Assembly: GCF_000377905.1 (NCBI RefSeq)
Contig: NZ_KB898875.1
Coordinates: 1 to 64,000 of the forward strand
DNA length: 64,000 bases
Source of the DNA: Thioalkalivibrio sp. ALMg11
Lineage (GTDB): Bacteria; Pseudomonadota; Gammaproteobacteria; Ectothiorhodospirales; Ectothiorhodospiraceae
Direction of reading: 5' to 3'
A model generated the notes under the pieces. The model did not search any database. It was not told where the DNA came from and saw only the letters and a list, made by a program, of their open reading frames with translations. This document shows, piece by piece, positions 1 to 64,000 of this stretch. A program made the translations under genes and the position numbers. How positions within the stretch are numbered: the stretch's first letter is position 1; the number at the start of each line of letters is the position of its first letter.

Positions 1-56
1 TTTCGCACGGCGTGGGAGATGGTGCGTTTCGCTGCGCTCAACCGCACCCTACGGGA
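1..56 (+). repeat. Partial GGATG/CGCAGCG palindromic repeat, cut by window start
   Basis: The stretch around 21-54 (GGTGCGTTTCGCTGCGCTC, then AACCGCACCCTACGGG) is nearly identical to 19441-19474 and is related to the right arm of the palindrome at 54529-54563. Only one arm is inside the window. It lies directly in front of the large structured repeat at 57-335, the same arrangement as at 19389-19756, so the two probably moved or were copied together. No reading frame here looks like a gene. Confidence 0.6.
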
Positions 57-335
57 TACCGTTTGTTTTGACCGTCGCCTCCCGTATGGAGCCCCTTGCG
101 GAAGGGTGCTCGGGCCGGGAGAAGGCGCTGGATGTCTGAGCGGAGCCGAAGGCGCAGCGAGGTCAGCGCCGCCGGCCCGAGGGCCCTGGAGCAAGGTTCC
201 CGGGCGGAATCCGGGGGCCCTTCTTTGGGTACTTTCTTGGGCAAGCAAGAAAGTACCTCGCGGTGCGCTCGCGAGAGAGCGCCTGGCAGGCGGCCGGACG
301 AAGCCACCGTAAACACCTGATGACGAACCCTGGCC
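57..335 (+). repeat. Structured repeat element, copy 1 (type a)
   Basis: One of five copies of a ~250-320 bp repeat in the window. Three hairpins can be drawn. Hairpin I has outer arms 109-118 and 172-181 (CTCGGGCCGG/CCGGCCCGAG) and inner arms 124-130 and 164-170 (GGCGCTG/CAGCGCC). Hairpin II has arms 228-239 and 246-257 (GGTACTTTCTTG/CAAGAAAGTACC). Hairpin III has arms 265-270 and 277-282 (GCGCTC/GAGCGC). The tail carries the shared words GGCAGGCGGC and CACCGTAAACACC, and a degenerate copy of the tail lies at 358-388. Open frames run through both strands but show no family resemblance. The interval 336-422 holds nothing else recognisable. Confidence 0.75.
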
Positions 336-422
336 AGCCACCGTGGGGCTGGCGGTGGACCAAAGGCAACATAAACACGAGAGGATGAATACGTCCGAGC
401 CATTGCGTGGCGAGGAGGCGGC

Positions 423-1268
423 TCAGGTGGTGGTGATCTGGTCGAGCAGGGCGCGGTAGCCGGTGCGGTAGTCGGGATACTGGAGGCGATAGCCACTGGC
501 ATGCAGGCGCTTGTTGCAGCAGCGCTTGCCGGAGACTCCGCCCTCGGGCATTGGCGGTGTGCCGGGCGGATCGATCTCCATCGCCTGTGCCAGCCAGGCG
601 AGCAGCTCGTGGCGCAGGGCGGGCTCGTCATCCACGCCCAGATAAATCGGGTCGGGGTCATCCAGATGGAACAAGTGGGTCAGCAGGCCTACGCAGTCAT
701 CGCGGTGAATGCGGTTGGTCCAGACCGGCGCTTCGTGCTGGCCGCGGATGCCCTCGCAGACCTTGCGCAGGTGGTACTCGCGCCCGGGCCCGTAGATGCC
801 GCCCAAGCGCAGGACCACGCCCGGAAACGGGCTGTCGGCCAGCAGCTGCTCGGCCTCGCGCAGGCAGCGCCCGGAGAAGCGGGTGGGTTCGGTGGGGCTG
901 GTCTCGTCCACCCAGCGCCCGTCGTCGGCGCCGTAGACCGAGGTGCTGGAGATGAATACAACGCGGCGCGGCTGCTGGTTGGTCCGTTCCAGGGCGGTCA
1001 GGGTGTTGCGCAGGCCGTCGACATAGGCGCGCCGATAGGCGGACTCGGTGAACTCGCCCGGGGTAGCAATGAAATAAACGGTGTCGAGCGCCGGCGGCAG
1101 CTCCGGCAGGCCGTCCGCGACGCCGAAGTCTCCGGACAGGGGCTGGATCGGCTCTGGGATGTGCTCCGGCTGGCGGCGCAGGCCCCAGACGGAGTGTCCG
1201 GCGTTGGCGAGATGCTCGCCAACGGCACAGCCGAGATCGCCGCAGCCCATGATCAGAATGTTGGCCAT
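423..1268 (-). CDS. Atypical extended SDR / NAD-dependent epimerase-like protein (YeeZ-like)
   Basis: A 281-residue Rossmann-fold protein. The N-terminus MANILIMGCGDLG carries the GxGxxG dinucleotide-binding loop, followed by the SSTSVYG strand and a DE..P.P segment typical of extended SDRs. The usual YxxxK catalytic pair is not visible; the equivalent place reads FSGRC, as in YeeZ-type proteins, so a classical dehydratase or epimerase reaction should not be assumed. The start at 1268 is chosen because GGAGGG lies just upstream and the GxGxxG loop begins at residue 8; longer starts only add low-complexity residues. It is divergent from the ychJ-like gene. The substrate is unknown. Confidence 0.75.
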   Translation of the reverse strand: MANILIMGCGDLGCAVGEHLANAGHSVWGLRRQPEHIPEPIQPLSGDFGVADGLPELPPALDTVYFIATPGEFTESAYRRAYVDGLRNTLTALERTNQQPRRVVFISSTSVYGADDGRWVDETSPTEPTRFSGRCLREAEQLLADSPFPGVVLRLGGIYGPGREYHLRKVCEGIRGQHEAPVWTNRIHRDDCVGLLTHLFHLDDPDPIYLGVDDEPALRHELLAWLAQAMEIDPPGTPPMPEGGVSGKRCCNKRLHASGYRLQYPDYRTGYRALLDQITTT

Positions 1269-1380
1269 TGTTCCCTCCGGGATCGTGCTTCGCACGCTAC
1301 CGATTTCAATGGCGAAAGACCAGCCCCAAAGTGAGGGTTCGACCGCGGCCGGCGGCTCGGGCATGCTGATTGGAGTGGAG

Positions 1381-1806
1381 ATGAACGGGAGATGGGGCTT
1401 GGGCAAGGCCAGCCAAAAGAAGGTCGATACGTGTGCCTGCGGGTCCGGGCAGGACCGGGCCGCCTGCTGTGGGCCGTATCTGGAGGGCACAGCGTCGGCG
1501 CCCACGGCGGAAGCGCTGATGCGGTCGCGCTACACGGCGTTTGTGGAAGGGCACGCGGACTATCTGCTGGCGACCTGGGCGGCCGCGACGCGTCCGGCAT
1601 CCGTGGAGCTGGACCCCGAGCAGCGCTGGCTGGGGCTCGCGGTACGGGCGACCGAGGCGGGTGGGCCGGACGACGAGGAAGGCTGGGTCGAGTTCATTGC
1701 ACGTTCGCGGGTGCGCGGTCAGGGCGTACGCCTGCACGAGCGCAGCCGTTTTCGCCGCGAGGACGGGCGCTGGGTGTATGTCGACGGGGAATTTCCGGGG
1801 GCATGA
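1381..1806 (+). CDS. ychJ: YchJ family protein (UPF0225, SEC-C-like)
   Basis: A 141-residue protein with an N-terminal cysteine cluster (CACGSG...CC near residues 17-29) and the LMRSRYTAF segment typical of YchJ/UPF0225. Family members carry a small metal-binding SEC-C-like motif; their biochemical role is not established. ATG 1381 is preferred because GGAG sits 6-9 bases upstream; an in-frame ATG at 1363 lacks this. The stop overlaps the next start (ATGA at 1803-1806), so it is translationally coupled to the DnaJ-related gene. Confidence 0.8.
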   Translation: MNGRWGLGKASQKKVDTCACGSGQDRAACCGPYLEGTASAPTAEALMRSRYTAFVEGHADYLLATWAAATRPASVELDPEQRWLGLAVRATEAGGPDDEEGWVEFIARSRVRGQGVRLHERSRFRREDGRWVYVDGEFPGA

Positions 1807-2408
1807 CGGCCGTTCCGGAGGCGGCCGCATCGCCGGTCCATCCGGCGTTGCTGGAGCGAGTGCTGGAGTGCCTGCGCACGCAGCCGGACGGGCTGACCGA
1901 GCACGCCCTGATCACGCAGTTGCGCGACGCGGGCGTGGAGCCGTTTGCCGGGGCGCGGCTGCAGGAGTCGCTGAGCCTGTTCCAGACGCACTTCCTGTTG
2001 TTCCACTGCCTTTACCGGTTGCGCGACCGCCTGGCGGAGCGGGGCGAAAGGCTGCGCATTCACTGCCTGGATATCGGGATCGAGCCGGTGCGGGACGGTG
2101 GCGCGGTCGAGGGGCTTCCGGCGATGCACGATCCACTGCGCGCCTATTACCTCGACCTGGCGCAGCTGGAAACCATGGATGCAGCGGCGGTGGAGGTGCT
2201 TCTGGGCGAGTTCTGGTCGCGTCTGGGACGTGACCAGCAACGTGAGCAGGCGCTAGAGGTGCTGGAGCTGGCGGACCCGGTGGATGCCGACACGATCCGC
2301 CGGCAGTACCGCCGGATGGCCCAGTGTCACCACCCCGACCGGGGTGGTGACACGGCCAAGCTGCAGCGGATCAACGCGGCCCGTTGGGTCCTGCTGGTCC
2401 GGGGCTAA
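1803..2408 (+). CDS. DnaJ-related protein with C-terminal J domain
   Basis: A 201-residue protein. Residues ~10-135 resemble the DNAJ_related N-terminal region found in gammaproteobacteria. The C-terminal ~45 residues form a short J domain with the HPD motif in CHHPDRGGD, the element that stimulates DnaK ATPase. There is no G/F region, zinc centre or client-binding domain, so it is a specialised co-chaperone rather than DnaJ. It overlaps ychJ by 4 bp and converges on fpr with a 19-bp gap that has no obvious terminator. Confidence 0.8.
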   Translation: MTAVPEAAASPVHPALLERVLECLRTQPDGLTEHALITQLRDAGVEPFAGARLQESLSLFQTHFLLFHCLYRLRDRLAERGERLRIHCLDIGIEPVRDGGAVEGLPAMHDPLRAYYLDLAQLETMDAAAVEVLLGEFWSRLGRDQQREQALEVLELADPVDADTIRRQYRRMAQCHHPDRGGDTAKLQRINAARWVLLVRG

Positions 2409-2427
2409 GGGCTGTCCAGGGCAGGGC

Positions 2428-3219
2428 TTAGTCGTCCGAATCGGACATCGTGGTCACGAAGGCCTGCTCCACGGTGAAGGTGCCCACGCCCTTGTAGTTG
2501 GTCTGGGTCCAACCGTGTTCGGTCAGCCATTCGCTCATCTCGCGGTTCATCGCCGGGTTGCCGCACAGCATTACGCGGTCGTGTTCCGGGTCCGCGGGTG
2601 GCAGATCGAGGATCCGGCTCAGCTCGCCGGAGCGGAACATGTCAGCGCCGCGCTGGTTGTTGTCGTAGGGTTGCTGCGCGATCGGGCAGGCGAAATCATG
2701 GTTCTCGCGGGTTACGGTCGGCACGTAGCGAAGGCGGTCGCTGATGCGCGACTCGATCTCCTGGCGATAGGCCAGCTCCTCGACGGTACGCACGCTGTGC
2801 ACCAGCACCGCGTTGTCGAAGTGCTCGAACAGTTCCGGGCTGCGGATCAGCGAGATGAACGGGGCCAGTCCGGTGCCGGTGGCCAGCATGTACAGGGTGC
2901 GACCCGGCTGCACGTAGTCGAAGGTCAGTGAGCCGGTGACCTTGGTGTTGATCCAGATCGAATCACCCGGTCCAGCCTCGGCCAGGCGGCTGGTCAGGGC
3001 ACCGTCCGGTACGTGGATGCTCAGGAATTCCAGTTCCTCGGCCTCGGGTTCGGAGACGATCGAATAGGCACGCGGGATCAGTTTGCCCTCGGGGCGGAGA
3101 CCCAGGGTCACGAACTGCCCGTTCTTGAATTCCAGACCCTCCGGGCGCGTGGTGGTGAAGCTGAAGGTCTTGTCCGACCAGCGGCGCGTGGAGGTGATGC
3201 GTTGTTCCGAATAAGGCAT
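2428..3219 (-). CDS. fpr: Ferredoxin/flavodoxin-NADP+ reductase
   Basis: A 263-residue FAD enzyme that transfers electrons between NADPH and ferredoxin or flavodoxin in the cytoplasm. The FAD-binding RAYSI motif is near residue 50, the NADP-binding GTGLAPFISL near 115 and CGNPAMN near 218. Length and the short acidic C-terminal tail suit the bacterial Fpr subclass. The start MPYSEQ is the only good one before the conserved region. It is transcribed alone, away from the cyclic-di-GMP gene, whose stop lies at 3330. Confidence 0.92.
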   Translation of the reverse strand: MPYSEQRITSTRRWSDKTFSFTTTRPEGLEFKNGQFVTLGLRPEGKLIPRAYSIVSEPEAEELEFLSIHVPDGALTSRLAEAGPGDSIWINTKVTGSLTFDYVQPGRTLYMLATGTGLAPFISLIRSPELFEHFDNAVLVHSVRTVEELAYRQEIESRISDRLRYVPTVTRENHDFACPIAQQPYDNNQRGADMFRSGELSRILDLPPADPEHDRVMLCGNPAMNREMSEWLTEHGWTQTNYKGVGTFTVEQAFVTTMSDSDD

Positions 3220-3329
3220 AAGTGCGTGGTTTTCCGATTATTGTTTGGTCATACGCTAGCAAGTCCCCGTGCCGGGCGCGAAAGCGCCGGCAAAAACCAA
3301 GGAAAACACTCGGAAATGCATACCGATGG

Positions 3330-5774
3330 TCAGCGGATGTTGCTGTCGATGAGCGTGAGGTGTTGCTCCAGCGGGGCCGGTTCCGACAGGTAGAAGCCCT
3401 GCACGAAGTCCAGGCCGATCTCGCGCAGGCGGTCCATGGTCGCCGCTGATTCCACACACTCGGCGATGGTGCGCAGGCCGAGGACATGACCCACGCGATG
3501 GATGGCGGTGACCATGGCCGAGTCCACCGCGTTGTGGGCGATATCGCGCACGAAACTGCCGTCGATCTTGATGAAGTCCACCGGCAGATTCTTCAGGTAC
3601 CCGAACGATGACAGGCCGCTGCCGAAGTCGTCCAGGGAGAAACGACAGCCCATGTAGCGCAGGGTGCGGATCAGACTCTGGGCGCGTTCGTGGTGGCTGA
3701 TGGCCGCGGTCTCGGTGATCTCGAAGATGATGCAGCGCGGCGGGATGGCGTAGTGCTGGAGGCGCTCGAGGACGAACTCCAGCATGCTCTCCTGGGCCAG
3801 AGACTGGCCCGAGAGGTTGATCGCCAGGGTGGGGTCGCAGTGGGATGGGTTCTCGCGCGGCGCACGATGCCGGGCGAGCATGGCGAAGGCGTTGTCGATG
3901 ATATGGCGGTCGATATCCGGCATCAGGTGGTAGCGCTCCGCGGCCGGGATGAAGCTGCCCGGCGGGATCAGCCGACCATCCTCGTCGCGCAGGCGCATCA
4001 ATACCTCGACATGGGCAAGGTCCGGATCGACCGGGCCCAGCGGGTGGACGGCCTGGCCGAACAGCGCGAAGCGCCCTTCCTCCAGCGCCGAGCGGATGCG
4101 GCCGACCCATTCCATCTCCCCGCGTCGGCGGCGCAGGGCCTGGTCGCTGGGTTGCCAGGCGTAGACCTGGTTGCGGCCGTTTTCCTTGGCGGCGTAGCAG
4201 GCGGAGTCCGCCTGGCTGAGGATCTCGGGAAGGGTCTGTTCCGGGCCGCTGACCGGCACCAGGCCGATGCTGACGCCGACATCGAAGCGCCGGCCCTCCC
4301 ATGCGAAGCGCAGGGATTGCACGGTCTCCAGCATCTTCCGGGCGATTGCCTCGGCGCGTTCGGGCGGGCAGTGGCACAGCAGCACGCCGAATTCGTCGCC
4401 ACCCAGCCGGGCCAGCGTGTCGTTCTCGCGGATCAGGTGCCGCAGGCGTTCGGAGAGTTCGCGCAGGAGTTCGTCGCCGGCCTGGTGACCGCAGGTGTCG
4501 TTGATGATCTTGAACTGGTCGAGGTCCATGTAGAACACCGCATGCGGCGTCTCGCCCTCCTCCAGGGTGTGCAGGGCCTGGTCCAGCCGCCGCTCGAATT
4601 CGCGGCGGTTGCACAGGCCGGTGAGGTCGTCATGGGTCGCCTGATGGTTGAGCTGCTGGGTCATCTGCCACAGCTCGGTGTGATCGTGCATTACGATCAC
4701 CACACCCTGGGCCTCGCGGTTCGGACGTTGCAGGGGCGAGGCCAGCATGCGCACCACGCGGGTTCCGCCGTCGGCGCGATGGAGTATGCGTTCGGGCGAT
4801 TCCACGGTACCGCCCAGGTTCAGGCATTGTTCCACCGGGCGGAGCACGCTGGTCCCCGTCCGGGTGTCTTCCAGGTCCAGGAGTTCGTCCACCAACCGGC
4901 CCTGGGCGCTCGTGGCGTCCAGCCCGAGGAGCACCTGGGCGGCAGGGTTCAGGTAGGTCAGACGCCCGTGGGTGTCTGCGGTGAGGACGCCGTCGCTGAT
5001 CGACTGCAGCGTGGTCAGCAGGCGGTCGCGCTCGGCCCCAGTGGCGGCTTCGGCGGCCCGCAGCGAGGTGATGTCCCAGGCCACGCCGAGTACCCCTTCC
5101 GGGCCCTTTACCGGGTCTTTCATGGGGATCCACGAGACGCTGAGATGCGTACCGTTGATGGTGTCCTCGAACTGGAAGGCATCGCCCGCGAGGGCGCGTT
5201 CAGCAGCCTCCAGTGTGCCGGGTTGGTCCGCGTAGACGTCCCGAAAATTGCGCCCGACCACCTCGCCGGGGCTCAGGCCCAGGGCCTGCAGCCCGGCCCC
5301 CTCGGAAAGAGTGAACCGGCCGTTGGCGTCCAGCGCGAACAGGATCAGCGGGGCATGGCGCACGGTTGCGCCCAATTGCGTCTCCACGTTCCTGAGGGCT
5401 TGCTCCGACTGGCGCTCGCGGGTGATGTCGCGCACCGTCGTGAAGACTTCGATCTCGCCGTCCGTGCGGATCGCGTTGATGTGTACCTCGGCCGGGAATT
5501 CGCTGCCGTCACGGCGCCGGTAGCGGCTCTCGAAGTGCGCGGGGAGGTGCTGTTCGGGTTTGGAGTGCGCCTGGTCCACGTCGTCCTGGGTGGCCTGCAG
5601 GTCCAGCTCGGTGATGTGCACGCCGCCGGTCAGTTCGGCGCAGGTATAGCCCAGCAGCTCGCAGGCCGCCTGGTTGGCCGCCACGATCCCGCCCTTGCGG
5701 CAGAGGACCAGATGGGCCTCGGGCGCCTGTTCGAAGATCCGCTGGTAGCGCGTGGTGTCCGGGTGATCGGGCAT
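3330..5774 (-). CDS. PAS-PAS-PAS-GGDEF-EAL cyclic-di-GMP turnover protein
   Basis: An 814-residue protein without membrane segments. Three PAS domains (about 8-120, 130-245, 250-370) precede a GGDEF domain with an intact GGDEF site near residue 460 and an I-site RxxD (REND) five residues before it. The EAL domain (~565-805) has EVL in place of EAL near residue 590, but keeps the INLSG asparagine, FEITET glutamate, DDFGSG near 714 and IKIDG lysine. Both synthesis and hydrolysis of cyclic di-GMP are therefore possible; the net direction cannot be read from sequence. Start 5774 is the first ATG before the PAS region. No strong ribosome site is visible. Confidence 0.88.
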   Translation of the reverse strand: MPDHPDTTRYQRIFEQAPEAHLVLCRKGGIVAANQAACELLGYTCAELTGGVHITELDLQATQDDVDQAHSKPEQHLPAHFESRYRRRDGSEFPAEVHINAIRTDGEIEVFTTVRDITRERQSEQALRNVETQLGATVRHAPLILFALDANGRFTLSEGAGLQALGLSPGEVVGRNFRDVYADQPGTLEAAERALAGDAFQFEDTINGTHLSVSWIPMKDPVKGPEGVLGVAWDITSLRAAEAATGAERDRLLTTLQSISDGVLTADTHGRLTYLNPAAQVLLGLDATSAQGRLVDELLDLEDTRTGTSVLRPVEQCLNLGGTVESPERILHRADGGTRVVRMLASPLQRPNREAQGVVIVMHDHTELWQMTQQLNHQATHDDLTGLCNRREFERRLDQALHTLEEGETPHAVFYMDLDQFKIINDTCGHQAGDELLRELSERLRHLIRENDTLARLGGDEFGVLLCHCPPERAEAIARKMLETVQSLRFAWEGRRFDVGVSIGLVPVSGPEQTLPEILSQADSACYAAKENGRNQVYAWQPSDQALRRRRGEMEWVGRIRSALEEGRFALFGQAVHPLGPVDPDLAHVEVLMRLRDEDGRLIPPGSFIPAAERYHLMPDIDRHIIDNAFAMLARHRAPRENPSHCDPTLAINLSGQSLAQESMLEFVLERLQHYAIPPRCIIFEITETAAISHHERAQSLIRTLRYMGCRFSLDDFGSGLSSFGYLKNLPVDFIKIDGSFVRDIAHNAVDSAMVTAIHRVGHVLGLRTIAECVESAATMDRLREIGLDFVQGFYLSEPAPLEQHLTLIDSNIR

Positions 5775-5917
5775 AGCGGCGGGCTGAACCTTTGGTGGCG
5801 GGCCGGGCCCGGCATCGGGGTGCGATTCGGCTCCGGAGTGTCGCCGGTCGCGCCGGCACTGGCAACCTTGGGAGGCGCTGATTTGCGTCTGCGCGGGGCG
5901 GTTTCTGTTTGCCCGGC

Positions 5918-7087
5918 TTACCCGGGCGCCTGGGTGAGCCGGGACAGGGTCTCCGGGGGCAGGGGAGCGGCGCGCGGGGGGTTGCGCAGTTGTTCGCGCG
6001 CCCAGGCGACGTGCTCGCGCACCAGCTCGGAGGGGTGCTCGGCGCGGGCGGCCAGGGCCGCCTCCGCATCGGGTGTGGCCGGACCGTTGCCGAGGGCCAC
6101 AGCGAGGTTGCGCAGCCACTGGGTATGCCCGATCCGGCGGATGGCCATGCCCTCGGTATGGGCGAGGAACGTGCCCTCGTCCCAGGCGAACAACTCGACC
6201 AGGCTGGCGCTATCCAGGCCGTGGCGGGCGATGAAGTCGGGTTCCGCCGTGACCTCGGCAAAGCGGTTCCAGGGGCAGACCAGCTGGCAGTCGTCACAGC
6301 CGTAGATGCGGTTACCGATCAGCGGTCGCAGGTCCTCGGGGATCGCACCCTTCAGTTCGATGGTCAGATACGAGATGCAGCGCCGGGCGTCCAGGTCGTA
6401 TGGCCCGCGGAAGGCCCGGGTCGGACAGACATCGAGACAGGCGGTGCACTGGCCGCAGTGCTCGTCCACGGGTTCGTCCAGTGGCAATGGCAGGTCGGTA
6501 AACAGCTCCCCGAGAAAGAACCAGGAGCCGCTTTCGCGCGCCAGCAGGTTGGTGTTCTTGCCAATCCAGCCCAGTCCGGCGCGGGCGGCCAGGGCCTTTT
6601 CCAGGATGGGCGCGCTATCGGTGAAGGCGCGATAACCGAACGGCCCGACCTCCGCCTCGATCCGCCGCGCGAGGGTGGTCAGGCGCTTGCGCAGCAGCTT
6701 GTGGTAGTCGCGGCCCAGGGCATAGCGCGAGACATAGGCGTGACCACGTTCGGCCAGCTGGATCGCCGGGCGGCGGGTGGCCGGCGGGAAGTAGTCCATG
6801 CGCACGCTGATGATGCGCTGTACGCCGGGCACCAGGGCATCCGGGGCGTGGCGCAGGGGTGCGCGGTCGGCCATCCAGCCCATTTCGCCGTGCGAGCCCT
6901 GGGCCAGCCAGTCGTCCAGATGCCGACGATCCGCCTCGGGCACCTCGGCGGGGGCGATGCGCACGGCCTGAAAGCCGAGCTCGCGTCCCCAGTCGCGGAT
7001 GCGTTCGGCAAGCTCGGTGGATTGGCGTGGATCGAGGCGCTGAGGCACGATTTCGGCTTCCGCGACGGAGGTGATGGCGTGAATCAT
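5918..7087 (-). CDS. queG: Epoxyqueuosine reductase
   Basis: A 389-residue enzyme of the last step of queuosine biosynthesis, reducing epoxyqueuosine to queuosine in tRNA; cobalamin and two 4Fe-4S clusters are used in this family. The two cluster motifs are clear: CGQCTACLDVCP and CDDCQLVCP. The HEAT-like C-terminal helical region typical of QueG follows. Start 7087 (MIHAITS) overlaps by 9 bp the start of the divergent nnr gene, the same divergent pair as in E. coli. A longer open frame upstream is antisense to nnr and is not used. Confidence 0.93.
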   Translation of the reverse strand: MIHAITSVAEAEIVPQRLDPRQSTELAERIRDWGRELGFQAVRIAPAEVPEADRRHLDDWLAQGSHGEMGWMADRAPLRHAPDALVPGVQRIISVRMDYFPPATRRPAIQLAERGHAYVSRYALGRDYHKLLRKRLTTLARRIEAEVGPFGYRAFTDSAPILEKALAARAGLGWIGKNTNLLARESGSWFFLGELFTDLPLPLDEPVDEHCGQCTACLDVCPTRAFRGPYDLDARRCISYLTIELKGAIPEDLRPLIGNRIYGCDDCQLVCPWNRFAEVTAEPDFIARHGLDSASLVELFAWDEGTFLAHTEGMAIRRIGHTQWLRNLAVALGNGPATPDAEAALAARAEHPSELVREHVAWAREQLRNPPRAAPLPPETLSRLTQAPG

Positions 7088-8590
7088 GAACCCGACCCAC
7101 AAGCATTGACCAGCGCACTGTTCGATAACGCGGGCATGCGCGCCCTGGATGCCGCCGGCCTGGCCCTGCCGGGGATGGCTCCGGGCGAGCTGATGGAGCG
7201 TGCCGGGCAGGCCCTGCTGGCGGTGGTGCGCCGCGACTGGCCGCAGGCCCGCCGCATCGGCATCCTGTGCGGGCCCGGCAACAACGGCGGGGATGGCTAC
7301 GTGCTTGCGCGGCTGGCCGCCGCGGCCGGGCTGGAGGTCCGGGTCCATGGCGGTCCCTCCCGGGCGCGCCCCGAGTCCGATGGTCGCCAGGCCCATCGGC
7401 GCTGGCAGGAGGGCGGCGGCGAGGTGCATTCGCTGGAGACCTTCGACCCGGCGGCCGCGGACCTGTGGGTGGATTGCCTGTTCGGGATCGGGCTGGAGCG
7501 GCCGCTCACCGATGCCTATGGCGCGGTGATCGAGCAGCTGAACGCGAGTGGTTGTCCGGTGCTGGCGGCCGATGTGCCCTCGGGTGTGGACATCGATCGC
7601 GGCCGGATCCTGGGAGAAGCGGTTCGGGCCGCCCACACCCTGACCATGATTGCCGACAAGCTGGGGCTGCATACTGGGGCCGCGGTCGACCGGGTCGGCC
7701 GGGTGGAGGTGGCCTCGCTCGATCTGCCCGCCTCGGTAGCCGATGGCATCGCGCCGGTCGCGCGCCGTGTCGGGCCAGCGGACTGGCGTCAGCGCCTGCC
7801 GGTGCGGCGCCCGGGGGCCCACAAGGGCGACTGCGGGCATGTGCTGATCGTGGGTGGCGCGCCCGGGTACTCGGGGGCCGCGCGGTTGGCGGCAACGGCC
7901 GCCCTGCGCGCCGGGGCCGGCCGCGTGACCCTGGCCACGCACCCCGAGCACGCGGCCTGGGCCAACCTGGAACGACCCGAGCTGATGGTGCGTGGCGTGG
8001 CGGACGCCACCGAGCTGCAGGCCCTGATGCGCCGGGTCGATGTCGTCGCGGTGGGGCCTGGGCTCGGGCAGGACGCCTGGGGCCGGGGCCTGTGGCTGGC
8101 CGTGGCGGATGCCGAGCTTCCGCGGGTGGTGGATGCCGATGCCCTGAACCTGCTGGCCGAGGCCCCGCGCCGGGGCGAGGACTGGGTGCTGACCCCGCAC
8201 CCGGGCGAGGCCGCACGCCTGCAGGGGCAGGATGCGGCGGCCATCGAGGCCGATCGCCCCGGGCACGTGCGGGCGCTGGCCGAGCGCCTGGGCGGGGTGG
8301 TGTTGCTGAAGGGGGCGGGCACGCTGGTCGCCAGCGCGGGTGCGGAGCCGCTGGCCTGTGTGACCGGCGGCCACCCGGGTATGGCCACCGCCGGCAGCGG
8401 GGACGTGCTGACCGGCATCATCGCGGCGCTGCGCGGGCAGGGCGCGGATGCGCGCAGTGCCGCGGAGATCGGGGCCGCCTGGCATTGCGCCGCAGCCTGC
8501 ATCGCGCGCGATCGCCTCGGCGGGTCGCGCGGGATGCTGGCCGGGGATCTGGCCGAAGCCCTGCCGGCCGCGGCCGGGGGTGGGGCATGA
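7079..8590 (+). CDS. nnr: Bifunctional NAD(P)H-hydrate epimerase / ADP-dependent NAD(P)H-hydrate dehydratase
   Basis: A 503-residue fusion that repairs hydrated NADH and NADPH. The N-terminal epimerase domain contains CGPGNNGGDGYVLARL near residue 62. The C-terminal ribokinase-like dehydratase has HKGDCGHVLIVGG and the GSGDVLTG anion-hole segment. The start is GTG at 7079, fixed by GGAGGTG at 7067-7073. The first nine bases overlap the first bases of queG on the other strand. The stop overlaps tsaE as ATGA. Confidence 0.93.
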   Translation: MNHEPDPQALTSALFDNAGMRALDAAGLALPGMAPGELMERAGQALLAVVRRDWPQARRIGILCGPGNNGGDGYVLARLAAAAGLEVRVHGGPSRARPESDGRQAHRRWQEGGGEVHSLETFDPAAADLWVDCLFGIGLERPLTDAYGAVIEQLNASGCPVLAADVPSGVDIDRGRILGEAVRAAHTLTMIADKLGLHTGAAVDRVGRVEVASLDLPASVADGIAPVARRVGPADWRQRLPVRRPGAHKGDCGHVLIVGGAPGYSGAARLAATAALRAGAGRVTLATHPEHAAWANLERPELMVRGVADATELQALMRRVDVVAVGPGLGQDAWGRGLWLAVADAELPRVVDADALNLLAEAPRRGEDWVLTPHPGEAARLQGQDAAAIEADRPGHVRALAERLGGVVLLKGAGTLVASAGAEPLACVTGGHPGMATAGSGDVLTGIIAALRGQGADARSAAEIGAAWHCAAACIARDRLGGSRGMLAGDLAEALPAAAGGGA

Positions 8591-9072
8591 CGGCGGCGTC
8601 GACCCCGCTGGTGCTGCCGCATTTGGAGGCGACCGAGGCGGCCGGGGCCGCGCTGGCGGCGCTCGATGCCCCGCATATCGTGTTCCTGGAGGGCGATCTC
8701 GGGGTGGGCAAGACCACCTGGGTCCGCGGCCTGCTGCGCCGACTCGGGTATGAAGGTGCGGTGCGCAGCCCGACCTACACCCTGGTGGAGCCGTATGCGC
8801 TGGCGGGGCGCGAGGTCCTGCACTTCGACCTTTACCGCCTGGGCGATCCCGAGGAACTGGAGTATCTGGGGGTGCGCGAGGCCTTCGGGGGCGACGCCCT
8901 GTGGCTGGTGGAGTGGCCGGAGCGCGGTGCCGGCTGGCTGCCGGCGCCGGATCTGGTGGTGCGCCTGGCGCATCTCGAGGATGCTGCCGAAGGCCGGGAA
9001 CTCCGGCTGGAGGGCCCGCTGGCGGCGGTCTACCACCGGGTCCTTCGGGACCAGGGGATCGTGACAGGGTGA
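8587..9072 (+). CDS. tsaE: tRNA threonylcarbamoyladenosine biosynthesis ATPase TsaE
   Basis: A 161-residue P-loop ATPase needed with TsaB and TsaD for t6A formation on ANN-decoding tRNAs. The Walker A segment GDLGVGKTTW is at ~36-45, followed by SPTYTLV and HFDLYRL, all hallmarks of TsaE. It overlaps nnr by 4 bp, so it is in one operon with it. A 140-bp gap with an AT-rich stretch separates it from the amidase gene. Confidence 0.93.
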   Translation: MTAASTPLVLPHLEATEAAGAALAALDAPHIVFLEGDLGVGKTTWVRGLLRRLGYEGAVRSPTYTLVEPYALAGREVLHFDLYRLGDPEELEYLGVREAFGGDALWLVEWPERGAGWLPAPDLVVRLAHLEDAAEGRELRLEGPLAAVYHRVLRDQGIVTG

Positions 9073-9150
9073 CGCGCCGGCGACGTCCCGGAGTTGGCCC
9101 GCCACGCTCAAAAGGTGCGATATCTCGCTCATAAAGAAAGAAAACCGCTA

Positions 9151-9178
9151 TTGCTTTTCCAGAAAAAGCGTCCACAAT
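9151..9178 (+). promoter_or_regulatory. Possible sigma-70 promoter for the amidase gene
   Basis: TTGCTT (9151-9156), a 16-base spacer and CACAAT (9173-9178) lie in a locally AT-rich stretch 35 bases before the GTG start at 9213. The match is partial and rests on spacing and base composition only. Confidence 0.35.
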
Positions 9179-9212
9179 GTAGTCAGAACCCCTGATTACA
9201 AAGGGAAACGCC

Positions 9213-10568
9213 GTGGGCCAACCAACATCGCCGGATCTGCGCCGCCGCCAGCTGCTGCGCGCCATGACTGCCCTCGGGCTGGTCGGGTTACCTTTGCCGG
9301 CCTTGGCCCGCACGGACGTGCGGCGCGTGCGCATGTCCGTGGATGGCGAAACCACCCGTCTGGTCTTCGACATGGACGGCGAGGCGGAATACTCCCTGTT
9401 CCACCTGCAGTCTCCCGATCGTCTCGTGGTGGATCTGGAGAACGCCCGGGCCGTGGAAGACCTGGCCATCAGTGACAACCCGCGTTCGGCGATCAAGGCC
9501 GTGCGCCATGCCGCGCGCAATGGCTCCGATCTGCGTGTGGTGTTCGACCTGCGCAAGCCGGTGGAGCCCAGCAGCTTCATGCTGATGCCGGCGCAGGGCG
9601 CGCCGCATCGCCTGGTTCTGGATCTTGCCAGCGGTGAGGCGCCCGCTGCGCCGCGCTCGGCCGAGAACAACGGCTCCCGCCGTGGGCGTTCGCAGGAGAA
9701 CCTGCGCGATGTTGTGGTCGCCATCGATGCCGGTCATGGCGGGCACGACCCGGGCGCGATCGGTCCCGCCGGCACCCGCGAGAAGGACGTGGTCCTGCAG
9801 ATATCAAAGCGTCTGGCCGAACGCGTGAACAGCGAGCACGGCATGAAGGCCGTGATGACCCGCAGCGGAGACTACTTCCTGCCACTGCGCGAGCGCATCG
9901 AGCGGGCGCGCAAGGCGGATGCCGATATCTTCGTGTCTATCCACGCCGACGCGATCGCCAATCGCAGTGTCCAGGGCTCGTCGGTGTACATGCTGTCCGA
10001 ACGCGGGGCCTCCAGCGAGGCGGCGCGCTTCCTCGCCCAGCGCGAGAACCAGGCGGATCTGAGCCTGGGCGGGGTGCCGATCAACGGCAAGGACGACTCC
10101 CTGACCAACGTGCTGCTGGACCTGGCCCAGAGCGGCAGCCTGGAGGCCAGCAACACCCTGGCCGAGCGGATGATCGCGGAGCTCCACCGGGTGGGCAAGG
10201 TGCGCAAGCCGGAGGTGGAGCGTGCCAACTTTGCGGTCCTGCGCTCGCCGGACGTGCCGTCGGTCCTGGTCGAGGCGGCCTTCATCTCCAATCCCTCCGA
10301 GGAGCGCAAGCTGCGCAGCGCCAGCTTCCAGAACTCGCTGGCGGACGCCCTGCTGACCGGGCTGCGGTCGTATTTTTCCACCCATGCCCGTCCGGGCACG
10401 CTGATCGCCGACGGCCAGCCGGACCAGCACATCATCCGCCCGGGCGAGACCCTCTCCGGGATCGCGGATCGCTACAGCCTGTCGCTGGCGGACCTGCGCT
10501 CGGCCAACAACGTCCGCGACGACCGCATCTACGCCGGTCAGGTCCTGCGCATCCCGCGCGACTCCTGA
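9213..10568 (+). CDS. amiC: N-acetylmuramoyl-L-alanine amidase (AmiB/AmiC type) with AMIN, Amidase_3 and LysM domains
   Basis: A 451-residue periplasmic septal peptidoglycan amidase. An RRRQLLR segment before a hydrophobic stretch and an ALA cleavage site suggest Tat export, as known for E. coli AmiC. The AMIN domain covers ~35-140. The zinc amidase domain begins at VVAIDAGHGGHDPG and includes the SIHAD histidine and VLVEAAFISN glutamate. A single C-terminal LysM domain (~405-450) is as in AmiB. The start is GTG with AAAGGGA upstream. Such amidases are activated by EnvC; an envC gene lies at 51277. amiB would be an equally fair symbol. Confidence 0.88.
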   Translation: MGQPTSPDLRRRQLLRAMTALGLVGLPLPALARTDVRRVRMSVDGETTRLVFDMDGEAEYSLFHLQSPDRLVVDLENARAVEDLAISDNPRSAIKAVRHAARNGSDLRVVFDLRKPVEPSSFMLMPAQGAPHRLVLDLASGEAPAAPRSAENNGSRRGRSQENLRDVVVAIDAGHGGHDPGAIGPAGTREKDVVLQISKRLAERVNSEHGMKAVMTRSGDYFLPLRERIERARKADADIFVSIHADAIANRSVQGSSVYMLSERGASSEAARFLAQRENQADLSLGGVPINGKDDSLTNVLLDLAQSGSLEASNTLAERMIAELHRVGKVRKPEVERANFAVLRSPDVPSVLVEAAFISNPSEERKLRSASFQNSLADALLTGLRSYFSTHARPGTLIADGQPDQHIIRPGETLSGIADRYSLSLADLRSANNVRDDRIYAGQVLRIPRDS

Positions 10569-10680
10569 GCCCAGTACCTCCCGGGCAGCCCATCACGTCT
10601 TGCGCGCGCCGTTCAATCGGTGGCTAGGCACTCCGGCGCTGCCCCGGTTAGGCTAGGCACCCGGTTCCCGTCCCTCCCAG

Positions 10681-12573
10681 GTGTCGCGCGTGGCGATCGC
10701 AAAGCTCTCCGAACAACTGATCAACCAGATCGCCGCCGGCGAGGTCATCGAGCGCCCGGCCTCGGTGGTCAAGGAACTGCTGGAGAACGCCCTGGATGCC
10801 GGGGCGACGCGGGTGGATGTGCGCCTGGAGCAGGGCGGGGTGCGCCTGATCCAGATCAGCGACAACGGCAGCGGGATCTATCGCGACGAGATGCCGCTGG
10901 CCCTGTCGCGCCACGCCACCAGCAAGATTGCCTGCATGGACGACCTCGAGGCCCTGCATACCCTGGGCTTCCGCGGTGAGGCCCTGCCCTCGATCGCCTC
11001 CGTCTCGCGGTTGTCGCTGACCTCCATGGTGGCGGACGAGCGCAACGGCTGGCGCCTGACCGGGGATGGCTCCGATGTCTTTCGCGAGGCCGCCCCGGCG
11101 TCGCACCCGGTGGGCACGACCGTCGAGGTCCGCGACCTGTTCTTCAACGTCCCCGCGCGGCGCAAGTTCGTGCGTACCGAACGCACCGAATACAACCACT
11201 GCGAGAACGTGATCCGTACCCAGGCGGCCGCCTGTCCCGAGGTCGCCTTCAGCCTGCGGCACAACGATCGCGTGACCCTGGACCTGCCGGCGGCCGCCGA
11301 CCCCGGCGAGCGCGTACGGGCGCTTCTGGGCGATGCCTTTCTCGAGCATGCGACCCCGGTGGACGAACAGCGCGCCGGGCTGGCGCTGTCCGGCTGGCTG
11401 GGCTCGCCAACCCAGTCGCGGGCCCAGCCCGATCAGCAGTTCTTCTTCGTCAACGGCCGTGCGATCCGCGACCGCGTGCTGGCCGCGGCCGTGCGCAAGG
11501 CCTATCAGGACGTGCTTTACCACGGGCGGCACCCGATGTTCGTGCTGGACCTGGAACTGGATCCGACCCAGGTGGACGTGAACGCGCATCCGACCAAGCA
11601 GGAGGTGCGCTTTCGCGAGTCGCGCATGGTCCATGACTTCATCTTTCACAGTCTGCACAAGGCCCTGGCCGCGCTGCGTCCGGGGGATGCCGGGCATGCC
11701 GCGGCGGTGCCCGAAATGGGTGCGCCGGCCCCCGCCGGTCGCTCCATGCCCCTGCCGGCGCACACGGATCGGCCGCTGTCCGGACTGGGTGTACCGGGTG
11801 CGGGGGGCGGGTACACGCCACCCCGCGAACCGCGACTGGAGGCGGTCGGGCGCGATCCGGCATTCGGTGCGGCTTGGGCCGAGTTCCGCGGGGCGGCCGC
11901 GGTGGCCGAGGCCCGGCCCGCTGCCTATGACCACCAGGCAGTTGCCGCTGCGGCGGGCGCCTCCGCGGCGGCCGCGGATGCGGACAGCATGCCGCCGCTC
12001 GGGTTTGCCCTGGGGCAGGTGGCCGAGACCTTCATCCTGGCCGAGAGCCCCCGCGGCCTGATCGTGGTGGACATGCACGCCGCCCACGAGCGCATCACCT
12101 ACGAACGCCTCAAGCGCGAGTGGGAGGGGGCGCGGGTGACCTCGCAGCCGCTGCTGGTGCCGGAGACCCTGGACGTCACCCCGGCCGAGGCCGAATTGGC
12201 CGAGGAACGCGCGGACCTGCTTGGGGAGCTTGGCTTCGAGCTCGACCGTGCCGGCCCCGAGACCCTGACCCTGCGTGCGGCGCCCGCGTTGCTGCGCGGG
12301 CAGGACACCGCACAGCTGGTGCGCGATGTGCTGGCGGACCTCGCGGCCGAGGGTTACAGCCATCGTGCCGAGGGGGCGACGAACGCGGTACTGGGAACGA
12401 TCGCCTGCCACGGTTCCGTGCGTTCGGGGCGGCGCCTGACCCTGCCCGAGATGAACCAGTTGCTGCGCGACATGGAGGCCACCGAGCGTTCCGGCCAGTG
12501 CAACCACGGTCGCCCGACCTGGGTGGAGCTGGACCACTCGGCGCTGGACCGGTTGTTCCTGCGAGGGCGCTGA
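10681..12573 (+). CDS. mutL: DNA mismatch repair protein MutL, endonuclease-type
   Basis: A 630-residue GHKL ATPase that links mismatch recognition by MutS to strand cutting. N-terminal motifs are ENALDAG, DNGSGI and GFRGEALPSIASVS. A proline- and alanine-rich linker (~335-435) leads to the C-terminal dimerisation domain. That domain carries DMHAAHERITYE from about residue 464, matching the DQHA(x)2E(x)4E nuclease motif that E. coli MutL lacks, so the protein itself probably nicks DNA. The start is GTG at 10681 (GTG 10690 is an alternative); no clear ribosome site. The last base overlaps the miaA start. Confidence 0.93.
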   Translation: MSRVAIAKLSEQLINQIAAGEVIERPASVVKELLENALDAGATRVDVRLEQGGVRLIQISDNGSGIYRDEMPLALSRHATSKIACMDDLEALHTLGFRGEALPSIASVSRLSLTSMVADERNGWRLTGDGSDVFREAAPASHPVGTTVEVRDLFFNVPARRKFVRTERTEYNHCENVIRTQAAACPEVAFSLRHNDRVTLDLPAAADPGERVRALLGDAFLEHATPVDEQRAGLALSGWLGSPTQSRAQPDQQFFFVNGRAIRDRVLAAAVRKAYQDVLYHGRHPMFVLDLELDPTQVDVNAHPTKQEVRFRESRMVHDFIFHSLHKALAALRPGDAGHAAAVPEMGAPAPAGRSMPLPAHTDRPLSGLGVPGAGGGYTPPREPRLEAVGRDPAFGAAWAEFRGAAAVAEARPAAYDHQAVAAAAGASAAAADADSMPPLGFALGQVAETFILAESPRGLIVVDMHAAHERITYERLKREWEGARVTSQPLLVPETLDVTPAEAELAEERADLLGELGFELDRAGPETLTLRAAPALLRGQDTAQLVRDVLADLAAEGYSHRAEGATNAVLGTIACHGSVRSGRRLTLPEMNQLLRDMEATERSGQCNHGRPTWVELDHSALDRLFLRGR

Positions 12574-13541
12574 TGGCCGGACTGGATGGGGACCGACCGC
12601 CGGTCATCCTGCTGGCCGGTCCCACCGCGACCGGCAAGACCGCGTTGTCGCTGGCGCTGGCCGAGGCGCTGGACGCGGAGATCGTCAGCGTCGATTCCGC
12701 GCTGGTCTATCGCGGCATGGATATTGGCACCGCCAAGCCGGACGCCGCCGAGCGTGCCCGCGCCCCGCATCACCTGCTGGATATCCGCGACCCGGAAGAC
12801 ACCTACAACGCCTCCGACTTTGCCCGCGATGCCCACGCCGCGATCGCCGCCATCCACGCGCGCGGCCGGGTCGCCCTGCTGGCGGGTGGGACGCTGCTTT
12901 ACCTGCGCGCCCTGCTGGACGGCTTCGACCCGATCCCGCCGGTACCGGATGCGGTCCGCGAGTCCGTGCGTGCCCGTCTGGAACACGAGGGGGCCGTGGC
13001 CCTGCATGCCGAGCTGGCCAGCGTGGATCCGGAGGCCGCCGCGCGCATCCACCCGAACGACCCGCAGCGCATCCTGCGGGCCCTGGAGGTGTACGCGGCC
13101 AGCGGCCAGCCATTGTCGGGCTTCCAGAGTGGCGCGGCCGCGACGGTCCCGGCCGGCTGGGTGTCGCTGGCCCTGTGGCCGGCGGATCGTGAACGCCTGC
13201 GCACCCGCATTGCCGCCCGCTTCGACACAATGCTGGAGGCGGGTTTCGTTGATGAACTGATGACCCTGAGCCGGCGCCCCGGCCTGACGGCAGAGCATCC
13301 TTCGCAGCGGGCGGTGGGGTATCGCCAGGGCTGGCAATGGCTGGCCGGCGAATGCGACCTTGCGACCTTTCGCGAGCGGGCCATCGCCGCGACCCGCCAG
13401 CTCGCCAAGCGCCAGCTCACCGGGCTGCGGCGATTCCCCCTGCATGCCCGGTTGAACGCCGAGGGCGCGGATCTGTCGCAGGCCCTGCAGGCGATCCAGG
13501 CTGCGCGGATGGCGGCCCCCGCAGCGGCGACGCCCGAATAA
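12573..13541 (+). CDS. miaA: tRNA dimethylallyltransferase
   Basis: A 322-residue enzyme that transfers a dimethylallyl group to A37 of tRNAs reading codons that start with U. The P-loop GPTATGKT is at ~17-24, followed by VSVDSALVYRGMDIGTAKP and GGTLLYLRAL, all standard MiaA blocks. The start overlaps the mutL stop (TGATG), as in E. coli, which couples the two genes. Confidence 0.95.
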   Translation: MAGLDGDRPPVILLAGPTATGKTALSLALAEALDAEIVSVDSALVYRGMDIGTAKPDAAERARAPHHLLDIRDPEDTYNASDFARDAHAAIAAIHARGRVALLAGGTLLYLRALLDGFDPIPPVPDAVRESVRARLEHEGAVALHAELASVDPEAAARIHPNDPQRILRALEVYAASGQPLSGFQSGAAATVPAGWVSLALWPADRERLRTRIAARFDTMLEAGFVDELMTLSRRPGLTAEHPSQRAVGYRQGWQWLAGECDLATFRERAIAATRQLAKRQLTGLRRFPLHARLNAEGADLSQALQAIQAARMAAPAAATPE

Positions 13542-13669
13542 CGCCCGGTGTACGCGTGGAACGGCGCCGCGAAGCCGGTATGCTACGCTTCAAACTGACC
13601 GTCCGACGGGCCGACCACGAGCCGTGGGCGCGGGTCGAGAACCAATAATAACGATGAAGGAACACACCG

Positions 13670-13930
13670 ATGGCCAAAGGGCAAATGTTGCAGGAACCCT
13701 TCCTGAATGCGCTGCGCCGGGACCGAATCCCGGTCTCTATCTATCTGGTGAACGGGATCAAGCTGCAGGGGCAGATCGAATCCTTCGACCAGTTCGTGGT
13801 GCTGTTGCGCGGTACGGTCTCGCAGATGGTCTACAAGCACGCCATCTCCACGATCGTCCCGGCCCGCCAGGTGAACATGAATCTCGAGGGCGAGGCAGCG
13901 GCTCCTGCCTCCGCCGAGGCCGAGTCCTGA
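13670..13930 (+). CDS. hfq: RNA chaperone Hfq
   Basis: An 86-residue hexameric Sm-like protein that pairs small RNAs with mRNAs. Sm1 contains the conserved Q8, F39 and D40-type residues ([21 protein letters not shown]); Sm2 contains YKHAIST. It ends in a short Ala/Glu-rich tail, shorter than that of E. coli. AAGGA lies upstream of the ATG. It sits 128 bp after miaA and 24 bp before hflX, the order known in enterobacteria and pseudomonads. Confidence 0.97.
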
Positions 13931-13954
13931 ACATGAGTGGAGGTCTCCGCCAGT

Positions 13955-15295
13955 TTGTTTGAGCGTCCGGAGAGTGCCGGCGACGAGCGCGTCGGCAATG
14001 GTGCGGTCCTGGTTGCGCTGAATGTCGGGGACAACCCTGACATCGAGGCCCAGGTACAGGAATTCGACGAACTCGTGCGCTCCGCCGGGGCCGAGATCAT
14101 GGCGGTGGTGCGCGGCTCGCGCGACCGGCCGCACCCGAAACTGTTCGTCGGGGCCGGCAAGGCCGACGAGATCCGTGATGCGGTCGAGGCTTCCGGGGCC
14201 GACGTGGTGATCTTCAACCACGCCCTTTCGCCCAGTCAGGAACGCAACCTCGAGGCCCACCTGAAGGCCCGGGTACTGGATCGGTCCGGCTTGATCCTGG
14301 ACATCTTCGCCCAGCGCGCCCGTTCCCACGAGGGCAAGCTGCAGGTGGAGCTGGCGCAGTTGCGCCACATGTCCACGCGCCTGGTGCGCGGCTGGACCCA
14401 CCTGGAGCGGCAAAAGGGCGGGATCGGCCTGCGCGGTCCGGGGGAAACCCAGCTGGAGACCGACCGCCGCCTGCTGGCCGGGCGCATCAAGCACATCGAG
14501 CGCCGGCTGGAGAAGGTCGAACGCACCCGCGAACAGGGCCGCCAGGCCCGCCTGCGCAACGAGATCCCCACGGTCTCGCTGGTGGGCTACACCAACGCCG
14601 GCAAGTCGACCCTGTTCAATCGCCTCACGGATTCCGACGTCTACCAGGCGGATCAGCTGTTCGCGACCCTGGACCCGACCCTGCGCCGCCTGGACCTGGC
14701 CCCGCACCAGTCGCTGATCCTGGCCGACACCGTCGGCTTCGTGCGCGATCTGCCGCACGAGCTGGTCGCCGCGTTCAAGGCGACCCTGACCGAGACCCGC
14801 GAGGCGGCGCTGCTGCTGCACGTGATCGACGCCGCCGACCCGGAACGCGACGCACGCATCCGTCAGGTCGAGGAGGTGCTCGAGGAGATCGGTGCCGAGG
14901 ACGTCCCCTGCTGGCGGGTGTACAACAAGATCGACCAGCTGGAGAACCCGGCCGAGGACCCGGACGACCGTTTCGGCATCGCGGACGACGCCTTCTGGCT
15001 GTCGGCGCATACCGGCGAGGGCGTGGAGCGCCTGGAACAGCGCCTGGCCGAGACCTTCACCGAGTCCATGACCCAGGGCTGGGTCGAGCTCCCGGCCTCG
15101 GCCGGGCGCCTGCGCGCCCAACTCTACGAGGAGAAGGCCGTGGAGGCCGAGCAGACCACGCCGGACGGGGCGATCCAGCTTCGCCTGCATGTGCCGAAGC
15201 GGCGTTTCGAGCAGCTCTTCCGCGCGGCCGGGTTGGACCCCGAGACCGTCCGCCTGCAACCGGAAGCACCGGGGGCGGCCTCCGCCGACCATTGA
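13955..15295 (+). CDS. hflX: Ribosome-associated GTPase HflX
   Basis: A 446-residue GTPase that splits stalled ribosomes. The N-terminal HflX domain includes GGIGLRGPGETQLETDRR; the G domain has G1 GYTNAGKST, G3 DTVGF and G4 NKID. A TTG start at 13955 (LFERPESAG) is proposed because homologues begin MFxRP and GGAGGT lies at 13939-13944; an in-frame GTG at 13937 would put that Shine-Dalgarno sequence inside the gene. It ends 25 bp before a strong terminator. Confidence 0.92.
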   Translation: MFERPESAGDERVGNGAVLVALNVGDNPDIEAQVQEFDELVRSAGAEIMAVVRGSRDRPHPKLFVGAGKADEIRDAVEASGADVVIFNHALSPSQERNLEAHLKARVLDRSGLILDIFAQRARSHEGKLQVELAQLRHMSTRLVRGWTHLERQKGGIGLRGPGETQLETDRRLLAGRIKHIERRLEKVERTREQGRQARLRNEIPTVSLVGYTNAGKSTLFNRLTDSDVYQADQLFATLDPTLRRLDLAPHQSLILADTVGFVRDLPHELVAAFKATLTETREAALLLHVIDAADPERDARIRQVEEVLEEIGAEDVPCWRVYNKIDQLENPAEDPDDRFGIADDAFWLSAHTGEGVERLEQRLAETFTESMTQGWVELPASAGRLRAQLYEEKAVEAEQTTPDGAIQLRLHVPKRRFEQLFRAAGLDPETVRLQPEAPGAASADH

Positions 15296-15319
15296 AGCCC
15301 GCCGCGGCTCCGGCTCGCT

Positions 15320-15365
15320 TGCCTACGAAAAAGGCCCCGGTCAACCGGGGCCTTTTTCGTAGGCA
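15320..15365. terminator. Bidirectional intrinsic terminator
   Basis: A perfect 21-bp inverted repeat (15320-15340 with 15345-15365) around a TCAA loop. The stem holds GGCCCCGG/CCGGGGCC flanked by A5 and T5 runs, so it can end hflX transcripts on the plus strand and mltD transcripts on the minus strand. Confidence 0.95.
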
Positions 15366-15381
15366 TACACGTCGTCGCGGT

Positions 15382-16962
15382 TCAGGCGTCGCTCTGGGCG
15401 ATCGCCTCTCCGTCGGCGCTGGCCAGGTACAGGGTCAGGGTCTCGCCGGCACGGATCCCGTCGCCGTTGAGGCCGTTCCAGCGGCGCAGGTCGTCAATGC
15501 TGACCTGGTGGCGGCGCGCGATGGTCGACAGCGAGTCGCCGGGGCGGACCTCGTACTCGACGCGCTGGCCGTCGGGCCCGCGGTCGGGATCGGCGTGCAC
15601 CACCTTCAGGGTGTCGCCCGGGTGGAGGATCGCGTCCGGCTCCAGATCATTGGAGGCGCGCAGGGCGCCGATCGACATGCCGGTGCGCTGGCTGATGTGC
15701 CACAGGCTGTCGCCGGGCTGCACCTGGTAGTCCTCCGCCAACTGGCTGTTGTCGCCGGCCACCTGCAGCGGAGCCTCTTCGCTCGGGGCGGAGGCCGGCA
15801 GGCGCAGGGTCTGACCGGCGCGGATCATGTCGTCGTCGAGGTTGTTCATGTCGCGCAGCACTGCGACGCGGGTGCCGGCGTGCTGGGCAATCTGGCCGAG
15901 GTTGTCGCCCGAGCGCACGGTGTATTCGCGGAACCGGAGCAGCGGTTCATCGTTGCGCGTCTCCAGTGCCGCCTCGAGAGTGGGCAGCGCCTCGCGCGGG
16001 ACGAACAGGTGCTGGGCGCCGCCGGGGTGGGTGGCGTGGCGGTGGTAGCCCGGGTTGAGCTGCTTGAGGGTCTCGGTATCCAGATCGGCGAGTTCCGCGA
16101 TCAGCGAGAGGTCGGCCTGCTGGCCAGGTTCGATCATCTCCAGCGCCGGCTCGTTGGCGATGGGCGTGATGGCGATGTCGTGGGCGTCGGGGTCCAGGAA
16201 CAAATGGCGCAGGGCCAGCAGTCGCGGGATGTATGCGGTCGGCTCGGACGGCAGGTCCAGGCTCCAGTAGTCGGTGGGCTCGCCGCGCGCCGCATTGCGG
16301 TCGATCGCGCGCTGGATGTTGCCCTGACCGTAGTTGTAGGCGGCCAGCGCCAGGTACCAGTCGTCGAAGCGCCGATGCAGCGCCTGGAGGTAGTCCAGTG
16401 CGGCCAGGGTGGATTTGTAGACGTCGCGGCGGCCGTCGTACCAGTGATCGCGCGACAGATCGAAATAGTCCCCGGTAGCCGGCATGAACTGCCAGATCCC
16501 GGCCGCACGGCTGCGCGAGGTCGCCTGGGCGACGAAGCCGCTCTCCACGATCGGCAGCAGCAGGAGCTCGGCGGGCATGTCGCGCGCCTCGATCTCGGAC
16601 AGGATGAAGTAGGCGAACGGCTCGGCGCGCCGGGTGCTGTACTCGATGATCCGTGGATGGTCGCGGTAGTGCTCGATATAGCGACCGACGCGCTCGTGGT
16701 CCAACGCGTCGTTGAAGCCGAAGCCCAGGCGCGCGCGCTCCCACAGGTCGTCGGTCTCGGCGGCGCGTTGCGCGGCGTCGCGCTGCTGGCGTTCCATCGC
16801 GGCCTGCACGTCCTCGGTCGTGCGCGGTTCCACGATCGGCCGATCCGCCGCCGAGGTATCCAGCGTGCGCTCGGAGTCGTGTAGGCTACAGGCAGAGGCG
16901 AAGATCGCCGTCAGGCCGAAAACCAGGGCGGTGGTCAGTCGTGTGCGGAGGCGTGGTTTCAT
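15382..16962 (-). CDS. mltD: Membrane-bound lytic murein transglycosylase D with three LysM domains
   Basis: A 526-residue outer-membrane lipoprotein that cleaves peptidoglycan between MurNAc and GlcNAc. The signal peptide ends in the lipobox ASAC (Cys25). The SLT domain (~120-260) has the catalytic glutamate in LPIVESGF, then AAGIWQFMPATG and AAYNYGQGN. Three LysM repeats follow (about 350-390, 415-455, 470-515). The start overlaps the ATG region of the divergent YafS-like gene. In E. coli gloB lies between mltD and yafS; it is absent here. Confidence 0.94.
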   Translation of the reverse strand: MKPRLRTRLTTALVFGLTAIFASACSLHDSERTLDTSAADRPIVEPRTTEDVQAAMERQQRDAAQRAAETDDLWERARLGFGFNDALDHERVGRYIEHYRDHPRIIEYSTRRAEPFAYFILSEIEARDMPAELLLLPIVESGFVAQATSRSRAAGIWQFMPATGDYFDLSRDHWYDGRRDVYKSTLAALDYLQALHRRFDDWYLALAAYNYGQGNIQRAIDRNAARGEPTDYWSLDLPSEPTAYIPRLLALRHLFLDPDAHDIAITPIANEPALEMIEPGQQADLSLIAELADLDTETLKQLNPGYHRHATHPGGAQHLFVPREALPTLEAALETRNDEPLLRFREYTVRSGDNLGQIAQHAGTRVAVLRDMNNLDDDMIRAGQTLRLPASAPSEEAPLQVAGDNSQLAEDYQVQPGDSLWHISQRTGMSIGALRASNDLEPDAILHPGDTLKVVHADPDRGPDGQRVEYEVRPGDSLSTIARRHQVSIDDLRRWNGLNGDGIRAGETLTLYLASADGEAIAQSDA

Positions 16963-16984
16963 GGCGCTGGAGGATAAACCAGAG

Positions 16985-17722
16985 ATGGGGGATCACCAAG
17001 ACCCGTTCCTGACTTGGTTGGCGCACTGGTATGCCCAGCCGCAGGGGCGGAGGGTCCGCGAGCGCTTTCTGGAACGCATTCGGTGTTATGGCGATCCGGG
17101 CCCCGGGGAGCTGGCGGTGGAGCTGGCGCCGGTGCCGATCCTGGAGGACAGCGATGCCCTGCAGGCGCCGCTGATCCGGATCGCCTCGGCGCGCGCGGCG
17201 CTGCGCATGGACCCCGAGGCCTGGCCGCTGGAGTCCGCCTGTGCCGGGCGCATCGTGCTCGCCCATCCCTGCGCCCAGAGCGCGCAACCGGCGGCGGTGG
17301 TGGCCGAGGCGGCGCGGGTGCTGGAGCCCGAGGGGCGGGTGTTTCTGCTGGAAGGCAACCGCCTGCAGCGCGCCGGGCTCAATGGGGTGCGGGCCTCGCC
17401 GCTGCCCGAGGGCCTGCGGCGGCGCCAGTACCGGGAACTCCTGGAGGCGGCGGATCTCGAGGTGCTGGACCAGTGGAGCCTGAGCCTGCTCCCACCGGGG
17501 CTGCCCGCCGCCTGGCAGAAACGCCTGGCCACCATGGATGCGTGGACCCTGCGCGGCCTGCCGCCGCTGGCGAGCATGATCCTGACCGTGGCCCACAAGC
17601 GGGTGAACATGCCCCTGCGTCCGGAGCCGCGTTTCCGCTTCGCCATGCCCAACCCCGCGATGCGTCCGGGGCTGGTATCCTCGCGCTCCTCTCATTCTGG
17701 AGTCCGCCGAACGCATGGCTGA
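16985..17722 (+). CDS. YafS-like putative SAM-dependent methyltransferase with degenerate SAM motif
   Basis: A protein of about 245 residues resembling E. coli YafS in size, place (before rnhA-dnaQ) and blocks such as VLAHPCAQ and [17 protein letters not shown]. The glycine-rich SAM motif I of class I methyltransferases is not visible ([10 protein letters not shown] at the expected place), as also in YafS. Activity is therefore unproven. Start 16985 has GGAGGA ten bases upstream; ATG 16961 is an alternative that would overlap the mltD start. It overlaps rnhA by 8 bp. Confidence 0.75.
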
Positions 17723-18176
17723 CGAACGCGTGTACATCTATACCGACGGGGCCTGCCGCGGGAACCCCGGGCCCGGCGGCTGGGGCGCGATCCTGCGCTT
17801 CGACGGGCGCGAGCGCGAGCTCTACGGGGCCGAGGCCGAGACGACCAATAACCGCATGGAGATGACCGCGGCCATCCGCGCGCTGGAGACCCTGAAGCGC
17901 TCCTGCAAGGTGGAGCTGGTCACGGATTCCAAGTACGTGAAGCAGGGCGTGACCGAGTGGATGCCCGCCTGGAAGCGGCGCAACTGGAAGTCCGCCAGCG
18001 GCGCGCCGGTGAAAAACCGCGATCTCTGGGAGGAACTGGATGCGCAGGCCCAGCGCCACGATATCGAGTGGTTTTGGGTGCGCGGGCACAGCGGTCACCC
18101 GGAGAACGAGCGCGCCGACGAACTGGCCAATGCGGGCATTGATGCCCTGCTGGCCGGTGAACCGATCGAGAACTGA
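17715..18176 (+). CDS. rnhA: Ribonuclease HI
   Basis: A 153-residue enzyme that degrades the RNA strand of RNA-DNA hybrids. The four metal-binding acids are present: D11 (YTDGAC), E49 (NNRMEM), D71 (VTDSKYV) and D135 (ERADELAN), with H125 in RGHSGHPEN. The basic protrusion is present ([10 protein letters not shown]). It overlaps the upstream gene by 8 bp and lies 11 bp before dnaQ. Confidence 0.97.
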
Positions 18177-18187
18177 AGGAAACCGCG

Positions 18188-18901
18188 ATGCGCCAGATCG
18201 TGCTGGATACCGAGACCACGGGCCTGGAGCCCTCCGGCGGGCACCGCATCATCGAGATCGGCTGCCTGGAACTGGACAACCGTCGCCCCACCGGGCGCAG
18301 GCTGCACGAATACCTGCAGCCGGATCGCGAGATCGACGCCGGCGCGATCGCGGTGCACGGGATCACCAATGAGTTCCTGGCCGACAAGCCACGGTTTGCC
18401 GATGTCGTCGGCGAATTCGTGGACTTCATCCGCGGGGCCGAGCTGATCATCCACAACGCGCCCTTCGATGTTGGTTTCATCAATCACGAACTGGGCTTGC
18501 TGGGCGATGTGGCCCCGGCGCGCGAGGTGACCGAGGTCAGCAGCGTGCTCGATACGCTGGTGATGGCGCGGCGCATGCACCCGGGGGCGCGCAATTCCCT
18601 GGATGCCCTGTGCAAGCGCTACGAGGTGGATGGCTCCGGGCGCACCCTGCACGGGGCGCTGCTGGATGCCGAGCTGCTCGCGGATGTCTATCTGGCGATG
18701 ACCGGCGGGCAGGTGGCGCTCACCCTGGATTCCGGAGGCGACGGCGACGCCGCGGCGGGTGGGCCCGTGCAGGCCCGGCGCTCCGGCAAGCCGTTGCCGG
18801 TGATCGAGCCGACACCGGAGGAGCAGGCGGCCCACGAGACGCTGATGCAGATACTCGATGATGCGGCAGATGGCCCCTGCCGCTGGCGCGCGAACGCCTG
18901 A
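18188..18901 (+). CDS. dnaQ: DNA polymerase III epsilon subunit (3'-5' proofreading exonuclease)
   Basis: A 237-residue proofreading subunit. The DEDDh exonuclease motifs are Exo I LDTETTGL (D7, E9), Exo II HNAPFDVGF and Exo III H...D in LHGALLDAELLA. The C-terminal ~45 residues are the flexible segment that contacts the alpha subunit. GAAGGAA is upstream. It is the last gene before a 1.05-kb repeat region. Confidence 0.95.
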   Translation: MRQIVLDTETTGLEPSGGHRIIEIGCLELDNRRPTGRRLHEYLQPDREIDAGAIAVHGITNEFLADKPRFADVVGEFVDFIRGAELIIHNAPFDVGFINHELGLLGDVAPAREVTEVSSVLDTLVMARRMHPGARNSLDALCKRYEVDGSGRTLHGALLDAELLADVYLAMTGGQVALTLDSGGDGDAAAGGPVQARRSGKPLPVIEPTPEEQAAHETLMQILDDAADGPCRWRANA

Positions 18902-18968
18902 GGCCCGCACCAGCGGCTCTAGCGGCTCGCCCGGACTTCGCCGCGGGCTCGTCCTCGTTCATTATCTG

Positions 18969-19290
18969 GTGTTTACGTGCCTTTGTCCGGCCGCCTGCCA
19001 GGCGCTGACTCGCCAGCGCGCCGCGCCCGTTTTTGATCAACAACTGGCTTCTTTGCTCGTGCAAAGAAGTACCCAAGAAACACGCCCGACTGCCGCGACC
19101 CCGGCCCGCTGCGCGGGCCGGGGTTTCCCTCGCTCCGAGGCTTTTCGCGGGCGGCGCTGAACTCGCTGCGCCTGCGGCTCTGCTCAGACATCCAGCGCCC
19201 CGTGTCCATTTAGAATCGTCCCGCGAAAACCCTCTCCACTCGGCGCGACGACAACGGGGAAAGGTCCAAACAACGGCCGTCCCGACCACT
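18969..19290 (-). repeat. Structured repeat element, copy 2 (type b)
   Basis: Reads on the minus strand. It is nearly identical to 24301-24541 over the stretch covering the hairpin II region, the GGCCGGGG hairpin and the hairpin I flank (19060-19165). The outer stem of hairpin I is CCCGCGAAAA paired with TTTTCGCGGG with one mismatch nearby and a ~20-base insertion inside the arm. One arm of hairpin II is damaged (GGCTTCTTTGC against GCAAAGAAGTACC). Hairpin III is GCGCTG/CAGCGC. The gap 18902-18968 before it holds nothing recognisable. Confidence 0.75.
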
Positions 19291-19390
19291 GTGCTCATGG
19301 ATGAAGGCTAGGTCTTCGGACATCTTGGGCACGCTCGGGCTGCGGCCATGGCGTGCCGCGCCCGCGAAGCGGGCGCCGGGGGGGGCGTAG
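19291..19390. repeat. Spacer shared by the two back-to-back structured-repeat pairs
   Basis: Contains GGCTAGGTCTTCGGACATC, GGGCACGCTCGGGC and GGCGTGCCGCGCCCGCG. The reverse complement of 24140-24236 aligns over nearly the whole length. It joins copy 2 (minus) to copy 3 (plus), giving a composite unit spanning 18969-19756. An 8-G run lies near 19379-19387. Confidence 0.65.
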
Positions 19391-19475
19391 GATGTGATGA
19401 GCGAAGCGAATCGCATCAGGGTCTCGCACGGCGTGGGGATGGTGCGTTTCGCTACGCTCAACCGCACCCTACGGG
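19389..19475. repeat. GGATG/CGCAGCG palindromic repeat
   Basis: The left arm TAGGATGTGATGAGCGAAGC and the right arm GCTACGCTCAACCGCACCC are imperfect complements. It is the same family as 54474-54563 and 1-56. Here, as at 1-56, it stands just in front of a type-a structured repeat. Confidence 0.6.
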
Positions 19476-19496
19476 GCACGGGCTGGCAGGAATGTC

Positions 19497-19756
19497 GGGA
19501 TAGCGTCTGTTTTGACCTTCTCCTCCCGTATGGAGCCCCTCGCGGAGGGCGTGATGGGCCGGGAGAAGGTGCTGGATGTCTGAGCGGAGCCGCAGGCGCA
19601 GCGAGTGCAGCGCCGCCGGCCCAGCGCGTCCGGAGCGAGGTTCCCGGGCGAAATCCGAGTGTCCTTCTTTGGGTCCTTTCTTGGGCAAGCAAGAAAGGAC
19701 CTCGGGGCGCGCTGGCGAGTCAGCGCCTGGCAGGCGGCGGACCGAGGGCACCGTAA
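19497..19756 (+). repeat. Structured repeat element, copy 3 (type a)
   Basis: Aligns with copy 1. Hairpin I outer arms are 19555-19562/19616-19623 (TGGGCCGG/CCGGCCCA), a compensatory C-G to T-A change against copy 1. Hairpin II arms are 19672-19683/19690-19701 (GGTCCTTTCTTG/CAAGAAAGGACC), with an A-T to C-G compensatory change. Hairpin III arms are 19709-19714/19721-19726 (GCGCTG/CAGCGC), with a C-G to G-C compensatory change. The tail runs into the tandem repeat at 19729-19900. Confidence 0.75.
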
Positions 19757-19900
19757 ACACCGGATGTCGAACCGGGGCCAGCCGCAACCTCGCAGGCGGC
19801 GGACCGAGGGCACCGTAAACACCGGAGGACGAACCAGGGCCAGCCTGGTTGGCAGGTGGCCAGATGAGGGGCCACCGTAATCAGCGAATGACGAAGCGGG
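19729..19900 (+). repeat. Three tandem ~61-bp units of the structured-repeat tail
   Basis: Units begin at about 19730, 19792 and 19852 with GCAGG(C/T)GGC and each contains CACCGTAA(A)CA followed by GA(A/T)G-CGAA. The first two are nearly identical; the third is diverged. The tail module of the structured element has therefore been duplicated independently of its hairpins. The interval 19901-19949 holds no gene. Confidence 0.7.
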
Positions 19901-19949
19901 CGTGGCCGGCGCGAGCCGGAATGGGGATGGTGGGCGGGGTGGGGCGGCG

Positions 19950-20429
19950 TTAGCCGTGCTTCAGGATCCGCGCCCGTTCGCGCTCCCAGTCCTTGTCCTT
20001 CTTGTCGGCGCGCTTGTCGTATTCCTTCTTGCCCTTGGCCAGGCCGACCTCGAGCTTGGCGCGCCCGCGCTTCCAGTACAGAGCCATGGGCACCAGGGTG
20101 TAGCCCTTGCGTTCCACCGCGCCGACCAGGCGATTGATCTCCGCGCGATGCAGCAGCAGCTTGCGCGTGCGGCTGGGATCCGGATTGATATGGGTGGAGG
20201 CGGTAGGCAGCGGGGTGATGTGGGCCCCGAACAGGAAGGCCTCGCCGTTGCGCAGCAGCACGTAGGCCTCGCTCAGCTGGGCCCGCCCGGCGCGCATCGA
20301 CTTGACCTCCCAGCCCTCGAGCTCCATCCCTGCCTCCAGGCGGTCCTCGATGAAGAATTCGTGGCGCGCCTTGCGGTTGAGGGCGATGGTGCTGGACGGT
20401 TCCTTGGCTTGTTTCTTGTTCTTTCCCAT
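19950..20429 (-). CDS. smpB: SsrA-binding protein SmpB
   Basis: A 159-residue partner of tmRNA in trans-translation. Conserved blocks are [23 protein letters not shown](M/L)[11 protein letters not shown] and the basic tail [16 protein letters not shown]. Start 20429 (MGKNKKQ) fits other SmpB proteins. A TACACT hexamer lies 10-15 bases upstream of the ATG, suggesting a very short leader. No tmRNA gene (ssrA) was found next to it. Confidence 0.96.
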
Positions 20430-20496
20430 AACCCGCGCAGTGTACTGCAGGTGGGCGGCCGAAGCAGTTCGAATGTCCGGGCGCGCGGGGTGAAAG

Positions 20497-20525
20497 TTGA
20501 GCCGGGCGACCCGCTGCCCCACAAT
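20497..20525 (+). promoter_or_regulatory. Possible sigma-70 promoter for the NSS transporter gene
   Basis: TTGAGC (20497-20502), a 17-base spacer and CACAAT (20520-20525) lie about 100 bases before the ATG at 20626. Support is by motif and spacing only. Confidence 0.3.
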
Positions 20526-20625
20526 TCCGGCGGACCCGGCGATGCGCTTGCGCGACCGGCCCTGGCCGATCCCGGGGGCGGCGGCCGCGCGAGCGCCCCC
20601 GTCTCCGTTCAACAAGGAGCCACTG

Positions 20626-21984
20626 ATGCCAGCCACGACCTCGATCCACGGGCAATGGACGACCCGCCTGGCCTTCATCCTCGCGGCCACCGGTTCGGCT
20701 GTTGGCCTGGGCAACATCTGGCGTTTCCCCTATATCGCCGGTGAGAACGGGGGTGGCGCCTTTGTGCTGGTTTATCTCGGTTGCATCCTGCTGATCGGCC
20801 TGCCGGTGATGATGGCGGAGATCCTGCTGGGCCGGCGCGGGCGGCAGAGCCCGATCAATACCATGTCGGCCCTGGCGCGCGAGGAGGGCCTGACGCGCGC
20901 GTGGGGCATGATCGGCTGGATCGGGGTGCTGGCCGGTTTCCTGATCCTGTCGTTTTACAGCGTGGTCGCCGGCTGGTCGCTGTCGTACGTCTTCAAGTCG
21001 GGGACCGGCGGTTTTCTCGGGCTGGATGCAGATGGCTCGGAGTCGATGTTCGGCAACATGCTGGCGGACCCGGAGGCCCTGCTGGCCTGGCACACGATCT
21101 TTATGGTGATGACCGCGATGGTGGTCGCGCGAGGGGTGCAGTCCGGCCTGGAGAAGGCGGTCACCATCCTGATGCCTTTGCTGTTCGTGATGCTGGTGGT
21201 GATGGTCGGCTATGCGATGGTGGAGGGGCAGTTCCTCGCCGGACTGCAGTTCCTGCTGTATCCGGACTTTTCCGCGCTGTCCGCTAACGCGGTGCTGCTG
21301 GCGATGGGGCAGGCCTTCTTCACGCTCAGCCTCGGCATGGGCGCGATCATGATCTATGGCAGCTACCTGCAGAGCGATGCGTCCATTGCGCGCACCTCTG
21401 CGGCGGTGGTCGGGGCGGACACCCTGGTCGCGATCATGGCCGGGCTGGCGATTTTCCCCATCGTGCTCGCGGCCGGGCTGTCGGCGGAGCAGGGGCCGGG
21501 GCTGATCTTCGTGACCCTGCCGCTGGCCTTTGCCGACATGCCGGGCGGGTTGTACTTCGGCACCATGTTCTTCGTGCTGCTGGTGTTCGCGGCCTGGACC
21601 TCGGCGATCTCCATCATCGAGCCGGCGGTTGCCTTCCTGGTCGAGAACCTGGGGCTCAGCCGGGTGATGGCGACCTCGATGATCGCCATCGGCGCCTGGG
21701 TCCTCGGCATCGGTGCGCTGCTCTCGCTGAACGTCTGGTCGGACTACACCCTGTTCGACATGGGATTGCTGGATCTGCTGGATTACGTGACGGCCAACAT
21801 CCTGCTGCCGCTGGGTGGGTTCCTGATCGCGATCTTCGTGGGCTGGCGCATGACCGAGCGGTCGGTGCAGTCCGAGCTGCGCATGAAGCACCCGGTGCTG
21901 TACCAGGTCTGGTACTTTCTGGTGCGTTTCGTCGCGCCGGTCGCGATCCTGTTTGTGTTCCTGCGCGCCGTGGAGTTGATCTGA
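20626..21984 (+). CDS. Sodium-dependent transporter of the NSS (SNF, LeuT-fold) family
   Basis: A 452-residue inner-membrane protein with 11-12 predicted helices. The first helix has the family signature [14 protein letters not shown], which forms the sodium and substrate sites; helix 6 has [16 protein letters not shown] proteins couple sodium entry to uptake of amino acids or related amines; the substrate cannot be named from sequence. AAGGAG lies upstream. It is divergent from smpB and ends one base into ratA (TGATG). It is not part of the usual smpB-ratA order, so it is an insertion into a conserved block. Confidence 0.9.
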
Positions 21985-22424
21985 TGGCCTCGAAGATTCG
22001 CCGCTACGCGGACGTGCCCTACAGCCGTGAACAGATGTTCAATCTGGTGAATGACGTCGACGCCTATCCGCAGTTCCTGCCCGGCTGCCGCAGCGCTTCC
22101 GCGCGCCCGCGTGGGGAGCATGAGGTGGAGGGCACGATCGAGCTGGCCAAGGGGGCGCTGCACAAGTCGTTTACCACCCGCAATACGCTCAAGCGGCCCG
22201 AGAGCATCGACATGCGTCTGGTCTCCGGGCCGTTCCGACGCCTGCACGGGACCTGGAGCTTTACCCAGGTCGAAGGCGGCAAGACCCGCATCGCCCTGGA
22301 GCTGGAGTTCGAGTTCGCCAACCGAATCATGGCCTTCGCCATCGGCCCGGTGTTCACTCAGATCGCCAATTCGCTGGTGGATGCCTTTGTCCAGCGCGCG
22401 CGCGAGGTCCACGGTGGCGGATAG
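21984..22424 (+). CDS. ratA: RatA family START-domain protein (ribosome-association toxin / ubiquinone-binding homologue)
   Basis: A 146-residue SRPBCC protein of the RatA/Coq10 group. Blocks VPYSREQMFNLVNDVDAYPQFLPGC and LVDAFVQRA are typical. E. coli RatA was reported to block association of ribosomal subunits; the mitochondrial relatives bind coenzyme Q, so either role is possible. It forms the conserved ratA-rnfH pair next to smpB. Confidence 0.9.
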   Translation: MASKIRRYADVPYSREQMFNLVNDVDAYPQFLPGCRSASARPRGEHEVEGTIELAKGALHKSFTTRNTLKRPESIDMRLVSGPFRRLHGTWSFTQVEGGKTRIALELEFEFANRIMAFAIGPVFTQIANSLVDAFVQRAREVHGGG

Positions 22425-22452
22425 CCACGTGGCGCCGGCCGCAGAGGGCGGC

Positions 22453-22806
22453 ATGATCCGGGTGGAGGTGGCCTACGCGCGGCCCGACCGGCAGGTGATC
22501 CTGCCGCTGGTGGTGCCCGAGGGCACTACGGTCGATATCGCGCTGCGCCAGTCGGAGATCGAGCTGCAGTTCCCCGAGATCGATCTGGACAACGCCAAGG
22601 TCGGGATCTTCGGCAAGATCACCCGTCGGGACACTGTGCTTCGCCCGCGCGACCGTATCGAGATTTATCGCCCGCTGATTGCGGACCCGAAGGAGGTGCG
22701 TCGCCAGCGCGCTGACAAGGGGCGCAAGAAGAAGCCGGGCAAGGGCGACGCAGACGCCGCCGGCGAGAGACCCAAGGGCGAGACGGCGGACAGCGCGAAG
22801 GAGTAG
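22453..22806 (+). CDS. rnfH: RnfH family ubiquitin-like protein
   Basis: A 117-residue protein with the RnfH blocks VEVAYARPD, VGIFGKITRRDTVLRPRDRIEIYRPLIADPKEVRRQRA. The function is unclear; named after an rnf cluster, it usually accompanies ratA. The C-terminus is a lysine- and glutamate-rich tail longer than in E. coli. ATG 22453 is chosen because it matches homologue length and has AGAGGG upstream; GTG 22414, overlapping ratA, would add 13 residues. Confidence 0.85.
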   Translation: MIRVEVAYARPDRQVILPLVVPEGTTVDIALRQSEIELQFPEIDLDNAKVGIFGKITRRDTVLRPRDRIEIYRPLIADPKEVRRQRADKGRKKKPGKGDADAAGERPKGETADSAKE

Positions 22807-22842
22807 CAGGGGCTCGCGGCGGCGAGATGCCGCGCGCGGGTG

Positions 22843-23205
22843 TCAGTCGTTGTCTCTGTCTACCGGATGCTCGTCCAGCGCCACCGGCTGCGGGATGTCG
22901 GTATCCACATGGCTGACTACGCCGTTGTCGAAATGCACGGTCACTCGCTGGCGTTCGGTCGCGCCGAAGCCCGGTCGGCGATAGTAGACGTAGTCCCAGC
23001 GGTCGTCGGCCCGGAAGGCGGGCTCCAGCTGGGGCGATCCCATCAGGAAGCGGACCTGCTGCGGGGTCATGCCGGGCTGGATCTGAGCCACCTGGACGGG
23101 GTCGATCACATTGCCCTGCTGGACATCCAGACGGAACTGGTTGAGGCCGCCGCAGGCGCTCAGCAGGCTTGCGGCCACGGCGATAGAAATGAGAATCTTG
23201 ATCAT
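22843..23205 (-). CDS. bamE: Outer membrane assembly lipoprotein BamE
   Basis: A 120-residue lipoprotein of the BAM complex that inserts beta-barrel proteins. The signal peptide ends in lipobox LSAC (Cys18). The SmpA/OmlA fold is marked by QPGMTPQQVRFLMGSP and WDYVYYRRPG. It is divergent from fur across 98 bp, as in pseudomonads, and its partner BamD is encoded at 36331. Confidence 0.94.
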   Translation of the reverse strand: MIKILISIAVAASLLSACGGLNQFRLDVQQGNVIDPVQVAQIQPGMTPQQVRFLMGSPQLEPAFRADDRWDYVYYRRPGFGATERQRVTVHFDNGVVSHVDTDIPQPVALDEHPVDRDND

Positions 23206-23303
23206 CTGAGCGGGCGGTCCTCGGCGTCTGGTGGGCCGTGAACGCGCATGGTACACCAAAGCGTCCCGCCTCTCTCAAGCGGACGGGACCGGGAAAACGG
23301 GCA

Positions 23304-23729
23304 ATGGAAACGAGCAATCTCAAGAAGGCCGGACTCAAGGTCACGTTGCCGCGGATGAAGATCCTCGAGATCCTGGAGAGCTCGGAAACCCGTCATCTGA
23401 CGGCCGAGGCGATCTATCGCGAGCTGCTCGATTCCGGCGAGGAGATCGGTCTGGCCACGGTGTACCGCGTGCTGACCCAGTTCGAGGCGGCGGGGTTGGT
23501 CTGCCGGCTGCATCTGGAGGGCAACCAGGCGGTATTCGAGCTGGAGCGCGGCGGGCACCACGACCACATCGTCTGCAACCAGTGCGGGCGAGTCGAGGAG
23601 TTCTTCGACGAAACCATCGAGCGCCGTCAGCGGGAGATCGCCCAGCATCACGGTTTTGCCATCAAGGACCATGCCCTGGTCCTGTACGGCGACTGCAACG
23701 ACAGCGCCTGCCCCCACCGCCCCGCCTGA
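23304..23729 (+). CDS. fur: Ferric uptake regulator Fur
   Basis: A 141-residue Fe(II)-responsive repressor. The winged helix has TLPRMKILEIL and GLATVYRVLTQFEAAGLV. The metal-binding region is HHDHIVCNQCGRVEEF followed by the C-terminal C..D..C pair (CNDSACPH). The start METSNLKKAG fits other Fur proteins. A short TCACAC/GTGTGA hairpin at ~23772-23788 lies downstream without a U-run; the rest of 23730-23848 shows nothing. Confidence 0.96.
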   Translation: METSNLKKAGLKVTLPRMKILEILESSETRHLTAEAIYRELLDSGEEIGLATVYRVLTQFEAAGLVCRLHLEGNQAVFELERGGHHDHIVCNQCGRVEEFFDETIERRQREIAQHHGFAIKDHALVLYGDCNDSACPHRPA

Positions 23730-23848
23730 CCACGCGCTTCCCGTAGCCGCTGTCCCAGTCGCGCCAATGCGTCACACACGGCGTGTGATGCCTGCCCGCT
23801 TGCGGGCTATTGTTCGCCCAGGAGTGGCTGGTCCCGGTTCGGCGATCG

Positions 23849-24100
23849 GTGTTTACGGGGGCTTCGTCCGGCCGCCTGCCATGCGCTGACTCGCCAGCGC
23901 GCCCCGAGGTACTTTCTTGCTTGCCCAAGAAAGTACCCAAAGAAGGGCACCCGGATTTCGCCCGGGAACCTCGCTCCGGACGCGCTGGGCCGGCGGCGCT
24001 GAACTCGCTACGCCTGCGGCTCCGCTCAGACATCCAGCGCCTTCTCCCGGCCCATCACGCCCTCCGCGAGGGGCTCCATACGGGAGGAGAAGGTCAAAAC
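23849..24100 (-). repeat. Structured repeat element, copy 4 (type a)
   Basis: Minus-strand copy matching copies 1 and 3. It keeps GGTACTTTCTTG/CAAGAAAGTACC (hairpin II), GCGCTG/CAGCGC (hairpin III), GGGCCGG/CCGGCCC (outer stem of hairpin I) and the GATGTCTGAGCGGAGCCG core. The tail word GGTGTTTACGG begins at 23848. The ~700-bp unit 23849-24541 is an inverted counterpart of 18969-19756. Confidence 0.75.
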
Positions 24101-24119
24101 CAACCGTATCCCCACGCTT

Positions 24120-24235
24120 CCGCCTAACCATAGGCATTGCCGCCCGAAAGCCCCCGGCGCCCGCCGCGCGGGCGCGGCACGCAACGGCCAAAGGCCGAGC
24201 GTGCCGAAGATGCTCGAAGACCTAGCCATCATCCA
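24120..24235. repeat. Spacer between structured-repeat copies 4 and 5
   Basis: On the minus strand it contains GGCTAGGTCTTCGAGCATC, CGGCACGCTCGGCC and GTGCCGCGCCCGCG, matching the spacer at 19291-19390. Because it is inverted relative to that spacer, the two composite units face opposite ways. Confidence 0.65.
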
Positions 24236-24541
24236 CTGGCAAGAACGCTGGGATAGCCGTTGTCTTGACCTACCTCCCCGTTGTCGTCGCGCCGAGCGGA
24301 GAGGCTTTTCGCGGGATTCAAGGCGCTGGATGTCTGAGCGAAGCGCAGCGTAGCGAGTTCAGCGCCGCCCGCGAAAAGCCTCGGAGCGAGGGAAACCCCG
24401 GCCCGCGCAGCGGGCCGGGGTCGCGGCAGTCGGGCGTGTTTCTTGGGTACTTCTTTGCACGAGCAAAGAAGTACCTCGCGGTGCGCTCGCGAGAGAGCGC
24501 GTGGCAGGCGGCGGACCGAAGCCAGCGTAAACACCAGATGT
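24236..24541 (+). repeat. Structured repeat element, copy 5 (type b)
   Basis: The cleanest type-b copy. The outer stem of hairpin I is a perfect 15-bp pair (24301-24315 with 24368-24382, GAGGCTTTTCGCGGG and its complement); the inner stem GGCGCTG/CAGCGCC is 24322-24328 with 24360-24366. An extra GC-rich hairpin (CCCCGGCCCGC/GCGGGCCGGGG) lies at ~24396-24420. Hairpin II is a perfect 13-bp pair (24446-24458 with 24463-24475). Hairpin III is GCGCTC/GAGCGC. The interval 24542-24619 holds no gene. Confidence 0.75.
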
Positions 24542-24619
24542 CGAACCATGACCAGACTCAACCCGGCGGTTGATGGGCCGAGTCCGACCACCGGGGTAGG
24601 CGGTCGGGTGAAGCCTCGG

Positions 24620-25309
24620 TCAGGCGGACGCGTCGAGCTGCGGCGCGAAATGCGCTGGCGCAAAGCCGTCCTGCTGGCGCAGGTAGTCGGCCAGTTGCGC
24701 CGCAAAGTCGGTCGGGACCGAGTCCCGCACGGCCGGCATCTCGCGCAGCTGGTCCCAGCGCGCCGCCAGGCGCGGGAAGGCTTCGGCCTCCCAGGGGCTG
24801 TCCGGATCTTCGAGCAGCGCGTAGCGCATCAGGATGGGGGCCAGGGTGGCGTCGATCAGCGAGAAGCCGGGCGCGGCCAGGCGGTCATCCTGCGTCATCT
24901 GCTGTTCCAGACGCTCCAGCCCGCGCGCGGCGGTGTGCCGCGCCAGCTCGAAGGCGTCCTCGGTGGCCGCGGTCATCCAGTGGTACTGGGCAAAGGTCTG
25001 CTCCGAGAGGTACTCGATCCAGGCCCGGGTGCGCGCCTGTTCCAGCGGGTCGGTCGCCATCAACGCGGGCGGGGTAATGGCATCGATGTATTCGTTGATT
25101 ACGGCCGACTCGAACAGCACGGTGTCGTGGTCGACGATCAACAGCGGCACCTTGCCCAGTGGCGAGCGCGTGCGGAACCAGTCCGGCGGGTCAGCCAGAT
25201 CGATCAGGCTCAGCTCGAACGGCGCCTCCTTGTATTTCAGCGTGATCACGCTACGCTGAACAAACGGACAGATGGCGAAACTGATCAGGTGCAGATGCGG
25301 CAGATTCAT
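24620..25309 (-). CDS. Glutathione S-transferase family protein
   Basis: A 229-residue GST-fold protein. The thioredoxin-like N-terminal domain has FAICPFVQRSVITLKYKE, with a Cys-Pro-Phe at the usual active-site region, GKVPLL with the cis-proline, and FESAVINEYID. The C-terminal helical domain has FSLIDATLAP, the N-capping and Asp motif. The substrate is unknown; it resembles the group with a cysteine active site, which often does thiol transfer rather than conjugation. Start 25309 follows GGT-rich sequence; no clear ribosome site. It is divergent from hslR. Confidence 0.85.
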   Translation of the reverse strand: MNLPHLHLISFAICPFVQRSVITLKYKEAPFELSLIDLADPPDWFRTRSPLGKVPLLIVDHDTVLFESAVINEYIDAITPPALMATDPLEQARTRAWIEYLSEQTFAQYHWMTAATEDAFELARHTAARGLERLEQQMTQDDRLAAPGFSLIDATLAPILMRYALLEDPDSPWEAEAFPRLAARWDQLREMPAVRDSVPTDFAAQLADYLRQQDGFAPAHFAPQLDASA

Positions 25310-25415
25310 GGTGGTCTTCGGCGTCCGCAGGTGGGGCAGGGGCCCGATCCGGGTCGCCGGTTCCTCGCTTTCAAAGGTGGCGCATTGTCTCCCCTCGTGA
25401 TGCCGCGGGAAAGCC

Positions 25416-25856
25416 TTGGGCAAGGGTAACGGCCGCAACGGGGCCCCCAGTGCCGGGCTGCGGATCGACAAATGGCTATGGGCGGCGCGCTTCTACAAGA
25501 CGCGCGCCCTCGCCAGCGAGGCGGTTGGCGGCGGCAAGGTCCACGTGAACGGCGAGCGCTGCAAGCCGGCGCGCCGGGTGCACACCGGTGATCGCCTGAC
25601 CATCCACCGCGGCCCGCAGGTCTGGGAGCTGGATGTTGTCGATTTGAGCGATCAACGCCGGCCGGCGCGCGAGGCCCAGGCGCTGTACACCGAGACCGAA
25701 CAAAGCCAGACCCGGCGCGAGGCCGAAAGCGAACGCCGGCGCGCCCAGCGCGCGGTCGCAGACAGCGCCCCCAGCCGGCGACCGGACAAGCGCGAGCGGC
25801 GCAAAATCCGCCGCTTTATTCGCCAGGACGGCAGCGACAGGAGTGAATCCGAGTGA
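25416..25856 (+). CDS. hslR: Heat-shock-related RNA-binding protein Hsp15 (S4 domain)
   Basis: A 146-residue S4-domain protein. LRIDKWLWAARFYKTRALASEAV and KVHVNGERCKPARRVHTGD are diagnostic of HslR, which binds 50S subunits carrying stalled nascent chains and helps recycle them. The C-terminal ~50 residues are charged and Arg-rich. A TTG start at 25416 with GGGAAAG upstream is used. The stop overlaps the start of the Nudix gene (GTGA). Confidence 0.9.
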   Translation: MGKGNGRNGAPSAGLRIDKWLWAARFYKTRALASEAVGGGKVHVNGERCKPARRVHTGDRLTIHRGPQVWELDVVDLSDQRRPAREAQALYTETEQSQTRREAESERRRAQRAVADSAPSRRPDKRERRKIRRFIRQDGSDRSESE

Positions 25857-26323
25857 ACAACCCCGAAGGCTCGAGCGGTCCGCCCGTCACGCCCCGGCTG
25901 GCGGTCGATATGGTCATCCACCACCCGGCGCAGCCCGGTCGTGTGCTGGTGATCGAGCGCCACAACCCCCCGCACGGCTGGGCCTTGCCCGGCGGCTTCG
26001 TCGACGTCGGTGAGTCGACCGAGCATGCCGCGGTGCGCGAGGCGTGCGAAGAGACCGGGCTGGAGGTCGAGCTGGAGGCGTTGCTGGGGGTGTATTCCGA
26101 CCCGGAGCGCGACCCGCGCGGGCACACCGTCAGTGCGGTCTACATCGCGCGGGGCCGGGGCGAGGCCAAAGCCGGCGATGACGCCGCCGACTGCGCCTGG
26201 CTGGACCCGGAAGATTCGGGCCAGGTGCTGGTCTTTGACCACCGACGCATCCTCGACGACTATCGGCGCTGGCGCCTGACCGGCGAAACCGCCGCCCCGC
26301 GTCCGGTGCAAAAAGCGGGATGA
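25853..26323 (+). CDS. Nudix hydrolase
   Basis: A 156-residue protein with a complete Nudix box GFVDVGEST(EHAAV)REACEETGL from about residue 46. Such enzymes cleave nucleoside diphosphates linked to another group. The LPGGFVDVGE form and size are close to ADP-ribose pyrophosphatase-like members, but the substrate is not certain. The start is GTG, overlapping the hslR stop. Confidence 0.85.
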   Translation: MNNPEGSSGPPVTPRLAVDMVIHHPAQPGRVLVIERHNPPHGWALPGGFVDVGESTEHAAVREACEETGLEVELEALLGVYSDPERDPRGHTVSAVYIARGRGEAKAGDDAADCAWLDPEDSGQVLVFDHRRILDDYRRWRLTGETAAPRPVQKAG

Positions 26324-26375
26324 ATTCGGCCAAGCTGTTACCATACGGCGCTTTCGACCACCGATACGGTATCGC

Positions 26376-27812
26376 GTGACAAAGGCTGACCCCGCAACCC
26401 CGTCCCGGCCCGACAGCGAACTGCCGGAACCGCGCGTCTACGAGCGTGCGGATCACGGCATCTCGCGCGCGGCAATCGACGACAACGCCCTGAAGGTGCT
26501 CTATCGCCTGCGCGAGGCCGGCTACCGCGCCTGCCTGGTCGGCGGTGGCGTGCGCGACCTGCTGCTGGGGCGCGAGCCGAAGGACTTCGATGTCGCCACC
26601 GACGCCACCCCCGAGCAGGTGCGCGGCCTGTTCCGTAACTGCCGTTTGATCGGGCGTCGCTTTCGTCTGGCGCATGTGCTGTACGGGCGCGAGATGATCG
26701 AAGTGGCCACCTTCCGCGCGCCGCACGACGACGAGTCAGAGGACGAAGGCCAGGTCGCGCTGAGCGAGGAAGGCCGTATCCTGCGCGACAATCGCTACGG
26801 CACCATCGAGCAGGATGCGATCCGCCGCGACTTCACCATCAACGCGCTGTATTACGACATCGAGGACTTCTCGGTGCTGGACTACACCGGTGGCTTTGAG
26901 GATCTGCGTGCGGGCGAGCTGCGCCTGATTGGCGACGACGTCGAGACCCGGCTGCGCGAGGACCCGGTGCGCATGCTGCGTGCGGTCCGCTTCGCCGCCA
27001 AGCTGGGTCTGACCATCGCGCCGGAGGTCGAGGCCGGCATCTTTGATCTGGCCTCGCTGATGCAGGCCGTGGCCCCGGCGCGGCTGTTCGACGAGGTGAT
27101 CAAACTGTTTCACAGCGGTGCGGCGGTCACCTGCCTGGACGAGCTGGAACGCTTCGGCCTGTTCGAGCCGATGTTCCCCGAGGCTGCGGCCTGCTTTGCC
27201 GATCCGGACGTCGGCCCCGAGCGCCGCCAGTTCCTGGTCGAGTCGCTGCTGAATACCGACAAGCGCATTAACGAGGGCCTGGGCGTGAACCCGGCGTTCC
27301 TCTATGCGGCCATCCTCTGGGCCCCGGTGCAGGTAGCGGCGGCCAAACGGATCGCGGCCGACGAACAGGAGATCCCGGCCTGGCAGCAGGCGATGGCCGA
27401 GGTGCTGGATCGTCAGGTGAAGACGGTCTCCATTCCCAAACGCTTCAGCCTGATCGTACGCGAGATCTGGGAACTGCAGGCACGGCTGGAGCGCCACCGT
27501 GGTGGCCGCGCGTTGCGCCTGCTGACGCATCCACGCTTTCGTGCCGGCTATGACTTTCTCTGCCTGCGCGCCCGCGCCGGCGATGCCGACCCCGAGCTGT
27601 GTAGCTGGTGGACCGAGATCCAGGAGCTGGACGAGGACGCACAGAAGGCCATGGCGGGTGCCCAGGGCAAGGGTGCTCCCAAAGGGGATGGCAAGGCTGG
27701 AGCCAAGAGCAAGTCACGCCGTGGCGGCCGGCGCCGGCGTCGGGGGCGCAAGGGCGGCGCCGGCGAGAGCGCCGATTCGGGGGCAACCCCGGAATCGGGG
27801 GGTGGCGAATGA
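26376..27812 (+). CDS. pcnB: Poly(A) polymerase I
   Basis: A 478-residue enzyme that adds 3' poly(A) tails and promotes RNA decay. The nucleotidyltransferase core has LVGGGVRDLLLGREPKDFDVAT with the catalytic DFD near residue 70, then RRDFTINALYYD. The neck and body (ARLFDEV, GLFEPMFPE) match PcnB rather than CCA-adding enzyme. The C-terminal ~40 residues are a Lys/Arg/Gly-rich tail (SKSRRGGRRRRRGRKGG) likely to bind RNA. The start is GTG. The stop overlaps folK (ATGA). Confidence 0.93.
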   Translation: MTKADPATPSRPDSELPEPRVYERADHGISRAAIDDNALKVLYRLREAGYRACLVGGGVRDLLLGREPKDFDVATDATPEQVRGLFRNCRLIGRRFRLAHVLYGREMIEVATFRAPHDDESEDEGQVALSEEGRILRDNRYGTIEQDAIRRDFTINALYYDIEDFSVLDYTGGFEDLRAGELRLIGDDVETRLREDPVRMLRAVRFAAKLGLTIAPEVEAGIFDLASLMQAVAPARLFDEVIKLFHSGAAVTCLDELERFGLFEPMFPEAAACFADPDVGPERRQFLVESLLNTDKRINEGLGVNPAFLYAAILWAPVQVAAAKRIAADEQEIPAWQQAMAEVLDRQVKTVSIPKRFSLIVREIWELQARLERHRGGRALRLLTHPRFRAGYDFLCLRARAGDADPELCSWWTEIQELDEDAQKAMAGAQGKGAPKGDGKAGAKSKSRRGGRRRRRGRKGGAGESADSGATPESGGGE

Positions 27813-28351
27813 GCGTGCCTGCCAGCGGCGTGCACGCGTACATCGGGATCGGCGCGAACCTGGGTGATCCCGAGACGCAGGTGCGGGATTCCTTTGCCCG
27901 GCTGGCGCGCGAGTTGCCGCAGACGCGTCTGATCGGGCGCTCGCGGCTGTTCCGGAACCCGCCGATGGGCCCGCAGGACCAGCCCGACTACGTGAACGCC
28001 GTGGCCCGTCTGCACACCCGGCTGGAGCCGCTGGACCTGCTCGCGGGGCTGCAGGCAATCGAGTGCGCCTGCGGGCGCGAGCGGGACGGTACCCGCTGGG
28101 GACCGCGCCTGCTGGATCTGGACTTGTTGCTGTTCGGCGAGCAGTCGCTGGATCTGCCGGGGCTGAGGGTGCCGCACGCCGGGATCGCCGAGCGCGACTT
28201 CGTGATTCTGCCGCTGCTCGAGCTGGCCCCGTCGCTGCAGATCCCGGGAGCGGGTCCGCTGGAGCGGCTGGCGCAGCGCTTCGACGGTGCGAGCCTGATC
28301 CCGATCGCGGAACCGGAGGAGGCCGTGGCGACTGCGGAGGGGCGCGGATGA
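27809..28351 (+). CDS. folK: 2-amino-4-hydroxy-6-hydroxymethyldihydropteridine pyrophosphokinase
   Basis: A 180-residue folate-pathway enzyme that pyrophosphorylates 6-hydroxymethyl-dihydropterin using ATP. IGIGANLGDP near the N-terminus and RWGPRLLDLDLLLFG (the HPPK signature with the Mg-binding acids) identify it, followed by PHAGIAERDFVILPL. It overlaps pcnB and the following kinase gene by 4 bp each. Confidence 0.95.
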   Translation: MSVPASGVHAYIGIGANLGDPETQVRDSFARLARELPQTRLIGRSRLFRNPPMGPQDQPDYVNAVARLHTRLEPLDLLAGLQAIECACGRERDGTRWGPRLLDLDLLLFGEQSLDLPGLRVPHAGIAERDFVILPLLELAPSLQIPGAGPLERLAQRFDGASLIPIAEPEEAVATAEGRG

Positions 28352-28998
28352 GCCTCGCCGATTTCGATTTCATCGCGGTGGAGGGCCCGATCGGGGTCGG
28401 CAAGTCGAGCCTGGCGAAGCGCCTGGCCGAGCACCTGCGGGCCGAGGGCATCTTCGAGGAACCGGACGACAACCCCTTCCTGGATCGTTTCTATCAGGAA
28501 CCGGACAAGCACGCCCTGGCGACCCAGCTGCACTTCCTGGTGCAGCGCGTGCGCCAGCTGACGCCGCTAGCGCAGAAGGGCCTGTTCGAGCAGCGCCATG
28601 TGTCCGACTACCTGATGGACAAGGACCCACTGTTCGCTGAACTGAACCTGCATCCGGACGAGCTGGAGATCTACCGCGAGATGTTCCGCCATCTGCGCGG
28701 CGGTCTGCCGCGCCCGGACCTGGTGGTCTACCTGCAGGCCCCGGTGGAGGTTCTGCAGGACCGTATCCGCCGTCGGGCAAGACCGTACGAACGTCACATC
28801 GAGGCCGGTTATCTGGAGCGACTGAACGCGGCCTATGCGGAATTCTTCTATCATTTCGAAGGACCGGCGCTCGTGATTGTGAACGCCACCGAGATCGACT
28901 GGGTGAACAACCCGGCCGACTTTGACCAGCTGGTGCAGTTCCTGGAGCCGATCCAGGGCGGGCGGCACTACTTCAACCCGTTGCCGATCTCGCTCTGA
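28348..28998 (+). CDS. Deoxynucleoside kinase family protein
   Basis: A 216-residue P-loop kinase. GPIGVGKSSLAKRLAEHL is the Walker A loop; EEPDDNPFLDRFYQ, an ERH-like segment with SDYLMDKD, and RRRARPYERHIEAGYLE (lid region) match the deoxyadenosine/deoxyguanosine kinase group that phosphorylates salvaged deoxynucleosides. Homologues commonly sit between folK and panB in proteobacteria. The exact base specificity is not readable. Confidence 0.87.
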   Translation: MSLADFDFIAVEGPIGVGKSSLAKRLAEHLRAEGIFEEPDDNPFLDRFYQEPDKHALATQLHFLVQRVRQLTPLAQKGLFEQRHVSDYLMDKDPLFAELNLHPDELEIYREMFRHLRGGLPRPDLVVYLQAPVEVLQDRIRRRARPYERHIEAGYLERLNAAYAEFFYHFEGPALVIVNATEIDWVNNPADFDQLVQFLEPIQGGRHYFNPLPISL

Positions 28999-29032
28999 GG
29001 CTGGCAAGCCGGACTGCCCGGGAGGCATGAGC

Positions 29033-29827
29033 ATGCGTCCGATTACCGTGAACACCCTGGCCAAGCGCAAGCAGGCGGGCGAGCCGATCGTCTGCCTGAC
29101 CGCTTACGACGCCGGCTTTGCCGGGCTGCTGGATCGTTGCGGGGTCGACGTGATCCTGGTCGGCGATTCCCTGGGCATGGTGGTCCAGGGGCATGCGACC
29201 ACTCTGCCGGTTACGCTGGAGGACATGGTCTACCATGTAGCCAACGTGGCCCGCGGCAGCGAGAACGCGCTGATCATGGCCGACATCCCATTCCTCGGCG
29301 ATGTCGATCCCGCTACCGCGCTGGCCCAGTCCGGCGCGCTCCTGCGCGCCGGGGCTCACATGGTCAAGGTGGAATGCGGCGGGATGGAAGTCGCCGTGGT
29401 CGAGCGCCTGGTCGCCGCCGGGATTCCCGTCTGTGCCCATCTGGGCCTGACCCCGCAGGCGGTGCACCGTCTGGGCGGGCACCGCGTGCAGGGGCGCGAC
29501 CCGAAGGCGGCGGCGGAGCTGGAATCCCTGGCCGCGCAGCTAGAGAACGCCGGGGCCCAGGCCCTGCTGCTGGAGGGCATCCCCGAGAGCCTGGCCGATG
29601 TCATCGTGCGCAGCGCAGGGGTCCCGGTGATCGGGATCGGCGCCAGCCCGCGCTGCGATGGCCAAGTGCTCGTCTTGACCGACGTGATCGGCCTGACGCC
29701 CGAGCCGCCGCGTTTCGCGCGCGATTTCCTTGCCGATGGCGGTTCCCTGGAGGGCGCCGTGCGCGGATACTGTGACGCCGTGCGAGCGCGAACTTTTCCC
29801 GAATCCGGCGTGCATACCTTCAGTTAA
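29033..29827 (+). CDS. panB: 3-methyl-2-oxobutanoate hydroxymethyltransferase
   Basis: A 264-residue first enzyme of pantothenate synthesis, making ketopantoate from 2-oxoisovalerate and methylene-tetrahydrofolate. LTAYDAGFAGLLD, VGDSLGMVVQG (metal site) and VKVECGG are conserved. GGAGG at 29021-29025 favours ATG 29033 over the ATG at 29027. A palindromic repeat begins at its stop codon and separates it from panC. Confidence 0.95.
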   Translation: MRPITVNTLAKRKQAGEPIVCLTAYDAGFAGLLDRCGVDVILVGDSLGMVVQGHATTLPVTLEDMVYHVANVARGSENALIMADIPFLGDVDPATALAQSGALLRAGAHMVKVECGGMEVAVVERLVAAGIPVCAHLGLTPQAVHRLGGHRVQGRDPKAAAELESLAAQLENAGAQALLLEGIPESLADVIVRSAGVPVIGIGASPRCDGQVLVLTDVIGLTPEPPRFARDFLADGGSLEGAVRGYCDAVRARTFPESGVHTFS

Positions 29828-29950
29828 GGAGCCGCTGATTGATGTACATGTTTGCGTTAGTACCCCAAGTGTTCCGAGACAAGCGGCGCAACGCAGGATC
29901 TGGGAACATGGGGCACCAACGCGAGCGTGTACATGAATCAGCGTCTCTTT
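29827..29950. repeat. 124-bp imperfect palindrome between panB and panC
   Basis: The left arm (GCTGATTGATGTACATG, GCGTTAGTACCCCA, GTTCC) and the right arm read backwards (GCTGATTCATGTACACG, GCGTTGGTGCCCCA, GTTCC) match along ~50 bases. The loop carries AAGCGGCGCAACGCAGGATC. It would form a long hairpin in the panB-panC transcript. No other copy was found in the window. Confidence 0.8.
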
Positions 29951-29982
29951 AACCGCGTCTCCCAACGGATGGATCCTGGCCT

Positions 29983-30861
29983 ATGAGAATTCTGCGTGAT
30001 CGGCCGCAACTGGTGGCCATGCATCGAGAGTGGTCGCGCAAGGGGCGCGGCACCGTGGCCCTGGTACCCACGATGGGTAACCTGCACGAGGGCCATATGA
30101 CCGTGATCCGGCATGCCCGGGCACGTGCCCAGCGGGTGGTGGTATCGATCTTCGTGAACCCGCTGCAATTCGACCGCGCCGAGGATCTGGAGCGCTATCC
30201 GCGCACCCTCGACGAGGATGCCCGGCTGGCGACCGAGGCCGGTGTGGATGCCCTGTTCTGTCCCACCGACGAGGACATGTACCCTGCCGACGGCATGCCC
30301 CCGGTGCAGGTGGTGGTGCCGGTGCTCTCGGAGATCCTGGAGGGTAACTACCGCCAGGGGCATTTCGAGGGCGTGGCCACCGTGGTGACCAAGCTGTTCA
30401 ACCTCGTGCGCCCGGATCTGGCCCTGTTCGGCGAGAAGGACTACCAGCAGTTCAAGCTGATCGAGCGCATGGTGCAGGGGCTGGACATCCCCACCCGGGT
30501 GGAGGCAGTCCCGACCGTGCGCGAGCCGGACGGGCTGGCCTTCAGTTCACGCAACAGCCAGCTGTCGGAAGAGGCGCGGGCCGTGGCACCCGAGCTCAAG
30601 CGGGTGCTGGACGAGGCGGCGACCGTCTGCCGCACGGCCACCAAATTCGATGCCGACCGCATCGGCGAGGTGGAGGCCCGCGCCAGCGATCGTCTGCGCG
30701 AGGCCGGCTTCGACCCCGAATACCTCTCCATCCGCCGTGCGGAAGACCTGATGGAGCCGAAAACCGATGTGCCCCTGGCCGAGCAGGACCTGGTGGTCCT
30801 GGCCGCCGCCTGGCTGGAAGGCGTCCGCTTGATCGACAACGTCCGCACCCATACCGACTGA
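29983..30861 (+). CDS. panC: Pantothenate synthetase (pantoate-beta-alanine ligase)
   Basis: A 292-residue ATP-dependent ligase joining pantoate and beta-alanine. PTMGNLHEGHM is the nucleotidyltransferase HIGH-type site; VSIFVNPLQF, FGEKDYQQ and FSSRNSQLS (KMSKS-like) follow. Start 29983 is inside no overlap and 33 bp after the palindrome. The downstream panD is separated by a 329-bp repeat region. Confidence 0.96.
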   Translation: MRILRDRPQLVAMHREWSRKGRGTVALVPTMGNLHEGHMTVIRHARARAQRVVVSIFVNPLQFDRAEDLERYPRTLDEDARLATEAGVDALFCPTDEDMYPADGMPPVQVVVPVLSEILEGNYRQGHFEGVATVVTKLFNLVRPDLALFGEKDYQQFKLIERMVQGLDIPTRVEAVPTVREPDGLAFSSRNSQLSEEARAVAPELKRVLDEAATVCRTATKFDADRIGEVEARASDRLREAGFDPEYLSIRRAEDLMEPKTDVPLAEQDLVVLAAAWLEGVRLIDNVRTHTD

Positions 30862-30880
30862 CCCCGTTTGTTTGGGCTAT

Positions 30881-31100
30881 CACGAAGCGCACGAAGACAC
30901 GCAGAAGGTCAGGGGCAACTCACTGGAGAACGGGAACGTTAAACGGTAACGATTGAGATGCGTAATGCCGAAAGGAGGCCATGTTCTTGCTGGCCCCCGA
31001 GCGCCGTCGACCGTTCTGTTCTGTGACTCTTCCGGTACTCAGCCTTGCTGTAAATCGCCCTTGAAGTTCTCCGTGTCCTCCGCGTCCTCTGTGGTGAAAA
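30881..31100. repeat. CACGAAG-type repeat between panC and panD
   Basis: The left end CACGAAGCGCACGAAGACAC (30881-30900) and the right end TTGAAGTTCTCCGTGTCCTC followed by GTCCTCTGTGGTGAAAA (31061-31100) correspond to modules of the elements at 47095-47312 and 54436-54790. The middle 30905-31060 is unrelated and shows no gene. It occupies most of the 329-bp gap. Confidence 0.6.
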
Positions 31101-31190
31101 ACCATCGACCCGAGAAGGCACGTTTGCCGTAGCCGCCAGGATCGCGGATAATTTTTCGCCCTTCCGAGGTTCAAGCCGGGAATTCGCCGT

Positions 31191-31571
31191 ATGTTTGTCA
31201 CCATGCTGAAAGGCAAGCTGCATCAGGGCCGGGTCACGCATTGCGAGCTGGAATACGAGGGCTCCTGTGCCATCGACACTCGCCTGCTGGACGCCGCCGG
31301 CATCCTGCCGTTCGAGCAGATCCAGATCTACAACGTCGACAATGGCGAGCGCTTTACCACCTACGCGATCGAGGGCGAGGCCGGCTCCGGGATCATCTCG
31401 GTTAACGGCGCGGCCGCGCACAAGGCCGCGGTGGGCCATCGCGTGATCATCTGCGCCTATGGCCAGATGGAGGCCGCCGAGGCCCGCGAATTCACGCCCG
31501 ACCTGGTCTATCTCGACGCCGGTAACCGCATCGTGCGTACCGGTAACGGCATCCCGGTCCAGGCCGCTTAA
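31191..31571 (+). CDS. panD: Aspartate 1-decarboxylase proenzyme
   Basis: A 126-residue pyruvoyl enzyme making beta-alanine from aspartate. The self-cleavage site Gly24-Ser25 lies in YEGSCAID, and ISVNGAAAH forms the active-site wall. N-terminus MFVTML matches other PanD proteins, supporting ATG 31191. With panB and panC, the complete branch to pantothenate except ketopantoate reductase is here. Confidence 0.96.
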
Positions 31572-31639
31572 GAACACTCTCCTTCGCGCGCGCCTCCCGC
31601 AGTTGTCGGGCCGGTGCTGCGCCGCTATCCTCGACGCCC

Positions 31640-32796
31640 ATGAATCTCCACGAATTCCAGGCCAAGGCCCGCTTTCGCGACGCCGGCATCCCCGTCCCCG
31701 AAGGTCAGGTGATCGACGCCGCCGAGCAGGTCTCCGAGGCCTGGCATGCGCTGGGTGCCGAGCGCGGGCTGGTCAAGGCCCAGGTGCACTCCGGCGGCCG
31801 CGGCAAGGCCGGTGGCGTGGTGATGGTGGATTCCGTCGATGCCGCGCGCGAGGCGGCGGAAACGCTGCTGGGCTCGCGCCTGGTGACCGGCCAGAGCGGC
31901 CCCGAGGGGCTGCCGGTGGACCAGTTGCTGCTGGAGCCGGCGGCGGACATTGCGCGCGAGTTCTACTTCGCGATGCTGGTGGATCGCTCGCGCGAACGCC
32001 TGGCGCTGGTGGTCTCCGCCGAGGGCGGCATGGACATCGAGACCCTGGCGGCCGAGCGCCCGGAGGCGGTTGTGACCCTGCCGATTCATCCGGCCACTGG
32101 CGTGATGCCGTTCCACGGCCGCCGGGTCGCCGCCACCCTGGGTCTCTCCGGCGATGCGGCGAAGGCGGTGGCGCAGCTGGTGACCAATGCCCATGCCCTG
32201 TTCCAGCAACTCGACGCGCAGCTCCTCGAGATCAACCCGCTGGTGCTGACCCATGAGGACCAGTTGCTGGCGATCGATGCCAAGCTGACCATCGACGACT
32301 CCGCGGCCTACCGCCAGAAGGCGCTGTTCGCGGAGCGCGACGTGCGCCAGCGCGACCCCGCCGAGGAACAGGCGCACGAACACGACCTCAACTACATCCG
32401 TCTGGACGGCTCGATCGGCTGCATGGTCAATGGCGCCGGGCTGGCGATGGCGACCATGGATCTGATCCAGCTCCACGGCGGATCGCCGGCCAACTTCCTC
32501 GATGTTGGTGGCGGCACGACGGTGGAGCGGGTCACCGCGGCGTTCAAGCTGATCCTGTCGGATCCGTCGGTGGAAGCGGTGCTGGTGAACATCTTCGGCG
32601 GCATCGTGCGCTGCGACCTCATCGCCGAGGGCATCATCGCGGCAATCCGCGAGGTGCAGATTCAGGTGCCGGTGGTGGTGCGCCTCGAGGGCACCAACGC
32701 CGAGCAGGGCCGTGAGGCCCTGGCCAATTCCGGCCTGGACGTGATCCCGGCCGCCGATCTGGATGCGGCGGCGCGCGCCGTGGTGGAGGCCGTGGC

Positions 32797-32800
<4 letters not shown>
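31640..32800 (+). CDS. sucC: Succinate-CoA ligase beta subunit
   Basis: A 386-residue ATP-grasp subunit. MNLHEFQAK at the start, [45 protein letters not shown] and [11 protein letters not shown] are conserved. It interconverts succinyl-CoA and succinate plus ADP/GDP. The stop overlaps sucD by 4 bp. No 2-oxoglutarate dehydrogenase genes are near, unlike the E. coli suc operon. Malate-CoA ligase is a close relative, but the length and motifs fit SucC. Confidence 0.93.
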
Positions 32801-33672
<872 letters not shown>

Positions 33673-33679
33673 CTCGCCG

Positions 33680-35374
33680 ATGGCCCCTGACCAGCCCCTG
33701 CGTCTGGCCCTGGCCCAGATCAATCCGGTCGTGGGTGGGCTGGACGACAACCGCCACCGGATCCTGGAGGCCATCGAGCAGGCCCGCGCCGGTGGCGCCC
33801 GCGCGGTGGTTTTCCCGGAACTCGCGGTTACCGGTTATCCCCCCGAGGACCTGTTGTTGCGCCCGGCATTTCTGCTGGGCGTGGACCGTGCGGTGGCGGC
33901 GATCACCAAGGCGGCGCGGGGTATCGACGTGATCCTGGGCGCCCCGGTGCGCAGCGAAGCCGGCCTGATCAACGCGGCCCTCTGGCTGCGCGACGGGGCC
34001 TGTATCGCGCGCTACGCCAAGCAGGTCCTGCCCAACTATTCGGTGTTCGACGAGCAGCGCTATTTCGTCGCCGGCGATGCCGCCTGTGTGGTCGAACTGG
34101 ACGGCTGGAGCATCGGGCTGACCGTTTGCGAGGACATCTGGCAGCCGGGTCCGGCTGCCGGGGCACGAGCTGCCGGGGCCGGGGTCCTGCTGAATCTCAA
34201 CGCCTCGCCCTATCATCGCGGCAAGGCCGAGGAACGCCTGCAGGTGGTCGGGGCGCGGGTCGCCGAGACCGGCTGCCCGGTGGTCTACGTGAACCAGGTG
34301 GGCGGGCAGGACGAGCTGGTATTCGACGGCCGCTCGTTCGTGCATGACCCGGTCAGCGGGGCCCGCGCCGTACTGCCCGCCTGGGCCACCGGCCAGGGCC
34401 AGGTGGAGGTAAGTCGCAGTGCGCAGGGGCCGGTCCTTCGGCCTCGTGACGAACACATGCACCTGTCCGCCTGCGGCATCCTTCCGACCCTGACCGATCC
34501 CGGCCCGGAACCGGACGAGGCGGACGCACGCGATCTCTACCAGGCGCTGATGATTGGCATCCGCGACTACGTGGCCAAGAACGGCTTCCCGGGGGTGTTG
34601 CTGGGCCTGTCCGGCGGCATCGACTCCGGCCTGACCGCGGCCTTGGCAACGGATGCGCTGGGTCCGGCCGCGGTCACGGCCGTGATGATGCCCTACCGCT
34701 ATACCGCCTCGATGAGCATCGAGGACGCGGAGGCGCAGGCGCGGTTGCTGGGGATCGAGTACCACGAGATCGCCATCGAGCCGATGGTGGAGAGTTTCAT
34801 GGCCGGGCTGGGGGATGCCCTGGCCGCCTACCCGGCCGGGGCGGGGGACGTGACCGAACAGAACCTGCAGGCGCGTGCCCGCGGCGTGCTGCTGATGGCA
34901 TTGTCGAACCGCAGCGGCAAGCTGCTGCTGGCCACCGGCAACAAGTCCGAGATGGCGGTGGGCTACTCCACGCTGTACGGCGACATGAACGGCGGTTTTG
35001 CGCCGCTGAAGGACGTCTCCAAGCAGTGGGTGTACCGCCTGGCGCGCTGGCGCAACACGCGCGGCGCGGCGATCCCGCCGCGGGTGATCGAGCGTCCGCC
35101 CAGCGCCGAGCTGGCCCCGGACCAGCAGGATGCCGACTCGTTGCCGCCGTACGACGTGCTGGACGCGATCCTCGAGGCGTTCGTCGAGCAGGAGCAGTCG
35201 GTTGACGAGATCGTCGCCCAGGGCTTTGACCAGCCTACGGTGGAGCGAATCGCGCGCATGGTATTTATTGCCGAGTACAAGCGGCGCCAGGCCGCGCCGG
35301 GGGTGCGGGTCAGCCCGCGCGCCTTCGGCCGCGACCGGCGCTACCCGATTACCTCGGGCTATCGCCCGGACTGA
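33680..35374 (+). CDS. nadE: Glutamine-dependent NAD+ synthetase
   Basis: A 564-residue two-domain enzyme making NAD+ from deamido-NAD+. The N-terminal nitrilase-type glutaminase domain has the Glu (VFPELAVTGYPPEDL), Lys (YAKQVLPNYSVFDE) and Cys (LTVCEDIW) triad. The C-terminal synthetase has the P-loop LSGGIDSG and LLATGNKSE, plus KDVSKQWVYRLARW. It sits between sucCD and glnB. The long form with the nitrilase domain corresponds to the type reported to be PII-regulated in other proteobacteria. Confidence 0.95.
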   Translation: MAPDQPLRLALAQINPVVGGLDDNRHRILEAIEQARAGGARAVVFPELAVTGYPPEDLLLRPAFLLGVDRAVAAITKAARGIDVILGAPVRSEAGLINAALWLRDGACIARYAKQVLPNYSVFDEQRYFVAGDAACVVELDGWSIGLTVCEDIWQPGPAAGARAAGAGVLLNLNASPYHRGKAEERLQVVGARVAETGCPVVYVNQVGGQDELVFDGRSFVHDPVSGARAVLPAWATGQGQVEVSRSAQGPVLRPRDEHMHLSACGILPTLTDPGPEPDEADARDLYQALMIGIRDYVAKNGFPGVLLGLSGGIDSGLTAALATDALGPAAVTAVMMPYRYTASMSIEDAEAQARLLGIEYHEIAIEPMVESFMAGLGDALAAYPAGAGDVTEQNLQARARGVLLMALSNRSGKLLLATGNKSEMAVGYSTLYGDMNGGFAPLKDVSKQWVYRLARWRNTRGAAIPPRVIERPPSAELAPDQQDADSLPPYDVLDAILEAFVEQEQSVDEIVAQGFDQPTVERIARMVFIAEYKRRQAAPGVRVSPRAFGRDRRYPITSGYRPD

Positions 35375-35401
35375 GTGATCCCCGACGCCGTACCTGGCCC
35401 C

Positions 35402-35616
35402 CGTCATTGCGAGGAGGCGAAGCCGACGCGGCACAAAAGCAGCGAAGCTGCGTTGAACGGCCGCAGGCCGGCCCGAAGGGCGAGCGTAGCGAGTAACCTC
35501 CGTCCGGAACCCCCGACGTTCGCTTTGGCCGGCGTCGCGGTCGCCCAGCGAGATCGCCACGGCGCTGCGCGCCTCGCGATGACGGTGCTTCGTCGCTGCG
35601 TTCCTCGCAATGGCGG
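35402..35616. repeat. CATTGCGAG MITE-like repeat, copy 1
   Basis: The left end is CGTCATTGCGAGGAGGCGAAG; the right end is CCTCGCGATGACGGTG (35571-35586) and a second partial end CGTCGCTGCGTTCCTCGCAA follows. The inner core includes ACAAAAGCAGCGAAGCTGCG, GTTGAACGGCCGCAGGCC and CGAAGGGCGAGCGTAGCGAG. The core matches 36121-36186 and 39100-39162. No coding frame is credible. It fills most of the gap between nadE and glnB. Confidence 0.7.
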
Positions 35617-35669
35617 GGGCACGGGACGCGCGCGGGGTTGGATCTATCAGCGCAGGGCCGGGGGTTTGA

Positions 35670-36065
<396 letters not shown>

Positions 36066-36080
36066 AACGGCGGAGTTACG

Positions 36081-36268
36081 GGCACCGTCATTGCGAGGCC
36101 CCGCAGGGGCGGGGCCTCGCACAAAAGCAGCGAAGCTGGGTTGAACGGCCCCAGGCCGGCCCGAAGGGCGAGCGTAGCGAGTAACCTACGTCCGGAACCA
36201 CCGGATCCTGACGCTCTGCCAGCGTCAGGAGGTTGCCGCGTCGCTGCGCTCCTCGCAATGACGGTGCC
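36081..36268. repeat. CATTGCGAG MITE-like repeat, copy 2 (complete)
   Basis: Perfect 18-bp terminal inverted repeats, GGCACCGTCATTGCGAGG (36081-36098) and its complement (36251-36268), bound a 188-bp unit. The core is shared with copies 1 and 3. The size and ends look like a non-autonomous miniature element, though no flanking target duplication was seen. It lies between the convergent genes glnB and bamD. Confidence 0.8.
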
Positions 36269-36330
36269 ACCCCCAAGGTGGTGCGGGGTGCTGGCCAGGG
36301 ATGGCTTTACTGTTGAGCCGCTTTCCCCGC

Positions 36331-37173
36331 TTAATTCGTCAGGAAGGGGATGCGGTCCATGACGCGCCACAGGCCGCGGCGTTCCTCGCCTTCCAGTTCC
36401 ACCGGCTCGCCGGCGCGCACGGCGACGGCGGCATCCGGGTAGTTCAGTTCCAGGACGGTCATGGTGTTCTCGGCGTGGTCTTCCAGGCCGAGCTCGGTGT
36501 AGGCGCGGTGCAGCACGGCCAGGGCCTTCGGCATGACCTCGGCCCCGGGGTAGGTGGCGATCACGTTGCGTGCGCGCTGGGCCCCGGCGACCCAGGCGGT
36601 ACGCTCCATGTAGAACTCCGCCACGCGCAGTTCATAGGCGGCCAGCGCATTGCGGATGTAGAGCATGCGCTGGTACGAGTCCGGCGCGTAGCGGCTGTCC
36701 GGGAATTCGCGGATCAGGCGGTCGAAGTCCTGGAACGCCTGGTCGAAGGGCTCAGGGTCCATCTCGGCCGGGTCGCGCGGGAACAGGTTGGCGAGAAAGC
36801 CCTGCTGGCGGTTGAAGTTGATCAGCCCGCGCAGGTAGTACGCATAATCCAGGTTAGGATGGCGCGGGTTCAGCTGCACGAAGCGGTCCACGGCCGCCAG
36901 GGCGGGTTCCGGCTCGCCGGCCTTGTAGTAGGCGTAGGGAATCTCGATCTGCGCCTGCTGGGCGTAGCGCCCGAACGGGTAGCGCGCCTCGAGTTTTTCG
37001 TAGTATTCGACGGCCTGATCGTAGTTGCCCTCGTTCAGGGCATTCTTGGCCTCGCCGTAGAGCTGACTGGCAGACCAGCCGAGCGTGGGGTCTTCGCGCC
37101 CGGCGCAGCCGGCGACCACGAGCGCCACGAACAGAACGACGAACAGGCGCGACAGGTGCGGGACAGAAATCAC
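36331..37173 (-). CDS. bamD: Outer membrane assembly lipoprotein BamD
   Basis: A 280-residue essential BAM component. The signal peptide ends in lipobox VAGC (Cys22). TPR-like repeats cover the rest; conserved blocks are YFEKLEARYPF-like YYEKLEARYPFG, AQIEIPYAYYK and FDRLIREFPDSRYAPDS. It is divergent from rluD by 79 bp, the conserved bamD/rluD order. Confidence 0.95.
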   Translation of the reverse strand: MISVPHLSRLFVVLFVALVVAGCAGREDPTLGWSASQLYGEAKNALNEGNYDQAVEYYEKLEARYPFGRYAQQAQIEIPYAYYKAGEPEPALAAVDRFVQLNPRHPNLDYAYYLRGLINFNRQQGFLANLFPRDPAEMDPEPFDQAFQDFDRLIREFPDSRYAPDSYQRMLYIRNALAAYELRVAEFYMERTAWVAGAQRARNVIATYPGAEVMPKALAVLHRAYTELGLEDHAENTMTVLELNYPDAAVAVRAGEPVELEGEERRGLWRVMDRIPFLTN

Positions 37174-37252
37174 GGCGAGGCCTCACAGATGAACCAAAGT
37201 CCAAGGATTCTACAACATCAAGCCCCGGTGGCGACGAGCGGGAGGGCGCGCA

Positions 37253-38212
37253 ATGAGTGAACCGCGTGAGGCCCATCTTCCGGAGGAGGCGGCCGGGCAG
37301 CGCCTGGATGCCGCGCTGGCGCAGCTGTTCCCCGAGTATTCGCGCAGCCAGTTGACCCAGTGGCTGAAGGAGGGGGCGTTGCGGGTGGACGGCGCCTCGC
37401 CGCGCCCGCGCACGCCGGTTCGAGGGGGCGAGCGGGTCGAGCTGCTGGCGCCGGATGCCCCGGTGCTGGCGGCGCAGCCCGAGGCCATTGCACTGGATGT
37501 CCTGTACGAGGATGCGGCGGTGCTGGTGATCAACAAGCCGGCCGGGCTGGTGGCCCATCCAGCGGCCGGGCATCGTGACGGCACACTGGTCAATGCCCTG
37601 CTGCATCACGCCCCGGAGCTGGCGCAGCTGCCGCGCGCGGGCGTGGTCCACCGCCTGGACAAGGACACCACCGGACTGATGGTGGTCGCGCGCACCCCGG
37701 AGGCGCAGACCGCCCTGGTGCGCCAGTTGCAGGCGCGCACCGTGCACCGTGAATACCGTGCCCTGGTCCAGGGTCGGGTGATCAGCGGTGCCACCATCGA
37801 GGAGCCGATCGGGCGCCACCCGGTGGATCGCAAGCGCCAGGCGGTGACCGGCGGCGGCAAGCCCGCGGTCACGCATTACCGCGTGGCCGAGCGCTTCCCC
37901 TCCCATACCCTGCTGAATGTGCGCCTGGAGACCGGCCGCACCCACCAGATCCGCGTGCATATGGCGCATATCCGTCATCCAATCGTCGGGGACCTGACCT
38001 ACGGCGGACGCCCGCGTCCGGTCAAGGGCATGGGCGAGGCGGCCAAGGCCACGGTGGCGGCCTTCAAACGCCAGGCCCTGCACGCGGCGCGCCTGGAGTT
38101 CGAGCACCCGACCAGCGGCGAACCTTGCGCGTTCGAGGCCCCGCTGCCGGAGGACTTCGAGGCCCTGCTCGCGGCCTTGCGCGCCGATGCCCGGGAGGCC
38201 GGTGATGCCTGA
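37253..38212 (+). CDS. rluD: 23S rRNA pseudouridine synthase RluD
   Basis: A 319-residue enzyme that makes pseudouridines in helix 69 of 23S rRNA. An N-terminal S4 domain (~15-75) precedes the catalytic domain with the aspartate in HRLDKDTTGLMVVAR and the RTHQIRVHMAHI segment. It overlaps pgeF by 8 bp. Confidence 0.93.
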   Translation: MSEPREAHLPEEAAGQRLDAALAQLFPEYSRSQLTQWLKEGALRVDGASPRPRTPVRGGERVELLAPDAPVLAAQPEAIALDVLYEDAAVLVINKPAGLVAHPAAGHRDGTLVNALLHHAPELAQLPRAGVVHRLDKDTTGLMVVARTPEAQTALVRQLQARTVHREYRALVQGRVISGATIEEPIGRHPVDRKRQAVTGGGKPAVTHYRVAERFPSHTLLNVRLETGRTHQIRVHMAHIRHPIVGDLTYGGRPRPVKGMGEAAKATVAAFKRQALHAARLEFEHPTSGEPCAFEAPLPEDFEALLAALRADAREAGDA

Positions 38213-38987
38213 GGCCCTGCCCCTGCTGGCGCCATCCCCCGGCGAGTTGCCCGCCGGCGTGCGCGCGCTGCAGACCACCCGGGCGGGCGGCGTCAGCACC
38301 GGGCCCTGGGCCGCGCTGAACCTGGCGCTGCATACCGGCGATGCCCCCGAGCATGTGGCGGAGAATCGGCGTCTGCTGGAACCGTCTTTGGGGCTGGCCG
38401 CGCCGATCGCCTGGCCGCGCCAGGTCCACGGCACCGGCGTGATCACCGCCGATGCGCTGCATGCGGCGCTGGAGGCCGGCGACGGGGGCGAGGCCGACGC
38501 AGTGGTCAGCGACCAGCCTGGGGTGGTTTGTGCGGTGCAGACTGCCGACTGCCTGCCGGTGGTGCTGGCGACCGCCGATGGGGCGGCGGTCGGGGTGGCG
38601 CATGCCGGCTGGCGCGGGCTGGCCGACGGTGTGCTGGAGGCCAGCGTGGAGGCCCTGCAGACGCTGCGTCCGGGGATGCCGATCCAGGCCTGGATGGGGG
38701 CGGCGATCGGCCCCGCGGCCTTCGAGGTCGGCCCCGAGGTGCGCGAGGCCTTTGTCGCGCACGACCCGGAGGCCGTTGCCGCGTTCTGCCCCGGCGCCGA
38801 GGGCCGCCTGCTGGCGGATCTCTACCTGCTGGCGCGGCAGCGCCTGCAGCGGGCCGGGGTAGCGCGGGTCGCCGGTGGCGGGCATTGCACCTTCACCGAG
38901 GCGGATACCTTTTTCTCCTACCGCCGCGATGGTGAGACCGGGCGCATGGGCACGCTCGTCTGGGTCGATCCCGGACGCCTGCGATAA
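38205..38987 (+). CDS. pgeF: Multicopper polyphenol oxidase-fold protein PgeF/YfiH
   Basis: A 260-residue YfiH family protein. The metal site is formed by QTADCLPVVLA (Cys) and VAHAGWRG (His), with the early His in WPRQVHGTGV. Members were described as a peptidoglycan-editing factor in E. coli and as purine nucleoside phosphorylases or adenosine deaminases elsewhere. GGGAGG lies 7 bases before ATG 38205, inside rluD. It precedes clpB, as in E. coli. Confidence 0.9.
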   Translation: MPEALPLLAPSPGELPAGVRALQTTRAGGVSTGPWAALNLALHTGDAPEHVAENRRLLEPSLGLAAPIAWPRQVHGTGVITADALHAALEAGDGGEADAVVSDQPGVVCAVQTADCLPVVLATADGAAVGVAHAGWRGLADGVLEASVEALQTLRPGMPIQAWMGAAIGPAAFEVGPEVREAFVAHDPEAVAAFCPGAEGRLLADLYLLARQRLQRAGVARVAGGGHCTFTEADTFFSYRRDGETGRMGTLVWVDPGRLR

Positions 38988-39020
38988 CCCCGACGCTCGG
39001 TCCGGCGTGTGGTTGCCCAT

Positions 39021-39165
39021 GGAGATCGCCGCGTCGCTGCGCTCCTCGCGATGACGGTGCTCCTGTCCCCGTCGTTGCGAGGCCCTGCAGGGGCCGTGGC
39101 ACAAAAGCGCGAAGCGCGTTGAACGGTCGCAGGCCGGCCCGAAGGGCGAGCGCAGCGAGTAACCG
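39021..39165. repeat. CATTGCGAG MITE-like repeat, copy 3 (rearranged)
   Basis: The right-end module (GAGATCGCCGCGTCGCTGCG, CTCCTCGCGATGACGGTG) lies at 39021-39060, before the left end and core (CCGTCGTTGCGAGG at 39069, then ACAAAAGCGCGAAGCGCG and CGAAGGGCGAGCGCAGCGAG, to ~39163). The order is permuted against copies 1 and 2, as if two partial copies joined. It lies between pgeF and the clpB promoter. Confidence 0.65.
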
Positions 39166-39239
39166 CTGGACGGAACGCCCGGCGTTTGTTCGGGACGGCG
39201 TTGGCGTTTGTCTGATGCGGGGGTTTCCGTCCGTCTATC

Positions 39240-39265
39240 CTTGAAGGTCAGGGGATTGTCCCCAT
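39240..39265 (+). promoter_or_regulatory. Sigma-32 heat-shock promoter of clpB
   Basis: CTTGAA (39240-39245), a 14-base spacer and CCCCAT (39260-39265, followed by CAT) match the RpoH consensus exactly. The expected start of transcription is ~35 bases before the clpB ATG. Confidence 0.9.
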
Positions 39266-39307
39266 CATTGGTGTCAGTTCATCCAGATTTGACCGAGGGG
39301 TTTCCCA

Positions 39308-41896
39308 ATGCGAATGGATCGCCTGACGACCAAGTTCCAGTCCGCCATCGCGGATGCACAATCACTCGCGGTAGGCCGCGATCACCAGTTCATCGAACCG
39401 GCCCACCTCCTGCTGGCCCTGCTGGACCAGGAGGGCGGCACTATTCGGCACGTGCTCGACCGTGCCGGCGCCAACGTGCGCCAGCTGCGTTCGGCACTGG
39501 GCGAGGCGCTGGACCGTTTGCCCAAGGTGGAGGGCGCCGCGGGCGAGGTGCATGTCTCCAACGACCTGGGGCGCTTGCTGAATGTCTGCGACAAGCTCGC
39601 TCAGGAGCGCAAGGACCAGTACATCCCCAGCGAGCTGTTTCTGCTCGCGGCGATCGCCGAGAAGGCTGGCGTGGGTGAGATGCTGCGCAATGCCGGCGCC
39701 AACAAGGACTCGCTGGAGAAGGCCGTGGACGACATGCGCGGCGGCGCCCAGGTGGACGACCCGAACGCCGAGGAGAACCGCCAGGCGCTGGATAAGTACA
39801 CCATCGATCTCACCGAGCGCGCCGAGCAGGGCAAGCTGGATCCGGTGATCGGGCGTGACGAGGAGATCCGCCGCTCGATCCAGGTCCTGCAGAGGCGCAC
39901 CAAGAACAACCCGGTGCTGATCGGCGAGCCCGGTGTCGGCAAGACCGCGATCGTCGAGGGCCTGGCCCAGCGCATCATCAACGGCGAGGTGCCCGAGGGG
40001 CTGAAGGACAAGCGCGTGCTCGCGCTGGATCTGGGCGCCTTGCTGGCCGGGGCCAAGTACCGCGGCGATTTCGAGGAGCGGCTGAAGTCCGTGCTCAAGG
40101 AGCTCTCGCAGGAAGAGGGTCGCGTGATCCTGTTCATCGACGAGATCCACACGCTGGTCGGCGCCGGCAAGGCCGAGGGCGCGATGGATGCCGGCAACAT
40201 GCTCAAGCCGGCTCTGGCACGCGGCGAGCTGCACTGCATCGGCGCGACCACGTTGGACGAATACCGCCAGAACATCGAGAAGGACGCCGCGCTGGAACGT
40301 CGCTTCCAGAAGGTGGTGGTGGACGAGCCCACGCTGGAAGACACCATCGCCATTCTGCGCGGGCTGAAGGAGCGCTACGAGGTCCACCACGGGATCGAGA
40401 TCACCGACCCGGCGATCGTTGCCGCCGCGCAGCTGTCGCAGCGCTACATCACCGACCGCCAGCTGCCCGACAAGGCGATCGATCTGATCGACGAGGCCAG
40501 CTCGCGCATCCGTATGGAGATCGACTCCAAGCCCGAGTCCATGGACCGCCTGGAGCGGCGTCTGATCCAGCTGAAGATCGAACGCGAGGCGCTGAAGAAG
40601 GAATCCGACGACGCCTCGAAGAAGCGGCTGGATACCCTGGAGGGCGAAATCGATCGCCTGGGGCGTGAGCTCTCCGATCTGGACGAGGTCTGGAAGTCCG
40701 AGAAGGCCGCGGTGTCCGGAGCCGCCCAGTTGAAGGAAGAGCTCGAGCGTGCGCGTACCGAGCTGGAGACCGCCCGCCGCGCCGGCGATCTGTCGCGCAT
40801 GTCCGAGCTGCAGTACGGGCGCATCCCGGATCTGGACAAGTCCCTGGCCATGGCCCACGAGATGGAGAGCCAGGAAACCCAGTTGCTACGCACCAAGGTG
40901 ACCGACGAAGAGGTCGCCGAGGTGGTCTCGCGCTGGACCGGCATTCCGGTCTCCAAGATGCTGGAGGGCGAGAAGGACAAACTGCTGCGCATGGAAGAGG
41001 CCGTTGGCGACCGCGTGGTCGGCCAGACCGAGGCGGTGCACGCAGTGGCCAACGCCATCCGCCGTTCGCGGGCGGGCCTGTCCGACCCGAACCGGCCGAA
41101 TGGCTCGTTCCTGTTCCTCGGCCCGACCGGGGTCGGCAAGACCGAGCTGACCAAGGCGCTGGCGTCATTCCTGTTCGACACCGAAGAGTCCATGGTGCGC
41201 ATCGACATGTCCGAGTTCATGGAGAAGCACTCGGTGGCGCGGTTGATCGGGGCGCCCCCGGGCTATGTCGGCTACGAGGAGGGTGGTTACCTGACCGAGG
41301 CCGTGCGCCGCAAGCCGTACTCCGTGATCCTGCTGGACGAGGTCGAGAAGGCGCACCCGGATGTCTTCAACGTGTTGCTGCAGGTGCTGGATGATGGTCG
41401 TCTGACCGACGGTCATGGTCGCACCGTGGACTTCCGCAACACGGTGATCGTGATGACCTCCAACCTGGGCTCGCAGCAGATCCAGGAGATGGCCGGCGAG
41501 GCGAACTACGATGCAATGAAGGCCGCGGTGATGGAGATCGTCGGGCAGCACTTCCGCCCCGAGTTCATCAACCGCGTGGACGACGTGGTGGTGTTCCACC
41601 CGCTGGAGCGCGAGCAGATCCGGGCGATCGCTGGCATCCAGCTGCAGTTCCTGCGCGACCGCCTGGAGGAGCGCGATCTGGGGCTCACCATTACCGACGC
41701 CGCGCTGGATCACCTGGGCGCCGCCGGTTTCGACCCGGTGTATGGCGCGCGTCCGCTCAAGCGGGCGATCCAGACGCAGATGGAAAACCCGTTGGCGCAG
41801 TCGCTGCTGTCCGGCGAATTCGGCCCCGGCGACACCATCGAGGTGGATATGGCCGGGGACCAGCTCACCTTCACGAGGGCCGCGGTTGCAGCCTGA
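39308..41896 (+). CDS. clpB: Disaggregase ClpB (Hsp100)
   Basis: An 862-residue hexameric AAA+ chaperone that rescues aggregated proteins with DnaK. An N-terminal repeat domain (~1-145), NBD1 with GEPGVGKT and DEIHTLVG, a coiled-coil middle domain (~405-525) and NBD2 with GPTGVGKT and [18 protein letters not shown] are all present. It has its own sigma-32 promoter and terminator, so it is a single-gene heat-shock unit. Confidence 0.97.
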
Positions 41897-41911
41897 CCGG
41901 TCCGCCTTGTC

Positions 41912-41959
41912 CCCCGGACGAAAAGGCCCGCCCCTGTGCGGGCCTTTTTTTGTCCGGGG
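41912..41959. terminator. Intrinsic terminator after clpB
   Basis: An inverted repeat with arms CCCCGGACGAAAAGGCCCGC and its near complement (GCGGGCCTTTTTTTGTCCGGGG) around CCCTGT. The A4/T7 runs allow termination on the plus strand and weaker termination on the minus strand. The rest of 41960-42073 holds nothing seen. Confidence 0.92.
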
Positions 41960-42073
41960 CTGAGCGGGGGCAACGGACTGCGGGGCGGATTCTGCGCGGG
42001 GGCGGGAGTCGAGTGAAGAGGCCGGATGCGGCAGATGGCCGCATCCGGCGGTGGTGGTTGGGTAGTGACGGGC

Positions 42074-42553
42074 TCAGGGGTCGTGGGTGGCCTGGGCGTC
42101 CACTGGTTCCTCGAAGGCGATGAACAGGATGCAGTCCTCGTCCGACATGCAGTGGGTGGTATGTGCCAGCCGGGCCGGGCCGTAGGCATAGGTGCCCGGG
42201 CGGAGCACGACCGGGTCCTGGTCGTCGTAATCGACCTGCATCTTGCCTCTGACGAGCACCATGCGTTCGGCGCTGGTGTGCCAGTGGTGGGGCGCGGTGG
42301 TGTTGCCGGGGAGGAGGAAGAAGACGTCGGCATTGGGCTGCGCCGGGTCACCCTGCAGCACGGCGAGCCGGCAGCCGTCCGGCATGAAGGCCGGGCACCG
42401 GCCCCATTCGAGGTCGGGGGAATCGGGTTCGTGGATGAAGGCCGGGCCTTGGTCCGCCGTCACCGCCGTCCAGGCGGCGACCAGCGCGAGGGCGGCTGCG
42501 GCCGATGCAAGGCGGGGTATGGCCCCGGTGGGCCGGATATCGTGTTTGGACAT
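42074..42553 (-). CDS. Secreted cupin-domain protein
   Basis: A 159-residue protein with a Sec signal peptide (hydrophobic ~15-32, ending near TAD) and one cupin fold (~60-150). Likely metal ligands are in PHHWHTSAERMVLVRG and later HTTHC. A strong GGAGGT lies upstream of the ATG. The role is unknown; similar small periplasmic cupins are often annotated only by fold. It is transcribed alone; the 223-bp gap to the divergent hydrolase gene includes a CACCCGG/CCGGGTG hairpin. Confidence 0.75.
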   Translation of the reverse strand: MSKHDIRPTGAIPRLASAAAALALVAAWTAVTADQGPAFIHEPDSPDLEWGRCPAFMPDGCRLAVLQGDPAQPNADVFFLLPGNTTAPHHWHTSAERMVLVRGKMQVDYDDQDPVVLRPGTYAYGPARLAHTTHCMSDEDCILFIAFEEPVDAQATHDP

Positions 42554-42776
42554 GATGCACCTCCTGTGGGGCATGGCTTCACCCGGCTGCGCTCCGGGTG
42601 GGCGTTGTCGTGGTGTGGCTGACCGGGCGGGCTTTTGCCTGTAATCCTGGCTGGTTCCAGCCGGGGTGGCTTCCATGATCTTGCGGTAGGGGGGCGGATG
42701 TTGCGGTTGGTGGGCACCGGGCAGCGCCACGATTGCCGGGTCGCTACACTCGGGGTCTGGGAGTTGTCGGATAGGG

Positions 42777-44087
42777 ATGTTCGGAATGGCTGTGTTGCGG
42801 GTGTGTGCCGTCCTGGCGGTGGTGTTGGGGCTGATGGGGTGTTCGCTGCTGGATGCGCGAGAGCAACTGGCGCGCATAGGCGGGGCCTGCGTGATCAGCG
42901 GTACGGTAGGGTCGAACGAAGGGGCGGATAGCCTGGAACGGACCGGGCCCTATGTGGTGGCGGTGTTCCGCGAGCCGGGCGCCGGCGCCGTTGTGCCCGA
43001 GCCGGCGGATCATGTGGTGAGCGCGCGCGGCGGGAGCTGGTTCTTTGCCCTGGAGCCCGGTCGTTACAGCGTGCTGGCCTTCCGCGACGAGGATGGCGAT
43101 CGCGCGCATCCGGCCGGCGCACCGGTCCAGCACGTCGCGGGTGGCGATTCGCTGGATTGTGGCCCTGGCGGACGGCTGACCGGGATCGATATCCGCGTGA
43201 ACGGGAATGATCGCCTGGCGCACGCCATTCGCCTGCCGGATACGCGTGGTCCTGCGGACGGCGCGGCGCCGGACGCCGTGCCGCTGAGCTTGGGCCGGGT
43301 GACGGCCTACGGCGAGATTGCCCATCTGGATGATCCGCGCTTCGCGACCGAGGTGGCGCGGGGCAGCCAGTGGCGCCCGCTGGATTTCGTGTTGGCGGGG
43401 TATGCCGGGGTGTACTTTCTTGAGCCGTACGATCCCGCACGGACGCCGGTGCTGTTCGTGCACGGGATGAACGGCTCGCCGCGGGACTTCGCCGGGCTGC
43501 TGGAGGCCCTGGACCACGAGCGCTACCAGCCCTGGTTCTACTATTACGCCTCCGGGCTGCCGCTGCAGTCGGCCGCGGCGCACCTGGCACAGGTGGTCGA
43601 GGAGCTGGAGGTGCGCCACGGCGTCGAGTCACTGCCGGTGGTGGCACACAGCATGGGCGGACTGGTCGCCCGCGGCTTCCTGAACGAACGTGCTCAGCGC
43701 GGGGCCGCGGCGACCGTTCCGGCCATGATCACCCTGTCCACGCCTTGGGCCGGGCACGAGCGCGCTCAGCGGGGTGTCGACCGCTCGCCGGTGGTGGTCC
43801 CGGTATGGCGCGACATGGCGCCGGGCAGCGCCTACCTGGAAGGCCTGTTCGCGGATGCCGGCGCGGCGGCGACCGAACTGCATCTGCTGTTCGGCTACCA
43901 GCGCGGGGAGGGGGGCGCGCGCGCCACCGCGGACGGGGTGCTCACGCTGGCGAGCATGCTGCACCCGCCCGCGCAGCGCGAGGCGGCCTCGGTCTTCGGG
44001 GTGGCGGCCACTCACGCCGGCATCCTGTCACATCCACTGGTGCTGGAGCGGGTGGACGGGCTCCTGTCCGGGGTGCCTGGGGACTGA
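42777..44087 (+). CDS. Lipoprotein alpha/beta hydrolase with N-terminal beta domain
   Basis: A 436-residue protein. The signal peptide ends in lipobox LMGC (Cys22). Residues ~35-135 form a beta-rich region of unknown family (WFFALEPGRYSVLAF, FRDEDGDRAH). The C-terminal half is an alpha/beta hydrolase: oxyanion HGMNGSPRDF, nucleophile elbow AHSMGGLV, and a late histidine near the C-terminus (SHPL or ATHAG). A lipase, esterase or acyltransferase acting at the cell envelope is plausible; the substrate is unknown. ATG 42777 or 42786 may be the start; no strong ribosome site. Confidence 0.75.
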   Translation: MFGMAVLRVCAVLAVVLGLMGCSLLDAREQLARIGGACVISGTVGSNEGADSLERTGPYVVAVFREPGAGAVVPEPADHVVSARGGSWFFALEPGRYSVLAFRDEDGDRAHPAGAPVQHVAGGDSLDCGPGGRLTGIDIRVNGNDRLAHAIRLPDTRGPADGAAPDAVPLSLGRVTAYGEIAHLDDPRFATEVARGSQWRPLDFVLAGYAGVYFLEPYDPARTPVLFVHGMNGSPRDFAGLLEALDHERYQPWFYYYASGLPLQSAAAHLAQVVEELEVRHGVESLPVVAHSMGGLVARGFLNERAQRGAAATVPAMITLSTPWAGHERAQRGVDRSPVVVPVWRDMAPGSAYLEGLFADAGAAATELHLLFGYQRGEGGARATADGVLTLASMLHPPAQREAASVFGVAATHAGILSHPLVLERVDGLLSGVPGD

Positions 44088-44199
44088 TCTTGTGTCGGCG
44101 TCTTGGGTCTGTGGCCGCGACGGCGCAATGGGATCAGCGTAGTCTGAAGGCATGCCTGCCGCCTGGACGTCCTCGGCAGGCCAGCCAGCGGGGAGCGCG

Positions 44200-45351
44200 A
44201 TGCAGTTATTCGAGTGCGAGGTCTGTGGGCAGGGGGTGTATTTCGACAACACCTTCTGTACCCGCTGCGGCCACCGGTTGGGGTTTCTTCCAGACCGTCT
44301 GGAGGTCTCTGCCATGGCGCCGGCGGGGGAGGCTGTGGGTGCCCGTGGCCGACCGATCCCCGGTGGACTGTGGCGGGTGGCGGACGAGCCGGACGGGCGG
44401 CTTTATCGCCAGTGCCGGCACTACGCGGTGGACGCGGTGTGCAACTGGATGGTTCCGCATGACGAGTCCCAGCCCTTCTGCCAGGCCTGCCGCCTGAATC
44501 GCACCATCCCGGACCTCAGCGTGCCGGGTAATGCGCGGCTGTGGGAGCGCCTGGAGACCGAGAAGCGACGCCTGGTATACGGCCTGCTGCGCCTGCGCCT
44601 TCCGGTGGTGCCGAGGAAAAGCGATCCCGGGGGGATTGCGTTCGATTTCCTGGCCGACCCGGCCCCCGAGTTTCGCGAGGGCGGTGGCGTGGTCACCGGT
44701 CACGCGAACGGGCTCATTACCATCAATATCGCCGAGGCCGACCCCGCCGTGCGTGAACGCATGCGCGAGGCGATGGCCGAACCCTATCGCACCATTCTCG
44801 GCCACTTTCGCCACGAATCCGCGCACTACTACTGGGACCGTCTGATTCGCGGCACCCACTGGCATACCGACTTTCGCGAGCGCTTCGGCGACGAACGCGC
44901 GGACTACGACGAGGCCCTGCGGCGCCACTACGCCGGCGGTCCGCCGGCGGACTGGCAGGCGTCGTTCGTGTCTGCCTATGCCAGTTCGCACCCCTGGGAA
45001 GACTGGGCCGAGACCTGGGCCCACTACCTGCACATCGTGGATACGCTGGACACGGCCTCCGCCTACAACATGGACATCGAGCCTGTCGCCGGGCCCTCGG
45101 CGCGGCTGGGGGCGCAGGGGAATCTACCGGCCTTCGACGCCTATGCCACGGCCGACTTCGACCTGTTGCTGGAGCACTGGCTGCCGCTGGTCAGCGCGCT
45201 GAACAGCCTCAACCGCAGCATGGGCCACGCGCATGTCTATCCCTTCGTGCTGACCGCCACCGCGATCGCCAAACTGGCATTCGTGCATCAGGTCATTCAG
45301 GATTTCCGCACGGGCACCCGTGCACAGCCGGTGGGCGCCGCCGCTCCCTGA
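44200..45351 (+). CDS. Putative zinc-binding metallopeptidase with N-terminal zinc ribbon
   Basis: A 383-residue cytoplasmic protein. Two CxxC pairs (CEVCG and CTRCG) form a zinc ribbon at ~5-25; a second Cys-rich patch is FCQACRLNR. HFRHESAHYYWDRL near 205-220 is an HExxH-type zinc site, and EDWAETWAHYLH supplies a later glutamate, the pattern of the COG4307-type putative peptidases. No signal peptide is seen. Function is unproven. GGGAGC is upstream of ATG 44200. Confidence 0.75.
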   Translation: MQLFECEVCGQGVYFDNTFCTRCGHRLGFLPDRLEVSAMAPAGEAVGARGRPIPGGLWRVADEPDGRLYRQCRHYAVDAVCNWMVPHDESQPFCQACRLNRTIPDLSVPGNARLWERLETEKRRLVYGLLRLRLPVVPRKSDPGGIAFDFLADPAPEFREGGGVVTGHANGLITINIAEADPAVRERMREAMAEPYRTILGHFRHESAHYYWDRLIRGTHWHTDFRERFGDERADYDEALRRHYAGGPPADWQASFVSAYASSHPWEDWAETWAHYLHIVDTLDTASAYNMDIEPVAGPSARLGAQGNLPAFDAYATADFDLLLEHWLPLVSALNSLNRSMGHAHVYPFVLTATAIAKLAFVHQVIQDFRTGTRAQPVGAAAP

Positions 45352-45420
45352 TCGGTCGGCCACGGACCGGCAAACACCCGGTCCCCGAAAGATACCCAAC
45401 CGCAAGCGAAAGGACGCGAG

Positions 45421-47079
45421 ATGTACAACGTTGCCACCCGCGGCCCGTTCAAGGGGCTGAACCCGCGTGTTGCGCCGCTGGCGCTGATCCTGGTGGTGAT
45501 CATCGCCCTGCTGGGGGTCTATCGCACCGAGCAGCTGGGCGCCGTGGTGGGGGATGCGCGGGCCTTCGTGACGCCGCTTCTGGAGTGGTACTACGTGGTG
45601 ATCATGGCCTTCTTCCTGGTCATGGTGATCTGGCTCGGGGTGGGGCGCTACAAGGACGTTCGCCTGGGGCGCGACGACGAGGTGCCGGAGTTCACCACGC
45701 TGTCCTGGTTGTCGATGCTGTTCGCCGCCGGCATGGGCGTCGGGCTGCTGTTCTGGGCGGTGGCCGAGCCACTGTCGCATTACGGCGGCAATCCGTTCCT
45801 GCTCGAGAACGGCGATCAGGCGGCCGCCGCGGACATGTCGATGGTGCTGACGTATTTCCACTGGGGGCTGAACGCCTGGGGCGTGTTCGCGCTGCTGGCG
45901 CTGATCCTGGCCTATTTCAGCTTCCGCAAGGGTCAGCCGCTGGCGTTGCGCTCGGCCCTGCACCCGCTGATCGGAAAATACAGCCATACCTGGCCGGGCG
46001 ATCTGGTGGATCTGCTGGCCATCGTGGCCACGGTCTTCGGGATCGCGACGACCCTGGGGCTGGGAATCCAGCAGCTGGAGGCCGGGTTGGCGCACACCGC
46101 CGGCATCTCGCTGGAAGGGGATCGCGGTCTCCTGCTGCTGACGGCGCTGCTGACGGTGACCGCGATCGTGTCGGTGGTGGCCGGGATGCAGGCCGGGGTG
46201 CAGCGGGTCAGCCAGGCCAACCTGTGGCTCAGTGTCGCGCTGCTCGGACTGCTGCTGGTATGGGGGCCGACCCAGTACCTGCTGGCGCTGGTGGTGCAGT
46301 CCAGCGGCAGCTACATGCAGAACCTGCTGGGGTTGTCGCTGTACACCCATGCCCACCACCTGGACGGGTGGCACTCCGACTGGACGGTCTTCTACTGGGG
46401 CTGGTGGCTGGCCTGGGCGCCGTTTGTCGGGCTGTTCATCGCACGCATCTCGCGCGGGCGCACGCTGCGCGAGTTCGTGATGGGTGTGCTGCTGGTGCCG
46501 ACGCTGATTACCTTCTTCTGGCTCGCACTGCTGGGCGGTACGGCCCTGCACGCCGAGGTCGAGGGCATCGCGAACATTGCCGATCAGGTGGCGGAGGACC
46601 TGACCATGGCGACCTTCGCCACCATGGAGACCCTGGAGCCCTGGTTGATCGCGCAGACTGGCGCCGTGCTGATTACGGTGCTGATCGCCACCTACCTGCT
46701 GACCTCCGCCAATGCCGGCATCGTGGTCATCAACACCCTGCTGGCCCATGGCTCCACCGAACACCGGGCGATCCACCTGATCCTGTGGGGCGCGATGATC
46801 GGGCTGGTGACCGGCGTGCTGCTGCTGGCGGGCGGGCTGGAGGTCCTGCAGAACGCGGTCATCCTCGCCGCACTGCCGTTCTCGCTGGTGATGCTGATGA
46901 TGGTGGTCGGCCTGATGCGTGCCCTGGAAGACGAACGCTATGCCCCGCGCCCGGGCGAACATACGATCGCCCCCAGCGAGCCCTGGACGGTCCCCCCGGA
47001 CCGCGTCCACGAGGACTTCGACCAGGAAGACGACGCCCCCGAGGCCCGCGACGAAGACGATGACCCTCGCCGTTCCTGA
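45421..47079 (+). CDS. BCCT family betaine/choline/carnitine-type transporter
   Basis: A 552-residue carrier with 12 predicted helices. The BCCT signature GMGVGLLFWAVAEPLSHY and the Trp-rich helix WTVFYWGWWLAWAPFVGLFIARISRGRT are clear. The C-terminal ~45 residues are strongly acidic (DFDQEDDAPEARDEDDD). Family members take up glycine betaine or other compatible solutes with Na+ or H+. This fits a salt-tolerant host; the substrate is inferred only at family level. AAAGGA precedes the ATG. Confidence 0.9.
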   Translation: MYNVATRGPFKGLNPRVAPLALILVVIIALLGVYRTEQLGAVVGDARAFVTPLLEWYYVVIMAFFLVMVIWLGVGRYKDVRLGRDDEVPEFTTLSWLSMLFAAGMGVGLLFWAVAEPLSHYGGNPFLLENGDQAAAADMSMVLTYFHWGLNAWGVFALLALILAYFSFRKGQPLALRSALHPLIGKYSHTWPGDLVDLLAIVATVFGIATTLGLGIQQLEAGLAHTAGISLEGDRGLLLLTALLTVTAIVSVVAGMQAGVQRVSQANLWLSVALLGLLLVWGPTQYLLALVVQSSGSYMQNLLGLSLYTHAHHLDGWHSDWTVFYWGWWLAWAPFVGLFIARISRGRTLREFVMGVLLVPTLITFFWLALLGGTALHAEVEGIANIADQVAEDLTMATFATMETLEPWLIAQTGAVLITVLIATYLLTSANAGIVVINTLLAHGSTEHRAIHLILWGAMIGLVTGVLLLAGGLEVLQNAVILAALPFSLVMLMMVVGLMRALEDERYAPRPGEHTIAPSEPWTVPPDRVHEDFDQEDDAPEARDEDDDPRRS

Positions 47080-47094
47080 CGCGGCCCCCGTTTT

Positions 47095-47312
47095 CCACCA
47101 CGAAGCACACGAAGGCACGAAGAAGGTCAAAAGCCTGCTACCACAGAGGGCACGGAGGACACGGACAAAATCTGGGTTGAAGGGAAAAGCGCATCGAACT
47201 GCGCCTTCGCTACCCAGGCGTTACCACGTTCGTTTCTTTTCTCTGTGTTCTCCGTGGTTCAAATCGCTCTTGAAGTTGACCTTCTTCGTGCCTTCGTGTG
47301 CTTCGTGGTGAA
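47095..47312. repeat. CACGAAG-type repeat with terminal inverted repeats
   Basis: The left end (CCACGAAGCACACGAAGGCA, then CGAAGAAGGTCAA, 47097-47130) and the right end (TTGACCTTCTTCG, then TGCCTTCGTGTGCTTCGTGG, 47276-47309) are perfect complements over 34 bp. Inner modules CACAGAGGGCACGGAGGACA and TCTGTGTTCTCCGTGG also face each other. It fills most of the 349-bp gap after the BCCT gene; no gene is present there. Confidence 0.8.
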
Positions 47313-47428
47313 CACACAACCAGCCCTGAACCGCGGAGAAAGGCCCGCGCATCCTGCGTCCACTTTCGGGGTGGCGGGGCTTGCCGTAGCCTGTGCGCAA
47401 CGATTTCACGAACCGCGAGAGGAACCCC

Positions 47429-47713
47429 ATGAGCGATACCCTGCAGTTGTCCGGCGAGTTGATTCAGAAGGTCCAGGATCTGCTGGTCGAGGTGGACCCG
47501 AAGGCGCAGCAGCCCATTGTGGCCGTGCAGTACCTGAGTGCGATTACCGGGTTCATGGTCGCGCAGATGCCGGAGTCGGTGAACGAGCGCAAGGAGTATC
47601 TGAAGCAACTCTCCGAGTTCGCCGAGTCGGTGTTCGTGGACGTCGAGAGCCGCAAGCAGGCGGCCCCGCCGCCGCAGGAGGCCAGTGGCGTGTGGCGCCC
47701 CGGCGAGAACTGA
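47429..47713 (+). CDS. Small conserved-looking protein of unknown function
   Basis: A 94-residue soluble acidic protein without recognised motif. It is predicted mostly helical (LSGELIQKVQDLLVEVDP, NERKEYLKQLSEFAESVF) with a proline- and glycine-rich end. GAGAGGAA precedes the ATG and codon use is like the neighbours, which supports a real gene. It converges on the TM2 gene. No function is proposed. Confidence 0.65.
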   Translation: MSDTLQLSGELIQKVQDLLVEVDPKAQQPIVAVQYLSAITGFMVAQMPESVNERKEYLKQLSEFAESVFVDVESRKQAAPPPQEASGVWRPGEN

Positions 47714-47794
47714 TCGCCATCGGCCATGCCGCTGTTGGGTGTGGCCGCAGTCGGGTGCGCCGCAACCCCGGCGATTTTGTGAAGGCGGGGCGGG

Positions 47795-48373
47795 TCAGCC
47801 GTCTCCGCCGCCTTCCTTCTTGTCCTTGCGCATCTGGCGCAGCATGGCTTCCTGCTCGTTGAAGCTCGGCATGCGGCGCTTGCCGCCGGCGTCGCGGGCC
47901 GGGTCGCTGCGACCGGCCAGGCCCGACTGCCCGGGCTTTTCGGCTTCCTTGAGCTGCTGGTACTCGTCCAGTTCGCGGCGGGCGTCTTCGTCGCTGGTGT
48001 AGCGGCCACGGTAGTCCTGCGGTGGCTCTTGGCCCTTGCGCAGGAAGAGCTTCTTGCGCAGCTCCTTGTTGTAGTCGGTCACCCGGCGGTCGATCCACCA
48101 CAGATCCACCAGTGCCCATGGCACGCCAATAATCAGCGGTAGCAGCCACCAGGAGGCGGGGCCAAACCCGGCGAGGGCCAGGGTGGCAGCACTGAGCACC
48201 AGGAAGCCGGCGCCGCCCAGGGGCTCGCGCAGGTAGAAGCGATGCAGCCCCAGCGGGAACAGGATCCACGCAGCGTAGGCTGCGGGCCGGGTGCGCATCT
48301 CGCGGGCGAGGCGGGCGTTGACCGCCTGCAGGCCGCCACCTTCCAGGTCCAGTTCCTTCCAGGCCTTGCTCAT
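47795..48373 (-). CDS. TM2 domain membrane protein
   Basis: A 192-residue protein. Residues ~30-95 form a TM2-type pair of helices (AAWILFPLGLHRFYLREPLGG, then WWLLPLIIGVPWALVDLWWI), followed by a long charged cytoplasmic tail (KELRKKLFLRKGQEP, KDKKEGGGDG). The function of TM2 proteins in bacteria is unknown. It lies 99 bp downstream of gpsA on the same strand. Confidence 0.75.
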   Translation of the reverse strand: MSKAWKELDLEGGGLQAVNARLAREMRTRPAAYAAWILFPLGLHRFYLREPLGGAGFLVLSAATLALAGFGPASWWLLPLIIGVPWALVDLWWIDRRVTDYNKELRKKLFLRKGQEPPQDYRGRYTSDEDARRELDEYQQLKEAEKPGQSGLAGRSDPARDAGGKRRMPSFNEQEAMLRQMRKDKKEGGGDG

Positions 48374-48472
48374 GCGAGTCTCCGTTGCGTTCGCGTATGA
48401 GGGCCACGGTAGTCCGACCGGCGCGCGTGGGCGATTGCGCGGGTGTCGCGCGGGGCTTTTACGGGCGTGGTC

Positions 48473-49465
48473 TCAGCCCTCTTCGCGGGTGGCATCGCGC
48501 TCCAGCAGCCGGCGCACGGTGTCGTGCACCGGACGGCCCTGGTAAAGCACAGCGTGCACCTCGGCACAGATCGGCATGTCCACCTCCAGTGCCTTTGCCC
48601 GCGCGACGGCGACTCGGGCGGTCTCCACGCCCTCCACCGACTGCCCCACCCGCGCGCGGGCGGTGTCGAGATCCAGGCCTTCGCCCAGCATCCGGCCCAG
48701 GCGGCGGTTGCGCGACTGGTTGTCGGTGCAGGTGAGGATCATGTCCCCCAGGCCGGAGAGGCCGGTGAGGGTGGTTGGGTTGGCGCCGACCGCCGCGCCG
48801 AAGCGCTGGATCTCGGCTAGCCCGCGGGTCATCAGCGCGGCGCGCGCGTTGGCCCCGAATCCGGCGCCATCGGCGATCCCGGTGGCCACCGCGAGAACGT
48901 TTTTCAGTGCCCCGCCCAGTTCCACGCCGATCACGTCGGTGTTGCGGTACAGGCGCAGCGAGCGACCGTGCAGGGCCTCCACCAGGCAGTCCATGTGGGC
49001 CTCGTCGCTGGAGGCCACGGACAGCGCGGTCGGTTGCTCCTGCGCCACCTCGGCGGCGAAGGAGGGGCCGGAGATCAGAGCTGGCGGGCGCTCGGGCCCC
49101 AGTTCCTGTTCGGCAATCTCGTGCAGCCAGGCCCCGGTTGCCGTCTCCAGGCCCTTGGTGGCCCAGGCGACCACCTGTTCGCGCGCGAGGCGCGGGGCGA
49201 TCCAGCGCAGGGTTTCGCGGAAGGCACCGGAGGGGACCGCGATCAGGACCAAGTCGCGGCCCTCGATGATCGCGGGGTCGGCGCTGACGCGCAGGTTGTC
49301 CGGGAAGCGCAGGTCGGGGAGGAAGCGGGCATTCTCGCGTTCGCGTTCCAGTTGCCCGGCTGTGGCGTCATTGCGCACCCACAGGGCGACGTCGGCATGC
49401 AGGCGGGCCGCATGCACGGCCAGCGCCGTGCCCCAGCAGCCGCCTCCGAGGACCGCGATACGCAT
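48473..49465 (-). CDS. gpsA: Glycerol-3-phosphate dehydrogenase [NAD(P)+]
   Basis: A 330-residue enzyme that reduces dihydroxyacetone phosphate to glycerol 3-phosphate for phospholipid synthesis. The N-terminal GGGCWGTALA loop binds NAD(P). The catalytic lysine is in ELGGALKNVLAVATG, and GLGDMILTCT follows. It lies 15 bp after secB, the conserved secB-gpsA pair. Confidence 0.96.
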   Translation of the reverse strand: MRIAVLGGGCWGTALAVHAARLHADVALWVRNDATAGQLERERENARFLPDLRFPDNLRVSADPAIIEGRDLVLIAVPSGAFRETLRWIAPRLAREQVVAWATKGLETATGAWLHEIAEQELGPERPPALISGPSFAAEVAQEQPTALSVASSDEAHMDCLVEALHGRSLRLYRNTDVIGVELGGALKNVLAVATGIADGAGFGANARAALMTRGLAEIQRFGAAVGANPTTLTGLSGLGDMILTCTDNQSRNRRLGRMLGEGLDLDTARARVGQSVEGVETARVAVARAKALEVDMPICAEVHAVLYQGRPVHDTVRRLLERDATREEG

Positions 49466-49480
49466 CGGTTGCGCCTCGCG

Positions 49481-50008
49481 TCAGGCCTGCTGCGTGGGTT
49501 CGGCCGGGTCGCCGCCGGCCTGCTGCTTCTGTTCCTGCAGGTGCTGGGCATACAGCGACTCGAAGTTGACCGGCTGTAGCAGGAGCTGCGGGAAGCCGCC
49601 CTTCAGCACCAGGTCGGCCACCGTTTCGCGGGCGAACGGGAACAGCACGTTGGGGCAGTAGGCACCCAGCAGGTGGTTGCGCTGATCCTCGGCAAAGTTG
49701 CGCAGGATGAACACGCCGGCCTGCTTGATCTCCACCAGATAGGCGGTCTTGCCTTCGGATTCGGTGGTCACGGTCAGGCCCAGTTCCACCTCGAAGGCGC
49801 CGGCGGCCTCGTCGATCGGGCGTGCGTTGGTGTTGAGCTGGATGTTGGTCTCGCCCTTCCATTCGCGCATGAATACCTCGGGGGATTCCGGTGCCTCGAA
49901 GGACAGGTCCTTGATGAAGACCTTCTGGATGGAGAAGTCGGGCCGGTCGTTCTGTTCGGCCTGGGCCGCGCCGTTGCCGCTTTTCGGGGAATTCTTCTCT
50001 TCAGCCAT
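49481..50008 (-). CDS. secB: Protein-export chaperone SecB
   Basis: A 175-residue tetrameric chaperone delivering unfolded preproteins to SecA. FSIQKVFIKDLSFEAPESPEVF, the acidic and hydrophobic groove residues, and CPNVLFPFARETVADLVLKGGFPQLLLQPVNF are diagnostic. The C-terminal tail (EQKQQAGGDPAEP) is longer than in E. coli. It lies downstream of grxC by 111 bp. Confidence 0.96.
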   Translation of the reverse strand: MAEEKNSPKSGNGAAQAEQNDRPDFSIQKVFIKDLSFEAPESPEVFMREWKGETNIQLNTNARPIDEAAGAFEVELGLTVTTESEGKTAYLVEIKQAGVFILRNFAEDQRNHLLGAYCPNVLFPFARETVADLVLKGGFPQLLLQPVNFESLYAQHLQEQKQQAGGDPAEPTQQA

Positions 50009-50119
50009 GATGTTGTCTCGCAGTCGTCTGGAATCGGGGCATTGTAAGGGGGATGGGCGGTGTTTTTCGGGGTGGCCTGAGCGATCCCGTTTGCCACCCG
50101 TTGCCGGCGGCGGCGCGTG

Positions 50120-50410
50120 TTATCCGGAGGCGTTGTCGGTCGGGGATTCGAGGCCGGCCTCGCTGGCCAGGCGGGCCAGTTCGCCGCTACTGTCCATCGC
50201 CTGCAGTTCGTCGAAGCCGCCGATGTGTGTGTCGCCTAAAAAGATCTGCGGGACCGAGGTGCGGCCAGCGGCGCGCTGCTCCATCTCGGCGCGCAGGCCG
50301 GGCTCGCGGTCGACGGCGTACTCCGCGAGCGGGTAGCCACGCTGGTTGAGCAGGCGGCGGGCGAGCAGGCAGAACGGGCAGCGCCCGCTGGAGTAGACCT
50401 CGAACTGCAT
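50120..50410 (-). CDS. grxC: Glutaredoxin 3
   Basis: A 96-residue dithiol glutaredoxin. The active site is CPFC (a variant of CPYC), residues 11-14, with the cis-proline motif TSVPQIF and the GG motif IGGFDEL. It reduces protein disulfides and mixed glutathione disulfides. The ATG overlaps the rhodanese stop by one base. Confidence 0.94.
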   Translation of the reverse strand: MQFEVYSSGRCPFCLLARRLLNQRGYPLAEYAVDREPGLRAEMEQRAAGRTSVPQIFLGDTHIGGFDELQAMDSSGELARLASEAGLESPTDNASG

Positions 50411-50838
50411 TACTTCTTCTTGATGGGCATGTTGGCCGATTGCCAGGCCTGGATGCCACCCTGCAGGTTGACCACGTCCTCGAACCCGGCCGCGGTCAGC
50501 TGCTGCGCGGCGCTGGCGGAGCGGTTGCCGCTGCGGCAGTACACCACTACCGGCTTGTCCTTGTACTTCTCGATGTCGCCCATGCGCTTTTTCAGGCTGC
50601 CGAGCGGGATGTGCTTGGCGCCGCCGATGCGTCCGGAGGCGACTTCGTTGTCCTCGCGCACGTCCAGCACCAGGGCGTCGTCCTGGTTGATCACGCGCAC
50701 CGCCTCGACCGGGGAGAGCGAGCGATACTTGCGGTTCAGGCGTCGCAGTTCGACGAACAGGATCATCCCGATCACCGCCAGCAGGGCGCCGGTCAGGATG
50801 GGGTGGTTGGCGAGAAATTCAGGCAGGCGTTCAAGCAT
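50410..50838 (-). CDS. Membrane-anchored rhodanese-like sulfurtransferase (YibN-like)
   Basis: A 142-residue protein. One N-terminal helix (~13-30) anchors a rhodanese domain (~42-135) with active-site loop CRSGNRS, which holds persulfide sulfur. It matches the yibN position before grxC-secB. With the ArsR-type regulator just upstream on the same strand (28-bp gap), it may act in persulfide handling. Confidence 0.9.
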   Translation of the reverse strand: MLERLPEFLANHPILTGALLAVIGMILFVELRRLNRKYRSLSPVEAVRVINQDDALVLDVREDNEVASGRIGGAKHIPLGSLKKRMGDIEKYKDKPVVVYCRSGNRSASAAQQLTAAGFEDVVNLQGGIQAWQSANMPIKKK

Positions 50839-50866
50839 TCGGGAGACCGGATCGGAGGGGTGGGTG

Positions 50867-51202
50867 TCAGGAACTGCAGAAAACGTCCTGCATCATACCG
50901 ATCAGGCGCAGGGTCCGGGAGTCCCCCACCCGGTAGTAGACCCGGTTGGCGTCCTTGCGCGTGGCGAGGATGCCCTTGTCGCGCAGGATGCCGAGATGCT
51001 GCGAGATGTTGCTCTGCGACGTCCCGACCTGATCGACGATTTCCTGTACGCTGATTTCGCGATCGCCGAGAATGCAGAGGATCTTCAGGCGCAGCGGGTG
51101 GGACATGGCCTTGAGCGAGCGCGAGGCCCGCTCGATGTCTTCGTCCTGGGACATCAAACCGTCTTCGACGTACATTTCGTCTTCAACCGTTTCGTTGCTC
51201 AC
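50867..51202 (-). CDS. ArsR-family regulator with BigR/SqrR-like cysteine pair
   Basis: A 111-residue winged-helix regulator. The recognition region is VGTSQSNISQHLGILRDKGI. Two cysteines only, C43 (LKILCILG) and C109 (DVFCSS), are 66 residues apart, the same spacing as the persulfide-sensing cysteines of BigR and SqrR. No ArsR-type metal-binding CxC is seen. GTG 51202 is chosen for the AGAGAGG upstream; longer frames read through the promoter. It heads the run regulator-rhodanese-grxC, and faces envC. Confidence 0.85.
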   Translation of the reverse strand: MSNETVEDEMYVEDGLMSQDEDIERASRSLKAMSHPLRLKILCILGDREISVQEIVDQVGTSQSNISQHLGILRDKGILATRKDANRVYYRVGDSRTLRLIGMMQDVFCSS

Positions 51203-51276
51203 GGCATGCCTCTCTTGCTCGCGAGGGAAGGCCCTCGCAACTGGGTAAGAATATAAGAACCTAAACGTACCCCGAT

Positions 51277-52458
51277 ATGCGAATTTGCGCAATCTTGAGT
51301 CATCCAAGCGGTTCACGCGCCCTTTTGTGGTGCGGTGTGCTGCTCTGTTTTTTGTTGCCGGTCAGCGCCCTGGCGCTGGAACCGGAGGCGGAGCTGCGTG
51401 AGACGCGCGAGGCCATCCAGGACCTGGAGCGCAGCCAGGAAGAGCGCTACGCGGCCCTGCAGCAGCTGGAAGGGCTGCTCGCGGAGGCCGCTCGTGGGAC
51501 CGAGGCCTCGCGCCAGGAGCTGCGCGAGCTGGCGCGGGCGCGTTCGCGTCAGGAGGCGGTGGTCGCCGATCAGGAGGAGCGTGTGGACGAGGCCCGGGAG
51601 CGGCTGGAGGCAGAACGCCGCGCTGCGGCCCGCCTGGTGCGCGACCAGTGGCAGCGCGAACGTCATCCCGGGCGGAGCGACGGCCAGGCCGCGGAGCATC
51701 GCCATCAGGCCGCGTTTGCCGCGCGCATCCGCGAGGCGCGCGAGCAGGCCCTGGTCGTGTTGCGCGATCGAATCGAGGCGCTGGAGACGGCGCGCGAGGA
51801 ACTCGCGCGGGAGCGGGCGGTGCTCGCAGAGCGGGAAGAGCAGGCCCGTTCGGCGGTCGCGGATCTGGAGCGCGAGGAGGCGCACCAGCGCCAGGCGATG
51901 GCGGAGCTGGAGGCGGCTATCGAGGACGAGTCGCTGGAACTGGAACGCCTGGCGCGCAATGCCGAGACCCTGGAGGCGGTGATCGAGGAGGTCGAGGCAC
52001 GCAGCGCGGCGCGTGCCGCGGCACCCCGCGAGTCCACCCCCGAACGGCCGGACGTGGCCTTCGTGGAATTGGAGGGCGAACTCCCGCGTCCGGCCGAAGG
52101 CCGAGTGATCCGCAGTTTCAACGAGTCCCGTGGTAGCCGCCTGCGTTCGCGCTGGCGCGGTGCGGTGCTGGAGGTAGATAACGGCACGGCGGTACGTGCG
52201 GTGCACTACGGCCGGGTGGTCTACGCCGACTGGATGCAGGGCTACGGCTTCCTGGTGATCGTGGACCACGGGGAGCGCTACCTGACCCTCTACTCCAACG
52301 TGGAGGAGATCCTGGTGGCGGAAGGCGAGACCGTGGGCGCCGGCGAGCAACTGGCCGTGGCGGGCGAGGGCAGCGAGGCGATCGCGCCCGGGCTTTACTT
52401 CGAGATCCGTCACAACGGCGGACCATTGAACCCCGAAAGCTGGTGGCCCTCTCAGTAG
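51277..52458 (+). CDS. envC: EnvC-like murein hydrolase activator
   Basis: A 393-residue secreted protein. A signal peptide (~15-34) is followed by a long coiled coil (~38-245) and a C-terminal LytM/M23-type domain (~275-390). That domain has WRGAVLEVDNGTAVRAV, ADWMQGYGFLVIVDHG and LYFEIRHNG, but lacks the metal-binding His/Asp set, as in EnvC, which activates septal amidases instead of cutting. Its natural target would be the amidase at 9213. No clear ribosome site; the N-terminus is uncertain. It lies before ctpA, as in pseudomonads. Confidence 0.9.
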   Translation: MRICAILSHPSGSRALLWCGVLLCFLLPVSALALEPEAELRETREAIQDLERSQEERYAALQQLEGLLAEAARGTEASRQELRELARARSRQEAVVADQEERVDEARERLEAERRAAARLVRDQWQRERHPGRSDGQAAEHRHQAAFAARIREAREQALVVLRDRIEALETAREELARERAVLAEREEQARSAVADLEREEAHQRQAMAELEAAIEDESLELERLARNAETLEAVIEEVEARSAARAAAPRESTPERPDVAFVELEGELPRPAEGRVIRSFNESRGSRLRSRWRGAVLEVDNGTAVRAVHYGRVVYADWMQGYGFLVIVDHGERYLTLYSNVEEILVAEGETVGAGEQLAVAGEGSEAIAPGLYFEIRHNGGPLNPESWWPSQ

Positions 52459-52584
52459 AGGAAGAAAGATGGAATGCGCCCGTGCCCCGGAAAAAGGCGG
52501 ATCGGCGGCGTGCATTCAGGCAGCCGTCACATTGCGGGTGCTACCATCTTCACACTAATCACCTCAAGTGAACGAGGAAGAGTA

Positions 52585-53862
52585 ATGAGCAAGTCTTGTC
52601 GCACCGGATACTCCCTGATCGTCGGACTGGTTGTCGGGGTCATGCTGAGTGTCTCGGTGGCCGTCTACGCCGACCGCGACAATGGCGCGCAATCCGCCCT
52701 CCCGGTGGAGGATTTGCAGCGCTTTACTGACGTGTATATGCGCATCAAGCGCAATTACGTCACCGAGGTCGAAGACAAGGATCTGCTGGACAATGCGATC
52801 CAGGGGATGCTGTCGGGTCTGGACCCTCACTCGGCCTATCTGGACGAACAGGACTTCGAGGACATGCAGGTCGGAACCTCCGGCGAGTTCGGCGGTTTGG
52901 GTATCGAGGTCGGTATGGAAGACGGCTTCGTCAAGGTCATTGCCCCGATCGATGACACCCCGGCCAGCCGTGCCGGGGTCGAGGCCGGTGACCTGATCAT
53001 CCGCCTGGATGGCGAGTCGGTGAAGGGCATGTCTCTGTCCGACGCGGTCGCCAAGATGCGCGGCGAGAAGGGCTCGGACATCACCCTGACCATCCTGCGC
53101 GATGGCGAGGACCGCCCGAAAGAAATCACCATCACCCGCGACGTGATCAAGGTGCAGAGCGTGCGCTCCGAGATCCTGGAGGACGGCTTTGGCTATGTAC
53201 GGGTCAGCAACTTCCAGCAGCGCACCGCACGCGACCTGGTGCGGGCGATCGAGGATCTGCAGGAGAAAGGCGAGCTCAAGGGCTTGGTGCTGGACCTGCG
53301 CAATAACCCGGGCGGTATCCTGAACGGGTCCGTGGGCGTCGCGGATGCGTTCCTCGAGGAAGGTCTGATCGTCTACACCGAGGGCCGTCTGGAGGACTCG
53401 CAGTTCCGCTACCGCGCCTCCCCGGGGGATGTCCTCAAGGGCGCGCCGATGGTGGTGCTGGTCAATCGTGGCTCTGCCTCCGCCTCCGAGATCGTGGCCG
53501 GCGCGCTGCAGGATCACAAGCGAGCCGTGATCATGGGCCAGAACACCTTCGGCAAGGGTTCGGTGCAGACCATCCTGCCGCTGACCCAGAACACCGGCAT
53601 CAAGTTGACCACCGCGCGCTACTTCACGCCCGATGGCCGTTCGATCAACGAGGACGGGATCGACCCGGATATCCGCTTGCAGCAGCTCGTGGTGCAGCGC
53701 TCCGACAGTGACAATGGCGGCGCCCGCATGGGCCGTGATGGCCTGCCGGAGGCCGTTGATGGGGACGAAGAAGATAACGGTGAGACCCTGGCCGAGCGCG
53801 ACTACGGCATGAGCGAGGCGCTGAACCTCCTCAAAGGCCTGGACTTCTATAACCGCCGCTGA
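52585..53862 (+). CDS. ctpA: Carboxy-terminal processing protease (S41A, PDZ)
   Basis: A 425-residue periplasmic serine protease. A signal anchor (~8-30), a PDZ domain (~95-175) and the peptidase core follow. The Ser-Lys dyad is in RGSASASEIVAGALQD and FGKGSVQT; LDLRNNPGG is conserved. In pseudomonads CtpA degrades peptidoglycan hydrolases and adaptors. A possible promoter (TTGCGG 52532, 16-base spacer, ACTAAT 52554) lies upstream. Confidence 0.95.
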   Translation: MSKSCRTGYSLIVGLVVGVMLSVSVAVYADRDNGAQSALPVEDLQRFTDVYMRIKRNYVTEVEDKDLLDNAIQGMLSGLDPHSAYLDEQDFEDMQVGTSGEFGGLGIEVGMEDGFVKVIAPIDDTPASRAGVEAGDLIIRLDGESVKGMSLSDAVAKMRGEKGSDITLTILRDGEDRPKEITITRDVIKVQSVRSEILEDGFGYVRVSNFQQRTARDLVRAIEDLQEKGELKGLVLDLRNNPGGILNGSVGVADAFLEEGLIVYTEGRLEDSQFRYRASPGDVLKGAPMVVLVNRGSASASEIVAGALQDHKRAVIMGQNTFGKGSVQTILPLTQNTGIKLTTARYFTPDGRSINEDGIDPDIRLQQLVVQRSDSDNGGARMGRDGLPEAVDGDEEDNGETLAERDYGMSEALNLLKGLDFYNRR

Positions 53863-53887
53863 AGTGACCGTACACCCGGGAGGATCC

Positions 53888-54430
53888 ATGCCGAATGTAC
53901 TGGTACCCTTGGCCGCCGGTTCCGAGGAACTGGAGGCGGTCACGATCATCGACCTGCTGCGCCGGGCGCAATTCGAGGTCACCGTGGCCGGGCTGGAGCC
54001 GGGGCCGGTGACCTGCTCGCGGGGCACGGTGATCCAGCCGGATACCACAGTCGATCAGGTGCTGGATCGGTCCTTTGACCTGATCGTCTTGCCGGGCGGC
54101 CTGCCCGGCGCCAATCACCTCCGCGACGACGCCCGGGTGCAGGGTTTGTTGCGGGCGCAGGCCGAACGCGATGGCTATCTGGCCGCGATCTGCGCCGGCC
54201 CGAAGGCGCTGGCCGAGGCCGGACTCCTGGAGGGGCGTCGCGTGACCGCCTTCACGGGCGCACTGGAGGAGGCGGGAATCCCGTCCACCGGCGCTTTGGT
54301 GGAGATCGACGGGCGCCTGATCACCGGCCGCGGCCCGGGTGCGGCGATGGACTTCGCCCTGACCCTGATCGAACAGCTCGCCGGCCGCGAGGCCCGCGAC
54401 GCCGTCGAGGGCCCGCTGCTAAGACCCTGA
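53888..54430 (+). CDS. DJ-1/YajL family protein
   Basis: A 180-residue class I glutamine amidotransferase-like protein. The nucleophile-elbow cysteine is in LAAICAGPKALAEAG (near residue 103), with the early glutamate in AAGSEELEAVT. Members act as oxidative-stress chaperones or in dicarbonyl detoxification; the exact activity is debated. GGGAGGA precedes the ATG. It lies 25 bp after ctpA and may share its transcript. Confidence 0.87.
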   Translation: MPNVLVPLAAGSEELEAVTIIDLLRRAQFEVTVAGLEPGPVTCSRGTVIQPDTTVDQVLDRSFDLIVLPGGLPGANHLRDDARVQGLLRAQAERDGYLAAICAGPKALAEAGLLEGRRVTAFTGALEEAGIPSTGALVEIDGRLITGRGPGAAMDFALTLIEQLAGREARDAVEGPLLRP

Positions 54431-54435
54431 TGGGT

Positions 54436-54790
54436 TTAACCACGAAGCGCACGAAGACACGAAGAGGGTAGAGGGTAGGATGTGTTGAGCGCAGCGAAAC
54501 GCATCGGGGCCCGAATCATTCCGTGAGGCCGATGCGATTCGCTGCGCTCATCCGCATCCTACCCGCTGCAAAACGATCGTCACCTCTCCGCGCCGATCGT
54601 ATCCTCCCATTAAACAGTTTGTAAGCGTTGGTTTTGTCTACGACGTTTTTGGCCTTTCGGATGCGCCTCAAAAGGTCCGATGGCGGTCATCAACACCCGC
54701 TGTTTCCTGCGCGATAGCGCGTCGTCCCCGGACGGGGCGCCAACTCTGTGGTGAAAAGCTTTTGACCTTCCTCGTGCGCTTCGTGGTGGA
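54436..54790. repeat. CACGAAG-type repeat enclosing a second palindrome
   Basis: The left end (TTAACCACGAAGCGCACGAA, 54436-54455) faces the right end (CTCGTGCGCTTCGTGGTGG, 54770-54788). Inside lies a GGATG/CGCAGCG palindrome (54474-54563: GGTAGGATGTGTTGAGCGCA against TGCGCTCATCCGCATCCTAC). The remainder (54564-54750) is AT-richer than average and has no gene. The nesting suggests one element inserted in another. Confidence 0.7.
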
Positions 54791-54809
54791 TTCGCCCTTC
54801 GTTCTTGGG

Positions 54810-56873
54810 CTATCCCACGGTCGCGTAGCGGGTCGCGGAGCCCAGCCAGCGTTCGATCAGGGCGGCGGTGCGTGGCGAGTCGTTCTCGATATGTGCGGCG
54901 AGGGTAGTGGCCTCGTCGAGCAGATCCTGGTCGCGTGACCAGTCGGCGACGCGGAAGCTGCGGTCGCCGGTCTGGCGCGTGCCCAGCAACTCCCCCGGGC
55001 CGCGCAGCTTGAGATCCACCTCCGCAATCTCGAAACCGTCGTCGGTGCGCCGCATCGCCTCCAGGCGTTCGCGCGCGGTCTCGCCCAGCGGCGGCCGGTA
55101 GAGCAGCACGCAGGCCGAGGCGGTGTTGCCACGCCCAACCCGGCCGCGCAGCTGGTGCAGCTGCGACAGGCCCATGCGCTCGGCGTTCTCGATGATCATC
55201 AGGCTGGCGTTGGGGACGTCGACGCCGACCTCGATGACGGTGGTCGCCACCAGCAGGTCAATCGCGCCGGCGCGGAAGCGTTCCATCACTGCGTCGCGCT
55301 CGGGCCCCTTCATGCGTCCGTGGGCCAGCCCGATGGCCAGCTCCGGCAGCGCCTCGCGCAGCCGTTCGGCAGTGGCCTCGGCGGATTCTGCCTCCAGTTG
55401 TTCCGAGTCCTCCACCAGCGGGCAGACCCAGTAGGCCTGGGTGCCGGAGCCGCAGGCGGCGCGGATGCGCTCGATTACCTCGTCGCGACGTTCGTGGCTG
55501 ATCAGCGCGGTGCGCACCGGGGTGCGCCCGGGCGGGCGTTCGTCAATCACCGAGTTGGCCAGCTCCGCGTACAAGGCCATCGCCAGGGTGCGCGGGATCG
55601 GGGTGGCGGTCATGATCAGCTGGTGCGGCATCCGGCCGTTGCCCTTGTCGCGCAGGGCCATGCGCTGGTGCACGCCGAAGCGGTGCTGTTCGTCGATGAT
55701 CGCGAGCCCCAGATGATGAAACCGCACCTCCTCCTGGAACAGGGCGTGGGTGCCGATCGCCACTTGGCGCTGCCCGCTGGCCAGTTCCGCAAGCAGCTGG
55801 CCGCGCTCGCTGGCGGTCTGGCGCCCGCCCAGCCAGGCGATCGCCACGCCCAGCGGTTCCATCCACTGGGCAAGATTGCGCCCGTGCTGGCGGGCGAGTA
55901 GCTCGGTCGGGGCCATGAAGGCGACCTGGTAGCCGGCCTCCACCGCCGCCAGCGCGGCTGCGACCGCGACCAGGGTCTTGCCGGAGCCGACATCGCCCTG
56001 GACCAGACGGTTCATCGGCTGCGGCCGCGCGAGGTCGGCCAGGATCTCTGCGGTAACTCGCTCCTGTGCGCCGGTCGGCTGGAAGGGGAGCTGCTCGCGC
56101 AGTTGTTGCCACAGGGCGCCCGGGGGCTGGATGATCGGGGCGCTGCGTGTGTCTTCGGGCATCCGGCTCTGCTGCATGCGTGCGAGCTGATGGGCGCACA
56201 GCTCTTCCAGGGCCAGTCGCGTGCGTGCCGGACTGCGATTTTCGGGGGTGTCGAGGGCGGCCAGGGCCTCGGCCTGCGCCGGTGGGTGATGGAGCTGCTC
56301 GAGGGCGCTATGCAGGCCAGGCAGGCCCTGCCGGGGCAGTTCTGGAAGCAGGTCGGGCAGGGCCTGCATCCCCGGCAGGGCGTGTGCGACCAACTGGCGC
56401 AGCAGCTTTTGCGAGACGCCCTCGGTGGTCGGGTAGATCGGGGTCAGGTGTGACTCCATCGCCGGCGGGCTATCGCCCACGGTCTGGATCTCCGGGTGCA
56501 CGCACTCCAGTGCGCCGGGCATGCCGCGGGGCTCGCCGAAGGCGCGGATGCGTGTGCCGGGGCTCAGGCGGCGTTGCTGGTTGGCCCCGAAGTGGAAAAA
56601 CCGCAGCAGGATCTGCGCCTGGTCGTCGGCCAGGGTGACCACGAGCATGCGCCGGCGGCGGTGGACCACCTCGGCGTGGGTGACGCGCCCCTCGAAAAGC
56701 GCGGCCAGCCCCGGGCGCAGCGCGGCAATCGGGGTTAGTCGCGTGCGATCTTCGAAGCGCAGGGGCAGATGGAACAGCAGATCCCCGGCTTGTTCCAGGC
56801 CAAGACGTTCCAGCCGTTCGGCCACAGCCGGGCCGACACCCTTCAGCGCGGTCAGCGGGACCTGCAGCTCCAC
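54810..56873 (-). CDS. recG: ATP-dependent DNA helicase RecG
   Basis: A 687-residue fork-reversal helicase. An N-terminal wedge/OB region includes LKGVGPAVAERL. Helicase motifs are I GDVGSGKTLVA, II IIDEQHRFG, III TATPIPRTL and VI QLRGRVGRG; the C-terminal TRG-like segment has GTRQTG. The start is GTG 56873 (VELQVPLTALKG), close to the 693-residue E. coli protein; no clear ribosome site. It begins 22 bp after ridA. Confidence 0.95.
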   Translation of the reverse strand: MELQVPLTALKGVGPAVAERLERLGLEQAGDLLFHLPLRFEDRTRLTPIAALRPGLAALFEGRVTHAEVVHRRRRMLVVTLADDQAQILLRFFHFGANQQRRLSPGTRIRAFGEPRGMPGALECVHPEIQTVGDSPPAMESHLTPIYPTTEGVSQKLLRQLVAHALPGMQALPDLLPELPRQGLPGLHSALEQLHHPPAQAEALAALDTPENRSPARTRLALEELCAHQLARMQQSRMPEDTRSAPIIQPPGALWQQLREQLPFQPTGAQERVTAEILADLARPQPMNRLVQGDVGSGKTLVAVAAALAAVEAGYQVAFMAPTELLARQHGRNLAQWMEPLGVAIAWLGGRQTASERGQLLAELASGQRQVAIGTHALFQEEVRFHHLGLAIIDEQHRFGVHQRMALRDKGNGRMPHQLIMTATPIPRTLAMALYAELANSVIDERPPGRTPVRTALISHERRDEVIERIRAACGSGTQAYWVCPLVEDSEQLEAESAEATAERLREALPELAIGLAHGRMKGPERDAVMERFRAGAIDLLVATTVIEVGVDVPNASLMIIENAERMGLSQLHQLRGRVGRGNTASACVLLYRPPLGETARERLEAMRRTDDGFEIAEVDLKLRGPGELLGTRQTGDRSFRVADWSRDQDLLDEATTLAAHIENDSPRTAALIERWLGSATRYATVG

Positions 56874-56895
56874 CGGTTTGGCCCGCGCGACGCGA

Positions 56896-57285
56896 TCAGC
56901 CGCGCGGGCACCAGGCGATCGCGTCCATTTCCACCTGGGCGCCCTTGGGCAGAGCGGCCACACCGATCGCGGCGCGCGCCGGGTAGGGCTCGCTGAACAC
57001 CTCGCTCATGATCTCGTTCACCAGCGGGAAGTGGGCCAGGTCGATCAGGAAGATGTTCAGCTTGGCGATGTCCGTCGAGCTGGCACCTGCCGCCTCCAGG
57101 ACCGCCTTGAGGTTGTTGAATACCTGGCGGATCTGGTCCTCGATGCCACCGCCGACCAGTTCCATGGTCTTCGGATCCAGCGGGATCTGGCCGGAAAGGT
57201 ACAGGGTGTCGCCGGTTCGCACGGCCTGCGAATAGGGGCCGATGGCGGCCGGGGCGTTTTCGGTCTGGATGATCTCGCGCGACAT
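56896..57285 (-). CDS. ridA: 2-iminobutanoate/2-iminopropanoate deaminase RidA
   Basis: A 129-residue trimeric enzyme that hydrolyses reactive enamines and imines from PLP enzymes. IGPYSQAVR with the early Tyr, LSGQIPLDP, and the catalytic arginine in [14 protein letters not shown] are conserved. It precedes recG, as in pseudomonads, and is divergent from the membrane protein at 57461. Confidence 0.95.
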
Positions 57286-57383
57286 GCGGGCTCCTTGGTA
57301 CGGCCGGATTGAATTTCGAAAGGGTGGCAAACGTTTTACGCTAACGCATCATTCTACTGATCAATCCGCACGCGTGTGGTGTC

Positions 57384-57393
57384 GGGGGGGGGG
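57384..57393 (+). repeat. Run of ten G residues upstream of a membrane-protein gene
   Basis: A ten-base homopolymer tract 67 bases before the ATG at 57461. Tracts of this length can slip in replication; it could alter promoter spacing. No promoter is securely assigned here. Confidence 0.7.
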
Positions 57394-57460
57394 CTCGGCA
57401 GCCTGGAGCGCGGACGGCTACACTGCGGGCCACATCCGAAATGATAAAAGGAAGCAGGCA

Positions 57461-57928
57461 ATGACGGGATACGCACTGGCAAACGTGCTGCATGTACTGG
57501 CCGTGGTGATCTGGGTGGGCGGCATGTTCTTCGCCTACATGTTCCTGCGCCCGGTGGCCGGGCAGCAGCTCGAGGGGCCGGCGCGGCTGAAGCTCTGGGA
57601 GGGTGTGTTCTCGCGCTTCTTCCCTTGGGTCTGGGCCTCGGTCCTGGTGATCCTGGTGACCGGCTTCTACCTGATCTTCGGTGTGTTCGGCGGCATGGGT
57701 GATGTGCATCCCAGCGTGCACACCATGCTGCTGCTGGGCCTGATCATGATGGCGATCTTCGCCCATGTGTTCTTCGCCCCTTATCGGCGCATGCGCAAGG
57801 CCATTGCGGCGAACGATACCGATGAAGGCCTGCGCCGGCTGGGGCAGATCCGCATCCTGGTCGGGATCAACACCGTGATCGGCCTGGTGACCATCGTGGT
57901 CGCCTCGGGCGGTCGCCTGCCGCTGTAG
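57461..57928 (+). CDS. CopD-like integral membrane protein
   Basis: A 155-residue protein with four predicted helices. NVLHVLAVVIWVGGMFFAYMFLRP and the later FAPYRRMRKAI segment resemble the CopD family of small membrane proteins. Histidine 11 (VLHVLAVV) and HPSVHTM are candidate ligands for copper or haem, but no activity is established. AAAAGGAAG lies upstream. It converges on the DUF3293 gene. Confidence 0.75.
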   Translation: MTGYALANVLHVLAVVIWVGGMFFAYMFLRPVAGQQLEGPARLKLWEGVFSRFFPWVWASVLVILVTGFYLIFGVFGGMGDVHPSVHTMLLLGLIMMAIFAHVFFAPYRRMRKAIAANDTDEGLRRLGQIRILVGINTVIGLVTIVVASGGRLPL

Positions 57929-57933
57929 GCACG

Positions 57934-58431
57934 CTACTTTCCTAGCCCCGGGTGCCACACCAGCCGGGGCGGGGCTGGCGGTTCCAGCAGCACGGCCGCG
58001 TTCTGGCCGAAGGCCTCCAGCCAGCGCGCCAGCAGGTCGTCGGGCAGGTCCGCGATGGCCAGGCCCGGTTCGTCCGGCCAGTGCCCCGAGGGGTCGCGGT
58101 TGCAGGCGGGCCAGGCCTGCAGGCCCCGGTGGGCGACTGCGGCCTCGAGCGTGCGGTGCTGGCGTTCGTTTTCAGCGCGTGGGGCCCGCTGGCTGCCCGG
58201 GTTGCTGGCGGTGAACACGACCAGCCGCTGTATGCCATGCCCGGCCATCCAGACCGTGACATCCTCCGCGGGCCGGTCGATATACAGGACTCGCCTGCCG
58301 TCCTCGGTCTCCAGGCAGTAGTCGGCGCTCCGGTAGGCTTGTTCCAGCTCCGCCCGCTGCGCCGCCGAAGGTGTCGATTCGGGGGCTTGGGCGTGCCGCC
58401 CGGCCGTGTTTTTGCTTGAGTTTGCGGACAT
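57934..58431 (-). CDS. DUF3293 domain protein
   Basis: A 165-residue soluble protein. The central block VVFTASNPGSQRAPRAENERQHRTLEAAV is the DUF3293 signature; the function is unknown. ATG 58431 follows a GAGG-containing leader; a TTG at 58476 is the longer alternative. It converges on the CopD-like gene with a 5-bp gap and is divergent from the GGDEF gene. Confidence 0.8.
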   Translation of the reverse strand: MSANSSKNTAGRHAQAPESTPSAAQRAELEQAYRSADYCLETEDGRRVLYIDRPAEDVTVWMAGHGIQRLVVFTASNPGSQRAPRAENERQHRTLEAAVAHRGLQAWPACNRDPSGHWPDEPGLAIADLPDDLLARWLEAFGQNAAVLLEPPAPPRLVWHPGLGK

Positions 58432-58589
58432 CTCGGGGCACCCTCCCGGCTGGATCGCACGGATGCGATCGATCAAACAGGGGGAGCGGGATGCGCGTCA
58501 AGGATGTGACAGCGGTTTGTGGTGCCTCGCCGGGTGCTGGTAGGGGTGCGTCCATGGGGCGGCCCTCTCCCGCTGGGGATTGACCCGCG

Positions 58590-60320
58590 ATGGCTCCGCG
58601 CCCCTTCGTCTCCGGCCTTACGGGTGCCTTTGTCGTGGTGCTGCTGCTGGTTGCGACCGTGGCGATTGCCAGTTGGTTGCGCGTCCAGCAGCTGCAACAT
58701 GATGTCCAGGCCCTTACCGAGGAATACGTGCAGAAGGTGGACCGCGTCCACCGCATGCGCAGCCTGGTGCGCGAACGCATGCTGCGTGCCTCGTTGGTCA
58801 TCAGCGCCGAGGATCCCGCCTTGCAGGATCGCTACCACCGGGACTTCCGGGATCTGGCCGAGCGCTTCCTGGAGGCACGCGAGGGGGCGGAACTGCTGGC
58901 CCGGACCCCGCGTGATGCCGCGTTACTGGCCGAGTTACGCGAGCTGATTGCGACCGGTGCGCCGATCCTGTCCGAACTGGTCGACATCGCCCTGGTAGGT
59001 GGGCGCAACGAGGCGTTGGCGATCCTGTTCGCTGATGCGATGCCGGTGCAGGAGGAAGTGCTGGAGCAGATGGAGATCATCCTCCGGGCCTTCGAGCGCG
59101 ATAACGAGGAGGCGGTGGCGGCCATGGCGCAGCGCCACGAACAGGCGCAACAGGTGATGCTGGTGGCCACCGTTCTGACCATGCTGATGATTGTGCTGAT
59201 GTGGGTTTGGGTGCGCCGGCGGATCTGGCGTGATCACGCTGCCTTGCACAAGGAACTGGAGGGGCGCCAGCAGATCGAGGCGCGTCTGCGCGAGACGCAG
59301 GCCGGACTGGAGGCCGCGGTGGCCCGGCGCACCGCGGCCTTGCAGGAGACCACCGGGCGCCTGGAGGAGGCCCAGCGGATTGCCGGGGCCGGCTACTGGG
59401 ACTGGGATATTCGAGGTCTGCGGATGAACTGGTCCAAGCACGTCTTCGAGCTGTTGGGGCTCGACCCGAAAATCGATATGGCGGGCTTCGAGGCCTACAT
59501 ACGGGCCGTCCACCCGGACGACCGCACGCGTGTTCGCCGCGCCACCAACGAGGCGCTGGATCACCAAGCCTATTATCAGGTGGATCATCGAGTGGTGCGC
59601 GTGGACGGCGGGTTGCGCCATGTTCGGGTGGAGGGCGAGATCGAGCGCGATGCCGAGGGCCGCGCCGTGCAGGTCCTCGGGATGGTCCGCGACATCACCC
59701 GCGACAAGGCCTCCGAGGAGCGCCTGTGGCACCAGGCCCATCACGACTCCCTGACCGGCCTGCCCAATCGCAGTCTTCTACAGGAGCACATTCAGCAGGC
59801 CCTGCGCCGGGCGCAGCGTGCCGGCACCGGCCTGGCCCTGGTGGTCTGCGATCTCGACGGGTTCAAGCCGATCAATGACCGCCTGGGGCACGATGCCGGC
59901 GACGTGATGCTCGTGACCGTGGCGCGGCGTCTGCGCGAGGGCGTGCGCGAGAGCGACGTGGTGGCCCGCGTGGGCGGCGACGAATTCGTGCTGCTGCTGG
60001 AAAACGTCCGTGATCCGGATGCGGTGACCGGGATCGGACTGAAGCTGATCGAACGCTTCGAGGAGCCGGTGGAGGTGAACCGCGAGTCGGTTCGCGTCGG
60101 GCTCAGTATGGGGGCGGTGCTCTACCCCGAGGATGGGGACGAGGTGGAGGCGTTGTTGCAGCGCGCGGACCGCGCGATGTACGTGGCCAAGGAGGAAGGC
60201 GGCAGCCGGATCGTGTTGTACCAGGAATGCTCCGGAGAGGAACGCCGCCAAACGGATCTGTCCCTGCGCCGGCGCGGTGCGCTGGGTTGCGGGCTGGAAG
60301 ACCCGCCCGCTCGCGACTGA
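58590..60320 (+). CDS. Membrane diguanylate cyclase: helical sensor-PAS-GGDEF
   Basis: A 576-residue inner-membrane protein. Helix ~9-31, a periplasmic all-helical sensor (~35-195) like four-helix-bundle sensors, helix ~198-218, a coiled coil, a PAS domain (~265-385) and a GGDEF domain (~400-555). The active site GGDEF is near 463 and the inhibitory I-site RxxD (RESD) lies five residues before it, so an active, feedback-controlled cyclase is expected. It faces a GGDEF-EAL gene 15 bp downstream. No terminator is visible between them. Confidence 0.9.
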   Translation: MAPRPFVSGLTGAFVVVLLLVATVAIASWLRVQQLQHDVQALTEEYVQKVDRVHRMRSLVRERMLRASLVISAEDPALQDRYHRDFRDLAERFLEAREGAELLARTPRDAALLAELRELIATGAPILSELVDIALVGGRNEALAILFADAMPVQEEVLEQMEIILRAFERDNEEAVAAMAQRHEQAQQVMLVATVLTMLMIVLMWVWVRRRIWRDHAALHKELEGRQQIEARLRETQAGLEAAVARRTAALQETTGRLEEAQRIAGAGYWDWDIRGLRMNWSKHVFELLGLDPKIDMAGFEAYIRAVHPDDRTRVRRATNEALDHQAYYQVDHRVVRVDGGLRHVRVEGEIERDAEGRAVQVLGMVRDITRDKASEERLWHQAHHDSLTGLPNRSLLQEHIQQALRRAQRAGTGLALVVCDLDGFKPINDRLGHDAGDVMLVTVARRLREGVRESDVVARVGGDEFVLLLENVRDPDAVTGIGLKLIERFEEPVEVNRESVRVGLSMGAVLYPEDGDEVEALLQRADRAMYVAKEEGGSRIVLYQECSGEERRQTDLSLRRRGALGCGLEDPPARD

Positions 60321-60335
60321 ATCGGCAGGCCTCGT

Positions 60336-63236
60336 CTACGGCCGAAGTCGTGCGAGGAATTGTTGGCGCGTCAGCGGTTCGCTGAACAGGAAGCCCTGGA
60401 ACCGGGTGCAGCCCAGGGCCAGGAGCTGCTCCCGCTGTTCCGGATGCTCCACGCCCTCGGCGATGACGTCCAGCTCCATGTTGCGGGCAATGTCCACGAT
60501 GTTTTCGATCAGGGTCCGGTCGCCGCCGGACAGCAGCTCCTTGACGAAGGATTTGTCGATCTTCAACTCGTCCACCGGCAGGTCGCGCAGGTAGGCGAGC
60601 GAGGAATAGCCGGTCCCGAAGTCGTCCAGGGCGATGCGCATGCCCAGCCGGCGCAGCGCGCCCAGCTTGGCGATGGCGTCTGGCAGGTCGCGCAGCAGGC
60701 CGGACTCGGTGACCTCCAGGGTCAGGGCGTGGCCGTCCACCCCGTGTCGGCGCAGCCGCGCCTGGAACTGGTCGACGAAGTCCGGGCGCGCCAGTTGCCA
60801 GGGCGAGAGATTCAAGGCCAGGCGAGGTGGCTGGAGGCCCTCGGCCTGCCACTGTGACAGCTGCATCAGGGCGTGTTCCAGGACCCAGTTGCCGACCCCG
60901 TGGATCAGGCCGGTCTCCTCCGCCACCGGGATGAAGAGATCCGGCGGTACCTGGCCCATCTCCGGGTGCTGCCAGCGCAGCAGGGCCTCGGCCCCGATCA
61001 GGCGCTCGGCGGTGTCGAACTGCGGCTGGTAATGCAGGTCCAGCTCGCCACGGGCGGCCGCCTGACGCAACCCGTCCTCGATCTGCAGGCGGGCATGCGC
61101 CTCGTCCTGCAGTGCATGGCGGTAGAATTGCACGCCGCCGCGGCCGGCACGCTTGGCCTGGTACAGGGCGATATCGGCGTGGCGCAGGGCTTCTGCCGAG
61201 CTCTCGCCGGCGTCGGGATAGCATACGCAGCCGAGACTGGCGCCGACCCCGAAGGTGCGCTCGCCGATGATAATCGGGCGCTGCAGGGCCTCCAGGATGC
61301 GCTCGGCGATTGCGTGCAGTTCCGGTTCCAGGGTCTCGCGCACCCGGGCACAGGGGGGCAGGACAACGGCGAATTCGTCGCCACCCAGACGCACGATCAG
61401 CGCATCCTCGGGGGCATGGCTGCGCAGGCGATCCGCCACCGCGCCCAGCACAGTGTCGCCTACCGCATGACCCAGGGCGTCGTTGATGGTCTTGAAGTGG
61501 TCCAGGTCGATCAGGATCAGCCCGCCATGCAGGTGGCCGGCGGTGGCTTCCTCGATGTGGCGGGTCAGGTCGTCGTGCAGCCGGGTGCGGTTGGCCAGCC
61601 CGGTCAGGGAGTCGTGGTAGGCCAGGGCATGGATGTGTTCCTCGGTGTGCAGGCGTTCCAGCTCGGCACCCGCGCGGTCGGCCATGATCCCGAGGATTTC
61701 CATTGCCTTGTCGACATCTTCCACCGGATGTCGGTTGACCATGGCGATGTGCCCCAGCAGTGTGCCCTGGCTGTCCAGCAACGGGGCCCCCAGATAACTC
61801 TCGGCGTCCATCTCCGCCAGCATCTCGTCGCTTGGAAACCGCTGCTGCACGGCGCAGGGGTAGATGCAGGTACCGATCTCCAGCACGCGCTCGCAGGGGG
61901 TCTCGGCGAGGTCGTAGCGAAAGTTCTCCACGATCTGGCCCGCGGTGCACAGGGCGGCAGTCTCCACGACGCCGGGTTTTTTCGGGTCCTGGATGCCGAT
62001 CAGGGCATAGTCGGCAGCGAACAGGTTGCTCAGCTTGAGAACCAGCTGCTGGAAGAACTCCTCGCGCGAGCGCGCCTGCAGCCCCTCGGCGATCAGGCGC
62101 AGGGCGTCCTCGCTGCGGTGCGCGGCGGTGATGTCCTCCTGCATCACGATCACGTCCTGCACCTCGCCGCGGGCATCCTGCAGGGGGTAGATGCAGCCGC
62201 GCAGCCAGCGCTCGAGGGTGATGATCGGGGCGGTCTCGGCCGCAGGGTCTGTGTCGGCGGGTTCGGCCGATTCGTTGGGGCGGGCCGGCGGGGTGTAGGG
62301 CAGAGGACCGATCTCGCGGTAGTGTCCGCGCAGGGCATCCTTGAGTGGTTCGCGGATGTGCCGGTCGATGGCATCCGGGCGGTCCAGGACATGGCCGCCC
62401 GGCAGGGAGGCTTGTGCGCCGTGCATGTTTTCCCAGGCGGCGTTGCTCTGGCGGATCTCGCCCTGCGGTGTGAGTACCTGGATGCCGACCGGGGATTGCT
62501 CCACCAGCGCCCGAAAACGACTTTCCGAGTCACGCAGGCGTTCGCCGGTCTCGCGGTTCAGTACCAGGCTCATCATGATGACCATCACCACGTAGCCGAA
62601 CGGCGCGAGCTGGGGCATCTCCAGTGCGCCTCCCCGGGCCAGGACGCCCTGCAGCGTGAACAGGACGAAGACCCCGATCCCGCCCAGCAGGAGCAGGGTG
62701 GTGGTCTGGCGATAGCGCCGGTAGTGCCGGATCAGTGTGGTGAGGGCGAACCCCAGGACCAGAAAGACCGCGATTACGCCAAACCCGAACCAGGGACTGA
62801 TGGTGCCCACCGCCAGGGCCACGGTTTCGCCCCAGGGGAGTTCCAGGGGGCGGAGTTCGTCGATCACCCGGTACTGCATGCTGTAGGGCTGCAGGGTGTT
62901 GACCACCCAGGTGATGACCAGCAGCACGAGCAGACCGGAGATCAGCCAGCGAGCGGAGGTGCGCGTATGGGCCGCGACGAAGGCGGCGAACAGCACGTAG
63001 AACGGTCCCAGCAGATAGACGTTGAGCGTGAGCGCGCGGGTATAGGTCTCGACGGTGCTGGCCTGGTAGGTCTGGGCCGATCCGATGGCAAGCACCGCCA
63101 TCAGGGCGCACATCGCGGCGAACAGCCGATGCTCGGTGCTCCGTGCGCTTTGCCGGCTGTGCAGCAGGTGGCTGAGCGTGGCATAAATCGCCAGCCCCGC
63201 TGCAAGGTAGAGCGATGGCGCAAGGATCCCGTTCAT
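60336..63236 (-). CDS. Membrane 7TM-PAS-GAF-GGDEF-EAL cyclic-di-GMP protein
   Basis: A 966-residue protein. About seven hydrophobic helices (~1-228), PAS (~235-375), GAF (~380-535), GGDEF (~545-700; GGDEF at ~617-621) and EAL (~720-960). The EAL site is complete: EALLRW near 748, NLSPWQLA, LEVTESG, DDFGTGYSS and LKIDKSF. The I-site RxxD is missing (PEDA in its place). This suggests a hydrolysing enzyme whose GGDEF may be regulatory or a low-feedback cyclase; sequence alone does not decide. Confidence 0.92.
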   Translation of the reverse strand: MNGILAPSLYLAAGLAIYATLSHLLHSRQSARSTEHRLFAAMCALMAVLAIGSAQTYQASTVETYTRALTLNVYLLGPFYVLFAAFVAAHTRTSARWLISGLLVLLVITWVVNTLQPYSMQYRVIDELRPLELPWGETVALAVGTISPWFGFGVIAVFLVLGFALTTLIRHYRRYRQTTTLLLLGGIGVFVLFTLQGVLARGGALEMPQLAPFGYVVMVIMMSLVLNRETGERLRDSESRFRALVEQSPVGIQVLTPQGEIRQSNAAWENMHGAQASLPGGHVLDRPDAIDRHIREPLKDALRGHYREIGPLPYTPPARPNESAEPADTDPAAETAPIITLERWLRGCIYPLQDARGEVQDVIVMQEDITAAHRSEDALRLIAEGLQARSREEFFQQLVLKLSNLFAADYALIGIQDPKKPGVVETAALCTAGQIVENFRYDLAETPCERVLEIGTCIYPCAVQQRFPSDEMLAEMDAESYLGAPLLDSQGTLLGHIAMVNRHPVEDVDKAMEILGIMADRAGAELERLHTEEHIHALAYHDSLTGLANRTRLHDDLTRHIEEATAGHLHGGLILIDLDHFKTINDALGHAVGDTVLGAVADRLRSHAPEDALIVRLGGDEFAVVLPPCARVRETLEPELHAIAERILEALQRPIIIGERTFGVGASLGCVCYPDAGESSAEALRHADIALYQAKRAGRGGVQFYRHALQDEAHARLQIEDGLRQAAARGELDLHYQPQFDTAERLIGAEALLRWQHPEMGQVPPDLFIPVAEETGLIHGVGNWVLEHALMQLSQWQAEGLQPPRLALNLSPWQLARPDFVDQFQARLRRHGVDGHALTLEVTESGLLRDLPDAIAKLGALRRLGMRIALDDFGTGYSSLAYLRDLPVDELKIDKSFVKELLSGGDRTLIENIVDIARNMELDVIAEGVEHPEQREQLLALGCTRFQGFLFSEPLTRQQFLARLRP

Positions 63237-63352
63237 GGGTTCCTCGCGCGTGCGTCCGCGTGCCGTGCCATCCCTTGCCCCCCTGCGGTGAAGCGATGCG
63301 GGGCTCGTGTCCGCGCTCAGCCCCTGTTCCTACACCTACAGTACATCAAAGA

Positions 63353-63391
63353 CGGTTGAGGCTGTCTCGCTTCGCGTGACAGCCTCAACCG
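63353..63391 (-). terminator. Hairpin after the cardiolipin synthase gene
   Basis: A perfect 14-bp stem (63353-63366 with 63378-63391, CGGTTGAGGCTGTC and its complement) around an 11-base loop. On the minus strand TCTTTG follows, a weak U-tract. It lies 17 bp after the cls stop. Confidence 0.65.
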
Positions 63392-63408
63392 AGGTTGGAT
63401 CGTGTGAG

Positions 63409-64000
63409 CTACAGGTAGGGCGTGAGCAGGCGCGCGGCCCCATCGCGCAGTTGGGACACGAGCGGCCGGGCACGGACCTCGTCGAGCGTCAGGGGGTGCG
63501 ATTGTTCGCGCAGCGCGTCGGTCCAGGTGGCCAGTTCCTGGCCCAGGCCGGCATCCAGGCATTCCAGGTTGAACTCGAAGTTCAGGCGCAGGCTGCGCGG
63601 GTCCCAGTTGGCGGAGCCGACCAGGGCCCACTCGCGGTCTACCAGCATCAGCTTGGCGTGGTTGAACGGTGGTGGTGTGAGCCACAGCCGGCAGCCGCGC
63701 TCCAGCAGTTCGGCCTGCTGCGGGCGGCTGGCCCATTCCACCAGGCGCAGGTTGCTTCGGGCAGGGATCAGGATGTCGACCTGCACCCCGCGCAGGGCCG
63801 CGGCCTTCAGCGCCCCGGTCAGCGCCACGTCGGGCAGGAAATACGGGGTCACGATAGTGACCTGTTCGCGCGCCTCGGCCAGGGCCGACTGCAGGGTGAA
63901 GTTCAGGACCTCGAAGTCCTCGTCCGGGCCGTCCGGCAGGCCGCGGCAGGCGCGGGCGCCAGCGGGGTCTACGGACTCCGGAAGCCAGAGCGGACCATCC
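63409..64000 (-). CDS. cls: Cardiolipin synthase / phospholipase D family protein (5' part outside window)
   Basis: At least 196 C-terminal residues are in the window; the gene runs past 64000. TIVTPYFLPD and the second HKD motif NHAKLMLVDREWALVGSANWDPRS mark the PLD superfamily and fit cardiolipin synthase, which condenses phosphatidylglycerol molecules in the membrane. The C-terminal end ARLLTPYL is typical of the family. It is on the same strand as the 7TM-GGDEF-EAL gene but separated by a hairpin and 116 bp of non-coding DNA. Confidence 0.87.
   Translation of the reverse strand, partial: DGPLWLPESVDPAGARACRGLPDGPDEDFEVLNFTLQSALAEAREQVTIVTPYFLPDVALTGALKAAALRGVQVDILIPARSNLRLVEWASRPQQAELLERGCRLWLTPPPFNHAKLMLVDREWALVGSANWDPRSLRLNFEFNLECLDAGLGQELATWTDALREQSHPLTLDEVRARPLVSQLRDGAARLLTPYL

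Follow-up and report, generated by a model that had tools for sequence, protein, structure and literature searches.

The window analysed here is a stretch of 64,000 nucleotides of Thioalkalivibrio sp. ALMg11, located on contig C5 of an assembly of 18 contigs, and, judged by a window protein, its closest relatives are T. versutus and the Thioalkalivibrio sp. ALE/ALJ strains. A sequence-only reading had described in it five copies of a repeat with three hairpins whose stems change on both sides. The sequences and coordinates of the copies were as it gave them, including the exact 15-bp pair 24301-24315/24368-24382 in copy 5, and the hairpins with their paired changes are real, although what had been counted as five copies does not make five units. 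Copy 1 and copy 5, used as queries against the genome, gave paired places on opposite strands a few hundred bases apart, and the copies are the arms of a non-coding, two-armed inverted-repeat element of approximately 720-830 bp, present in the window as the elements E2 and E3 and one half (Table 1). The genome as a whole contains 13 two-armed elements, some of them truncated (E5, E10), in addition to the half element at the window start.

Table 1. Positions of the elements, their arms and the hairpins of copy 1 within the window
Feature	Position	Strand	Remarks
Copy 1, A-type arm (L023)	57..335	+	Outer half of an element; other half cut off by the contig start at window position 1
Hairpin I of copy 1	94..202	+	Outer stem, then a 3x3 GGA/GGA internal loop, a second stem and an inner one enclosing GATGTCTGAGCG
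Outer stem of hairpin I, copy 1	109-118/172-181		
Hairpin II of copy 1	228..257 (228-239/246-257)	+	GGTACTTTCTTG/CAAGAAAGTACC, preceded by the TTCTTTGG box; evidence is pairing counts and class-wide recurrence
Hairpin III of copy 1	265..282 (265-270/277-282)	+	GCGCTC/GAGCGC; pair 213-220: GC 66, CG 18
GTAG-type REP unit of central segment, beside copy 1	21..52	+	Also at 19441-19472 within E2; family type in PMC3733652
Element E2, complete, two-armed	18957..19773	.	Between an RNase_T-family exonuclease gene (18188-18901, +) and smpB (-, ending 19950)
Copy 2, B-type arm of E2	18957..19283	-	GTTGATCAA-type module in place of the outer pairs of hairpin II
Copy 3, A-type arm of E2	19501..19779	+	
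Additional ~55-bp outer end unit in tandem, next to E2	19780..19841	+	
Element E3, complete, two-armed	23836..24553	.	Between a conserved plus-strand gene (23231-23746) and a glutathione S-transferase gene (24620-25471, -)
Copy 4, A-type arm of E3	23836..24108	-	
Central segment of E3 between the arms	24109..24235	.	
Copy 5, B-type arm of E3	24236..24553	+	

The element is laid out as a left arm on the minus strand, a centre and a right arm on the plus strand, with a unit of approximately 55 bp at each outer end. From the middle to the outside an arm carries the branched hairpin I, a small hairpin, the TTCTTTGG box, hairpin II and hairpin III. The end unit terminates in GTAAACACC-n-GATGnCGAACC, with matching units at both ends of the element, and the outermost GTAAACACC words, previously taken for unpaired core, belong to this unit. 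Extra tandem copies of it, some degenerate, lie beside a number of elements (E7, E8, E10, E12-E14, as well as at the position in Table 1). There are two arm types, A (copies 1, 3 and 4) and B (copies 2 and 5), approximately 72% identical over the part that matches. The arms point outward in 74 of the 74 two-armed elements from this and related genomes (36 in the order BA, 30 AB and 8 AA), that is, 66 combine one A arm with one B arm, 8 have two A arms and none has two B arms. Hairpin II had been said to persist in all copies and does so in the others, but in copy 2 the module listed in Table 1 places GGTAC opposite GCCAG, and a module of the same type breaks the base of hairpin II in elements E6, E9, E12 and E14. 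Most own-genome elements, though not E3, have at their centre two GTAG-type REPs that face each other (REPIN-like, about 105 bp). When the two ends of an element were compared for co-variation, the within-element identity was 0.779 as against 0.753, a difference too small for use. Contigs C9, C18 and C48 of genome G008 stop within elements, so that draft assemblies undercount them.

Pairing was tested on 58 A-type arms with a consensus fold of 48 pairs, 13 of which were altered on both sides, and 98.4% of the stem cells were paired. There were 193 double-change cells compared with a shuffled mean of 74, a figure reached in 0 of 500 shuffles, the arm copies not being independent of one another, which inflates this count and the strand counts given below. 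Sliding the partner by 1-3 columns reduced pairing to 35-49% and the double-change cells to 1-38, and a tree-based count gave 28 one-step Watson-Crick-to-Watson-Crick changes as against 0-3 for the slid pairings. The base of hairpin II exists as the pair sets TA, TC and CA with matching partners and hairpin III swaps G-C and C-G. The hairpin structure is maintained in the arms, with statistical support; the compensatory changes that had been reported are far above chance, and a covariance model of the arm, built and searched as the sequence-only reading had suggested, found further copies. Pairing is maintained beyond phylogeny, as in structured RNAs, but this is also expected of folded single-stranded DNA or of repaired palindromes. 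Arms L047 and L068 of genome G018 are paired throughout (GCGGAGG/CCTCCGC) where hairpin I otherwise has its 3x3 GGA/GGA internal loop.

The further claim that selection for structure had been seen directly was too strong. On pairs predicted on both strands, referred to here as strand-neutral, the trees gave 28 (A) and 33 (B) one-step Watson-Crick-to-Watson-Crick changes but only 3 (A) and 0 (B) restorations by a G-U step. Divergence between A arms was 0.139 for paralogs in the same genome, 0.151 for orthologs at the same site and 0.175 for others, and because A arms resemble one another more within one genome than they do across species at a shared site the copies overwrite each other, i.e. 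they are homogenised. In the own-genome element E9 (L016, contig C2) the loop of B-arm hairpin II, GCACGAGC, has been inverted to GCTCGTGC along with its flank, the footprint expected of template switching during replication, which is an established route by which stems are made and mended; such stem patterns can be produced by template switching or gene conversion (PMC8794818). On the side of selection, nearly all other arms preserve the loop orientation, and at site E3 genomes G000 and G010 agree about as well in the element (0.90 of aligned bases) as in the flanking genes (0.90-0.91) and less well in the left non-coding flank (0.80, with many gaps). Since most of the double changes are one-step, the copies are homogenised within genomes and inversion at orthologous sites is near-random, the paired changes fit a recombining BIME/MITE-like repeat as well as they fit an RNA, and selection is not proven to be their cause.

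Both neighbouring genes could be called for 66 elements, and of these 44 lie between converging genes, 22 between co-directional genes and 0 between diverging genes, figures that derive from rough ORF calling at sites that are not independent; the same rough calling of 49 adjacent gene pairs in the window gave 9 converging, 31 co-directional and 9 diverging. E2 was counted as co-directional in this tally, yet smpB shows that it lies between converging genes. The element is placed beside gene 3' ends, with an excess of convergent sites. Flank comparison revealed that many sites are common to several species, and related species have comparable numbers of elements, many of them in the same places. 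Site E3 carries the element in G000, G003, G010, G021, G024, G025 and G026, contig ends give partial evidence of it in G008 and G020, and such shared positions are long-lived. The order of A and B at orthologous sites was the same in 33 cases and flipped in 40, from which it follows that the direction of the element does not matter. A further 28 pairs of elements have only one flank in common and flanks have been exchanged between genomes (L016/L084/L021, L014/L061/L070, L015/L059/L075), so that the elements mark breakpoints of chromosome rearrangement.

In kind this is an ordinary dispersed palindromic repeat, the form of which is unusual in being large, two-armed, outward, long-sited and freely inverted. 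The explanation that we favour, with a confidence that falls short of even, is an orientation-independent 3'-end element with BIME-like spread. Most likely it would act on read-through transcripts of the flanking genes as a 3'-end structure that works in either direction, through termination or 3'-end protection, because either orientation is tolerated and the element is located where transcription comes in from both sides; it would be copied and repaired by ectopic recombination, gene conversion and template switching. There are a number of points against a 3'-end role. The patchy distribution, from 0 to approximately 18 elements per genome across one genus, fits selfish repeats better than a structure that the cell needs, convergent placement may reflect only that insertions elsewhere are harmful, and the element can be lost, as at site E3, where G001 and G029 retain only a palindrome of approximately 110 bp in which the two outer ends stand end to end, and nothing but degenerate end units is left in G022. 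As for intrinsic terminators, none with a T run could be assigned clearly to the hairpins, one weak consensus match excepted.

A possible alternative, somewhat less probable than a 3'-end element, is a selfish non-autonomous DNA repeat of the MITE or REP type with no host function, which would survive where it does least harm and whose hairpins would serve its spread as single-stranded DNA or stem from template-switch repair. The high copy number and patchy occurrence, the one-step double changes with almost no restored G-U intermediates, the inverted loop of E9, the known capacity of template switching to create and maintain stems and the swapped flanks, as recombination breakpoints, are all what such a repeat would leave. 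The GTAG-type REPs in the centre point the same way, and the element shares with BIMEs and REPs, including those with a GTAG tag (PMC3733652, PMC2817692), an intergenic, palindromic and modular character, several copies per genome and a position beside gene 3' ends. However, a REP or BIME unit measures 20-100 bp, compared with the 720-830 bp, the two homologous arms and the fixed outward order found here, and about 13 copies stand at long-shared sites without a linked RAYT gene. Y1/RAYT transposase (Y1_Tnp) genes are present in genomes with and without the element and no arm lay near any of the 20 fetched Y1/RAYT loci at E<0.06; mobilisation by RAYT was rejected for lack of linkage at these loci. 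One genome has four closely spaced RAYT-type (Y1_Tnp) genes of 231-235 aa (G029:C1:1652462-1657093). MITEs (reviewed in PMC10969869) resemble the element in being non-coding and dispersed with inverted ends, and the outer end units here form terminal inverted repeats, but the usual MITE is 70-300 bp long (PMC3733652), whereas this element is longer, has positions conserved between species rather than scattered, and ends in units that are also found in tandem. No target duplication, clean empty site or parent transposase was found, the unoccupied E3 sites of G001, G029 and G022 keeping end remnants. The plasmid and phage records searched contained no element, and the orientation of the hairpin loop is preserved in nearly all arms, both of which speak against a purely selfish repeat.

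The excess between converging genes, the independence of orientation and the size of the palindromes, which are able to form cruciforms, would also suit an element acting at the level of the chromosome (e.g. a gyrase, IHF or nucleoid-protein site, or a supercoil sink) where transcription converges, as has been proposed for enteric REP/BIME, but we regard this as unlikely. Structure is kept here while stem sequence changes, something for which a sequence-specific duplex site has no need, and there is a preference, though a weak one, for one strand. In 152 of 153 arms (85/86 A and 67/67 B) it is the strand read from the inside outward that gives the more stable fold, although the arms are related and do not amount to 152 independent results, and at strand-neutral pairs G-U changes outnumber A-C changes by 31 to 18. 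A count of 161 G-U against 28 A-C on forward-predicted pairs was discarded because the predictor is biased. Fold energy and the excess of G-U are thus a lean towards one strand, not a proof, and they lend weak support to action as RNA rather than as DNA, a function that is unproven.

The extent to which the element reaches beyond the genus depends on the part considered. Matches to ACTTTCTT-loop-AAGAAAGT-n-CAAAGAA were present in 31 of 369 gammaproteobacterial genomes (27 of 271 genera) and matches to a reversed control of this pattern in 0 of 369, and several of the former are arranged as inverted pairs with a spacing of about 450-1,100 bp. A covariance model of the arm (R1) gave outward pairs in L055, L056/L174, L139, L142, L143, L144, L146, L149 and L150; genome G045 has weaker inward pairs, so that beyond the genus the outward order does not always hold. 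Homology of the whole arm, as a reading of full-length R1 matches outside the genus, was withdrawn, as a model of hairpin I only (R2) revealed that these matches rest on hairpin II and the box. Beyond the genus R2 matched nothing significantly (with filters, nothing at E<0.5); with filters off the top matches of L161 and L058 were at the right place and strand with E values of about 0.07-0.09. These searches show as shared outside the genus only hairpin II, the TTCTTTGG box and, in part, the paired layout. Viral contigs contain 81 stretches with the hairpin pattern, as pattern matches only. A search of the literature by sequence string and keyword found no description of a two-armed element.

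Rfam, to which the sequence-only reading had also pointed, has no family that matches the window. For TwoAYGGAY RNA (RF01731, PMC2864571) there was no match in the window at the gathering threshold (43 bits), nor at E<1 over 18900-24620, and the best score in the own genome, 27 bits, lies elsewhere on contig C4. In genome G030 of a sister genus (g2), however, ten matches reach at least the gathering score, and the ones examined are immediately inward of hairpin II and share its strand; there TwoAYGGAY fills the place of hairpin I and adjoins the same hairpin II and box. The window arms differ in having, instead of the family's two hairpins, which share a stem and end in AYGGAY loops, one inner stem around GATGTCTGAGCG, and homology of hairpin I to TwoAYGGAY is not demonstrated. 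TwoAYGGAY is itself a multi-copy dispersed repeat, found at L058:1542-1707 (-) and nine other places in G030 and at about 22 in G045, a fact relevant to the proposal that it is a single RNA that binds CsrA (PMC4333381). That each arm is a dedicated regulatory RNA, possibly binding a CsrA-type protein, related to TwoAYGGAY and transcribed outward from the middle of the element, is the least probable reading, for although the G030 matches, the CsrA encoded in the own genome and the better folding of the outward strand favour it, the window arms lack a TwoAYGGAY match, the hairpin-I-only model finds nothing significant outside the genus, no outward promoter stands out in the centre and part of the genus has lost the GGA in the core word (CTGGATGT to CTGACTGT). 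A CsrA sponge was rejected since the CsrA protein is present but the GGA word is not conserved.

It is conceivable, but we consider it rather unlikely, that the orientation-free 3'-end element belongs to an unnamed class-wide family in which paired outward structured arms (hairpin ACTTTCTT..AAGAAAGT and the box) would form a two-way 3'-end RNA device between gammaproteobacterial genes, with Rfam's TwoAYGGAY as one arm type. If the structure does act on transcripts, then a kind of repeat commonly written off as junk would turn out to be a 3'-end device that works in both directions in many genera of Gammaproteobacteria, and a supposedly solitary RNA of Rfam would turn out to belong to a dispersed repeat. 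If it does not, the element would be a clear case of strong covariation arising from a recombining palindrome, and a warning for the discovery of RNAs by covariation only.
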